64,000 bases of DNA from Halichondria panicea (Eukaryota > Porifera > Demospongiae > Suberitida > Halichondriidae), in assembly GCF_963675165.1 (NCBI RefSeq), contig NC_087377.1:4464042-4528041 (forward strand). The letters run 5' to 3'. Shown one piece after another: positions 1-64,000 of the stretch (position 1 is its first letter; each line of letters starts with the position of its first letter). The position numbers were made by a program, and so were the translations under genes. Under the pieces are notes generated by a model. The model was not told the DNA's origin, did no database searches, and saw nothing but the letters and a program-made list of their open reading frames with translations.

Positions 1-361
1 TTCGGCGAGTGCAACTCCAATCCGTTACAACGTCATTCACATGTACTGTTTCAATAAGTTATAATTATTATTTTTGTTTTGGTACTTTCCTGGCCAATCC
101 TTTCACATTGCAAGTTATATAATTGTAGTGATGTTAATTATGTGCATTTTTTGCAGGCTATAGTTATGTGTTTATGACTCCCTTACAGTGTTGAGCAAAC
201 ACGCAAGTGTTGGATGTGTGGGTGGAAGTATTCCAAGTTATTCATGACCAGCATGCAGATACCAACCTGTATTTCGATTTTAAAATTCCTTATCAACAGT
301 AGGCCACTCGACTGTACATGTTCATGACGTTGTAACGGATTGGAGTTATGCACTCGCCGAA
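1..361. mobile_element. Inverted-repeat MITE (family GGCGAGTGC)
   Basis: The first ~50 bases are repeated in reverse complement at about 312-361, with a few mismatches. Both ends carry the block around TTCGGCGAGTGC and AACTCCAATCCGTTACAACG. The interior has no credible coding frame. This is the shape of a non-autonomous DNA transposon. Its left target duplication cannot be checked because the terminus lies at or near the window edge. Confidence 0.7.
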
Positions 362-1388
362 TTTCTTGTTTCTTCGCTTTTTCGCGCTTTTCTTTTCCTG
401 CATGGCAATCCTAGCAATGTTCACATTGCAAATGTTTTTTAGTTTTGATTCCCTTTCTTTTTTCATACAGTAGTACATTAATGATAAGATAAAATTAATG
501 TGACGTTGATTAATTTGTCATCGTCCTGTAATCTTGTTGAAGATAATATATAAGTGGTCATTGGACAGAATTATAATTATTATACTCCTCAATAGTCTCG
601 ATCCCAGGCCGCACTTCACTCAGGGAATTGAGGAGTTAGCCTCCTTCACCAGCATTCTTTTCTCAATAATGAAAGTGAAATACCTATGAGGAACATCAAG
701 AAGCAAGAGAAGTTCAAGAAGAGAAGACAGGACTGGAATAAACATTATTCAGTATTTTATTCAGTCATTTATCTATACTGTAGATGTACTTCCAAGTGCA
801 AAAGCATGGAGGCCTATGGTAGATCCAGTCAGTGCATACGTCTAGCATAAATAGCATACCTGAAGTGAGAGAATGCAGAGCTGAGCTGAAGAAAGGAGGT
901 TTTGTGTTTATCGATGTCACAGCCATGCCCACCTCATAAGTTGCCATGTGCGTTGCTGTGGCAGTCATTTAAAGATGGCGGAATTGCGTAGGTAAGAAAA
1001 GTGGAGCCTGAGAGGTCATCTGCCTCTTGGAAGCGAACGCAATTCTGAGAAAAACGCCCATGGTCCGGGTTCTAGTCGACTAGTGGCTGTATCTAGAATC
1101 TTCTGAACATGTCTGTACAAGGAGGAAATGCTTTCCAAGAATGTTACTTACTTACTTAGTCAGTCAGTCAGCGACGCGGTGAAATATGAAAATAGTGCAA
1201 TTTTTCAAATATCAATAGTTATCTGTATTATATTCATAGACTATAATATCACACATTTATACAGATAAAAGGCTAACTAAGCTATCTATCCAGTTAGTTT
1301 CTTGATGTGGCCTTTCCCTGCAGAAATAGAGCAGTCTAAACACGAGTCAAAATTTGTGCAATAATTGCACTGTCAACTATGTACAACC
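362..1388. other. Non-coding stretch
   Basis: No gene seen. A solitary end of the TAGTCTCGATCCCAGGCCG transposon family lies at about 593-613. A GATGGCGGAA start context followed by a good splice donor (ATG at 975, donor at 992) could be a tiny first exon and is listed separately. Confidence 0.5.
975..991 (+). other. Possible tiny first coding exon
   Basis: ATGGCGGAATTGCGTAG is followed directly by the donor GTAAGA, with an A-rich upstream context (AAAG before ATG). It would encode M-A-E-L-R and end in phase 2. It could start the CYLD-like gene downstream, but that gene's first recognised exon (3207) needs a phase-0 entry, so at least one more exon would be needed between. Weak evidence. Confidence 0.2.
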
Positions 1389-1915
1389 GTAGATAGAGTA
1401 GAAGAGGGATTGGAAACGGAAGTATACCCTCGAAGTACCATCCGTGTATCTCCGCGGTTTTAATCGAGGCTTACTTTTTAACACGAGGGCTAAACATGAA
1501 TAATTCAGGAGAATTGTTTTGCTCTCTTGTAAGAAGTCCACGAGCAGTTCTGCTGCTAAACATCAACTTTCTCTAATACTTGAGGCCATTTGGGACACAG
1601 GACACTATTTAGTTACAAAGCCTTAGCTATATCAAAGGTACTATAGGAACACAAGCATGAAAAAGCGCTCTGTGTACCTCTAGCTACTTCACGACAATCG
1701 AGATTATATTTTCTTTGTTTCCAATTGATACCTACTATCAGGGGGCATGTGATTCAGTAATGGGGGTAGCTCTGAGATGTATGCAATAAGTTTCCCGGGC
1801 TTTTGCGGGAGTTATGAGGAGATACACGGATGGTCCCAGAGCCACTACGTAGACTTCATTGTAAAACATCACGTGAATCACTTCCGTTTCCAATCCCTCT
1901 TCTACTCTATCTATG
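1389..1915. mobile_element. MITE with 8-bp target duplication
   Basis: Termini of about 35 bp are inverted copies containing GATAGAGTAGAAGAGGGATT and GGAAACGGAAGT. The element is flanked by the perfect 8-bp direct repeat GTACAACC (1381-1388 and 1916-1923). A related element sits inside the large transposon at about 16413-16868, and a single end lies near 50310-50345. No transposase is present, so it is non-autonomous. Confidence 0.8.
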
Positions 1916-1923
1916 GTACAACC

Positions 1924-3173
1924 CAGAGGAGGAATGCCAGTGTCAAAAGGTCATGCACTAATTAAAACACCACGTGGCCTTATGTTTTACATGTAAAACT
2001 GAGTTTACCCTCGCACCCCTGAGTTTATACACCATCAATAGCTTGATCCTCTTTATAATCACAACAGAAATCGGTTGACCCCAGAGGAATCAGCTTGAGA
2101 GAGGAGATCCAGGATTTAATTGCAACCTTTGACCTTTTATTGCATTCTTCAAAACCACAAGATATGGAAATTAGCCTTCCGTGGCTAGGGTATACATTTT
2201 GATGTACTGGCTTGCTGCACTGGATAGATCTAGGTATAGTAAGCTTTCCAAGCAGGCAAATAAAGAACAGAAGCGCTAAGCTGCTATATACAGCAAAGGT
2301 CAAGAACCCAGAACAAGAATGTTTAATCCTTCATTAAACGTGACCCTATTGACCCTGGCGTTCCTCCTCTGTGTACAACCTACTGGTTGTACTAATTTTA
2401 TACTAATCATTGCCGCCATTCTGCGCTATTTTGGGAACAGTAGCCTGAGAATCTATAAATAATCCGGTGCATACTCAGGTGCATTAAGGCACGTCCAGAA
2501 TCAAGAAAAGACCAACGTCACATACGTTGAAAAGTGTGCGATATTAAACATATAAATTTGACATTTTGTTTTCTCATAAAAATTTAAGTTTCCTTAATCA
2601 AAAATAAAGATCATGTGATTATCATGTGACCAATTAACATGAAATTTCATTGTAAAACTAATTATAAATAAAGCATTTGTTCCAGGTTAGTTAGATCCTA
2701 TCTTTTCCAGGAATCCTGATGTACATATTATATACTGATGAAATCCAGCTGCGCAAAAGCAGATTCATAGGTAATCATGGTCTATACAAACAACAAGCTA
2801 ATATTTACCTGAATTGTCCCTGATTTATCCTCCTAACTTTCTTGCTTGGCTGCACTCTGTCTTGCGCAGCAGGAAACAAGTTCTCTACTATCTAATAGTC
2901 TTAGTTAAGGCCTTTAATAGCTACTAGGTAGCCTACAACAAATGCTTTCAGGGTTTTACTCGATCAACTAGCTACGGTCAACTTTAATAAATTAAGTACA
3001 GTGTCATGTGACCCAAGCTCCGCCCTCACTAGTAATTGCAGACGTTTGCCACCCACGCACGTGATAAACATTCCAAAGCGATGACGTCGCGCGTATGAAA
3101 TCATTATAAAAAAATTCCATGTCATTTTAATTTGGACAGTCCTTAATACCCCTGAGTAGCCTTACATGCATGC
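1924..3173. other. Upstream region of the CYLD-like gene
   Basis: No convincing coding exon seen. A short ATG-started frame at 2320-2460 has a hydrophobic start but no support. The missing first half of CAP-Gly 1 of the downstream gene should be encoded in or upstream of this stretch, but I could not identify it. Confidence 0.4.
3055..3115 (+). promoter_or_regulatory. Candidate promoter with E-box, CRE-like and TATA-like sites
   Basis: A CACGTG E-box, a TGACGTCG CRE-like site and a TATAAAAAAA box lie in order within 60 bp, about 60-120 bp upstream of the ATG at 3174. The spacing suits transcription starting near 3135. If used, this promoter would make a protein that starts in the middle of CAP-Gly 1. 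Motif evidence only. Confidence 0.35.
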
Positions 3174-6100
3174 ATGTATACTTTCTATCTACATCTACAT
3201 GTACAGGATTCTCGTCATCTAAAAAAAGGCAATAGTAACGGTCTCTTTAGGCGGTACAGATATTTCAAGTGTGATAGAAACTGTGCTGTCTTTGTGTCTC
3301 TGGATAAGCTTGCTGCTAAACCACCTCACCAAGAGCCTGAAACAACTCACTTATTCAAAGCTAAAGCTGGTCAACATTTAGCTGTCCCTGAGGACCGAGA
3401 GGAGTTTGCCAATCCCCAGGATAAAAAGCACACTGCGAATATTAACTCAGCAGAGCTTGATCAGATAAGAGCTGCATTAAATGAAGACATAGACCTATCG
3501 AAGCAAAAGGAACTGTTGGATGCTTTCAATAAGGACTCGAAGAAGAAAGCTCAGCAAAACGAATCCAAAATAAATGTCCAACAACCTTCAGGGCAAGCAA
3601 GAGGTCACTTGATTAAAAAGCAACACTCATGGCATCCTGGAAGTGATCACACCTTATATGGTGAAAGAAAGGAATCCCCACAGAGATCTGCTACAAAAAT
3701 TCCAGTAGAACATGAGAGGGCACTTCCCATACACGCACATTCCATACAAAGGGGGCCTAGAAGTTACGCAAGAACTTATTCCCAACCGCTTACAAATCAA
3801 GACTACAACGCCTCAGTAGAAAACTCCAACCCCTACAACCAAATGGCCCCACAAAACACTGGAGAGCCAGACTATGTTAACAGAGACACAGTGGATCAAG
3901 ACTCAAGAAGTCAACAAAATCAACCGCTTCGCCTAAACCAATGGCAAAGTAACCCTGTGTACCCACAACAACCTGGTGCTGAGCACTATCAAAAAACGGA
4001 TCAGGAAATACCGTCTGGTCCAGAATATCCGAATATCCAACACCCTGGAGTCAAAAAACGTCAGTCTCATCATGATGCTCCACCACAAGTACCTCAAGAC
4101 AACGCCTTGGTAAGAAGCTCCAACCCATACAATCTGGCAGTGGATTCAACTGTTCAAGTGGCCTCTGCGAACCCGAATGACCCCCAGCACTATGAAGTGA
4201 TAAAGGGGACTGGAACTGTAGATGGAGTGGACGGTCAGGTGACTGGGATTGAAGTGGTAGGTATATCATTATTTTGCTTAATCATTTCCTCACAGGAGGA
4301 CTACATGGAATGGTGTACTGACGGAACATTTAAAGCCACAGGAGAGAAGCACTTCACCTGTAACTTTGAAAGAGGAATGCATTTCCCACAGGCTAGCCTT
4401 TGCCCCCACCAAAGGGTTGGACCTGTCTCTACACCACAAGCTGAACATGCTGCATCATCACATCGTGATCAAAATCGTGAGTAATTGATTATACTCCACA
4501 AATATATATAGCCAGTCTCAAGTTATAATCAGGATGGTTTCTATTCTATAGCTATACAAGTCCCAATGGAGGAACAATTGGACCGATTCATTGACGACCC
4601 CACTGAGCAAATGATGAGGTACATTGGAAACAGCCGTGGTATCCAGGGTCACCAAAACTCTTGCTACCTGGACTCTACTCTTTTTGGATTGTTTGCCCTC
4701 AGTGACATTTTTGACACTGTGTTCCTAGCACCAGACCAATCCATCATCACTGACCAGAACAGGAAACGTGTTGTCAACCTACTGTGGAAGGGAATCGTTA
4801 ATCCTCTCAGAAAGCAAGTTAATGGTGTGTGTATGTATTATGCTGTATACTTGTTATTTTTCAGGAATGGTGTGGTGAGGTTTGAGTCAGTGATGAAGAT
4901 GAGAAATGCTTTGGACGAACTCGGGAAAATGGAGGGAATCACTGAGAAGAAGAAAGGTGTTACTGTTTAATAGTGTATGTACGGTGTTGTGTTTAACTGT
5001 CTTTTAGATCCTGAGGAATTTTTAAACACGCTCTTCAAACATGTGCTTTACACGAAGCCATTCATCTCCATCAGGTACGTGTACGTGTATGTCTAGTGTG
5101 CACTGATGTACCGTATATCAGGTAATTTTCCTACTTGCAAATTTTTGTACGAACTATACCCATTTCGTATTTTTAATATTCGGACAGCTCAGGATAGTGA
5201 CGTAGAACCTATTGCCGTATAGAATAATTTCACAGTTTTAATTTTTAAATGGTATGCTCTATACAATACGAAAAATAGGCACCATACGAAAATAACCTGT
5301 TGTACGGTGTGTTAATTTATGCAGGCGTCCGCTTGGTGTGGAGCAAGAGTTCTTTGTCCAACTGTTTGTTGAGTATGATCCAAACCTCAGACTACCAAAC
5401 GTGGGAGACCTACTCAGGAGAATGTTCACAGAACAACGCATCTCATTCACAAAAGTATGTGGTTCAATTTATGTGCCCTCAAAGTTAGCTCAATATTCAA
5501 CTGTTTTTTCAGGTTCCCTCAAAACTTCTGATTCAAGTTTCTCGGTTTGGAAGAGAAATCCCAACATACAAGAAGATTGTTCCAGAGCTGAAACTGAACA
5601 TCAGAGAGTTGACTGACACCTACAAAAAAGGTAATAATGAAAGCACCGCGGGTGCTGATGCCTCGGTGGAGATGCCAAAACTACGTAACATAAAGCTACT
5701 AATAGCTTTTATACACATGAGGAACATTTTTGTTTTGCTGCATGCAAACTCAGAGTGGGTAATGATCGACCATGATTGTTGTTAAAAACGATCGATGCCA
5801 AAAGCTAAAATAATAGCTGCCTTGCAGCTCTCTTCTTATACTCTTGCAGCTACCAATAGCTAGCGTTTTAGTGCAGAGCTAACTACTAAGTAGAGTAGCA
5901 ACACTCGGTAAACAAGTTTGGCTACGTGCTCTTCTGAAAAGGCTGCAATGGCATTCCAAGTAAGCAAAACTAGGCATAACTCGAGAACGAAGCATTATTT
6001 TGCAAATCCACGAATTAAAATCTAAGTAAACATGACTAGAAGCCTATAGAAACTCTTACTTGCATTTGATTCATCCTTGAGCAGCTGTAGCAGTCTATAT

Positions 6101-8112
6101 ACACACACACACAGACACACAAACACACTACCGTATACCTCGCTTGCGCATGCATGCGCACCGAGGCATAATTATAGGATATCCTTGTATCTTGTACTGT
6201 ACAGGTATATCCATTATTCTCCAGCTCCACCCTGCCTTTCTTGTGGGGAGGAGTCAGCTATCAAGTGTGAGATTTGTGGTTTTCTCAGTCAGCAACAGTT
6301 TACCCACTACTGCCAGCGCTGCTCAGACCTATTCCACAATCCTTCCTACAAAGACAAAGTGCAACACAGACTAACTGCTGTTGTTGTTACTGCTACTCCA
6401 GGGGATGATCCTGGCCTGGCTGAGTTGGACCTCCTCTCTGTGATCTGCATTGAGACCAGTCACTACGTCTGCTTCACTAGAGACCCAAGAGATAAAAACC
6501 CAAAAAAGTGGATCTTTTTGGACAGTATGGCCGACAGACAATGTGAGTCAGCCTGCACTAATTGAGTCTTGTTTACACTTAAAACATGTTTGTGTGTACA
6601 GTTGACACGTACAACATTCCACGTGTGACTGACTGCACTCGTGAGCTGAATGAGTGGGTGTATGAGGGAGACCAGGACAGGTTGATCAACACACCACCAA
6701 GAAAGCTACCAGAGTTGGTCCGACGGTTCACTCAAGACATCTACATGTGTGTCTATGTTCAGCCTGATATTGCCATGTATGGAGATGGTGATGAAGCTTC
6801 AACTTCAGTTAAGGAGTTGACTGCAGTCAGTAAGAGGAAATGTTAAAGTATAAGTACAATTAATCAAACATTGCCTTTTCTAGGTGTTGTCCCAACAATG
6901 TCCGAGGAGAGCAAGGATGACATCGTTGAGGAGCTTAAACAAGAAATCACTTCTCTTCAGGTAGAAAACAGAAATCTTCAACAGAGAATCGAAACCAATC
7001 AGGCCGAGCAGTCTCAACATATCCAACTATTGGAAGCTGAAAAGCAACAGTTGTTACAACGATACAATGAGCGAGAACGTACCACCTCTCAAGAAATGGC
7101 CGAGAAAGAAGAGCAAATACAACATCACAAAATGGAAAAGCAACAATCAGATAATGAAAAGCTCGAACTGGAAAGGCGGAAGAAGTACCACAAAGCTCAA
7201 TCAAAGCGCTACCAACAACAGGCTCAGGACATGCAACGAAGGCTAGAGGTGGCAGAAAGTAAAACAAGTCAGTCAAAGTTTTCTAAGCTCCAAATTCCGC
7301 GACTAGACCAAGACTCGTGGAATGTACGAAGACATGAAGTTGTGTTACAAGACAAGCTAGGACATGGTGCTTGGGGATCAGTGTGTCGAGGGCTGTTCTG
7401 TGGTCAGCAAGTAGCAGTAAAGTGTGCACACACAAAAATACTCCACAAAAACACGATTGATCAGCTCAAGAGAGAGATTCGAATCATGGCTCATGTTCAA
7501 CACCCCAACCTGGTGCGACTGATTGCTGCTGTAGTGGACGCTGGTGTGGAGAGAGGTACTGACTCACCTCTGCTTGTTCTGGAGTTTCTTGACACTGACC
7601 TTCGATCCGCTTACGAAACGAAAATTGTCAATTTCCAAAAGGATGCTTTGTTATCGATATTTCGAGAGGTGGCTTATGCCCTCCACTACCTTCACGAGTA
7701 TCAAGAGCCCATCATCCACCGTGATGTGAGTGCTCCCAACGTCCTCCTCCAGCAAATACACCCAGGAGTTTGGAAGGCAAAACTATCTGACTTTGGATCA
7801 GCCAATCTGGTCAAGCACAGTAAAACACCGGCCCCTGGAGCTATAATCTACTCTGCCCCTGAAACCTTCCCGTCAAGGGTTGTTCAGAAACAAACAACAA
7901 AGATTGATGTGTACAGCTACGGCTACCTTCTCGTTGAGGCCATTGCCAAAGAAATGCCTTCCGATGATGAAAAGGAAACATTGTTGCTCAAAATCAAGAC
8001 TGAGTGGGTGGACATGTACAACGTAATAACGGCATGCACTGCATACGAGCAAGAGGACAGACTCACAATGACTCAAGTCCTTGAAAAACTCAATAAGCTA
8101 CCTTCTCACTAA
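3174..8112 (+). CDS. CYLD: CYLD-type deubiquitinase fused to a coiled coil and protein kinase
   Basis: Exons: 3174 (or acceptor at 3207)-4256, 4296-4476, 4552-4813, 4865-4956, 5008-5074, 5325-5454, 5513-5630, 6225-6542, 6602-6829, 6884-8112. All phases agree and sum to 1236 codons. Visible domains: second half of CAP-Gly 1 (residues ~12-45), a low-complexity linker, CAP-Gly 2 (~315-400), and a CYLD-class USP domain. The likely catalytic residues are Cys459 (NSCYLDS), His724 (ETSHYV) and Asp744 (FLDSMADR). A B-box-like zinc module of Cys/His pairs lies at ~648-692. Normal CYLD proteins end just after the motif YMCVYVQP. Here splicing continues into a Gln/Glu-rich coiled coil (~840-965) and a kinase domain (~980-1230) with GHGAWG, VAVK (Lys1006), HRDVSAPN (Asp1107), DFG (1129) and APE. 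CYLD trims Lys63- and Met1-linked ubiquitin in NF-kB and cell-death signalling; the kinase target is unknown. The true N-terminus is probably upstream, since 3207 looks like a real acceptor. Confidence 0.85.
4814..4864 (+). other. GC-AG intron of the CYLD-like gene
   Basis: The donor reads AA|GCAAGT and the acceptor TTTTTCAG. The 51-bp intron has no stop and would add 17 residues if retained. The broken copy of this gene has a normal GTGAGT donor at exactly the homologous place (9368). Splicing at GC restores the phase-2 junction seen there. Read-through as coding sequence is the alternative. Confidence 0.65.
5636..6176. mobile_element. MITE in intron 7 of the CYLD-like gene
   Basis: The left end contains GCACCGCGGGTGCTGATGCC followed by TCGGTG; the right end is CGCACCGAGGCATAATTAT. 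A near-complete relative lies at 42203-42760. Fragments are seen at 49011-49135, 21580-21785, 9770-9850, 11446-11520 and 27150-27290. It carries a (CA)n tract near its right end (6101-6129). It supplies most of the length of this 594-bp intron. Confidence 0.7.
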
Positions 8113-8559
8113 CAATAACAATTGTGTGTTTGTGCATAGTATAGTGTAGTAACAGGAGTTAACTACTCAGCAGTTTTTAGCGTGTGTGCATTTAGAATGA
8201 TCACGATGATATCCTCTGGAATATTGCGTGGGCGTGTCTTGTAATGATTTTCGTACTCTATGTCTGGAAGATAACAGATTATATAGACAATGGATAAGCC
8301 TCTATTTGAAGAAACAGAGACGGCCTTCCAGGCAGTAGATCTAGGCTCCACAGTGCAAGTGGGGCAGCCTCCTCGCTATGGAGTGGTCAAGTAGTTGGGA
8401 ATGTTCCCAAGAGGCAGTGCCTGCGTGCCTGAGCCATGCGCCAATGGCCGGCTGGTATTGAGCTGGTAAGATACTGAATTATAATAGAGCTAGCTCTGTG
8501 TACGTGTGTATATGTGTGTGTGTGCATGTGTGTGTGTATGCAATGCGTCACTGTGACTA

Positions 8560-8778
8560 CCGTATTACTAGAATATTTTGCGGGTGAAAATCTTTGCGAA
8601 TGAGCCAAATCAGCAGAAAATTTGACCCTTTTCAATTAACTAGCTAGATACATGTATTGCGTTCGGGCAAGGATCGTGTGTATTTACTGTAGGTTTTGCG
8701 GATTTTATTGTTTCGAATTGATCAACCCTCGCAAAATTCACAAATGTTTAATTCTCGCAAAACATTCTAGTAATACGG
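8560..8778. mobile_element. MITE, CCGTATTACTAGAAT family, copy 1
   Basis: The termini CCGTATTACTAGAATATTTT and the inverted form ending CATTCTAGTAATACGG bound a 219-bp element with no coding content. It sits between two exon remnants of the CYLD-like pseudogene. Relatives occur at 9433-9642, 24115-24290, 26586-26665 (inverted, partial) and 43015-43125. Confidence 0.8.
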
Positions 8779-9432
8779 CCTACCTACCTGTGCTCTCCTC
8801 ACAGGATGGGTACTGGCCTAAGGATTGTGGGGACGGATCATTTGAGGGACATAGCTACTTTACTTGTGAGCATGGCCATGGATGGATACTTCCACCCTCT
8901 CAAGAATGTCCAACCAAATCAGAGCCTGGCCAATGACCCTGTACCTGCCATCATCTGGGGCAACAGCATGCCAGCCGAGAATCGTGAGCTCCATTCGTGT
9001 AATAAAAAATAAGTTACCAAGCATCGCAATTAGGTATAGTCAGGTGACATCGTAGGACATTGTGACATTAATTATCTATACATAAATCAAATGCATGACT
9101 TTCCCCCCCCCCCCCTCCAGCACTACAGGACCCCCTGGAGGAACTGGAGGAACAATCCACAACACCCCCTGCACAGGTCTATGTGGGGGAGAAGAGAGGG
9201 ATCCAGGGTCACTATAACTCCTCCTACATCGACTCTACCATCTTTGGTCTGTTTGCCCTCAGTGATGTCTTCAACACAATGTTCCTGGCACCAGACAAAG
9301 ATGCTCCGGCCAGCAGACAAGAGTTTAAGGACCTCCTCGCCAAAAAAATAATCAATCCTCTCAGAAAGTGAGTTGTATGTGTATGTGACCTTACTCCCAA
9401 CAACCATTTCTTCATGCTATAGTATCAGGCAT

Positions 9433-9642
9433 ACCGTATTAACTAGAATATTTTGCTGGTGAAAAACCTTTGCAAATGAGCCAAATCAGCAGAAAATTTG
9501 ACCCTTTGCGATCTAACTATTGCGTTCTGGCAAGGATCGTGTGTATTTACTAGTAATAATTTAGGTTTTGCGGATTTTATTGTTGCGAATTGAACAAAAT
9601 TCGCAAATGTTTGATGCTCGCAAAACAGTCTAGTAATACAGT
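9433..9642. mobile_element. MITE, CCGTATTACTAGAAT family, copy 2
   Basis: Same family and orientation as the copy at 8560-8778, sharing interior blocks such as GAGCCAAATCAGCAGAAAAT and GGCAAGGATCGTGTGTATTT. It lies between the third and fourth exon remnants of the CYLD-like pseudogene. Confidence 0.75.
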
Positions 9643-9761
9643 ATTCATTATTTAAGTAGATCTATTGACATTCATTATCAGGAATGGAGTAGTGAGGTTT
9701 GAGTCAGTGATGGAGCTGACGAGAATGATTGAGGACCTGAAGAGACAGCAACAGCCTTCAA

Positions 9762-12086
9762 GTGAGTCAACCTAGCCATAACTCGAGAAAGAAACTTTAG
9801 TTTGCTAATCCACGAATCGAGAACGTGGCTAGAAGCCTATAGAAGCTGGAACACTGCAAAAAATTTTGTTTGAAACTACATTCCATAATCGTTTTAACAT
9901 TATTCTTAAACAGTTGAATCAACTTAATATTTAGTAAAATAAAAAGACAACGTTAAAATAATCAGTATATGTGGTTTTAACTTAAAATATTGTAGAATCA
10001 CACAATGTCTTTTATTTCTACAATAATTTACATAGAATCTATTATTGATATCTTAAATCAAACTAACAAACTCATTTTGATTAAATTATATTTGAAACTC
10101 TATCATGCAGCATGTTAGAATACAATATATAAATTTAGATTTAACAATAATAATATTAATTTTGTTCTAACACAGGCACACATATAATTATATACAATCA
10201 ATATTTTTAACAATCCATTTATAATAGCATGAGTGATGTGAAATTATATATACAGTCATGAATATTGTAAGCAAGTTTGCATAGAACCATAGATATAGAG
10301 GACCTAGAGAAACTAAATGAAATTGTGGGCGTGGCTATGCTAAGTCTAAGATTGCGCATGCTCAGTAGATCTAGATCTGTGAAACCATGTGCTCCAAAAA
10401 AAGAGAAGACACCCTTACTATAATTATGCTGGACATTTGCTGCTATAAATCTGACTGTGATGATACTTCTGTGAGAGGTGAGGGACAGACATGAAGTGTT
10501 CTCAACAGTATAATTATAAAACTTTAATAGGTATGACTGTGACTCGACTACACCAAGTGGATGATGATACTTCTAGTTCTGTAAGAGGTGAGGGACAGAC
10601 ATGAAATGTTCTCAACAGTATAATTATAAGGCTTTAATAGGTATGACTGTGACTACACCAAGTGGATGATGATACTTCTGTGAGAGGTGAGGGACAAGCA
10701 TAAAGTGTCTAGTTTTCTGGTGAACACTGTCACTGTCAATATACCTCTAAGCATATACTTTTTCCTACAGAAATTCCTTAAACTGGCAAGCTTGACATGC
10801 GAGAACAAACGAAACAAACAGACGAATGGATAGAAGTGGCGTCATTGTTGGATATCCTCTCGGTGATTGATAATACACGGTAATAATTAATATCAATAAC
10901 AATGATGTATTTACTATTATAGGTGGACTCTGCATGGTCAAGAGTGATCGGTTTGTCCAGTATGTTAAACCAAGGAGAATTACTATTATTAATTTAAAAC
11001 TGTCCTTCTAATTTAACATTGTATACCATTGTCTCACTCAGTTGTCACGAACGTTTCCTATCACTATTTTTGTATTAACATGTTATTTATTGAATTGAAT
11101 AATAATTGTTATACCGATTCATTTGTAAATCGTTGTTTTAGGAATTTATTTAGCTATAATGAGTCTTATTTATTATAATAAGTATTTTCTTAATGGTTGT
11201 TTTAATGTATGGCTTAAGTAGATTTGACAATAAAACACAATAGTTTTAACCTAGCAATAATAATGTTAAAACTACATTTATACATTAATACTTATAAGTA
11301 TTTTTAAATAGTTGTTATAATTATTACATAAAAGTTGAATTGACGCTTTTTGTACTTCGTTAAAGCTACATTAATAAATGTCACCTCAGTTTCAATTGTT
11401 TTGACCATTAAAAAAATTGTTAAATTGATTAATTTTTTTTGTAGTGAACAGACACACAGACACACACACAGTCAGCTTTACCGTATCCCTCATGCGGCTA
11501 CGCCTCGAGGCATAATTATGCTAGTAATTTTAATATGCAACTGGGATTGTGCTATAGACGTATGGGGAGAGTTGGCGTGCCTCCAAAGATCTAACACACT
11601 GTTTTTGATTATCAAGGTCGGACATCTATTAGCTATAATTATATACCCACGGTTAGCTTTAGTGCAGTCTATGCATGCAACAAGCAATGGACCAAATTGG
11701 AAACTATATATTGGATGGCACTGTGTTACGTAATAAAAAAACATGTGGGAGCAACACGGAAGACGGTAAGCTGATCACGAAGCTGAAAACCCTGTTTAAG
11801 CTAGTTTTATAGAAAAAAAATGATGAATCACGAGTATTAGAGTTAGTATAACAATTTAATTGTCATTGCACACTTCACTGATGTGCAGATTTGATGGATA
11901 TCATTGGCTGTAGGTCACATGATCAGCAATGTAACATATTCCGCCGGGGCAGTTGTTAGAAAATAAGCCACGACGTGCAATTACTGCATGGTCCAGATGT
12001 GCTATATTAATTGCACTGCTTCACTGTACAAAACCCCAGTGCTTGTGATGAATGATGTGTACATGTATACAGTACTTGAATTTCAG
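9762..12086. other. AT-rich intergenic stretch
   Basis: No gene seen. It holds a MITE fragment (about 9770-9850), the tandem repeat at 10457-10710, and an end related to the GAGGCATAATTAT MITE family near 11490-11520. The base composition is strongly AT-rich, with many ATAATTAT words. Confidence 0.5.
10457..10710. repeat. Tandem repeat, ~110 bp unit, about 2.3 copies
   Basis: The block TGATGATACTTCTGTGAGAG ... TCAACAGTATAATTATAA ... AGGTATGACTGTGACT recurs at about 10457, 10563 and 10665 with small insertions. No coding frame persists across units. Confidence 0.8.
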
Positions 12087-13408
12087 TTCAGTCAGGAGGT
12101 GATCTCCATAGCAGAAGAGATTGGAGCAGTAAGTGTCTGTTTGGAGATAGCTAGCAACCTGCCCAGAAATGTGGAAATAAGATTAGTCTCACAAGATGGA
12201 AATGCCACTGGTATATATAACTATATAATCATGCAGTGTAGCCATGTTGTTCACTCCCCCTCTCTATATAGAGCCGAGGGACTACACTGCTGTCTACACC
12301 ACGGTCACGTTCCTCAGTGGAACTGCTCGTGATGGTCCAGGATCTCACATGTGCTTAGACATTAAGCTATCTGATGATAGTATAGTTGAGATGGATGAGG
12401 TGTTCCTGTTGACAGCACACTCTCTTGCTCCTAATGTCAACATCATCAATACTGCCACTGTTATTATCGTCAATAGTGATGGTAGGTGAAATATTGATGT
12501 GTGATCATTGCACAAATGTGGCGTTGGCTTGTTTCCATCCAATACAGACTCTGCCACTATTATCATGGTCCATAATAATAGTTATATCCTAACTGTTCGT
12601 TTATAGTTGAAAGTGGACTCTACATGCAACTATACACTTCATCTGTACGAGGGCCCACAACTGACGATGGTAGTGTAGAAGTTGAGTTACAGAATGGCTT
12701 CAGGTTCCTGGAACAACAGTATACTTACGTCATAGTAAGTTTTCCAAATTGTGTTACATAGATTCACCATAATATTAGGTGGGCAGCAATGGACATGTAA
12801 CACTAAACGGATCCGCTACGTTTATTACTAACGTAGAATCGCTCCCTTTTTCTTCATCTCCATTTCTAGAGCCCCCTTCTTGTCAGATATCAATCCATCT
12901 AGGGGAGGACTAGTATTCTACAGAGAGACCCAAGACGATCTGCTCTTCACACGAGCTACCAATGAAGTGAGGACTGCCTTCCCTAACCACCCCACCTTCA
13001 CTCCTGTGTCCTTGTTCATTGCAACTTGGCTTCAATTAAGTTCCACCCGTATCTGGCGATGGGGTTAGTTTAGTAACAAGTATGATCACCACAATTAATT
13101 ATTCATTATTATACAGACGAATACTTTCCAAATCATTATGGCAACAGATGGTCAAGCTTCATTTGTCACCTTTATATACGATGACACACAATGGACAGAC
13201 GATGGTCAGGATGGTTTTGCTCCACTGGCTGGAATCAATGGTAGTGATAATTATGGTTCGCTCTGTGGCTCTACCTGGGTCTTCGTCAAATGATATCAGG
13301 AACCTCACAACCACTAGCAACGTGGAGGTGCCTGGTTTGTGGATTTACAGGGTGGATTCTTCAGACATCATTGCTCCTGCATGGAAGAACTCGCTAGCCA
13401 CCATGTGA
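12087..13408 (+). pseudogene. Calx-beta plus nidogen (NIDO) domain gene fragment, probably broken
   Basis: Exons 12087-12210 and 12272-12481 encode a Calx-beta domain (DYTAVYTTVTFLSG, DDSIVEMDEVFLLT) and are properly spliced in phase 1. An exon near 12607-12735 continues in frame. Then comes NIDO-type sequence: APFLSDINPSRGGLVFYRET, FTPVSLFIATW, and after an intron NTFQIIMATDGQASFVTFIY, with TSNVEVPGLWIYRVD. Reading these pieces requires frame changes near 12870, near 13035 and near 13262, with no splice sites to explain them. Calx-beta and NIDO domains are typical of secreted or surface adhesion proteins. No signal peptide or C-terminal continuation was found. Confidence 0.65.
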
Positions 13409-14968
13409 TGTGAGCTCCCCCCATATACATGTCTGAGTTTGCATGTGCTTATTATTATTCTTGAATGTCTTTTATAATAGGTTCAAGCTAGCTAGAGGCA
13501 ATTAACTTCTGTAGTAACTCATCTATATTAACATAGTAGTGACAGATTTTTCTGTGTACAAGTAACATCATAGTGTTGTGTTTTGTTTGCCCACGAGGCT
13601 TTATTAATGTCATTACACAACATGAAATTAAACTGTTGGAGGAAGGATTACATATATATATGTTGCTATTCTCCTGATCTAGATATCTTACGCTTATATA
13701 TTAGCAGTCAAATGTTGTCAAATAATATTACAACAACAAAGGAGCATGCTATCAACTTGTCAATATTGATCAAAGTTGATATTGGATTGTGTGGTAGATT
13801 GGAGTGTCATGAATGCGATTATCCTTTGCTGAGCTGTACCCTACATTTAACCGGCTGAAGGACACTATAGATCTATAACCTTTTTGGCTAACTATAGAGC
13901 TATAGCAACATCATTCAACATCGTTATATCATTATTTTGTATTTTCAATTCCCTAAAACTACAATAGAAGATAGCAACACAAGGAGAAAGCGTGCGACCA
14001 ATAATTCTATGTACGAGTACAATGGGTATTTTAAATTATAAGTATTTTATCCACAGGCAAACGTAGCAGAACAATGGCAGTGGCGTTTCTACGAAATACA
14101 GTAGGAGGTTGCTGAGAGCTGGCGACAAAGTTTAACTGCCCACGTACAGGAAACCACACCCCCTTTTCTGCACACGACAACTTTTTTATAGTGTCAATCA
14201 TTAGACGTAGACGTGAAAAAGCTTGGAAATACTGAATATAGCTAGTGCTGCTCCTCCTGAATAGCTCCCAGATAAACAGTAGTAGAAGAAGGTATTATGA
14301 GACGGAACCAATTATGAGACAGCTGTTTAAAACAGGAGTGCTTCAGCTATTCTGTCTGCAGTTAATAGCACTATCACTCTAGTATTTTTTCCAAAAGAAA
14401 TTTGGAGTTGTATGCTTGTGTTGACAGAGATACCACAATAGTTTGTTTAAGTACAGAATTTAATTGGAAAAAACATTTTTAATTGACCAAATTTAAGTGG
14501 GTACCAAATGTTTGTAGTAAAATTCACTTGGTATCAGTTAAAACTGTTTTTATAGGCAAAATAATCACTATATTTTAATATTAGAAAGTTCCAGATATGT
14601 TAGAACAGCCAATTACCGTTAAAATTAATTAATTGCAATGGTGTCTCGTAAATACCCCCCCTGTCTCATAATACCCAAACCACTTTGAACACTAAAATGC
14701 TAGCATTAGCTGCAAACAAAGCACTGTCACTCTTTTTTTTGCTTACATGCAAAGCATATTGACCATAAAAGTTAGTGAACAGGCTATTTAGTTCCCTCAA
14801 GATTACTGCAAGACAGGGGGGTCAGAAACATTTAGATGTCTCATAATACCCCCTTGTACTCTAACCTTGAGGCCTATATCTTAAAATGTAGCAGCTAGTA
14901 CTAGCTAGTCTCGCGGGCCATACTCCACAATCTGATACTACGTATGGTGACTATTGCCAGGTTTTCGT
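13409..14968. other. Intergenic stretch with a degraded MITE
   Basis: No gene seen. Blocks of the type GGTATTATGAGAC near 14290 and their inverses GTCTCATAATACCC near 14660 and 14840 suggest a decayed inverted-repeat element at about 14281-14865. A 31-base block starting AGTCTCGCGGGCCATACTCC at 14910 recurs next to the protease fragment at 25453. Confidence 0.45.
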
Positions 14969-15120
14969 TAGCCTCGACTCAAGTCCGCTTTACAGCGGCC
15001 TGGTATACCTTGTATGCGCATGCGCGAAATAATTCCTATATTTATCAGTATTACGCAAGTGATAAAATCGGAAAAAGTACACAAAGGAAAAATACGTAAG
15101 ACTGCGTGGTTGGTGGTAGA

Positions 15121-17638
15121 ATGTTCAAGACAATGGCAGCCACCAGAATATGCAGATTGTGCTGCAACATTGTTACTTCTACTCGCTGCTCAGCTCTGTT
15201 CAGCAAAGAGTCTGTTCAAAGATGCCTTCCAGACAGACTTGGCAAATTGCTAGAGCTGCCAGTTAGTGAATGTGATGGGCTATCTTCATACATTTGTAGA
15301 GCTTGCACAAACAAATTCCAGTCTCTGGAGTCTAAACTTAAAGCCTTTAGAAGTATGGCTAAGTGTGGTTTTGAGCAGGGTCGAAATAAGGCTTCCATCT
15401 GTAGTCCTATGGTATCAGGTAGGAAGAGAACTAAAGACACCAGTGGGCTTGAAGCATCACCTCACACAGTCCATGCTAGACCTCTAGCAAAACGTCTGAC
15501 AGTAGGAGCACCTGGAAGAAGGCTTGCTTTCTCAACCAGGGAGGAACGTAGGTTGATTGCAACAAATCATATATGTAGATGACAGGAATCATCTCTTTTT
15601 CATAGCGCACACAGACTGTCCTCGTCAGCCACTGCTGTTAGAGTTGACCAATCTCGAGCAGTTTTCTTCTGTTGACGGTATGTTAAACCACCTACAAACG
15701 AAATGAACGTAAATTAATATATAGCCATTAACTTAAAGGTTCAGAAGGTGTTGCAAGAGATATTTCCAAGCCTAGTTCGACTGAAACAGTTATGGTGAGG
15801 ACAACAGATCTGATACTGTAAACACACCAAAATCACACTAATTAATTAAACAATATACAGATCACAGTGAGCTCACCCAGTACAGTGACTGCGAAGTAGA
15901 TGAAAGTCTCCAGAAATTACGCCAGGCACTGAATAGTGGCAACATTCAGTCTATTGCCAAGGCAGCATTTTCTTGCCCTTCACTGAAGGACCAATTGGTA
16001 GAGGGTGTGGTGAAAATTCTTGACGACGAATGTTCCACTCTATGTCGTAACTCTGGGGAGTTTGTCTCTCTATTTCACCGGGTTCCAATTGACAATGTGG
16101 AAGCGTTATCGTGGAAACAGGCTGTGTCTGAACTACAGCGAAAGTCTCCGATTCTATTTAGGCTTATCCAGACGATCGTAGGACGTTCAGATCATAGGAA
16201 CTTGCATAAACGCGGAGAGAGTCACTACCCTGGGATGTGTATGGCCACAGCAATTCTCTTGAAAGAGCGTAACACAAGAATGTGTGGTATTCAGTCGTTT
16301 CTGTCTCTCGTACTCTTCAACTGTAGAGTAAACAAAAAGGTTTGTACATGTACATGTACATGTATGATGTGTGTCCACTACGTATTTTCAGATACAGGTA
16401 TAATTATTATATCACAGAGAGGGATTGGAAACGGAAGTTACCTTGCCACGTTAGGCCAGGGTTTAATCGAGGCTACAAAATGTATGTATGATTGTAACGT
16501 TAGTAAAATCTAGACTAGATAGTGCCTGCAGTATACTCCCAACTGTCACCTGAGGAACGTATGGATTGACACATGCAGTACACTGATAATTAAGTATTAC
16601 CATTATATAGCTAGAAGCATACTCATAAAGATCTCAGAGCATGACACTCTTTGTAGCTATTTTGAAAAACGTATTTTTTCCAAAGGATGCTCACCATTAT
16701 AGAGGGCATGAGAATGCATGTTGTTTTAGGGGGGCTTTGAATGCATTAATTGCAGTGGTCTTAATTCCAGAAACATCGTTTCCCCAAGTGCTGCACAACC
16801 GTACACAGATTTAAAAATTAATGTAACGCGATGCTACCTCCGTTTCCAATCCATCTCCTCTTATATAATTATGATTACATTGAATTACTCACAGGTATAC
16901 TCCAGGCTGAATCATCTTAGTGTCACTATCAGTTACTGTGCCGTGTTGAAGTTGGTCACGAAAATCAGCAAGCTGTACCAACGTCCTATCGATGCCTGGA
17001 TTGATGAGGGTGCATGTTTCAAGTTCGTGGGGGACAACGTTGCTAAAACAAAGGGCGTTAGAGACATACGTAGTGACCATCATGGTGAGCTAGTGCAAAT
17101 GTACAGTTTGTTGGCAAAGGACCATCTCCAGTCTCAACCTTTTCCCCCCTAACCTGGGTTCCCTAAAAATAACTCACTTCCTTCCTACAAAGGCCGACAT
17201 TGAGGGCATCCAAGAAATTTGGTCGTTCTAGTCGGTCGAATACTGTGCGAGTACATCAAGCCCCTCCAGCGGTACAAACGGTGTGTTGTCAGTCACATTA
17301 AGCACCCCCACAGCACAGAGATGGCCAAAAAATCTGAGGTTGTAGTCCTTGATGTTCTACACAAGAATGAGGCAAAGGCCGCAGACATGATAGACATAAT
17401 GATCGAGAAACATTCATACTTGAAAGATTCTATTGAACTTACTGTTATGTCAGGTGGCGATCAGATGACTTGTGAAAGACAGCGATGTAGCAAAAAACAT
17501 ATGCGAGATGCGGACACTCGCAGTGGACAATTGAAGCAGTTAGAGCCTTGTATAGAGGACTGGCACTGCCTTATGAGTATTCTGGGGGTAGGTGAAGCAC
17601 TCACTTGGACTTCTTATCGACCCCTTTGTTTCCACTGA
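15121..17638 (+). pseudogene. Transposon protein remnant, ZAD-like zinc finger plus DUF6589-like region
   Basis: The first exon (15121-15549) starts M-F-K-T-M and has a CRLCC...YICRAC double Cys-pair pattern like ZAD zinc fingers, then a basic tail. Small exons near 15611-15678 and 15740-15794 follow, then a long one (about 15862-16340) with SCPSLKDQLVEGVVKILDDE and HYPGMCMATAILLKERNTRM. After a nested MITE, 16895-17150 encodes VGDNVAKTKGVRDIRSDHHG, and 17219-17590 encodes SGGDQMTCERQR and CIEDWHCLMSILG. These motifs resemble DUF6589 proteins found in transposons. Frame breaks near 17150 and 17222 and the missing C-terminus show it is inactive. Confidence 0.65.
16413..16868. mobile_element. 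MITE nested in the 3.2-kb transposon
   Basis: Ends match the MITE at 1389-1915: AGAGGGATTGGAAACGGAAG at 16417 and the inverse CTCCGTTTCCAATCC at about 16837. It lies between two exons of the transposon gene, so it inserted after that element was in place or arose with it. Confidence 0.65.
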
Positions 17639-17985
17639 GTATACCAGCAGGAACACCACGATCATGTAGACTAGTCACTTGATCTACCATTAGAGACACT
17701 AGGGGACAATACTACGCTCACTAGGAGGAGAACTAATTCTATCCAGCTTCTTGTCGAATTAAAAAGGCAAAGTTTGGTAGCAGATAGACTTTCATATCCA
17801 GTAGGAACCCACAGGAAAACATCATTCCCTTCGTACAGCATCCGTAGAGTGTCAAGCTGTTTATCCCTCAGAACTAAATGACTTCTCTTCACACAAGAAA
17901 GGGCATAAGCCAGAGCGGAAGAGAACTCAGTGTCAGTCGAGCTAGTCATCTTTGCTATATGTAAAGTGTGTAACACGGACCACTA
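17635..17985 (-). pseudogene. RecQ-like DNA helicase fragment
   Basis: The translation gives LRDKQLDTLRMLYEGNDVFL followed by WVPTGYES, the start of a RecQ family helicase core. A single missing base at the Walker A motif shifts the frame; the next frame reads KSICYQTLPF. A further frame reads PLVSLMVDQVTSLHDRGVPA, the motif Ia region. Only about 115 residues are covered. It lies on the strand opposite to the transposase remnant inside the same element. Confidence 0.7.
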
Positions 17986-18138
17986 AAATTAGAATACAAA
18001 ATAGTATACCTGTTTATTTTACTGACAGTATCCACAAATACACGGATTACCCCCTTTTTGGGGTAATGTAAGCGCATGCGCATACAAGGTATACCAGGCC
18101 GCTTCTAAAGCGGCCTTGAATCGAGGCTAGGTTTTCGT

Positions 18139-18580
18139 GTACAGTTCTGGAATTTCGGAACGATGGCATTTCAAGAATTTCCACACAAAAATGCAAAAAT
18201 GTACCGAAGTATTCAAAAGGGGTGTGGTTTAAAATTGTTCACCATTGCTAAAAGTTGACAAGCTACACTGTACTGAGTCTGTTGGTTGTACAATCAGGCA
18301 CTCTAAAGGATCAAGACTATCATTTTAATTGTATATTGCTTTCTTGAATATCTAGCTGATGGATAGCTGCAGTCAAGAATGAAAAGAAAGATTAGGGAGC
18401 CCAAAAGTCGGCAAAACTATGGTTTCATTTATTCCAAGCAGAAATAGCCATGGCAAGACCTCTTCTCCAGAGTTTAATACTGAACATGAGTGATATGGAA
18501 GCAGAAATCAATGCATGCAATAGACAATATTATTTTGCAGCTCTACAGATCTAGATCTACAATTGTTGAGTATGAATCAT
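18139..18580. other. Non-coding stretch
   Basis: No gene seen between the transposon and the downstream minus-strand gene remnant. Confidence 0.5.
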
Positions 18581-19491
18581 CTATTGTCTTGATACTGAGT
18601 GTGCATTGCATTCAATTTTAATCTTCTGTTTCTCATCATTGTTTATTGCTAAGGTACCAGGACCGGAAGCAATAAGAATGCCAACGGCAATCTTCCCGGT
18701 CATGGTTTGGCGGTATGGTGAATCTCCCTGAAAATCTTCGTCTGAATCTTCTCGTTCTAAGACCATTGGAGCCGTATTTTTTGACCAATGTTGAACCGTT
18801 GGTTGTGGTTTTAGCTCATCTTCTCGTGCCATCCAGTAGGCACTATAGCATGGCTCAAAGTTTCTACTGATACTGAGCTCGGAATATGGGCTGAAGCTTG
18901 ACTGAAGCTATTCTGCTTGGTTACATGAGAGGGAACTTTTACAACTAAAAGGTTGTGACCAAGCTGGAGTAGAATGTGGCCCCCAGCAGCTTCCACTTCA
19001 GCAGTTGCCTCGTCAATATTCTCAGTGTGAAGCAACATTTCCTCCATGGCGGCAGAACTCCTGTAGAGCAGGTAACATGGAGTAATGTATATGTATAATT
19101 ATATATACATGCATGTGTAATTATAATGTTAGCATAAACTATACCGATCATTGATCATCGACTGAAAGTTTTGAATGTCTTCGAATAGTTCAGGATGAGG
19201 CTTATCTTCATCAGCTTTCAGGTCTTGCAATACCTCATCAATTTCACTAATGAAACAAAGCAAAGAGGCATATTTATGCATGGTGTCAATAAGTAGATCT
19301 CTATATATAGGTGGATGGATGCATGCTTGCATGCATGGACTGGTATAATGAAACTGCTGATAAGAGGTATATATAATTATATTCTCAGGCATAACTCACT
19401 TGAGCACAGTTTCCAGTTTAGCCTCTTTATCAATCACACCAGCTAGTGATGTGGAAATCATACTGCAAACCACAAGCAGCAACAACTTCAT
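18581..19491 (-). pseudogene. N-terminal half of a secreted zinc-protease-like gene
   Basis: Exon 1 (19400-19491) encodes a signal peptide (M-K-L-L-L-L-V-V-C-S-M-I-S-T-S-L-A). Exon 2 is 19145-19246 (DEDKPHPELFEDIQNFQSM). Exon 3 starts at 19060 and reads EATAEVEAAGGHILLQLGHN. Near 18840 the frame moves from one ending in a stop at 18811 to an overlapping one reading AYWMAREDELKPQPTVQHW and MTGKIAVGILIASGPGTLAI, which ends at 18581. I recognise the latter motif as preceding a zinc-protease domain in related proteins, from memory. No protease domain follows here, while an orphan one lies at 25455-26052. The frame change and truncation suggest a pseudogene. Confidence 0.6.
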
Positions 19492-21153
19492 TTCGTTCTA
19501 TTTGTTTTTCTTGTTCCCTTTGTGTTTGTTGCGGCTTGATATCTCTGAGAGTGAATAACGCTCCATGCATAAGCGTGCTTTTATTGAGTCAGGTATAGCA
19601 AATTAAGGCATGCATGCATGCAACAGTTGATTTTACTAACCTGGAGGAGAGACTGTCTGAGCATGCACTTAGTCAGGTACAAGCAAATTAAGTCATGCAT
19701 GCACAGTTTTACTACGCTTGAGGAGAGACTGTCTGAGCATGCACTTAGTGCATGGCTATAGATCGGAATTCCAACCTAACCAATTATAGATCAAGGATTG
19801 ACAAAATTAGAAGAAACAAAGAATGACAAGAAGCGTATTCGTTCTATGCATCCCATCATGCATTTATGCACATAATGAATTACATGACATTGTATAGTTG
19901 GTCATGCATGCATTGACTATTGCGTAAAGGATTGAGTTTTAAGTTTCTTAAATTTCAAAGTAAACTTGCTTAGTAGAATGTCAAATGGATGGTACATGAT
20001 CATGAACGTTCCACTTTATTCTCCCAACAAATTATAGCACATAATTATCTACTATATTTCTCCAACGTGCATGCTCCTATTGTTGCTCAATGCTCAACGT
20101 TTGCATGCAGATATTATACGAGTACTTGAAAAATTGTACCAATATCTTGCATTTTATTTGACTGTGACCACAATAATTATTGTATTAAGTCTCCTGCTTC
20201 TCTTAAATGTCACATTGTTATTAGCAAGGAACTTATCAAACATATTCTTCTAATTGTACTAATTGAAGGTCAATGGAGGATAGAGATATTTGAGTCAGAC
20301 TATTGCACTAAGCGGCCACATACCACCACAGCTCACGTACTCTGACTAATTGATTGCAGTCCATCATGCATGCAATAGTCATGCATGCATGCATATCTAT
20401 TTGGGCATGCATGACTATTGCATAATTAATTAAAGAGAGATCAGGTCTTTAAGTTACTATTGCATACCAGAGCTCGTTTACATATAATTGAGTAACGTTT
20501 CCAGCACATCATGCATTCATGCACATTTATAGTCTGTCATGCATGACTATAGCTTTTGCGTCTTAAGTTACTTGCATTTTAACACCTGGTAATACAGTAG
20601 AATGTCAAATGGGATGCCGGATATATACACATGAATGTTTTACTTCGTTTTTTCCCAACAAATTTAAAGCATATAATCATTTACAATGTGGATATTCACG
20701 TGCAGATTTCTGCAACAAGCTCCCACCTGATCTCAATGTTGGCCCCATTTAGTAACCCAATACCCTAGTGAAACCCCTTCCCTTTTCCAAATAATTTATG
20801 GTCGGAATGTGCATGATACACTGTTTGATTTATGGACTGTTTTTTGGTGGGGGCATACATTGTGATACTATAATATTATATCACACTATCACAATGATAC
20901 TGCAGCACTGCATGTAGATTTCTCCAATTCATGTTATATAGTCTAGTGCTCTTATGCAAATCGACGACAGACATGCACGGTCTAAAAAAACCCTAGTTGA
21001 CTTTGGAGATTAGAGCAAGTTGAAGTTCTACACTGTACTCTTGAGTACACTATTAAACTATCATGCACTCTGAATTATTAGTAACCTTGCCAGTGCTTGT
21101 TATGAGTGCTATTAATCCCTCATTGCACGAGTAGCCATACTATTGATTGTTAA
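19492..21153. other. Intergenic stretch rich in ATGCATGCAT words
   Basis: No gene seen. Two ~50-bp blocks containing GAGGAGAGACTGTCTGAGCA, GCATGCACTTAGT and nearby sequence repeat at about 19644 and 19721. Clusters of TGCATGCA and CATGACTATTGC are frequent between 19850 and 20560. Confidence 0.5.
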
Positions 21154-21531
21154 CAGGGCCGTAGATAGCTTAGGTTTGCAGGGGTGGCAAAATAACAGCT
21201 GAAAATTTTTACTTAAAAAAAGGTCAACTGTTATTTCATATCCTCTGAGTAATATGGCAACTTCCAACTTGCTGTGGCACAACTTAGACCAACTAAAACA
21301 AGGTAGCTTGAGCTAGAAAGGTACTCCTGCTTCCAGAGGCGAGTGGAGCTCAGAATTTTACCTAAAAAAAGGTCATCACTCGTTCTCAACAGTCAGCATG
21401 TGCATCAGATAGCCCTGCCCACATCTCAATTTCATTATACCGCATTGGGCATGTGCAGATCAGTAAATTTGGGATATCTAGACAGACTGCCCCCCCCCCC
21501 CCCCCCCCCCCCCCCGCTGTCTACGGCCCTG
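21154..21531. mobile_element. MITE, CAGGGCCGTAGATAGC family, copy 1
   Basis: Termini CAGGGCCGTAGATAGC and GCTGTCTACGGCCCTG. The ~378-bp interior matches the copy at 53246-53616 over nearly its whole length, including GGTCAACTGTTATTTCATAT and CCTGCCCACATCTCAAT. This copy contains a run of about 25 C residues (21490-21515). Confidence 0.8.
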
Positions 21532-22077
21532 GTGTGTGTGTGTCTGTGTGTCTGTCTGTGTGTCTGTGTGTCTGTGTAGACTGCTACAGCTGCTCAAGGA
21601 TCAATGAAGAGTTTCTATAGTCATGTTTTCTTGGATTTTAATTCGTGGATTTGCAAAATAATGCTTCGTTCTCGATGCCTAGTTTAGCTTACATTGCAAA
21701 AGAGGGCGTAGAAAAACTTTTCAATAGAGTGTTACTATACTCTATACTTAGTAGCTTCTCTGCACTAGAACGCTAGCTATTGCAATCAGTTTGAAAAGGA
21801 ACCGCGCACGTGAGCGCGAAAAATTTGAGGCCCCGGTCACAACACCCCCTATATTGTTTGTTGTTGGTGCCTATTAGCGATGTACTCCTGGCAATGTGCA
21901 TTGACAGGCAACTCCATGTAACCGGTTTGAAATTGTGGACCGATCTATATATAAAGCACTGTAGAAACCACATGTACCAAAAGCAATGGTGGTAAGACTA
22001 GGTGATGACCTATCATCCTCTAGCAAAGCTACATGTATAGCAAAAGACCGTGTCTAGATAATGTTGGGTATAGTAAC

Positions 22078-22236
22078 CCTCTCTCTCCCTCTCTCTCTCC
22101 CTCTCTCTCTCTCTCTCCCTCTCTCTCTCCTTCTCCCTTTCTCTCTCTCTCTCTCCCTCTCTCTCTCCCTCTCTCTCCCCCTCTCCCTCCCCCTCTCCCT
22201 CCCTCTCCCTCTCTCTCTCCCCTCCTATTCCCCCCT
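22078..22236. repeat. (CT)n / CCCTCTCT simple repeat
   Basis: About 160 bases of almost pure pyrimidine on the + strand, based on CTCTCTCC units. It creates spurious Ser/Leu/Pro and Arg/Glu reading frames on both strands. Confidence 0.95.
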
Positions 22237-22412
22237 CTCTTTTGGGGGGGAAGCTTAACCCTGCTGGAAGAGTGAGAAGAGAGCTGCAAGGCTCCGCTGA
22301 TGCAGCCATTACCTGAGCCATTACTTTTGGCATCGATCGTTTTTTATTTTTTTAATAATAATCATAGTCGATCATTACCCACCCACTATTTCGATTCTAC
22401 AAAACCAGAAAT

Positions 22413-23034
22413 GGTATAACCAAGGGCGTATACAGAGAAGAGGGCATGCAACTCGCCCTATTCTCAGAATCATCCGACTTCGGTATTGAGCTATTTTTAG
22501 AACTGCCCACAAAAACGCCCACGCGTAACCTTTGACCGCACAAGCTAAATCAAAGTCTTTTTTATATCTGTGCTAGCTAGCTCGATTGCAGCATAGTAAA
22601 ACTAGTTCTCAGCAGCAGTAATGGCTCGTACTAGCAGTGTCAAAGGCAAAGGCAAACCATCCAACAGTTGCAACTCCAAGAAGATGAAACCTAGGTACAA
22701 TAAACCTGTCTTCCTGAGTCTCTGGTACTTCTTAACAATACGCCCAGCACTTAACTTCCCGCTCAAAGGGGTTGTCTTGGACCTGGCTGGACTAGGACTG
22801 GTCATGACACTTCTCTAAAATAATACTGCACTGTTAGCTAGCTAGCTAGCTAGCAAAGGCAGCTCTGATGTACACGCCCATAATTATAACTCCGTAAACA
22901 ACACCGCCCACTTGTTCACGTCCGTATACTGGATTCTATTTTTAGCATATCCGGTCTCTGATACGAAGTCGGATGAGTACGTAGGGTACATAGTGAGTTG
23001 CATGCCCTCTTCTCTGTATACCCCTTGGTATAAC
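22413..23034. mobile_element. MITE, CCAAGGGCGTATA family, copy 1
   Basis: The left end has CCAAGGGCGTATACAGAGAA and GAGGGCATGCAACTC; the right end is their inverse (GAGTTGCATGCCCTCTTCTC, TATACCCCTTGG). Length is about 620 bp. It interrupts the left arm of the long inverted repeat. A shorter relative lies at 62556-62751. A 65-codon frame inside (22621-22818) has no recognisable domain. Confidence 0.75.
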
Positions 23035-24367
23035 CCTTTCCAGGTCAATCGCACACACAGTTCCAGTTTGCATCTGAGCCCAACCCACCAAATTAGCTTG
23101 ATGTTATCGCCGCCCCCAATGAAGTGGCTATGGCTTGTAGAGATAGGCGTGGGTCATCAATGGCTGTGCACAAACTAACCATCGATTTTATGCCTTGCTG
23201 CTGCCTCGATGGGAGTATGTGTGGCCTTTAAAAGCTGCACTCTGGTCAACTAAGCTGCTTAGCAAGCATGTAGACTATTGTAGAGCTTGTGTCCACTTGT
23301 GAAGTGCCTGTGTACACAAATGGCTTGCTGCTTCCTCTTCGAAAATATTCTATGGCTACCAAGATAGTCCAGAGGGTCTACCAATGGATACTACTCAGTC
23401 CTACATGCTGTATAGCTTGTTTTAAACCTTTTTTTTTTTTATTGAACAGCTCAGCAGAACTTCAAAGGATAATCGCATTCATGATACTATCCAATCTGCC
23501 ACAGAATCCAATATCATGCAACATTCACAAGTTGATAACACGCTCCCTCCCAGATTGTTGTTGTAAAATTTACAACAATTTGACCAGTAAAGGGATAAAA
23601 AGCTATAGTTTATTTTGGCACCTCCACTGAGGCATCCATTAATTAAGCTCCTCTCCTATAATGACTGTGCGGAATTCAATTCTGTCAACAATAACTTACC
23701 TCTTCACCTCTTCCATAACTCTTAATAGTTTTTAAATGAAAGCAAAATGGCGAGAAGCATTAGCACAGCGCAGCTTGCAGCACTCGTTATGATTACCATA
23801 TCATGTTGATGCATTTGTGCATTTGGGGAGGAATGGTTTTAGTTGCCACAAAATCTCAACGTTTGCTAAGTCACACACTTACAAACCAAATGCATGATTG
23901 TGTTTCTTATTAATATCCACCACAGACGCTGTACAATCATATAGTGGCTGGTATTAAAGAGGATAAACGCAAAGAACAATAAAGTTAACAGGGTAAGCTC
24001 TTAATTGTGGTTTATCTCCTATTGTATTGTTGGGCTTGTAGTTTCCCTGTTCACTACATTGCATTGTAGGATGGGTACTTTCCCCTTGTACTGCTACGTT
24101 TGATTGTAGATAGTTACCATGGAATATTTTACCTTTGTGACTGAGCCAAATCTGAACAATTTTTTGCGCTCTGGCAAGGATCGTGTGTACCTATTTTGGT
24201 TTTTAGATTTTTTTGTTGCAAATTGATCAACCCTCGCGATGTTTGCATAATTATGTTTGACGCTCACAAAACATTCTAGTAATACGGTAGAATTCTTTCC
24301 GTTTGTACTGCTGTGCTATATATGTTTGATTGAGATAGGGTGCATGCTTTCGGTCCCCTTGTACTAG

Positions 24368-25446
24368 TAGCCTCGATCCCAGGCCGAGTTTTCGCTTTTA
24401 TAACGGTTAGGCGAACAACTAGGCCTGGTACTAGTTGTCTGCGCATGCGTCAAATTTTCATTGTATTTGTGGTCGGCAAAAATATTTAATAAATCAATAA
24501 TCGAAATTTGTACACAGAAAATGCACAGAGTGAGTACACACAAAATATGCACATAGGGAGCTGCTTCACAAGGGTCTGGGGAGTTGCCAGTTGTGCTGCA
24601 GCACGATTACAGTGACCCAGGGCAACTTCAAGATGATTGAATGTCTTCAAATTACGTTTCAACGATTTAGCAGGCTGCTGGACTTCTCTGATTCTAGGCC
24701 CCAACTCGTAACTCAGTTAAACTTTGCTTGAGAAAACGTAGATTCTCTTGATGCCTCTGAGCTACCCAGCAACGCTCGAACGAGCAGGTCATACTCCAGT
24801 CCTGTAAGTATAGGACAATATTAAAGAAACCAAACACGGTTAAACCCTTAAACTGTCCAGTCTCGTCCGTTAGTATAGCCAAGAGGAACAATGTTGGGAT
24901 AGCTGGATAGTAGCCAATGCTCCTATACAGAGAAGTAGACATTCAAAATACGTGTAGATCTAAACATATTAAATTTCTTGTATTAAACAGGTTATAGTGT
25001 CATTGTCGACGAGCTGATGATGGCAGCACCAAGTTCTCTAGCTCACACTCTTCACTTGATCCACCATATTAATGATGATACTATAGTCTACCTAGATCTT
25101 TAATACCAAACATGAACAAGACTTGATAGCATAGGGCCCACACAAAAATATCTGACCTTAACAAGCTTGACAAAGCTATACCTCTTCCCTTGTTATTCAG
25201 TCTTCAGAATAATGTTTTCTAAGCTTCAGAGAAGAGAGAAGCTTCAGCTAAGAGCCATTCCAATAATGATAAAACGGGAACTGACTTCTAGTACACGATA
25301 GTACACGAATATAAATGTCACGAAATTGAACGAGAATATCCATTCGTCAGAATCTGACGAACGACTGACACATGCGCAGACAACTAGTACCATAGTTGTT
25401 CGCCTAACCGTTATAAAAGCGAAAACTCGGCCTGGGATCGAGGCTA
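24368..25446. mobile_element. 1079-bp TAGCCTCGA-family transposon
   Basis: Termini TAGCCTCGATCCCAGGCCGA and the inverse TCGGCCTGGGATCGAGGCTA. The terminal repeats continue through TTTCGCTTTTATAACGGTTA and TGCGCAGACAACTAGTA. The flanks GTACTAG (left) and GTACTTAG (right) look like a diverged ~9-bp target duplication. Minus-strand frames inside (24486-24942) match nothing I recognise. It ends just upstream of the protease fragment. Confidence 0.8.
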
Positions 25447-25454
25447 GTACTTAG

Positions 25455-26052
25455 TCTCGCGGGCCATACTCCACAATCTGATAGGGCTTAAATTCTGGGC
25501 AAACCAAGCTCAGGAAGAAGGGATTACTTTGTCATTTGTGCTGTATTATAAGAAGGCAGCAATCAAGGCTAAAAATCCAGCCTCTTGCTCTAGCTTTGCA
25601 TCTTGCCACGACGTGTTTGCTGATGCTTTCCTCCAAGCTTACAATTACCCAATTGGTAAAACTGGAAGGGACAAATTAGCACAAGATATCAAAAATAAAG
25701 CTAATGCTGATGGTGCTTTCCTTGCTTTCTTCTCTAAGTACAGGCAAAGCCATTTCGCGTATGCGACAGCAGGTGGCGGACCTACATACATGCAGTACAG
25801 CAATGACGGTTGGGGGACCAATCAGATTGACAGGGTTTTTGCTCATGAAACTGGACATGTTTTTAACGCTCCGGACGAATACGGAAATGGCTGTTGTTGC
25901 GAAAAATTGTATGGCAAGGGAAGCTGCACTGCTAAAAATTCCAACTGCAGGACCTGCACTTCTGTTCAAACTAGCTGCATTATGGAAAATAATAATCTGA
26001 GCAACATTTGCGAGAGCAGCAAGAAACACGTGGGTTGGTGCTCTGAGGCTTA
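25455..26052 (+). pseudogene. C-terminal zinc-protease domain, 5' truncated
   Basis: An open frame of about 199 codons runs up to the edge of the adjacent transposon, so no start codon is assigned. It contains GLKFWANQAQEEG, ATAGGGPTYMQYSNDGWG and the zinc-binding motif VFAHETGHVFNAPDEYG (HExxH with downstream Asp/Glu), then a Cys-rich tail. The protease domain seems intact, but it has no N-terminus or signal peptide here. The N-terminal half of a gene that appears to be of the same family, from memory, lies at 18581-19491 on the other strand. It could still be expressed from an upstream exon I cannot see. Confidence 0.6.
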
Positions 26053-26436
26053 AGGAATATTTCTGGACTGCTTTACGGACTTGACTTATACCTCGTGTAG
26101 ATATAACTATAGATTATAGTTGAGTATAAGCTACAGTTTATTTTATGCGTACCCTCATGCAGTCTCCCCTCTTTATTATAACCATGCAGACATCACTATA
26201 GCGTTGCTATTTGTCTGGCACTCAACATTGCGTATGCGCATAACTCGCAGAGTGCATGTCCATTAGGCCTGTGCCAAATATTCCGGAATAATTATTAAAT
26301 ACAGAGGTTTTCAGGTTGGTTGACTATAGTGACTGTGAAATAAACAAAGCATGCGCATAGCTAGAGTCCACCCAGCTACTTCAACCTTTCAATAAACTTA
26401 CGAAATTCAAAAACTTAAAAACAAGATGCCGATTTA

Positions 26437-26623
26437 ATACTCGTTGGACCTTCGTTGGAGAGTAATTTGGCTCCATCTTGCTCATCACTTGAATTGTAAA
26501 GACATATCAAACCAAGTCAGCCTTTCTGAGAGCACTGTCTATAGATGTATTAAAACAAAATTGAAAAACCAAATAATAGATAAATACACACGATCCTTGC
26601 CAGAGCGCAAAAAATTGTTCAGC
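26437..26623 (+). pseudogene. Transposase helix-turn-helix fragment
   Basis: The translation SLDLRWRVIWLHLAHHLNCK and DISNQVSLSESTVYRC has the pattern of the N-terminal DNA-binding domain of IS630/Tc1-like transposases. The frame closes at 26623-26626 in the inverted-repeat arm. No DDE catalytic domain follows. Confidence 0.55.
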
Positions 26624-27192
26624 TGATTTGGCTCATTCACAAAGGTAAAATATTCCACGGTATCTACAATCAAACGTAGCAGTACAAAGGGAAAGTACCC
26701 ATCCTACAATGCAATGTAGTGAACAGGAAAACTACAAGCCCAGCAATACAATAGGAGATAAACCACAAGAGCTTACCCTGTTAACTTTGTTGTTCTTTGC
26801 GTATATCCTCTTTAATACCAGCCACGATAATATGATTGTACAGCGTCTGTGGTGGATAATAATAAGAAACGCAATCATGCATTTGGTTTGTAAGTGTGTG
26901 ACTTAGCAAACGTACGCGTGGAGATTTTGTGGCAACTAAAACCATTCCTCCCCAAATGCATAAATGGATCAACATGATATGGTAATGATAACGAGTGCTG
27001 CAAGCTGCGCTGTGCTAATGCTTCTCGCCATTTTGCTTTCGTTTAAAAACTATTAAGAGTTATGGAAGAGGTGAAGAGGTAATTATATACAAGTTATTGT
27101 TGACAGAATTGAATTCCACACAGTCATTATAGGAGAGGAGCTTAATTAGTGGATGCCTCGGTGGAGGTGCCAAAACAAACTATAGCTTTTTA

Positions 27193-27513
27193 TACACACA
27201 ATATTATTTTTGTTTTGGAATTCAGGGAAATTCAAATAGTGGGTAATGATCGACTATGATTGTCGATGCCAAAGTGGTAAAAGGGCAATTATCCAACTCT
27301 GTTGAGGCCTCCCATAGGAGGGAGCTTAAAGCTACATGTTAAACTGCTATATAAGTCAGCAACAGGCTAGTCCAGGAAGAACTGTCTGCTTTAGAGAAGA
27401 TCATGTGGGTGAACGCACTCCTGATACGTCATTCTACAAATCAGTACAATTTCATCAAAAACACAACAAAACGGTGCAAATTATATACATGTTCGTTTCA
27501 ATTTAAAAGTTTT
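27193..27513. other. Non-coding stretch downstream of the receptor kinase gene
   Basis: It holds the outer end of the long inverted repeat and likely 3' untranslated sequence of the minus-strand receptor kinase. No gene seen. Confidence 0.5.
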
Positions 27514-30500
27514 CTAAACAGAAGTTTCGTGTGAAGATCGTCTGTGCAGTATTTTAGCATATCCAGTGGGGTTTCGATAGTCACTGTAACCTTCATGGTT
27601 GTGCTTTGGCGGGTCACTGTTGAAATGATCAGTAACTTGTATTTCATTTCTCAGTCCATAAGCGAAATTGGTTTCCGTGGCTACTTGTTCAGCTTGTAAC
27701 TGATCTTCAACACTTATCCTGTATGCAGCATTTTCTTCCATAGCAACATCCTCAGCAACGGCCTCAGTAAGTTTTTTTTGCTCTTTGGCCGAGTGGACGT
27801 GATCATACTCTACAAAATAGAGCACACCCTAACTTAGAGTGAACTATCAATTGCATGCTTACTGTGTTCATCCTCAGTGATGGGGACTAGCTCCATGTTC
27901 AGTTCCACGTAGCCCACCATGGTGCTCAGAACTTTCTCCAACTCGGCTGCTAGCTCATCGAAGGATGGCCTCTCATCAGAATCCTCGTACCAACAGCTGG
28001 TCATCAGCGAGAACCTGTAACGAAGAATTCAACATGATTATATAGACAGAAAATGTTTACAGTATAGTTAAACACAACATTACAATCGAAAAGTTGCCAC
28101 GACATGTTTAAATATTAATGTCGAAAATTTCCTACATCTCTGTGGAGCAGGAAGTATTCTGGGGAGGTTCTAATCTCTTTCCCTCTCTGAGTAGAGCCAC
28201 TAGGGACATTGGGTCCACTCCAGGGTAGGGGGTCCGGCCACTACTGAAGACCTCCCACACTGTCACACCATATGACCACTGTAGTTGAGGAGACAATAGA
28301 CAAAGGTCGTAATGTCAAGCAAAATTGAGCATATAAAATTAACACTTCGAGAGCACAAAACTGAAGTCTACAACAACAACAACAAGTTTTATTATAATAT
28401 ACCACGTCGGTCTTCTCGTTGAAGATAGCATCGTTTAGACTCTCTACTGCCATCCATTTGTACGGCAGTTTGACTCCCTCCAAATCACCTTGCCTGAAAT
28501 ATCCATAGCCATACACATCTTCAGCTAGACCAAAATCACCAACTTTGAGGTCACCATTTGAATCCAACCTATATAAAGACACAAAAAATGAAAGTTTATT
28601 GTGATCTCAATACGTGGTAACGATCGGAGTGTGTGCACGTTACTAGTATACTAAGACCATACAAACCAGTTCAGTGCCTCACATGCAGTTCCTGGCAGCC
28701 AGGTCTCGATGGACGAACTTGTGCCGAGCAAGATACGCCATTCCAAGAGCTATTTGATGACACATCTTCAACAGCAGCTTCCTCACAGCTAACACCTATC
28801 AAAAAAATTGTTTTAGTAAATGTGTTGATTTCACGAAAACTCAAAAATTTACTCCAAAAAGCATACTAATTTATTATTTTGATAATAATTATTTTCAGAG
28901 AGTTAATGAAATGAACCTTTGGTGTAATCGGATGTTCTTAACTCTATAGTTATCGGTCCACAAAGGTAGATACGAAAACGGTTTCAGAAGAAACACAAAG
29001 GGCCGACGTATAATTATTCCATCCACATGCATATGCTATATGGAGAGACCTAGCTTGCTGTATTAATTATAGAGGGTGACCTGCTTATAAAAATTTAATA
29101 ACTAGAGTACTGAAGTGCTATAGCCCTTGGCTGTTTACTTGACACAATCAATAATAGTAGTACGTATAAAGCATGAAAGCTGGTTAAGTAGCAAGTAACA
29201 CGAGCAATGAAATTCTATCGTTCCTGGTGGTACAGGATCACTTCAGCTGAAAATACATACCTGGAGAAAAGGACGCATGTAGAAGCTAGAGGCCAACGTG
29301 CAAGTTCAAGCTCCTTATAGCTTTTGCTTGCTTTTATACGACAATGAAACTAATAATTTGTTGTGTGAAGGTTATCCATGCTGTACGCAGAGCTATGGCA
29401 CCCAGGTGAGCAGGCTCATACATTGCAAACAGACAGACAGACAAACAAACAAACAAACAAACGGACTACACACGCTGGCCGCGGCACGGCCTCAGGTAAT
29501 TACATAGGATTACCATAATAAGATACATCATGCACTTGCTCCTCGTAGTCAAAATAAGATTGGCCTGCATACCTTCTCAGAATCCTCTCCCTCTGCCAAC
29601 TCTAGGGCAGATCTCTCTTTCTTCAAGTAGTCTAGTAGACTCCCATTAGTCATATACGGCATCACCATGGAAACACCAGGTCCAGCGTCGAGACACACCC
29701 CAATCAGGGGCATGACGTGAGGGTGGTGGAATTCTTGCATCTTAGTGATCTCACTCACCATGCTCTGTACGTCACTCGGACTGAACAGACCTGGAGGAAG
29801 GAGAGAGTATATACACAGTATAGCGCGACATTTTTAAGGAGCTTAATTTTCGTTGTTTTCAAGTGGTTATAGCTAAAGGTCCACAAAGTACTTAGCTAAC
29901 GGAATATGCAGCGTCATTTACCAAATAGAGCGACATATATTCGACGAAATGTGTTTAGAGGCACTTCAATGACATTTTCGTGCTATACGGTATAATCATA
30001 ATAATTATAATGATAATATTATAGTAACAGACAACGTGTGTGTACACACTCTTAAAGCGAGAAGGAAATAATATTAAAGAATCAATACTATACTAAAAAT
30101 ATTGTTCTATAAGTATACCGGTTAATAAGCGCATATAGAAGAAAGAACATATAATATAATATGCGCCTATTATCCGGATGCGGTTATAATTATAGAGATT
30201 AACCAAGCCCATAAAATCATGACGTTTCAATGACGCATGCATTAGCTGGCTCGATCATTGTCTGCAAGAGGTCTATAGTCATGCATATCAGCAGTAACAC
30301 AACTAGTGAAATAGACTTCACATCTATAAAGGAGTGTGGAAACCATGCAGTTGTTGGACAGAAAACTTTGCAGAGAAACCTGCGCCTTCTATCGAGGCTC
30401 TAGCTTGGTCTGCTAACCAGTATATGCGCCTATTATAGTTGATGTGCATTTATTTATTTTACCATGTGCACTTTAACCAGTATTGAAAATAAACTTATAG

Positions 30501-33500
30501 TTTTATACCTTTCAGAGTCTTCAAAGCCACGCCCCTAATGGCAACGTTGTTCCAGTCCATTAGCAGTCCTTTGTACACAATCCCAAAGGCTCCTGGAATG
30601 CATGGGAACAGTGATTAATACTCTGCCAGAGATGGACGATATTTTTAATTCTCCCAATCACATTCAATGCTCATAATTAACCCGAGGCGCGCCGTGGCGT
30701 CACGGGTTATAGTAGTCTGTCAGTCTGTCTGTGTATTCTGAGTCTACTCATCTAGATGTGATAACACTGTGTTTTTACCATGGATAGCCTCAACACAACA
30801 ATTAAGGTAGTACTTTTAAATTTGGCAGAGTTTGATGTTAAAGCTTTGTTGTCAAATAAAGCGAGCAAAAGCTAACAAACTAAAAAGCTCGATTCTGTAC
30901 GTTGGCCTAGATGTACACGCGGCTTTAACTCGAGACTGTAGACTCACTAAATTAACGCCGAGGGTTTGTACTTCAGTGCTCTAGTTATTCTTACGTATTA
31001 GTTACCTTGACCGACTGGATCTTGCAGTTTCAGATTAGAGCTGGGAATTCTCATTGATTCTGGAACATACTTCACAATCTCTCGCATTTGATAATCTGCA
31101 GACATTCGATTTTTAATTTAATATCACGTATACACCATTTAGTACTTACCCATAAGATTGCTTCGATCAGACAGCTTCCTCATTCTATATAATTATAAAG
31201 AGAGAGATGTATCAACTCAACAATACACACAACACAATAGTTACAATATAGTAGCTAGTTCAAATACTGCATGTATAGCACCTTATGTATACCTCATGAA
31301 GGCCTCACCTTATAGTAGACACTCTTAGCCTCTCTGCTTTGTTTCGTCTCAACCTTGCATATATACAAGCACATATGCAGGGACCAACAGTTATCACCAG
31401 TAGAACAAGAGCACCCACAACTCCGACAGATGTGAAGGTTGCTAACGTATTATTGTCAATGGCCAAGTCTAAACACGTATGATTGAAATAAACAAGATAC
31501 AACCATAATTATTATGTTAACAGAATAGCAATCATAATGTGGAATAATATTAAGATCCCAAATGAACAGTTTGTGTAGGCCCTCAACAAAGGCCACCGCA
31601 GGCTCTGTACAACGGCTAAAACTTTGTTCTCCAAAGATGGTCGTTATAAAGAGGTTTCCACGGCACGCATACATGGACGATTTGAAAAATGAAGACTATA
31701 CTGGAGTGAGAGAGTGTTACGTCCCATGCAAACCTAGCTGACACAGTACCACTTTATGAAAGCACTGTCCTTTGTATAGAGAGGTATTTAATTATACCTT
31801 TCTTATTATTGTCAGTTTGAGTCACGTACGTACGTATATAGGCTGAGGGCTGAGGGTATACTACTCGATAATTTTGACATAATTATGATAATTATGATAT
31901 ATAGTTATACAAGCACACGCAGTACCATACATGTACCTATAGGGCTTACTTGATATGCACGCAGGTTCAGTGCCCGTCCAATCCCCATCGAAGCATATCC
32001 TAGTGCTGTCAGGTGTATTAATGCTGAATCCACTGCTACACGAGTAGCTTGCAACAGTTCCATTGGGTTTAGTGTCATTCAACGTGAAACCAATGATGCC
32101 ACCATTGTCATACACCAAATCACCATGGTCAATTTGAGACAGGTTAGAGCAAAACGCTACAAAAAATGGATACAATTTTGAATGCACTTTTGCACTTACG
32201 CACTTAAGCCTTTAACTTTACGTAAATTTCCTCTGTTAAAACGCGTAAATAATAAATTACTAGAAGGAGAGAGTGTCCAAAACAACCTGACAGTATACCA
32301 CACTATGAAAGCCCTGACCTTGCATGTATAGAGAGGTATGTTTAATACTTTTATTATCATAGTAGGTATGTACATATTCACATCTGATATTCTAAAGCAT
32401 GATACGGCCGATACACATAACCATAAGCTACATACATACATACTCAAGGCTTACTTGCTATGCACACAGGTGCAGTGGCTGTCCAATCCCCATTGAAGCA
32501 TGTCCTAGTGGCATTTCCATCCAGTCTGAATCTACTGGGACAAATGTACGTTGCAACAGTTCCATTCTGTTTTAAATTAGTGGCATTCAACAGATCTTCC
32601 GTAAGATTGTACATGATATCACCGTTGACAACTTGAGGTAGGTCAGAGCAAAAGGCTAATAATGGAAAAAATTGTAATCATATTATAGTACGTATACAAC
32701 ACAGGAAAAATATCTAAATTTCCTATACTTTCAGGATAGTACAAAATTTCCTGTAGACTTTCCTGTATGAATCTTACACATGTCCTGAACTTCTTCAGGA
32801 ATAGTAAAGGAAACTATACAGGAAACGTTGCACTATCCTTTGTAAGTAGGTTGCAGGACACTTGCAGGACACCTGCCATTTTTCAGGAAATGTGCAGATT
32901 TTATGGGCTGCACTGTAGCAGCACTGTAGCAGGAAATTTAAATATTTTCCCTGTGCAAAATATAAAGAACACTTTTCGTGGACTTAATTTTCGTGTAGGA
33001 TTGTTAACTCACAAAATCAGCGAACATTAACAAATACGGCAGTCATGCAATTATAATTACATACATGTACTCATGCAGGCTGAGGGCTACACCTTTTAAG
33101 CACACACGTTCAGTGCCTGTCCAACCCCCATTCAAGCATATCCTAGTATTGGTTGTTCCATCCAGGATGAATCCATCCATACAAGTGAACGTTGCAACAG
33201 TTCCATTTGGTCTAGTACCAATAAACGGATCTTCTTTTGTATCATACTCCAAATTACGATCGGCAATTTCAGGTAGATTAAAGCAAAAGGCTGCAAATAA
33301 GAGACAATCATGAAAACAAAATGAATACCACTAGCAGGCAATAGTGAAACCTTATTGTTACCTTGTTATCTTCTAATATTGAAACCTACAGTAAAGACTT
33401 AAGTCTGTCCAATCCCCATTCAAGCATATCCTAGTATTGGTTGTTCCGCGTTGCAACAGTTCCATTACAGTAAAGTCTTTACTGTATGTAAATATTATGA

Positions 33501-34174
33501 GTAACACATTTCCTCCTTCATGCAGTTGTATAAGCACATGCATGGTTTCTATAGTATGCATGGTGCTCAGTATAAAGAGAGGCCTATACATGCACCTTCC
33601 AGACATGTTGGCGTTTTTCCCAACCATTCAGTGTTGTTACACGTCCTTGTTTCATCTCCAGAGAGATAGTAACCTTGGTTACACGTGTGTGTGGCGACAG
33701 ACCCATACGGCCTCCGAGGGAAACCAACAAAATCATATGCGATGTTCCCGTTGGTCAACTGGAGTAAATCATCACACTGACCTGTGTAAATTGATATAAT
33801 GGTTACCCATTATGAGATTAAAGTCACTCTAAATTATTATGGACATGCACTTCTTGAGATTTATAGAATGAAAATGGTCTTATTTATTAGCTAGCCTTAA
33901 TGATTTCTGTTAACTTCAACGTGCTTTTGGACTTTGTCGACTGTCCTGATATACGATATATACCCTAATTCTACATTAATGTTGGAGGTTCTATTGAAAA
34001 CCAATCATAGAGTAATCACACATTATTTATTATAATTATACAAACATGCATCCAGTCGACAAGCTAATGACTGTAGCGTAGGCACACACATGTAGACCCC
34101 TATATGGTGATAAGCACGACAGCTGTACGTACCTTGATCGTCTATAATGGTAATGGTGTAAGTTCGTCGTGGTA
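27514..34174 (-). CDS. Receptor tyrosine kinase with four sushi (CCP) domains, 5' end missing
   Basis: Exons read from high to low coordinates: 34133-34174 (into gap), 33596-33781, 33093-33290, 32455-32655, 31950-32156, 31309-31468, 31150-31184, 31006-31095, 30509-30592, 29573-29790, 28683-28795, 28403-28568, 28136-28278, 27863-28014, 27514-27809. All phases are consistent; about 760 residues are visible. Each of the four exons after the first encodes one CCP domain, all phase 1-1. Exon 31309-31468 encodes the transmembrane helix ([20 protein letters not shown]). Kinase motifs: [34 protein letters not shown], and KWMAVESL typical of tyrosine kinases. The tail has several Tyr residues (YGL, YSDY, YAKI) that could be docking sites. 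The ligand is unknown. The signal peptide exon is presumably in or beyond the gap. Confidence 0.88.
32698..32955. mobile_element. MITE in an intron of the receptor kinase
   Basis: The left end CACAGGAAAAATATCTAAAT and the right end ATTTAAATATTTTCCCTGTG are inverted imperfect copies. The interior repeats short AGGAAA/TTTCCT words. It lies between the second and third sushi exons. Confidence 0.65.
33393..33480 (-). pseudogene. Relic of a duplicated sushi-domain exon
   Basis: The + strand CCAATCCCCATTCAAGCATA and CCTAGTATTGGTTGTTCC match the sushi exon at 33093-33290, then jump to GTTGCAACAGTTCCATT, which lies ~30 bases further on in the real exon. The piece is bracketed by CAGTAAAGACTT and its inverse AAGTCTTTACTG. 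It has no splice sites at its edges and probably is not used. Confidence 0.6.
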
Positions 34175-34374
34175 NNNNNNNNNNNNNNNNNNNNNNNNNN
34201 NNNNNNNNNNNNNNNNNNNNNNNNNNNNNNNNNNNNNNNNNNNNNNNNNNNNNNNNNNNNNNNNNNNNNNNNNNNNNNNNNNNNNNNNNNNNNNNNNNNN
34301 NNNNNNNNNNNNNNNNNNNNNNNNNNNNNNNNNNNNNNNNNNNNNNNNNNNNNNNNNNNNNNNNNNNNNNNNNN
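34175..34374. other. Assembly gap (200 N)
   Basis: Exactly 200 N, a conventional placeholder size. The 5' exons of the receptor kinase and the 3' exons of the PP2A gene both disappear here, so the true missing length is likely larger. Confidence 0.95.
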
Positions 34375-34532
34375 TCTGGTGTTAGCTCAAACAAAACTTC
34401 TGCACGATGTAGCCTCTTTATGAATGGTCTAACAAATACACATAAAGTTGACATGTTACCCTTTATGCATATTTGTTAGACTATATGATGTAGGTTAAAA
34501 ATTTGACAGTACAATAATTTAACAGGTAGCTA

Positions 34533-37055
<2,523 letters not shown>

Positions 37056-37262
37056 TCTGTATCTAAGTTCGACAAGTACGTGCTTCTTTTGAGAGCTTGT
37101 TTCAAGAACGGGACTTGATGGGCGTGGCAAGTCCTGTAAGGGGTGGGTTACGCCCCCATCTAGTTGACTAACCCTCGGCTTTATCTCGAATAGTGCCCTG
37201 TAGCGTTGAAGTTCAACCTTTTTGTTAATGATCTTTACCTTTTTTAGCACCTCTGGTTGTGC

Positions 37263-37309
37263 TAGCCTCGAGACCACGCCGATTAAAATACGGCGTGGTC
37301 TCGAGGCTA
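37263..37309. mobile_element. 47-bp palindromic mini-element
   Basis: Arms TAGCCTCGAGACCACGCCG and the exact inverse flank a 9-base loop ATTAAAATA. Termini match the TAGCCTCGA family. Flanks GGTTGTGC and GTTGCATGC are only loosely alike, so a target duplication is uncertain. It lies upstream of the PP2A start codon. Confidence 0.7.
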
Positions 37310-40300
37310 GTTGCATGCTGAATCGATTTACCACCTGTCTGCTGTCCCATGATCATTATATGAAGTAAGTGCCTGATATGTAGTACATATGCAGGTGTGG
37401 CTAACACATAATATTATGTTTGTGTTTGGGACACACCATACTCACCATGCAATGCATGTCACTGTGTGAACGTGGTGGTAGCTATCACACAATAATTAAT
37501 TAATAAGTATGTACAGGTACATGTATGAAATTGCGGCCATATCCTATAGTACTGTAAGATTATTCATGGTGCTCCAAGGTCCATATTTTGGACAACACCA
37601 GTATACACCTCCTGTGGCCAATGCACCCTCCCTCCCTCCCCCAGAGTAGGGCTTCAATTCATTTTTTAAGGCTTTAGTATAGGTGCAAATTCCTTTAATT
37701 AAATGCAACTTCCTGCATTACCAGGATTCTCTTTGTATATCTCTTTGCTAACCCTCCTCTACACAGTGAGATCAATTGCATTTCTGAATAACTTACAACT
37801 TGTTCAGCCCCAACAATCTCTCAAGTGCATCAGTATAATAATGTTTGTTGTTCAGGAATCAGATCACCCATGTGTTGACCTTGTCCCTAGACATTATTCA
37901 TAGTCTCTACAGATATAGAAGTCACCCCTTTTGTTACAGGCTTACAGCCCAGTGTTGTACAGAGGGGGTGTTGCAGCTGTCTATGAATATCAGCGCATAG
38001 TGCTGGTTGTGCAACACCCCCTAATGTGAATATGCATGCATGCTCCCCCCAGTTAACTGGTCTTGTGACATGTTCTTTAGTCTGCATGCTTTGCCCACTG
38101 GCTAGGATCCACTTTATTTACAGTTAGTAAGTGTTAACTTCCTTCTTTTATGCATGTCCAGAACGCCATGCTGAAGCATGCACCCTTGCACACGTGTATG
38201 TATGTATCAGGTTTTCTTGACATGCTGAAGCATGCACCCAATACATGTATGTATCAGGTTTCCTTGACAATACACACACAAGAGCAGTTTGTTTAGTGCA
38301 TGTCAAGCTTGTACATGTACACTGTACAGTTGAGCCTTTGCAATCAGAAAATAACACAAGAGTGTACCATATTTATATGACACCTCTTTAGTTGTGATTC
38401 CCTGATTTATTCATTGCTACAATCTATTTTTACAGACTCCAGAAATAGCATAGTGTCTTACCAATAGTATTAATCAAAACTGTGTGCATTGTGCATTACA
38501 ATTTTATTGTGTTTCTGTCTCAATGCATTGCACTGTAAAGGTCATACACATTGTACTACATTATACTTATCTAATATAATATAATTATAGTATGGTGTCA
38601 AGTTCAGGGTATAATTGTGGCCAGTGGGGTGTGTATATCAGGTTTCTTCCATGCAGCCGAAGATGAAACCAGTTACTTTATACAGTCACTAGAGAATACA
38701 GTAATAACAGTATCATTTCACGGTATGATCTGTTATATTTGTACAACAATTGATGAATAGCAAGGGTTACAGGAAACCCAATAGTTCATGAAAGCCATGC
38801 TCATTCAATAGCCAGGCTTTCCTGGGGGTAAGTTAGCAGGAAGCACCAGTGGGTCTGTGAGGTTAACATAATTATTGTTGAGCTTCATAGTACATTTTGG
38901 GGAACAGCTTCTTGAATTGTAAACAGCTGAATGTTTACAAAATTTCATTGGCAGTATCCAATGAATTGAAGTTGCTAGCAATAATTATTGCAGTCATGTT
39001 GAACCTCCAGCACTAAGTACTTATTCATTGGCCTCCTTTAAATTTACAGAAACATGTTTGTGTGTGGTACTACTGGAGTGTTAGCTAGTCAAGTGGACAA
39101 CTTCATTGGCAGCAAACACAATTAAGCATGGGAACATGCAAATTATAGCCACCATATTGCAACAAAGGTTTACAATAGAGACCATAGTAAAGAAGGTGTT
39201 TCAGATTGATTGTACTGATGTTGGTGTGAAAAATGTTGATTAGATGATTGCTTGATCACAAGAACACCTTATTCACAGGAGTGAGCCAAAGCAAAGAGCA
39301 ATGGTGTGCTTTGAAAGCTCACTTGAAAGTGTGACCAATAGAAAAAGGAAGTTTAAAGTGTTACAAAAAACCTTCTGTGTGAGTGGTGCCATAGTTTACT
39401 TGTGTATCTGGTATACTTAGCTAACTATCTCTAGTAGTTTTGGGGTATTAATTTTGCCCCTAACTTTCAAGTGAGCTATATTTTGGCTATTATCTCATCA
39501 ACCACATGCACTTGATCTACATTGTCTGCACAAGGCTCTAAATAAACAGGCACTTAATTAGTTTGCCCATGCTGGGGTGTAGTTCATACAATGTGATAAC
39601 ACAAAATTGTCAATATTGGTGCCCTCTAGACAATTATTTATTCCTCTAGCTATGCTGATCTTGTTTGCTTGTTGTGGTAATGTACTGCATACACTAGAGA
39701 CAGCTGGAATTTCGATAAGTTTTGTTCTGGACAAGTGAACATAATTTTGCATTCAATATGCGCTCAATAAGTATGCCTTGTGACTATGAAAAAAACACAC
39801 TGACAAACCATTATGCACACAACATTGTGTGTGCTTTGTACCACATGCCCTATTCTAAGAATGCAAGAGGTAGCTAACTGTTATAGGCTATCAATTATTG
39901 TGTGATTCTAATTGTTGATTCTTGGCAGTACTGCATAAGCATTGCTAACAATTCCAAATATTGATTACAATGAAACCATGGATAATCTTTTAAAGTGGTC
40001 TGAGGAGGTATATACAATTTCAAAGGGACTATACTGCATGGCAGTACGTTTTGGAGGTATACAATGAGTAATGGATTTATGGATGACAGTCCCTAACAGC
40101 AGTTTCCATGCACAAGCTACAAATTATCATAAAGGTTAAATATTAAGTACATTACAAAAAGTGGGTGCTGATTGAGTGAGTGTTTTCCCTCCAATGCAGA
40201 CAAAGGACACTGATAATCCATAATCATAACCACAGTAGAGGTTTAATAAGTCTATCCAAGTTGACCTCTGAAGGTGTGTATTTGTGAATTCCAGTCAAAC

Positions 40301-40594
40301 CTGTCAAACAGGTTTTAGGGACAGTAACACCACATGAATTTTATTAACACCTTCAATGAATGCTGGTTACAAATATGGTCTGATTATGTATGAATTTTTC
40401 ACCTTAGCACCTCTTTATTGCTACTGCTTTAACACCAAGATATTTTCCAACACATTATTTTCTTCATCAATATATCACTGAACAGAAGACAAGTGTATTT
40501 CACAGATTTAGAGTCATGTATTAATTAAAAATAGTCAAAAACAACTAAGCTTGTGTTCCACATTCACTAAAGACAAGTCTATGTTTTAATAAGT
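37310..40594. other. Intergenic stretch
   Basis: No gene seen in more than 3 kb. A ~55-bp unit containing ATGCTGAAGCATGCACCC and ATGTATGTATCAGGTTT occurs twice in tandem at about 38168-38272. The rest is AT-rich without long open frames. Confidence 0.55.
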
Positions 40595-41189
40595 TTATTC
40601 TCGAGCCATGCTCTGGCCTCCGGGTCCTGACAGCTCCTACAGGGGCCAAAGAAAAACAGTTTTAAAAGCCAGCAGGCGAAACTGTACATTCATAAATTGT
40701 ATACAAGTTGCTATATCAAAATGCATAACACACAACAGTTTAAAGCTGCAGTTACAATATACAAGGAGAATACTCAACTCTGCGAGACAATTCAGACAAG
40801 CAGCACAATCACTTACCCTAGACTCCTGCACCAGAGCACAGAGGTCACAGAACAGGACACACAAGAGATCCTTGATACATGAGCCTTCGATTCCCTTCTG
40901 CTCCCTGATCTTTCCACGGATCTGAGTTCTGCACCAAAAGTTAAGAATTGGGACGAAGTAGGAGAGTCCGTACATAACGCAGTTCTCGCCGAGTTGTTCA
41001 GCATTCTTTCCGAAGGTGTAGCATGGCACAAACCATGTGATGATACCTGCAACAAAGAAAGAGCACTGAGAACTGCAAAAACTTGCGAAAATATGCAAAT
41101 AAAATTCGATAAAAATTTTACGGCTGCAACTCACAGGTGGAGAAGTCCTCAAAGCAGGAGCAGAGTCCGTTAGACCAGTCGTTCGACAT
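40595..41189 (-). CDS. PLAC8-family cysteine-rich protein A
   Basis: Exons 41135-41189, 40817-41046 and 40595-40636 give 108 residues. The start encodes MSNDWSNGLCSCFEDFSTC; the core has VPCYTFGKNAEQLGENCVMY, RTQIRGKIREQKGIEGS and FCDLCALVQESR. The Cys-rich pattern and the QE-x-R element are those of PLAC8 (DUF614) proteins, small membrane-associated proteins with roles ranging from metal tolerance to cell growth in other organisms. The function here is unknown. It ends in the sequence SMARE, shared by its three neighbours. Exons 1 and 2 join in phase 1. Confidence 0.88.
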
Positions 41190-41542
41190 GATGAATCGGT
41201 TTGTTCAAGTGTTTTGAAGAGAGCTGAAAATTGTTGCTTGAAGACGGTGAAAGAAACTTCAGACTGAGTAAAACAGGTGGATTTCTGCAGTATACCTACA
41301 GCTAGAAACGCCCCACAGTCCGCCACACCCAACATTTTTGCACAGAAATCCTAGCAACAGCCAATCAGATTGCAAGCTCATGAACTTACTATGCAGCATG
41401 CCGTTGGCTATGATTATTTATTTTACTGTGTGGCGTGTTAGTGGTTACCGTGTGTGTCTGCAAATGCTACAGAGATAAAAACAACGATTAATGTCACGAT
41501 TATTACCCTACAAGTCGAGGGTACTGCAATGATTAGTGAAAA

Positions 41543-41588
41543 TAGTCTCGAATACCCGCCTCAACCTTGAGGCGGGTATTCGAGACTA
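41543..41588. mobile_element. 46-bp palindromic mini-element with perfect 9-bp target duplication
   Basis: The arm TAGTCTCGAATACCCGCCTC plus AA is followed by the loop CC and the exact inverse arm (22+2+22). It is flanked by the perfect 9-bp direct repeat TAGTGAAAA (41534-41542 and 41589-41597). Length of target duplication and terminal bases match the 3161-bp element at 14969-18129. Confidence 0.85.
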
Positions 41589-42202
41589 TAGTGAAAAGAG
41601 AGAGTAGACACCCCTTCTTTACAACAAATTGGATAAAATTTAGGCTTTGTATAGCTTTTTTCTCTTCTAAGTAGTAGACTCTTGCAGCTTGGCCCCAGTG
41701 GATGGCACATTTCAGAAAATAGCTGCAGCTAAAAACAAACCCTACGTCGAGTCTACTCATTAATTATTTTGCGGTTTTGTCTCGAGGATAATGAATCATT
41801 ATACACAGTACATGTACAACAAAATAATAATAGCAATGAACTTTTGCTCAAATTTGGAATCGGGGGGCTTGATTGTAGGCAGCTGTTGGAACTACAAAGT
41901 TATTAGTCACCACATTTCAAAATAAAGTTCAGAATTATTGAATGGTATAAATGTTCGCAGTTTTCACTGATAAAGTATGTCATGCGAGCATTTACATTCA
42001 AGAATTTCATGCATGCATGCTGCAAAAGGGTCTTCCGCAAAAATTAAACATGAGATCGCGATAATTTTTTGAAACGTCTTTTAAATGTACCCATTACATG
42101 TGATCATGCACATGCATTCATCTAGTGGGGGGCAGGGGGTGAACCTTCTCCTTTGTAGAATAACCAGTCCATCGTCAATAATTATTTATAAACCCCAATT
42201 AT

Positions 42203-42679
42203 AATGAAAGCACCACGGGTGCTGATGCCTCAGTGGAGATGGCCAAAGCTACTAATAGTTTTTATACACACATTTGATTATAATTATCATGACCATTATT
42301 GACAAGCATTTTTGCATTTTGCTGCATGCAGGAAACTCAAAGAGTGGGTAATGATTGACGATTATTTTTGTTAAAAACGATCTATGCCAAAAGTTCATGT
42401 CTAAAATTATGGCTGCTGCGCATGCATGTCAGCAGAGCTCTCACTGCACTCCTGCAGCTACCAATAGCTAGCGTTCTAGTGCAAAGCTAACTATTAAGTA
42501 GAGTAGCAACACTCGGTGAACAAGTTTTGCTACGGACTCTTCTGAAAAGGCTGCAATGACATTTCAAGTAGGCAAAATTAGGCATAACTCAAGAACGAAG
42601 CGAATAAAAATCCAAGAAAACATGACTATAGAAGCCTATAGAAACTCTTACTTGCACTTCTTGAGCAGCTGTAGCAGTC

Positions 42680-42718
<39 letters not shown>

Positions 42719-42760
42719 ACACATACCTCGCTAGCTTGTGCATGCACACCGAGGCATAAT
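42203..42760. mobile_element. MITE related to the one in CYLD-like intron 7
   Basis: It shares with 5636-6176 the ends GCACCACGGGTGCTGATGCC and CACCGAGGCATAAT and long interior blocks such as AGAGTAGCAACACTCGGT. A (CA)n tract lies near its right end. Confidence 0.75.
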
Positions 42761-43193
42761 AATTATTGTGGCCACATAGATAAAGATCTACATTGCTATC
42801 TCTATAATGAAGGAGAATACTATTGTCAATCCAACTATTAAGTCTCTACTGTGATAATATTAATTATTGTGCATACAATAACATGTCGGTGCATGTAGAA
42901 GGTGTGAGACAATGTTACAGCTTCACTACTAAGTATACTTAGTCTCATCATAGATAGAGTATGGTCCCCCGGCACCTCAGAGGGCGGCTAATGAACCTGA
43001 TTTATTGGTGTCTGTTCTATTATTCTGGCAAGGATCATGTGTATTTGCAATAGTTTTTGTGGAATTTGCTACCCTTGCAAAGTTCGCATATGTTTGATGC
43101 CGCAAAATATTCCAGTAATACAGTACTTAATATAACGTTCTAGCTTCAGCTTTATAATATATTAGCTCTTCAGTCTTTTGTCACTCAGTTTAA

Positions 43194-45815
43194 TCATTCC
43201 CTGGCCATAGTTTGACTTCCTGGGTCGATCACTTCCTGCAGAAGTGCAATGACAGTATCGTGATTTATAATAGTGACGAGCTGGGACTTGGTATAGGTAC
43301 TCTTAATACGGAATGCATCGTAATAGTTGTACACTATTGCATTGGAAGCAGTTAAAGTGGGGATGCATTGAATATGAGATACCGTCTTACCCTTGCTTCC
43401 TGAACCAGCGTGCACAGTGAGCAGAAAGTGACGCTCAAGCAGTCCCCACAACCAGATCCTTCGATACCCTTGCTCTCACGAATCTTGCTCCTTATCTTGG
43501 AGCGACAAATCATGCCGACGAGAGGGAGGTAGCACGCTATGGCATGAAGCACGCAGTTCTCTCCCATTGCCTCGGCAGTCTTACCGGCGGTGTAACAGGG
43601 ACAGAAGTACGTCATAACACCTGTGTGTCACAATAGCCTTAAGTTTGTCATTCAATATATATATAACAGTTACAACAATAATCATTTATGAAATTGCAAC
43701 AATGGTAGTTTTGTTAAGGACATTAATAGCTACTTATATAAACATTCGCAAATTGCTACCAGTTGTTTGGACCATAAATATAGGAAATTAGAAGGATGAT
43801 AATAAGTCAAATTGGAAAATGCAAGAACCCTCGAAAATCATTTGCTTTACCTCGCAGTGTAATTGAGGCTGTCTTAGCAAGCCAAGCTGATGCCTATGTT
43901 TATACACACTGTGCAGAATAAACCGCAAGCAAATTTAATGTGCTCATTCGGTGCAGCTCATATACCCAGCACGCCTACACGTTAAGCATAAAGTTGTATA
44001 GTATACCCTCGCTATTTCGGCTCTCTGAAGTGCGGCCACCTCGATATACCGGCAATTTGGTTTGGTATACGGATTGCTAGCTATAATTATGTTTACTGCA
44101 CAAAACTCATCCTGAAGTACAGCCACTCACTATTCCGTATATACTGGCCAGTGATGGCTGCCCCAAACTAAGGTCTTATACGGCCGGATATGACGTTTTG
44201 GATGTGGTTTGGCAGATAAACACTTAAATATAGAGAACAGAATGATTCATTATCCTTCATTATCCTCGAGACAAGAACTGCAAAATTAGTCATTAGATTC
44301 GAGGTAAGGTCGTTTTTAAGCCTTGGCTATTTCGAAACACAGTCGCCTCGCTCTTCCTGGCTAAGCTGCACTGTCCCAAGGGGACCGGATTAATCGAGAG
44401 TCTAATAATTTTACTTGAATGTGTCCTTTCCACTGTAGCTAGTATAAGTACTACACATGTGGCTCACAGAATAGGCATAAATTGCTGAAAGAGATGATGT
44501 CTCGAGGAAACATATTATTTCGAGCTGAAGATAACCATAGCCACTAATTACAGTACCACCCTAATAGAAGCACCAAGTCCTTTACTCCAATTTAGCATAA
44601 AGTAAATTCTGGAATTATTTATTGCTGGCGCTTAGGTGATTTTTAACTTGGTCTAAAATCGAAGCCTTACCAATTGATTTATTAGCCTTGTGGAACAAAT
44701 ACTGATATCCCTAGCAACACAAAATAACCACAGCTTCTACAAAAATTACTGAAAGAGACTAGTCCCATTATTTTGCTAAGCAATTCTTTCTATTTTGCGC
44801 CATTGGAAAATCATAATTTAATAATGTTTGTGGCGCTAAAATTAGAAGACTAAGAACGACTGTATGTACATACACAAAAACTAAAAAACTAATTATGGGT
44901 GAAGTTTTGATCAGAGGCCGCTCTCATATAAATGCCACACTCAAATAGTAGCCTCAAAGCTATTCTCTGCACGTGGCAGCCATATTGATACTGGTAGCTG
45001 CTTTTAAAAGACTTTCTCATGGCGGCAGAGTTTGAGTTTGTGCAGGTAAAAGGAACTTTTTATGACAAACTAAAGGTTGTTGAATTAGCTGGGGCTAATA
45101 AACGCCGCTCTTGAACAGTGGCCTCTCTCGAATTGTCGCCTCCTCTGTCAGCAAAAATGAAGGAGCCGTAGCCTCTGATCAAGCATGTTATTTCAGTGGC
45201 ATTTAAAGCCACATTTTTGGCAATGTGCAACCGTATAAGCTCTATTTAAGGTGCCGTATAAGCTCTATTTAAGACGCCACATAAAAATATTTTCGCTGGT
45301 ATAGGTGGCTGTATTCAGAGGTGGAAAATTAGTTTTGAGGCTGGATGGCGTGTCTTTAGAGGGCCGCCTTCTAATTGGAGACAGCTTTTCCAACCTCTAA
45401 TACGGCTACCTTTACCAGCGTAAATAGTTTTATGTGGCGCCTTAAATAGAGCTTATACGGTAGTACAATAGAAATATATGCGAGCATAACATTTTTGGCC
45501 AATTTTAAAGCTACGTAAATGTTCGGGATTTTTATTTTATGCGATACACCAATTGAACGCTGCAAGCGATTTTCATGGGGGGATTGTACAGGCCTCGAAT
45601 AAAGGCCAATAATTGTGCGATACAAATGTATGCGATATGATAGGCGCTCGCATAAATAGCATTAGTTTGTATCACACATACATTTCTAGCACTACGGTAC
45701 GCAATTGTTTGTGCAATAATGAATTATAACGCAAACTAGTATAATTATAGTGTAACTCACAGGTGGAGCAGTCCTGAAAGCACGAACACAAGCCATTAGA
45801 CCAATCTGCAGGCAT
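43194..45815 (-). CDS. PLAC8-family cysteine-rich protein B
   Basis: Exons 45761-45815, 43391-43620 and 43194-43235 have exactly the same lengths (55, 230, 42) and phases as PLAC8 gene A and give 108 residues. The start encodes MPADWSNGLCSCFQDCSTC; the core has CPCYTAGKTAEAMGENC, RSKIRSKIRESKGIEGS and CSLCTLVQEAR. The C-terminus is TMARE. The first intron (about 2.1 kb) contains a MITE. The start lies 251 bp from the start of gene C on the other strand. Confidence 0.88.
45252..45463. mobile_element. MITE in intron 1 of PLAC8 gene B
   Basis: CCGTATAAGCTCTATTTAAG with CGCCACATAAAAATA on the left is inverted on the right (TATGTGGCGCCTTAAATAGA, GCTTATACGG). A partial duplicate of the left end immediately precedes it (about 45233-45250). 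Confidence 0.65.
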
Positions 45816-46066
45816 TCTTGCGGTTTTTAAACTCTTGATCTTGTCAGTACACGTACACAGCGCAGCAAAAAGGCAATCTTCCCCAAACTGCAGGTGCACT
45901 CACTCAAGTGTGCCCAAGTTTGATGCGCATGCGCCGACTGTTCAACACGTGTTAGCATGCTTCCGGTATCTTATTGAGCTGATTTACATTGTAACGTGCA
46001 TTGTGTCTTTTGCTATTCTGCAAATTCTGTTTTTCCTACCGTTTGCTGCCTGCCCTGCAAATCATA
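45816..46066. promoter_or_regulatory. Divergent promoter region between PLAC8 genes B and C
   Basis: Only 251 bp separate the two start codons, which point away from each other, so both promoters must overlap or lie in 5' introns. Within it are a GATGCGCATGCGCC palindrome-like block at about 45921 and an ACACGTGTTAG E-box-like site. No TATA box is obvious. Inference from layout. Confidence 0.5.
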
Positions 46067-48936
46067 ATGTCTACTGATTGGAACAATGGCCTCTGCTCTT
46101 GCTTTGAGGATTGCAGTACTTGTGAGTTGGCCATGCTAGGTTTGATCAGTTTGTGCCATTATAGCAGCTACATGTAGCTAGCTAGCTAGCTTGTTTGAAA
46201 CTATTGTCCTTACTCAAAAGTATAGGTACTCATTGTTGTAGTGTTAATAATAATTATTAGAAAAGTGTATGTGGTTGAGATATTCTCCCAAGCTCCTAAC
46301 GTGTCCTGGGATATTGTTTTTCAAAGATATAAAGGATTAGGCCAGGTGCTAGCCTCGATTCCAGGCCGCATTAAAATACGGCCTGGTACCTATTGCAGGG
46401 GTGATAGTGCGCATGCGCTTCAAATTACCCAGAATATGGGTAATCGTACTACGAACGTAAAACCTTAGTAAATTACACAGGAAATTAGTCCGTTTACTAA
46501 GAATATGTTCCGTAATACTTTATCTTTATGACTGAGCTCTGTAAAGCTGTGGCTTATGCCGTCTATTGTGTTGGTCTAGAAGGCTTGAACACTAGTTTTA
46601 AGACAGAAGAGGCTCTCATCTACGTCTAGGATGGTCCTATAGCCGGGTTGTCTTCGCAAGTAGCAGTTTGAGGCACCATACACTTTCCCATAGCCTGTAC
46701 AGATCCAAGGTAAGACATCCTGACCATACAACCGTCATAGAGGTAGATGAGAGCCTCTTCTGGCTTCAGACTAGTGTGAAAGCCTTCTGGAACAACGCAA
46801 TAGAGAGCTAAGCTGATGTACAAAGATAGAAAATAGATGAGAGAAAGAAAAAGGGGACTCCCCAGATTTTGGAGAATAAACTAACGCATGCGCACTATCA
46901 CCCCTGCAATAGGTACCAGGCCGTATTTTAATCGGCCTGGAATCGAGGCTAGCCAGGTGCATGCTCTTGCACATTAATTTGATGAAACAACCCCTCAACA
47001 ATAATTATATCAGCCTTGACCGAATTTGCTTTTCTTTACTTTTCCTTTTGCTCAGCTTTTTGGTCTCATTTTGCTTCCTATACCGTTTTATGAACTCAGG
47101 GATGGTTAAGGCATACAATTATTCAACTATTTAGTGTCACATGATTAAGTGCATTGTCATTGTGAAATGAGTTCATTATTGCTTGTTTTGTGCTTAACTA
47201 TGCCAGTATAGAGAGGACCAGTAATGATAACATTGCCATGGCCAATCAACTTCAGATCAGTTACAATTGTACTGACTACTGTCATGCATGTTGTTGTGAC
47301 TATTTTGGAATGCAGCCTCCAATATACACATGTACACTTTCTATACCCCATCTTAGTATCAACAGCAAGCTCTATAGTACAGTACAAACTAGATTAGTAT
47401 TTAGGGCTGCTTTCATACCCTTTGTATACACATCCAGCATGCGTAAATATATATGAAATGAATTTTCTCCTTATTTGGTATGAGGTCCTTCTAGCTCAGA
47501 TTACATGCAATACTTTTATCAATTTAAGTTGCTGCATAGCTAGAATGTATACGGTACTACATCATACCAAATACGTACTAGCTCTTTAAGAGCTTATAAT
47601 GATTTCTTGTGATAGTAATAACTGAAATTAGTCACCAAGTTTGTACAGTCATTTTTTGGTCACAGCTTTAAAGGCATATACAACATGATAGCATAACCAT
47701 GGTTAGAGTGTTATCGTATTTATGCCCACAATGCATTTTGAATGAACTATTGTCAATACATTATAAGAAATCTGAGTTTTTTATAGTACACTTCAATCTT
47801 GCTGTTTCCTTGAAATCTGCTTTAATTTATATATACCTGCATGAGAAGAAAATAAACAGTCTCACGACAGGAAGTCTGTAAGTGGCCTCGCTTACCAATG
47901 TCAATTTTATTTAGACCTAGGGACAATTAGGCTAGTGTGCAAAGATGCAGGTGGCATTGTAGTATATATAGTCTGCAATGGAATGCAATTTGTGGTCTAT
48001 CTAAAAATAAGCCTAATTTTGCAGCAAATTTCTCATTGTTTCAAGTCCCTTCTCTCAAACTTTGCTAGCAAATTTGGTCAACCTACAAGTACAGTCAACA
48101 AAGGCCACTTTCTAGCTCCCCAATACAAAGAGGTTCCACTGTAATAATTATACAAGTGCGTTTTTTTAGTAGACATTTTTGCAGCTGTAAGGTCAGTTGG
48201 AACCACAAGATCCCGTGATTACAACCATTGGTTACATTATCTGATTCACCTCATGGTCTGAAACAGAGAGCCCTAGTTTGACAATGGGATGCTTTATGTT
48301 TACTTTGATTGCAGTAAATTTAATCGCTATTCTGATAGTAGCTACTAATAGAGCTATTAAGTCATTGTCTAACTTCCTTACGTACCGGTACCTTGCATGT
48401 ATGCAGGCATCATCACGTTATTTGTACCGTGCTACACTTTTGGCAAGAATGCCGAACAACTTGGCGAGAACTGTGTAATGTATGGACTCTCATGGATGGT
48501 GCCTATCCTCAACATCTGGTGCAGAACCCAGATTCGTGGCAAGATCAGGGAACAACAGGGAATCGATGGGTCATGCTTGAACGATCTTCTCTGGGTGTTT
48601 TTCTGTGAATTCTGTACCATGGTGCAGGAAGCTAGGGTGAGTGTTTACTCTGCAGTGTATAGTATAACTATGTTACTAAGGACCAAGTGTTTTGTGAAAT
48701 ATACAGGCACAAGTACAAGGCTGTTTTTTGAGTGAAGTACATTTTTGCGAATGAGCGAAATCAGTACTACTTTGATCAGGTTTTTATAACTCGTTTGAAA
48801 ACATTAACTTAAGCATTTGCAAAGTGGTAAAATGATTGTAACGTATAATTATACATTGCATAATTATAACAACATTCGTTTCTCCCCTATGTAGCAACTG
48901 CAAGGTCCTGGAGGTCAAAGCATGGCTCGCGAGTAG
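46067..48936 (+). CDS. PLAC8-family cysteine-rich protein C
   Basis: Exons 46067-46121, 48407-48636 and 48895-48936 (55, 230, 42 bp) encode 108 residues. The start is MSTDWNNGLCSCFEDCSTC; the core has FVPCYTFGKNAEQLGENCVM, RTQIRGKIREQQGIDGS and CEFCTMVQEAR; the end is QLQGPGGQSMARE. It is closest to gene A in sequence. The 2.3-kb first intron holds a 602-bp transposon. Confidence 0.88.
46350..46951. mobile_element. 602-bp TAGCCTCGA-family element with perfect 9-bp target duplication
   Basis: It begins TAGCCTCGATTCCAGGCCG and ends with the inverse CGGCCTGGAATCGAGGCTA. The terminal repeats continue through GGCCTGGTACCTATTGCAGG and GTGATAGTGCGCATGCG. Flanks are the perfect direct repeat GCCAGGTGC (46341-46349 and 46952-46960). 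An inner inverted pair around GAGGCTCTCATCTAC links it to the element at 36188. Confidence 0.88.
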
Positions 48937-49300
48937 ACTCAAGAAAAAATTAACAACTTTTGAACTTGAATTTTAAAAACAAGTAAAGTGTATAGATTTT
49001 CTATTATGTGAAAGCACCGTGGGTATGCTGATGTCTCGGTGCAATGAAGTTGACTGTAACTACTTTTGAAAAGCCTCTTATAATTATGTACTATTCTTCT
49101 TCTGGAGGGTATACCTCGCTGCGCATGCGCACAGAGAAAGTCATGAAAGCAGCTAGCCTCGAATCTAGGATCTTTTTGTGTGAGTCTTGATTAAATCGAG
49201 GCCGCAAACACGACACTGAACAGTCGAAGTCACAGCACCATAAATTAATTTTTAGAAGTTTGCTGCTGATCTGAATATAATTTGAGGAGAAGTGTCAATC

Positions 49301-52300
49301 ATGTCGACAGAAATGTGGTCTAACAGCTTGTTTGGATGTTTCTCAGATATCGGCACATGTGAGCAGCATGCTATAATTATTACGTGTCGCTATTATATTA
49401 TATATTTGTAGGTAGCTACGTTGTCTATTAGAGATCTACTTAGAGACCATTAATTTTGTTTGCCAATTGAATGCTACAGTGTCCCAATATTATTACACGT
49501 ACATTACATGGCGGTCATGTGTACACAAGCACTGGTAATGACAATGTATCATAATTATGCGCTACAATGCTTTTCAAGTAGGTTGAATATCATTCAAAGT
49601 TGAATTGAAGTCATTATTAGCAATGGCTAGTGGAACAGTCACAACAAGGTAGCAGCAATAGTTAGTGAGACCCTCCAAGCAGTAAAAAGCAGCTTGGACA
49701 GGCAAATTCTTGAGAGGAGCTCTGTCTGTACCGTTGAGTATTCCAGTACAGTCACAGACATGATAGAGAATTATGGAAATGTAGCAAAGTTCTGTCGTAA
49801 ATTACTGTGCCGATACGATGAACCAACTATCAATGAATACAAAGAGACATTTACCTATATTCAATCATTGATGTAATGGGTACACAAAAAGTCTGCTTTT
49901 AAAAACCAGCTTACTAAGACAAAAATGAACATTACTTACCAACCTAAAGCCAAGTGGCTTTGATTTTACTTGCATACAATGCCCAGCTACTTAAGAAAGA
50001 GGGAATCATTAATATGTTGGGCTGTAGTCACAGCCTCTCCTTGTAGAAGGTACACAAAGTCACTAGATAGAGCCGAAACGATAATACAACACTCAAAAAA
50101 CTGCCTTTGAAAGTTTTCAAGCTCTTGGTGAGATACACAACGTTTCTATATGATGCACAGTAGGTGTGGATGCTCAGCACAATACTAAGAGTCCCAGTGG
50201 GGAGCTGTGAATGATAGTAATAACATTTCCCGCTGGGTTGGGGGGGTGTCTTGAGCCGAAACGCGGATCAACCTTTTGGCATTACACAGAAGTGATTGTG
50301 CACACGTGCTCCGTTTCCCATCCCTCTCCTTCTTATATCTATGGTTTATGTCACAGTGTGTCACATGCTTTGTGGTTTAGTGGCTTAGTGTGAGTGTAGT
50401 ACATGCAGAGGAGGTAGGATAGGCCTTATTAAGTCACTAATGAGGGTATCGTACAATGGTCTTAATTGCATTTGCACATGATTTGCTCACGTGTGACAGC
50501 GGCTTGTGTTGGAAGTGAACAGTCTCCAACAGAGCTAGCTTGACTGATTGAGTCTACAATATCTATGTGAGATTGTGGGTATCCACGGGCCAAACCTCGA
50601 AACTGACTTTGAGAAAACAACTAGCGTTTGGCCCCACTGTTAGCGCTAGAGCTGACTGAGTAGTAACAGTGGGCCAAACTAAAATACAATCAAGACCCTT
50701 GTACGATACCCTCATTAGTGACCTGTCCTGCCTTCTCTGGAGTACATGTACTCAACTTTTAACGATATTCGTAGCCTACTTGAAAAGCCCTGCCTGTAGT
50801 TAAAATACCGATGTTGAAAATGGCTGTATGTTGATGGTGATGTTCGTTTCTGTATAAACAGCTTTTAGTTTCTTTAACTTCTACAAAATTGCCATATGTT
50901 GATGATGTTCGTTTGTGTATAAGTTTCTATATCTATACACTCATAATTATTTTATTCCCACTCCCCACCCACGCACGCACACACACAGGTGTCATAGCAT
51001 TCATTGTGCCTTGGTACATTCAGGGTAAGAACGCTGAAGCAGCTGGCGAGCCTTGTCTTCACCACGGACTGGCTGGACTAGTACCTATCCTTGGACAGTA
51101 CTGTCATGCCGTCATTAGGGGGAAGATCAGAGAACAAAAGAGCATTGAGGTAAGAGACTCGACCTTGTGGAATGGTTGCTAATTAGTGAGAGCTTACATG
51201 AGCTACAATGCTGACATGCCACAGCCTACCAGTCTACATCGTTAGACTCTTACATTGACATCAGAAATACTTGCACTCATTTAAAACGTACCCTTTTCAC
51301 CTGGTCTGAAATGCAAGATTGAAAATACATATTCAACTGCTACACACCATAATTATATACATGTAGGCTCTTTACACTATTCTACACACATGCAGTATAC
51401 GTTTTAGTATTAATTTTTTATGCTTTTTCTTTATTTCAAGTGAGATGAGTGAGGTGAAAAGGGTTGCATGTCTACAGTCTATTTGTGTTGAGTTTGGCCC
51501 CGGAAGTTATGTGGTCAATTATGGCTTCATTTATGTTTTGTGGTATGCCAGGGACTGCAACATGGAAAATGCTAACTTTTAGCTGGTTGGAGCTTATCAG
51601 CTCCACAGCATTATAGGTAGAAGCGCTTTTAACAAGGAATCCAATAGTATATGAAACTTCTAAGTATGACAACATTATGAAGGTCAACCTCAACACAAAT
51701 AGACTTTATAGTACTTAGTGTACTTAGCAGAGTCTGGTAGCAAGTTAAGTCGCCATGCATGCATATCATGTGTTTGGACTTGTGTTAGCAGGCCACCTCA
51801 TTACAGCCACGTATTGTCTGGCCGCTTATTAACTTTATTGTTAATTTGTCCCCCTCTGCAGGGTACGTTCTTCAGCGACATTGTTCTGAGTTTTTTCTGT
51901 GGACGGTGTGCACTGGTACAGGAAGCTCAGGTGAGCTGATAGGGTCACTAAATATTCTTTCTGGTGTTACGAACAGTGGTCTTACAAGACCACTGTTTCG
52001 GAAAATAAAAAGACCAAAAGTTTGGTCTTTTTGTTTTTTGACTTGTAAGTTGACGAGTTTGCTGCTATGGAATTAATAGCCACTTTCTTCTCCAGCATAG
52101 GCACATAGGAATATAAGACTGCATGCATGTACATACTGCTAATTATTTTATAATATCCTTTTCTGAAGCTTTAATTTTTTATAGTGAGTTGTTCTGTTTT
52201 GATGGTCAATTTATTTTTTGGGATAGGGCCTTTCAAAGCTACAGAATGAGAATTGTAATTCAGCAATGTAGATCTTAATTTTCAGTATGTATAGACTTGA

Positions 52301-52972
52301 GCAATAATTATGGCAACTGCCTGAATACAACACATGGCTAATCTTATATCAAACAGACAAAACATTAGACTATCTATTAATCACAGTGATCGAGGTTATC
52401 TTACATGTAACTATAACATTCTTGTCCAATACCACTAGCTTTGAAAGGCCTATCAAAAAAGTAGTGTGTTTAGCTAGAATAAAAGAATAGGAATTTGTTC
52501 CGACCCAATCTTCTAAAAATAGCGTGGGCTACGTCAGGAGCATAATTTTTATGAGGGGAGTGTCTTACTAGACTATGCATAGTATTGCAGATTCACATTA
52601 TCGTCTCCTTGTTTGTTAAGTGCTCTGTGATCTAATAATAGTTAATAAGTATTAGCAGCACTTAGCGATTTGACATAATTATATGAACATTGTACATAGC
52701 TAGACAATACAGAATCTGCATTAAGATGCTCCATCTCCTCATATGCTCCTGGCTACGTATATAATTATAGTGATTTCTCTTATAATAATATTATAAGTTG
52801 CTGTTTCGGTAACTATCTTTGATGGTCGATCCATTAAGAATGCATTAGTAGCTTTTTGATGGTGAAATGTGACCATCACTATTTTTAATTACCCCCTCAC
52901 ACACACACACACACACACATGCGCACACAGGAGATAAAGACTCCCGCTCCGTTGGCAATGGCTAGGGAGTGA
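49301..52972 (+). CDS. PLAC8-family cysteine-rich protein D (four exons)
   Basis: Exons 49301-49358, 50989-51149, 51862-51930 and 52931-52972 encode 109 residues. The start is MSTEMWSNSLFGCFSDIGTC; the core has FIVPWYIQGKNAEAAGEPC, VIRGKIREQKSIE and FFCGRCALVQEAQ; the end is LAMARE. It is the most divergent of the four. Its core is split by a phase-0 intron where genes A-C have one 230-bp exon (161+69=230). Two acceptors are preceded by (CA)n tracts. Confidence 0.85.
50433..50722. mobile_element. MITE in intron 1 of PLAC8 gene D
   Basis: Termini GTCACTAATGAGGGTATCGT and the inverse ACGATACCCTCATTAGTGAC enclose about 290 bp with a second inner inverted pair (GGCCAAAC...). No coding content. 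Confidence 0.75.
52213..52465. mobile_element. MITE in intron 3 of PLAC8 gene D
   Basis: The left end TTTTTTGGGATAGGGCCTTT + CAAAGCTA and the right end TAGCTTTGAAAGGCCTATCA are inverted imperfect copies, 250 bp apart. Confidence 0.6.
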
Positions 52973-53245
52973 GATTGAGTGAGCGTGGAAGTAGTACGTA
53001 TCGGACATGAGTTATAAAAAAAAAAACTTTCAAATCATTTTAATTACACCTGTACATACATGTGTAAATTTGTTTTTGGTCCTTGTGTTTTGAATACATA
53101 CGTGGACAATGTTTACATAATTATGCGTAATTTTGAACGTATTACAAATTTATCAGTGCATATGCACATAGATAACCACATGCATGCATGTATACTGTAT
53201 ATAATTATATAGATCTTAATCTGCAAGATTAGTTATGTGACGTGT

Positions 53246-53616
53246 CAGGCCGGGCCGTAGATAGCTTAAGTTTGCAGAGGTGGCAAAATAACAGCTAAAC
53301 ATTTTTACTAAAAAAAAAGGTCAACTGTTATTTCATATCCTCTGACTATGGCAACTTCCAACTTGCTGTGGCCGCACCAACTTAGACCAATTAAAACAAG
53401 GTAGCTTGAGCTAGAAACGTACTCCTGCTTCCCAGAGGCGCAGTGGAGCTCAGAATTTTACCTAAAAGAAAGGTCATCCATCACTCGTTCTCAACATGCA
53501 GTCAGCATGCGCATCAGATAGCCCTGCCCACATCTCAATATCATTACATCATTCTAATCGATAAAAGCATTGGGCATGGCATTGGGCGTTCTGCCCCCCC
53601 GCTGTCTACGGCCCTG
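53246..53616. mobile_element. MITE, CAGGGCCGTAGATAGC family, copy 2
   Basis: Same orientation and content as 21154-21531, with a much shorter C-run before the right terminus GCTGTCTACGGCCCTG. Confidence 0.8.
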
Positions 53617-53873
53617 TGTGTGTGTATAGTAATAGAACATAATTCCTTTTGTAGCGCCTACCACACTAAAAAGAAGACTCCGTGCAGTATAGGTATCGTT
53701 TATAGCGTTAAGGTTAGGGTTATAGGGATATACCACACCTATATGAGGAGGATATAATTATAATCCTCCACTACGGTAGTTACTCCGAGGGGTATGTAAC
53801 TATGGTAGCGGGGCTAGGATATACATGTATCAGGCACATCCTCATAGTAGGTGTGGTATATCTGACTTATACC

Positions 53874-54197
53874 TAGGCCCTGATAAATTACGCTTTTTTT
53901 TCACCCATTATTCTAATTCTTGAAAATGTGCCTATTATTCTCATAAAAAAAGTGCCAAAATGTGACATATCAATTAAGACGTAGACATAATTATAAACAC
54001 AGCACATGTACACATGCAATTGACACACGACATAATTAATGATTCTCAGTGTTATTTTGCTGACTTGAACTGATCCATAATATTCAAGCTCAGCATTTTT
54101 ATCATGAAAACATCGTTAGGCAAAACTTAATGTAATGATCTTTACCAAAAATGGATTAGACACCTAAATTATTCCGAGCATAATTTATCAGGGCCTA
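53874..54197. mobile_element. 324-bp MITE with perfect 8-bp target duplication
   Basis: Termini TAGGCCCTGATAAATTA and the inverse TAATTTATCAGGGCCTA. Flanks are the perfect 8-bp repeat CTTATACC (53866-53873 and 54198-54205), as in hAT-like elements. Confidence 0.85.
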
Positions 54198-54383
54198 CTT
54201 ATACCACCTGACCGCAGCACTATAAAAGGATCTCCCCTAGCAACAATTCAATCCACGATGCATACTGCAAAAAGAGCAAGACTGCCGAATTTTACAGCTG
54301 TCAAAGGGCTTTAAGCAACATGTCGACTCCTACAGATTCTCAGGAGCTTCCTTGGTCCAAGCGTTGTGCATTAGATGTCCCTA

Positions 54384-54735
54384 GCTTTCAAATTTATGTA
54401 GTAAGTTTACAGATAACTGGGCTACATTTTGATACCAAGAACATCCTCTATGCTTATTCCATTGCTGAGATAGCACTGAATAATACAAATTTTACTATTT
54501 TCTGGTAAGCTGCTAACCACAAACCAATTATGTCGCTGAGTGGGTGTACAGGTATTGTACGCCCACTTATGTGATTAATTAAAGTGTCATTGGTTTGTGG
54601 TTAGCAGCTACTGATGTCATCAAAACAGTAGAAAATAGTAAGTTTTCAGTGTTACCTCAGCAATGGAATAAGCATAGAGAATGTTCTTGGTATCAAATGT
54701 AGCCTTACTACAGAAATTTGAAAGCTAAGCTATTA
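54384..54735. repeat. Long hairpin (arms ~145 bp)
   Basis: The arm 54384-54530 pairs with 54587-54735: TAGCTTTCAAATTT, TTGATACCAAGAACAT, CTATGCTTATTCCATTGCTG and GCTGCTAACCACAAACCAAT are all inverted on the right. The spacer of ~57 bases has its own small hairpin (GTGGGTGTACAGG / TGTACGCCCAC). It could be a foldback transposon; transcription would give a long dsRNA. Confidence 0.75.
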
Positions 54736-55560
54736 ATTTTTCAGAAGTTACTACTCTACAAAAGTATACCAGTAAACATTAATTATCAAGAACCCTGAGA
54801 ACCATTCAACAATTATCCTGAGACCTTAGCTGTCTATTACTCTAACCGATTACCCACTATAGCAATTTGCTGTTATTCTATCAAACCTACCATCTTATGT
54901 TTTCATGGAAATGTTTTGGGATATGTTGTAGCTTGTTCATTCACCTACACAATGCCTTTGGTATCAGCACCATTGCTTAAAAAGGTTCCAATTAAAAGAT
55001 ATCGACAAATAAGTACAACTACTCACACATTAATTTTGTGCATGGTAATCTATACTCTCTAAGCTGGATGCACTGTTCTACCGTCGTTTTCATTGTTTTG
55101 AAGCCGTCTTTTTGTTTCAACTGTGTCTCTGATACGTCGCCATGCAGTTCTCATAGTATAGTAGCGTGGGAAGTAGAGAACCGTCTACAATACAATCTAT
55201 ATAATATGCAGGTCACCTATCAGTAATACATGTAGCTATAGGTTAATGGACCCCGAAGTATCCATAGCATAATATAAATGTGTTTGTACCTGTGTTTAGT
55301 ACAGCCATGCACTATAGCTGTTGGTTTGCTCAAGGGTGATTGCTATATATAGACAAGCCTCATGCACTACCACTCACATTTGCATGGGATGTACTCACTA
55401 TAGAAACCATAGCCAGTAACAGTCATTAAATAGATACAACTCCATGCATTAAATATTTTGTCATTGGGACACCAATTATTATAATTATGTCACCTTAGCC
55501 TTAGGGGATTATCGATACACGTCCTTTAGAGATGTGTGTGGTACAATGTTGCATGCATAT

Positions 55561-56335
55561 CAGGGGCGGATCCAGGGGTGATTTTGAGGGGCTGAAGCCC
55601 CCCCTTTTGAAAAAACTACCTATGTATTGCTAGTCTGAGGTTACAACAATTTTGCCACCAACCTTGTTACTTATGCATCTGCATGTAGACTCACTGACTT
55701 AAGAGATGCTAGACAATAGCCAAGTCTAGCTACTAAGGATGTAGGCTAGCTAGCTAGCTGGACATGCATACTATAGATCTACTAGCTAGCGCATAGCTAG
55801 CTAGAACTAATAAAGTGCATAGGTCAACTATTGCTGTTGCTGAGTCAGCTCCTTGTGCAATGTTTTGTAGCCTCGATCATATCCCAGGCCTCTTTTCCTA
55901 GGCCTTCTTGTGAAGGAGGCTATTGTATGCTGTTGAGCTGCAACATGGAGCAGATCTCAGACTTTTTCAGCTAGTTGCAAGGAAGCAGCCTTATCTCCTC
56001 TCACTCTCAGTGCAGTCTGGGTAGGCATTGTGATTCTTTTATGTACCAAGAGTGCATGAATGTAGATGTAACATATACAGTATACATCCTTTTGTTGATT
56101 AGAACGAGTTTTTTGTATTAACTTTTTCATATTCAGTATTCACTTATTAATATGACAGTTCAAAGGTAAAAGTGTAAGCAAATTGTAAAAAAAGCAAAAA
56201 ATTTCGCCTCCGGCAAGGTGGGAGGGGGATGCTCCCCCTCCTATACCCACCCCCTGGGTGGCTCTGCCACCCTCGTACGGGGCTTCGCCCCTTTCTACTA
56301 GCCCCCCCCTTTCATTTTTCCTGGATCCACCCCTG
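55561..56335. mobile_element. Transposon with CAGGGGCGGATCCAGG termini
   Basis: It starts CAGGGGCGGATCCAGGGGTG and ends with CCTGGATCCACCCCTG. Both subterminal regions are rich in G/C runs (AAGCCCCCCCT and inverse). These ends are common in animal non-autonomous elements. A 5-bp CATAT repeat flanks it. A partial TAGCCTCGATC end lies inside at 55869. Confidence 0.75.
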
Positions 56336-56831
56336 CATATGGTATTCAGTTTGTAATGACACACCTAGTAATTAACTACAGTTCTCATAAATTATGACAT
56401 AAACATCCTAATAGACTCAATGTAATTTGATATTGAAGGGTGTATATACATGGATTCATTTCATATATGTTGTATTCTGGGAACGTAGACGGAATGTGCA
56501 TGCATGTATTCTATAGCTTAAGATTCCCCTTAAGAATGTATTATAATGATGGCTGTCTCATACAAAATTAACGGTTTCCATTAATTGTTACATAATAATT
56601 ATTGTCTCGAGAAAATTAATGGGCGCTTTAAGAGAAGTCATTTGATACCCTATTAGCAACCTCCTATCAAAACATAAAGGCAAAGTTTAATTCCCAGAAC
56701 ATCACATAGTCTATACTCCCTATACTCCTCTTCATACACTCCTGGCTATACTAATGCAAGAAACCTATAGTTACTGTGTAGCTAACTATAACTCAGCAAA
56801 CTGATTCTGTTTTATTGTCAGAGAAATAATT

Positions 56832-59800
56832 ATGAATGTGCTATATTTTGCTATTCTACTGTCTGCTTTGACATCATGGAGTTATGCTGTGGAAACTCAA
56901 GGTGATAAGTTATAGTAAAAACTTTGATCAGTGGATTAATTTTTGTTATGTCAGAATTAAGTTTTATAATTATTATTGTGTACTGTATGCATGCATGTGG
57001 TAATCTATGTAGTTTGATATAACGTTCTCTCTTGCAGATGTGATTTCGAGGACTACAGGCAATTCTTTTGTCGTTGCTTTCTCAAGGAATGGCTTTCCTC
57101 TTGCCGATCTTGATATAAATGAAGATCTAAATCTATCTTTATTCATCACGACCACTGAATCGAGTCCTGTTAGTTTCAGCGTTACTGGAAACGGATTCAA
57201 TTTTGATGGCATTGTGTCATCAAATGTATCGACTCAAGTTAGTATCCCGCGTAGGTTCGAAGTTCTATTTCCTAACAATACGGAACATGGTCTGCTAGTC
57301 CAAGCTGAAGGAAATAATACAATCAATGTTCTTGGAATTTCTTATCACGAAGTTACTGCTGATGCTTACTTGGCCCTTCCTGGTGAGGTAATGCCAGTAG
57401 ATTTGTATGAGTACTATGCAATCTCGTACCCTGTTCAAGTCCTTCAAACAGTCCAACCCCCCAGCTTTATTCTACTGGTAGCCGCTGAAGATGACACTTT
57501 TGTCAGAACACCTTCGTTGAATATAACACTCAACAGACTAGAAACGTATCAAATACTCAGTTTAAACGACCTGACAGGAACGAGGATAATTAGTTCCAAA
57601 CCTATCTCAGTTCTTAGCGGTAATGATTGCGCTGTTGTACCTGTTGATAATATTACCGAAACATGCAACCATCTAATCGAGGAAATACCACCGACCGTAA
57701 CTTGGGGCACACAATTTCTTGTTTCGTCGTTTTTAAGCCGTCTATCTGGTGATTTTATTCGTGTTATGAGTGTCCGTGAATCAGTAGTGAATGTCACCTG
57801 TGTACCTAGTACTCCTCCTATATCCCAGTTTGTATTAGACGGTGGTGGAAGTTTCGCTGAATTTGAAATTCTTCCAGGCAGCTTTTGCAGTTTTGCAGCA
57901 TCTTCTCCAGTGCTTGTAACTCAGTACGCATTGCATAATTCCATTGATGGAGTTGGTGATTCGTCTATGATGATAATACCGTCAGTTGAACAGTACACAA
58001 ATAACTTTGTTTTCGAATCTTTTTCGAATTTTTCATCCAATTTCATCAACATGTATGTTACGTCTGAGTTTTATCAGCCTGAGCAAATTTTCATCGATGG
58101 CTCTTCCGTCGCTGATTGGACGCAGGTGGCCTGTCCTAATGACAATACAGTTTGTGGCTATATATCAAGAATGAATGTGAATGCTGGAACACATTCTCTC
58201 TACCACCAAAACAGTTCTGCACGTTTGGGACTGTCAGTGTATGGATTTGCACACCATAATGCTTATGCTTACCCTGGAGGTATGAGACTGTCCCCCATAC
58301 AGTGTGACTGTGAACCTGGGATATTTTGCTTGAATAATAACGGACAATTTGACTGTGGCTGTGCAGAGGGTTTCCAAGGCAATGGATTGAATTGTACAGG
58401 TGAGTGAGTACTTGACGGCACCGATGCTAACAGCTAGGATATCACAATTGTAATGTGTGTGCATGTTTGATTAACATACGTACGTAGGGATCGATTTCAT
58501 GACTATGTATATAGTAATGTACACAAAATGAAGTATTTTATTCTAACAGATGTGACTCCAAATATATCCTTGCTACTGGACAATGTGCTGAGTCAGCACG
58601 GTGTGAGAGAGTTGGAGAGTGGTATATACAGTGTTGGATACGGGCATACGTTTGGTGTGACCTGCCAGACTAACAACTTTGCTAGAGCGGAGTGGAGACT
58701 ACGGAGAGACATGAGCTTAGGTGAGGAATAACTCATTACTGCATGTATAGCAGTGATGTCCACACACTTTTTAAAGTGGCTATTTTCAATGCTCAATAAT
58801 CTCAATACAACACACACGTTAAATTTGCCGTAATGCAAAACTTTACCCAACAAAGCCTCCTAGTTTTTATTACTGGTTGTTAGCATTAATTCTTAGATCT
58901 GTACGTAGCAATTAAACTATATAGGCCTGCATTTGTAAGAGGTGGTTATTTTTGTCTAGGTAGCACCAACCACCACACTGAGAACAGTGTGGGCACATCC
59001 CTATACTGTAGTTCCCTCTATACACATAATGATGTATAATCCCTTTAATCATAATTATAACATCTTTTGAGCACCCATGGATACATAACTTTATACATAA
59101 CATTGTTTGTTCAGTTTTAATCTTGCTTTAGTTGAGGAGGAGAGAACAATTGAAACGGGAAACAGCTCTGGACTGTTGTACACTTATCGCGAGTCCGAAT
59201 CAAGGGTGGTGCTTCGAACTGCAATCTTTAACACTTTTACAGTTTCCCTAAATTTTGGACTACAAGATCCTGAGATAGGAGCTCATCATCGCTACATTTG
59301 TGTGGCTAACAATTCTGGTCTTACTGAGAGTCGCAGTGTGGAGATAGTTCCAACAGGTAACTTATTTATACATGTAATAGTTGTACATGTATTGGATTTG
59401 TAACCCGAGGGAATACATACAACGTACTGCACGAGGGTAAACAAATCCAATACACATGCAGATATATCCATGCATAGCACCCGCACTGGTTTTATTTAAA
59501 AGAGAGGGTCTTTAAAATGGTGGAGGGAGGGCCACAGCATGTACCCTATATATATAGGGTATAATTTTATGAGAGTACCGTAAGACCTCGATTTAAGGCG
59601 ACCCTCCAAATATGCGACACCCAGGAGCTTCAGCAATTTTCTGACCTCTAAAAGTAGTGACAGCTGCATTGACAATTATTTTTTAATGTCGCGTTCTAAA
59701 TAGAGGTAAATGTAGCCACTCCCTAGCCTCGATTGTAGCCCACTGGAAAATCAGTGTTTTTAAGCAGCCTGAAATCGAGGCAAGTAGACTCTGTAAAGTT

Positions 59801-62800
59801 ACCTCCAATTAGATACGACCCTCTAAATATGCGACACCAGGACTTCAATATAATTTTTCAACCTCCAAAAGAAGCAACCTCTGGCTTCATAATTGTTAAA
59901 AAGTGTCGCTTTAAATCGAAATCTTACGGTACACCCTATAGGGTATACACCTATAATAGAAGAATATATAATTATATGAGATTTGCAAGCTAAGTGCAAG
60001 ATAATTTTGTTCGCCATATAGTTAATTATGTAAATAGTGAGTCGTTAGTCTATATAGAGGCTATAATTATATGCATGCACTATAATTATTATAGACAATA
60101 CGGTTTTCGGCTGTTAACATTTCCCATTTATTTTCTTACTGGTGTAGTGTGGTCCAATAGCGAGCCAAGTTATGTCAGGTTCACCTTTGACCCCAGTACA
60201 ACCTCAGTCTTCTTGTTTGCTGGTATTTTCAGCTATAAAGTGAGTGTAAATTTGCCTGCAGGTATATATACATGTGCAAGCATGGTCTTTAACGGTGGTA
60301 TTAAATTTAGTATCGATCCCATGCATCCTTGCAGATTGTAGATGTTTTAGTTGTCAACAATTCTGAATATAACGAAACACCAACAGTGCAGTGTCAGCTA
60401 TTGTCAGCCCAACTTAGGTGGGTGCCTATTATATCCAGCACTTTGTAGTACTTCACACTGGAGCAGCGAACTGTAATTATTATATATGCCTCACGATTGG
60501 TTTCCGCATAAGTCACCGAACTCCGTCAGACATCAAAATGCGGCAGGTAAAAGCACGAACAAAACAAGTTGATTGCACACTCTAATAGCTATAGATGGCC
60601 ATAATAATAATAAAACCAGAATAGGCCAGATCGGTTCCAGTCGGAACAGTGATCACTTGAAAAAACAGCCAAATAATTCGATTTTCCAAAACATACTGAT
60701 TGTCTAGCCTCGATCCCAGGCCGAGTTTTCGCTTTTATAACGGTTAGGCGAACTCACCTAACCGTTATAAAAGCGAAAACTCGGCCTGGGATCGAGGCTA
60801 ACTGATTGCCATGCAAACTGCACTGCTAGAAAATTTAGACTTTGAACTCTTGGCATCCTTTGCAAGAATTATATATGGTTGATTATTTCCCACTCCTTGA
60901 GTTTCCCCGTGATTATGCCTGTGCTCATGAGACTAATGTAATTACAAAATGCGCCAACGGCGTGGCTGCTGTATTAAATTTTTCGACACTTTGATAGGCA
61001 TATTTGTGATGCTTTAGGCTTATTGTGCATATAATTATGTATAACTGTCTATATATGCAGCTGTAAAACAATTAGTGTGTTGGTCCACCTGCATGTGTGC
61101 TAGGAGATTGCACTCGATACTAGACAAGCTGTAGCGCATAAGTTCCATCTCGGATTGAAATATTTCTAAAAATGCGTCACTGCAAAGTGAATCAGTTTCT
61201 GACGCTGTAATTACATCAACTACAAGTAGCATGCAGCAATTGTATCATGATAATCATAAATATGCTAGCTTTATATACGTCTACGTACATGCAGCTTTGA
61301 CATAATTATATCCACTGAGGCATCAGCACGTGGTGACTATTTCCAACTTCCACACAAGTTTGCTTCTTTTAATAGTAAACTATAGGCCTATACAAGTGGT
61401 GGTTGTTTTTGTCTGTCGGATCCATGCATGCAGTTATTATTCCACTATACTTGACACAATCACTTTTATATTTGTTAACATGGTGCGCTAGTGATGTATC
61501 TATGCACACAGAAGAGAAGTTGATGTTACCAATGGCAACAAGAGATGGGATTGCGTTGTAGGTCTACCAGCGAGTCAAAGTTTAGACCTCTCTGTGATTG
61601 CCCCAGCCCTTCTCGAGTTTAATATAATAGCAGAGAGCAGCATCAATAGTAAGTTTCCGAAGGAAAGAAAAGCAAAAGAATGCATGCATGCCCATAATTA
61701 TAATTATGTATATTGGACAGTGGCATTGTGTTCTACAATCTGTATACCATGCCATATGGATACCTATTATTATAGATTTTACTTTCGTGCAGTTTTATTT
61801 GTATAATTATATTCTCTCAAGATGCTGGGAATACATAAAACTGCCCCAGCTCAGGTACAAATCCATTACACCACCCTATAGATATCCATAATTTAATATA
61901 CATGCGGTCCGCATGCATGCAAATAACAGGTGCTTTTGGGGAACAAATTCAAGTTTTGGCGGCCATTGTACAGAGGTGGCCTTTGCTGAGGGGTTGTTTT
62001 GTATACACATGCATGCATGCACATGCACTGTTCTTTGGGGCTGGCAGTAGTTGGCCTAAGATGCACATAATAATTATTGGTTCTGAATTTGTAGAAATTA
62101 TGTGTGTTTTACTTTCTGATTGCAATTAGACGTAAAAGGTGCAATTATTTCTTGCTTATTAGTTTCTGCGGTAGGATTCTGTGACTACGAGCTTAATGCT
62201 GACTCAGCACACGGCATTTACAACTGGAGCGAAACTGAAGTAGGAGACGTAGTCAATCTATCGTGTTTCTATGATAATCAGGATGAAACCACCAATAGCA
62301 ACACTGCCGGAGTGTCTAGATTATGCCTTGGGCATCGAAACTGGTCGGAAATTGACATTGGGGAATGTATTTCATTTGTTGTTTTTGGATTTCAACAAGT
62401 TAGCATTGCGGTGAGTCTTGTTATTGTATGTCTCTGTTACGTACGTTACAGGCCTCGTTTTTGTGCGCATTCTATGTTTCGGGGCAAATGACGATGAAAT
62501 CTACAGCAGCCTCATTGATTTCTTAAGTGTGTGCATTCCATTGTAAAGTGCTATACCAAGGGCGTATAAAGAGAAAGAGGGCATGCAACTCACTATCAAC
62601 CCTATGTATGAGCAAAACTAAAGACACAGACTGTATAATTATACTACATGTATATGTACACAAGAATCGAATTTATTTACCGCCCCCTTTAGTTTTTGCT
62701 CGCAAGCTGTTGCATGCATGCATGCATGCGATCTCTTTTTATACGCCCTTGCATGGTGCTACTGATTATTGTATAAGTGCATGTGCCTACTGTTGGTTTT

Positions 62801-63719
62801 GCAAGCTTTGTGAGGATTGCTCATAATTATCATAATGGACCTTTTCTGTATAGTATACGTACTAGTTAGTTATACATGCATGGCATAATTATGAGGTAAC
62901 GTATATCTAGCCCCGTTTACACAAGGGATTAATGGGTTGGAATCCAGTTAAACCTCTCCACGTTCTGCCTAATTATCCGGGCTCTAATTCCTTGCAGGCC
63001 TCCACAGTCACAGAGGACAATGCAGGTCTGATCATACCAGAGCTAGCCAGACTAACTGTAGCCGCTGTAGACACGACCGACCAATCAGAAGGCAATCTGG
63101 GTGTCATAGCAACCGTATTCGAGAGCACGGCAGAACTGGTGGAGGGAGGGAGAGGAAACTTTTCACTGAATGAGAATGTGAGTTACTTTTATATCTATTG
63201 ATGCATTATAAAATGTTCCCCTACATGTGTAGATAATCACTAATATAACTACAATCGTCAGTACAATCTCCGAGTGGCCGTCCGATCGGATTAGAGATGA
63301 ATCGTCTGGGGTGGTCCTCTCATACGACAGACTGGCAGAAAGTCTTGTCACACAAGAGAGCTTCTTCAATATTACAATCATTACTCCGAATGTGATCTTT
63401 AGTGGACTGCAGGTAATCTAAAAATGTGTATATACACTTGGAATTTCCAAAATGTACCTATATATGTAATTACACTATGGCAAAATGCTATGGGACCAAT
63501 TAATTTGGCTGTAATAATTATATAGAGGTTGATCGAGTGCTTATTATTATACGTACGGTAGGATGACCAGTATACAATAGACATGTTTTACTAGCTGTAC
63601 ACTGAACTCCTATTACCATGCATGCATGCTAGTAATTAATTATGCGTACTTGCTTATACAGACACTGGCTGTGAGTTTGTCCCAAGATGGCTACAACTTC
63701 AATCTCTACAGCATTCTAG
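56832..63719 (+). CDS. Adhesion-GPCR-type receptor ectodomain (IgGFc-binding, EGF, Ig-like, HRM, GAIN), 3' end beyond window
   Basis: Exons 56832-56901, 57038-58399, 58550-58720, 59132-59356, 60148-60239, 60335-60417, 61512-61648, 62130-62410, 62998-63177, 63233-63412, 63662-63719. All phases agree; 946 residues. Exon 1 is a signal peptide. One 1362-bp exon holds an IgGFc-binding-protein N-terminal domain (RIISSKPISVLSGNDCAVVP, SPVLVTQYALH) and an EGF-like module (CDCEPGIFCLNNNGQFDCGC, residues ~445-475). Next comes an Ig-like segment (VTCQT, EWRL, HHRYICVANNSG). Exon 62130-62410 carries a hormone-receptor motif (CDYEL, YNW, VNLSCF, SRLCLGHRNW, IDIGEC). The following exons resemble the GAIN domain start (FESTAELVEGGRGNFSLNEN). 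The GPS site and seven helices would be downstream, so receptor identity is inferred. Confidence 0.8.
59577..59930. mobile_element. MITE in an intron of the adhesion receptor, with nested palindrome
   Basis: Termini CCGTAAGACCTCGATTTAAG and the inverse TTAAATCGAAATCTTACGGT bound ~354 bp. Inside, 59724-59782 is a separate imperfect palindrome starting TAGCCTCGATTGTAGC and ending CTGAAATCGAGGCA, a member of the TAGCCTCGA family that inserted into this element. Confidence 0.7.
60705..60800. mobile_element. 96-bp perfect-arm palindromic element
   Basis: Two perfectly complementary 44-bp arms (starting TAGCCTCGATCCCAGGCCGA and ending ATAACGGTTAGG) surround an 8-base loop, CGAACTCA. Its arm is nearly identical to the terminal repeat of the 1079-bp element at 24368-25446. 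The flanks ACTGATTGTC (60695-60704) and ACTGATTGCC (60801-60810) form a 10-bp duplication with one mismatch. Confidence 0.88.
62556..62751. mobile_element. MITE, CCAAGGGCGTATA family, copy 2
   Basis: Left CCAAGGGCGTATAAAGAGA, right ATCTCTTTTTATACGCCCTTG. About 196 bp, in the intron after the HRM exon of the adhesion receptor. Related to the longer copy at 22413-23034. Confidence 0.7.
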
Positions 63720-64000
63720 GTGAGCGTGTTTACTCACTGTCACACACACATACAGACCGGTACATGTTTGTTTGAGGGACCACCTCCTGCACAGTAAAAA
63801 GAGCTCTGGACTTAATTTCAGATGATTATAGTGTATACCCACACTTATATTTTCAGGCCACCCTCTATAATACAGCCAGATTAGATGGGCCCCAAAGTCT
63901 CCATAGCAGGGACCTGTGTTAGCAGGCCATCTCTTACTACAGCCAGAGTTGTGCCCCAAGGGCCATCACTATAATATAATTATAGAGACAGGCTTCATGC

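Follow-up and report, generated by a model that had tools for sequence, protein, structure and literature searches.

The window analysed here, a 64,000-nucleotide stretch of the Halichondria panicea genome, carries between positions 3174 and 8112 ten exons that a splice model joins into a single open frame of 1,235 amino acids. The frame requires a GC-AG donor at 4814 (intron 3) and an exon 8 that starts at 6225; with these two choices, the phases of all ten exons agree, as the original prediction had claimed. Along the predicted protein, CAP-Gly pieces come first, then a USP domain of the CYLD type in complete form and, after a coil-like stretch, the kinase domain. Pfam recognizes two CAP_GLY stretches, UCH and Pkinase in the joined protein, every one above cut-off. 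The features are listed below, together with a neighboring second copy; C9 denotes another contig of the same genome.

3174..4256, forward strand: exon 1 of the model, from the open frame and a CAP_GLY match; the actual exon start is probably 3207
about 3225-3308, forward strand: within exon 1, the second half of a CAP-Gly domain (Pfam residues 18-45)
within 3174..4256, forward strand: rest of exon 1, a long low-complexity stretch and then the first half of the USP-adjacent CAP-Gly
4296..4476, forward strand: exon 2, second half of the USP-proximal CAP-Gly (model and paralogues)
4552..4813, forward strand: exon 3, start of the USP, catalytic Cys at 4662-4664, GC donor
4865..4956, forward strand: exon 4, USP (splice model)
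5008..5074, forward strand: exon 5, USP (splice model)
5325..5454, forward strand: exon 6, USP (splice model)
5513..5630, forward strand: exon 7, USP (splice model)
6225..6542, forward strand: exon 8, zinc (B-box-like) module, catalytic His at 6461-6463 and Asp at 6521-6523
6602..6829, forward strand: exon 9, end of the USP and linker to a phase-1 donor
6830..6883, forward strand: intron 9, 54 nt; upon retention, TAA 6844-6846 ends a CYLD-only protein
6884..8112, forward strand: exon 10, coil-like stretch at about 6904-7260 (by eye), Pfam kinase domain at about 7348-8082, stop at 8110-8112
within exon 10, forward strand: kinase residues VAVK Lys 7420-7422, HRD Asp 7723-7725 and DFG Asp 7789-7791
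8306..9761, forward strand: second CYLD copy, truncated and without kinase, in four pieces with 79-94% identity to C9:634829-636016

Eleven further copies, in each of which this kinase exon comes after the end of the USP, lie in a cluster on contig C9. The fused copies found in the genome thus number 12, at least two of them damaged: copies 565235 and 596931 have a stop within the modelled frame, no catalytic Cys could be recovered for 565235, and copy 609941 requires odd splices. In other words, where the original prediction described a single gene, the locus itself is real but is one of a dozen copies, and its kinase tail also occurs behind other heads, as discussed below.

Comparison with the C9 copies also displaced the 5' end of the gene, originally set at 3174. 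Similarity to these copies starts at 3198-3203, adjoining the acceptor-like CATGTACAG, and the true start of the gene probably lies elsewhere than ATG 3174. The 64-kb window does not contain the CAP-Gly exon that comes next upstream in the C9 copies, but a counterpart, 76% identical and on the same strand, was found at C1:4459940-4460146, some 3.9 kb ahead of the window's first base. Because of this match, the idea that the window copy is 5'-truncated was abandoned. The CAP-Gly content is then two stretches in the window model plus one half-exon match upstream of it. The distance is unusual for the family, since the exon before 3207 lies about 7.1 kb upstream in the window copy and only about 50 nt upstream in the C9 copies.

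This distant exon is one of the observations that would fit a decaying duplicate rather than a working gene, together with the damaged copies on C9 and the state of the second CYLD copy in the window, which is truncated and whose catalytic Cys is changed to Ser (9222-9224); the C9 segment to which it corresponds is part of a kinase-less CYLD gene. Decay of the fused window copy is nonetheless very improbable, as its 1,235 codons contain no stop and the dN/dS values against four C9 copies range from 0.17 to 0.35 over both domains. Specifically, in the comparison with C9:620172 the ratio is 0.17 (0.11-0.26) for the USP and 0.30 (0.20-0.44) for the kinase. Judged by these ratios, both domains are evolving under constraint.

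The USP half is, by its sequence, a predicted deubiquitinase of the CYLD type. Residues 4-368 of the 372 in the query align with human CYLD (PDB 2vhf, E=1.4e-67), which is the best of four PDB matches up to 0.001. The other three, 3wxe, 3wxf and 3wxg, carry the name 'uncharacterized protein' in PDB and are presumably fish CYLD; no non-CYLD USP occurs among the matches up to that value. The catalytic residues and zinc module expected by the original prediction were recovered in the window copy, with Cys, His and Asp in their places and six zinc-type Cys in the USP insert. Among the fused copies, the Cys is kept in 11 of 12, while His, Asp and all six zinc-type Cys are kept in every one. CAP-Gly sequence, a USP with zinc insert and the Cys/His/Asp triad are common to the window protein and human CYLD. 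In a tree of USP domains most forks are open, with two of 13 inner branches starred, which is compatible with either a single or a repeated origin of the fusion, and human CYLD stands on a long branch. PMC5796713 describes three N-terminal CAP-Gly domains in human CYLD, and a C-terminal deubiquitinating domain in the CYLD of five species including Amphimedon. In that account the USP is the last domain of known CYLDs, whereas the predicted window protein continues into the coil-like stretch and the kinase.

The kinase half matches PF00069 with 123.8 bits against a cut-off of 31.7, and the residues of the VAVK, HRD, DFG and APE motifs named in the original prediction are all present. In particular, the window kinase retains the Lys, the Glu, the HRD Asp, the Asn and the DFG Asp, in addition to the APE Glu. 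The catalytic loop, on which the prediction was silent, reads HRDVSAPN and is devoid of the usual Lys, replaced by Ser in every modelled copy. This substitution could mean that the kinase half lacks catalytic activity and serves solely as a dimer or scaffold. Such a role seems improbable, however, since the Lys of the VAVK motif is kept in 11 of the 12 fused copies and the Glu, HRD Asp, Asn and DFG Asp in all of them, the domain appears constrained, and LIM kinases are active although they too are without the usual catalytic-loop Lys. Among the best 60 of 2,062 PDB matches, the nearest solved kinases include the TKL-type CTR1, MLK1/MAP3K9, TNNI3K, roco4 and IRAK4, and also SNF1/AMPK and MARK chains with nearly equal scores. 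The similarity is low (best E 8.4e-20), and the HRDVSAPN loop of the window differs from the HRDLK of TKL-type kinases such as MLK1/MAP3K9, IRAK4, TNNI3K and CTR1. From these nearest PDB matches the kinase can be described as TKL-like.

The point at which the two halves meet is intron 9, whose donor GTAAGA begins at 6830 and whose acceptor TTTTCTAG ends at 6883, both exactly where the phase-1 join had been proposed. By itself, in-phase joinability at one locus carries little weight, because a permissive search yields several in-phase joins in most copies; a test for any in-phase join was too easily passed and was dropped as evidence, and the homologous donor and acceptor were used instead. The strength of the junction evidence comes from the agreement of the 11 other copies. 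The linker exons differ in length (46, 49, 67, 82, 85, 88 and 94 nt, seven distinct values), and all are 1 mod 3 in the 12 copies. This regularity alone indicates only that the sequence is coding up to the donor, and the join also needs the phase on the kinase side and a variable intron. The leads of the kinase exon are all 2 mod 3, so that both sides meet in phase 1 in 12 of 12 copies, and the junction intron, 43-54 nt long in the nine copies that retain the homologous acceptor, takes all three values mod 3. In the remaining three copies the homologous acceptor is lost, and an alternative acceptor or read-through is needed. The splice-aware aligner was queried with the window's own model, for which recovery of the window exons is a sanity check only, and it frequently settled on another in-phase donor lying farther upstream than the homologous donor.

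The same junction can be read as the boundary between two neighboring genes, with the stop of CYLD at 6844-6846 and the start of a kinase at ATG 6898, the kinase having its own promoter or belonging to a trans-spliced operon. If intron 9 is kept, the frame does end at TAA 6844-6846, 14 nt into the intron, as the original prediction had pointed out, and a separate kinase start is possible in the window copy because its ATG has an A at -3. Moreover, CYLD copies without a nearby kinase exon do occur in the cluster, where three have none in the 500 nt after the USP. The C9 copies nevertheless make the separate-gene and operon readings highly improbable. In six of the 11 there is no ATG in the 15 nt ahead of the coil match, the VVPT-like residues that precede the ATG in the window are seen again in most copies, and the gap measures just 43-57 nt with agreeing phases throughout. 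In addition, C9:576663 runs from the end of the USP through the kinase in one intronless frame of 507 amino acids, and the frame is likewise open across the junction in C9:584248 and C9:596931. The 507-aa frame alone is not decisive, because, at the local composition, an open linker of 41 codons would arise by chance with a probability of about 0.09, with the frame not yet counted. Intron 9 could also be a regulated switch, giving CYLD-kinase when spliced and CYLD alone when retained, which would be compatible with a single-chain gene. The early stop of the window copy and a frame shift upon retention in seven of the 11 C9 copies speak for it. On the other hand, there is no one common effect of retention, because the frame stays open in three of the 11 (576663, 584248 and 596931), and a switch of this kind is possible but rather unlikely.

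Taken together, the exons at 3174-8112 and at least one exon upstream of the window would form one animal gene for a single-chain CYLD-kinase, a reading to which we assign a probability of about 0.88. This figure covers the single-chain gene and excludes any coupling of the two activities. As to the lineage, six cathepsin L-type loci of the genome were examined; the active-site motif could be read in four of them, all different genes, and is CGSCW each time and never silicatein-like, while two loci yielded no motif, a result that is compatible with a sponge but does not single one out. The placement of CYLD and kinase in a single predicted protein is borne out by the Pfam domains and by the 11 C9 copies of the same order, and it looks like a real, unusual family of signalling proteins rather than a misread gene pair. 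Its probable origin is a phase-1 join between a CYLD gene and the exon of a coil-kinase of which this genome has very many. In line with the original claim of novelty, no CYLD-kinase protein was found in the literature searched.

According to PMC5796713, CYLD limits signalling: it strips off the ubiquitin chains that serve kinases as assembly sites, for example on RIPK1 and TAK1. In the window protein, the CAP-Gly/USP half might, like CYLD, bind and cut ubiquitin chains linked through Lys63 or Met1, and the coil might pair protein chains. The kinase could then phosphorylate the linker or USP of its own pair and thereby dampen the protease; alternatively, its targets could be partners held on the same scaffold of ubiquitin. 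Ubiquitin removal and phosphorylation would then coincide in space and time. This working as a whole is proposed tentatively, with the odds somewhat against it. A natural protein with both activities would offer a ready-made test of whether ubiquitin erasure and phosphorylation are functionally coupled.

The kinase tail is one of a local family with many members, which also carries Neuralized or Kelch heads. Neuralized and Kelch domains occur in ubiquitin ligases and their adaptors. In these genes of the same genome the order of head, coil and kinase is the same and the tail is 37-41% identical (three loci), whereas the head is Neuralized or Kelch instead of a deubiquitinase. Kelch heads are known only for the two such loci among these three, since the Kelch_1 search, in which 150 of 1,151 candidates were scored, was dominated by other Kelch genes. 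There also seems to have been exchange of tails. A more far-reaching and unlikely possibility is a combinatorial system, in which one coiled-coil kinase tail would be swapped by recombination among heads from either side of ubiquitin control, namely the CYLD eraser and the Neuralized and Kelch heads. Every such protein would convert a ubiquitin event into phosphorylation on a single chain, and diversification of the clusters would be that of an immune-type gene family. One kinase tail reused behind CYLD, Neuralized and Kelch would show a lineage rewiring its ubiquitin signalling via exon joining. In a sister family member, Neuralized domain, coil and kinase lie in one uninterrupted frame of 534 amino acids.

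In the 131-Mb genome, the exons predicted in the window (C1:4464042-4528041) very probably form one gene for a single-chain CYLD-kinase protein (probability about 0.88). As in the original prediction, the ten exons can be read in a single frame, open for 1,235 aa and ending at 8112, given a GC-AG donor at 4814 and an exon 8 start at 6225, and the USP-end exon is followed by a GTAAGA donor at 6830 and by the acceptor TTTTCTAG, which ends at 6883. In the joined protein, CAP_GLY (31.6 bits, two stretches), UCH (27.0 bits) and Pkinase (123.8 bits) all score above the curated Pfam cut-offs, and a coil was called by eye. Residues 4-368 of the 372-aa USP query align with human CYLD in the PDB (2vhf, E=1.4e-67). 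For the kinase part there are 2,062 distinct PDB matches, and the best 60 of them (E-values 8e-20 to 1e-15) include CTR1, MLK1/MAP3K9, TNNI3K, roco4 and IRAK4 and likewise SNF1/AMPK, MARK and IKK-beta chains; because of this mixture, TKL-like is only the best label that the nearest matches suggest.

The window gene belongs to a set of similar copies, named here by their C9 coordinate. The USP query gave 94 genome matches, every one on C1 or C9, and the coil-kinase exon query at least 105 (103 of 707 candidates scored). When C9:530001-640000 was examined and its 15 kinase-bearing regions were modelled with a splice-aware aligner, 11 showed a CYLD-type USP followed directly by the kinase exon, bringing the fused copies to 12 with that of the window; of the remaining four, 532742 has a kinase and no USP, and 535349, 603501 and 614284 are described below. 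The kinase exon is open over its full length (374-408 aa) in eight of the 12 (window, 540988, 548122, 556616, 571196, 576663, 591627, 620172). Copy 584248 is open but its kinase is of a different type; the modelled frame is interrupted by a stop in 565235 and 596931, and the model of 609941 needs odd splices.

The comparison of these copies bears directly on the junction. From the conserved YVQ codon to the homologous donor the linker has 46, 49, 67, 82, 85, 88 or 94 nt, that is, seven distinct lengths, which are 1 mod 3 in all 12 copies. Taken alone, this phase shows predicted coding only as far as the donor. On the other side, the conserved E(S/N)KDD codon is reached 14, 23 or 29 nt after the acceptor, always 2 mod 3. 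The intron itself measures 43-54 nt in the nine copies keeping the homologous acceptor, with all three values mod 3; the acceptor is lost in 576663, 596931 and 620172, where an in-phase CAACAG would give 57 nt. Moreover, residues upstream of the ATG in the window's kinase exon recur in other copies, and six of the 11 C9 copies have no ATG within 15 nt before the coil match. Linker phase, matched kinase-exon phase, recurring residues and missing ATGs together argue for translation across the predicted USP-kinase join. The in-phase donors that the aligner often chose upstream of the homologous one, and the several in-phase joins that a permissive search gave in most copies, were not counted as evidence.

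In 576663, USP end, linker, coil and kinase lie in a single unbroken frame of 507 aa. The unspliced gap is also open in 584248 and 596931, contains one stop in 620172 and shifts the frame in the remaining seven C9 copies. As 41 random codons of local composition stay open in about 9% of trials, the frame of 576663 is supportive of a fusion, not decisive.

The 5′ end requires a correction: the start at ATG 3174 is probably wrong. Homology to the C9 copies begins at 3198-3203, adjoining CATGTACAG, and several C9 copies have an in-frame stop right before the homologous point. For the C9 copies, an exon ~50 nt upstream carries the first half of the CAP-Gly of the 3174 exon; tblastn detects it ahead of every fused C9 copy but 609941 (10 of 11) and gives no match to it inside the window. 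A whole-genome search yields such a match, 76% identical, at C1:4459940-4460146; it is on the same strand and lies ~3.9 kb ahead of the first base of the window and ~7.1 kb ahead of 3207. These observations indicate that ATG 3174 is probably not the true start; the fusion gene apparently starts upstream of the window. The intron before 3207 would span ~7.1 kb in the window copy versus ~50 nt in the C9 copies. At about 3337 the window is continuous where C9 copies show an intron-like gap of several hundred bases, which suggests the loss of an intron. That the window copy is a decaying duplicate we consider very improbable, its odds being raised slightly by the distant 5′ exon.

The predicted catalytic residues are largely conserved among the 12 fused copies. 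In the USP, 11 of them have the Cys (not recovered in 565235) and all have the His, the Asp and the six zinc-type Cys of the zinc module; the VAVK Lys is kept in 11 (gap in 609941), and the HRD Asp and DFG Asp in all 12, with DLG replacing DFG in 584248. The catalytic loop reads HRDVSAPN (HRDMSAPN in 548122), without the usual Lys; LIM kinases are active without that Lys. The dN/dS of the window copy against 620172 is 0.17 (0.11-0.26) for the USP and 0.30 (0.20-0.44) for the kinase; the corresponding values are 0.22 and 0.32 against 576663, 0.30 and 0.33 against 548122, and 0.23 and 0.35 against 571196. In three C9 pairs spanning both USP types, dS is 0.73-0.82 in the USP and 0.06-0.13 in the kinase, a difference indicating a kinase exon homogenised or copied between CYLD types.

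Related kinase exons also follow other heads, and some CYLD copies have no kinase exon close by, as in these loci:

C3:468200-472700 (L036), Neuralized (second part), coil and kinase sharing one 534-aa frame
C9:535334-536900, minus strand (535349), a 434-aa frame with half a CAP-Gly, a coil and a Kelch-type kinase, without USP
C9:603483-604597 (603501), coil-kinase with a CAP-Gly exon just upstream, without USP, 428 aa open
C9:614266-615380 (614284), coil-kinase with a CAP-Gly exon just upstream, without USP, 428 aa open
C9:631620-633532, 634906-637543 and 540308-538138, CYLD copies not followed by a kinase exon within 500 nt

Within 2.5 kb, 23 of 85 non-CYLD kinase matches (of the at least 105) are preceded by a Neuralized domain in the same orientation; 9 of 50 Neuralized stretches are without a kinase match of that set so positioned. 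Kelch repeats lie upstream of the kinase exon at two C9 loci. C9 holds at least 50 non-CYLD kinase matches, and 36 of 50 flank the CYLD cluster on both sides, at 177-532 kb (19) and 640-890 kb (17). In the tree, the kinases of 584248, 535349, 603501 and 614284 cluster with two Kelch-type kinases at 100/100, subject to a long-branch warning. The CYLD at 535349 ends ~1.7 kb from that other-type kinase. In 603501 and 614284, whose frames combine a CYLD-type coil start with a Kelch-type kinase, the CAP-Gly exon is predicted to be spliced straight to the same phase-1 acceptor as in the fused copies. Kinase tails thus seem to have moved between heads. Because kinase-less CYLD copies exist, the gain of the tail by a CYLD ancestor would fit; the USP tree gives no verdict on this point. 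At C1:15.5-17.4 Mb and C6:0.46-0.80 Mb there are also arrays of many open frames with Kelch, most of them about 310-320 aa long.

PMC5796713 describes human CYLD as preferring Lys63 and Met1 chains and so disrupting kinase complexes. We would propose, tentatively and at somewhat unfavourable odds, that deubiquitinase and kinase activities are coupled in one chain: the coil would pair the protein chains, and the kinase might act on its own linker or USP, or on partners sharing the same ubiquitin scaffold. The open-access literature searched yielded no visible description of a CYLD-kinase protein, in agreement with the initial remark that none was known; an earlier report elsewhere is possible. 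Papers retrieved for CYLD together with sponges and kinases dealt with cancer, inflammation and microRNA sponging instead of the animals, and single ones retrieved for CYLD fusions or domain architecture with MALT1 cleavage and LRRK2 proximity; nothing turned up on CYLD-like proteins in sponge immunity or on Kelch or Neuralized heads with sponge kinases.

Downstream of the fusion gene, at 8306-9761, the window holds a second CYLD copy, shortened and lacking a kinase, in which Ser replaces the catalytic Cys; its pieces are 79-94% identical to C9:634829-636016. Further open frames would encode an M7 metallopeptidase-like protein at 25529-26053 (PF02031 above cut-off, reprolysin under it), a PLAC8-family protein at 40637-41335 on the minus strand and, at 57040-58407 on the plus strand, a 455-aa protein with an IgGFc_binding domain.
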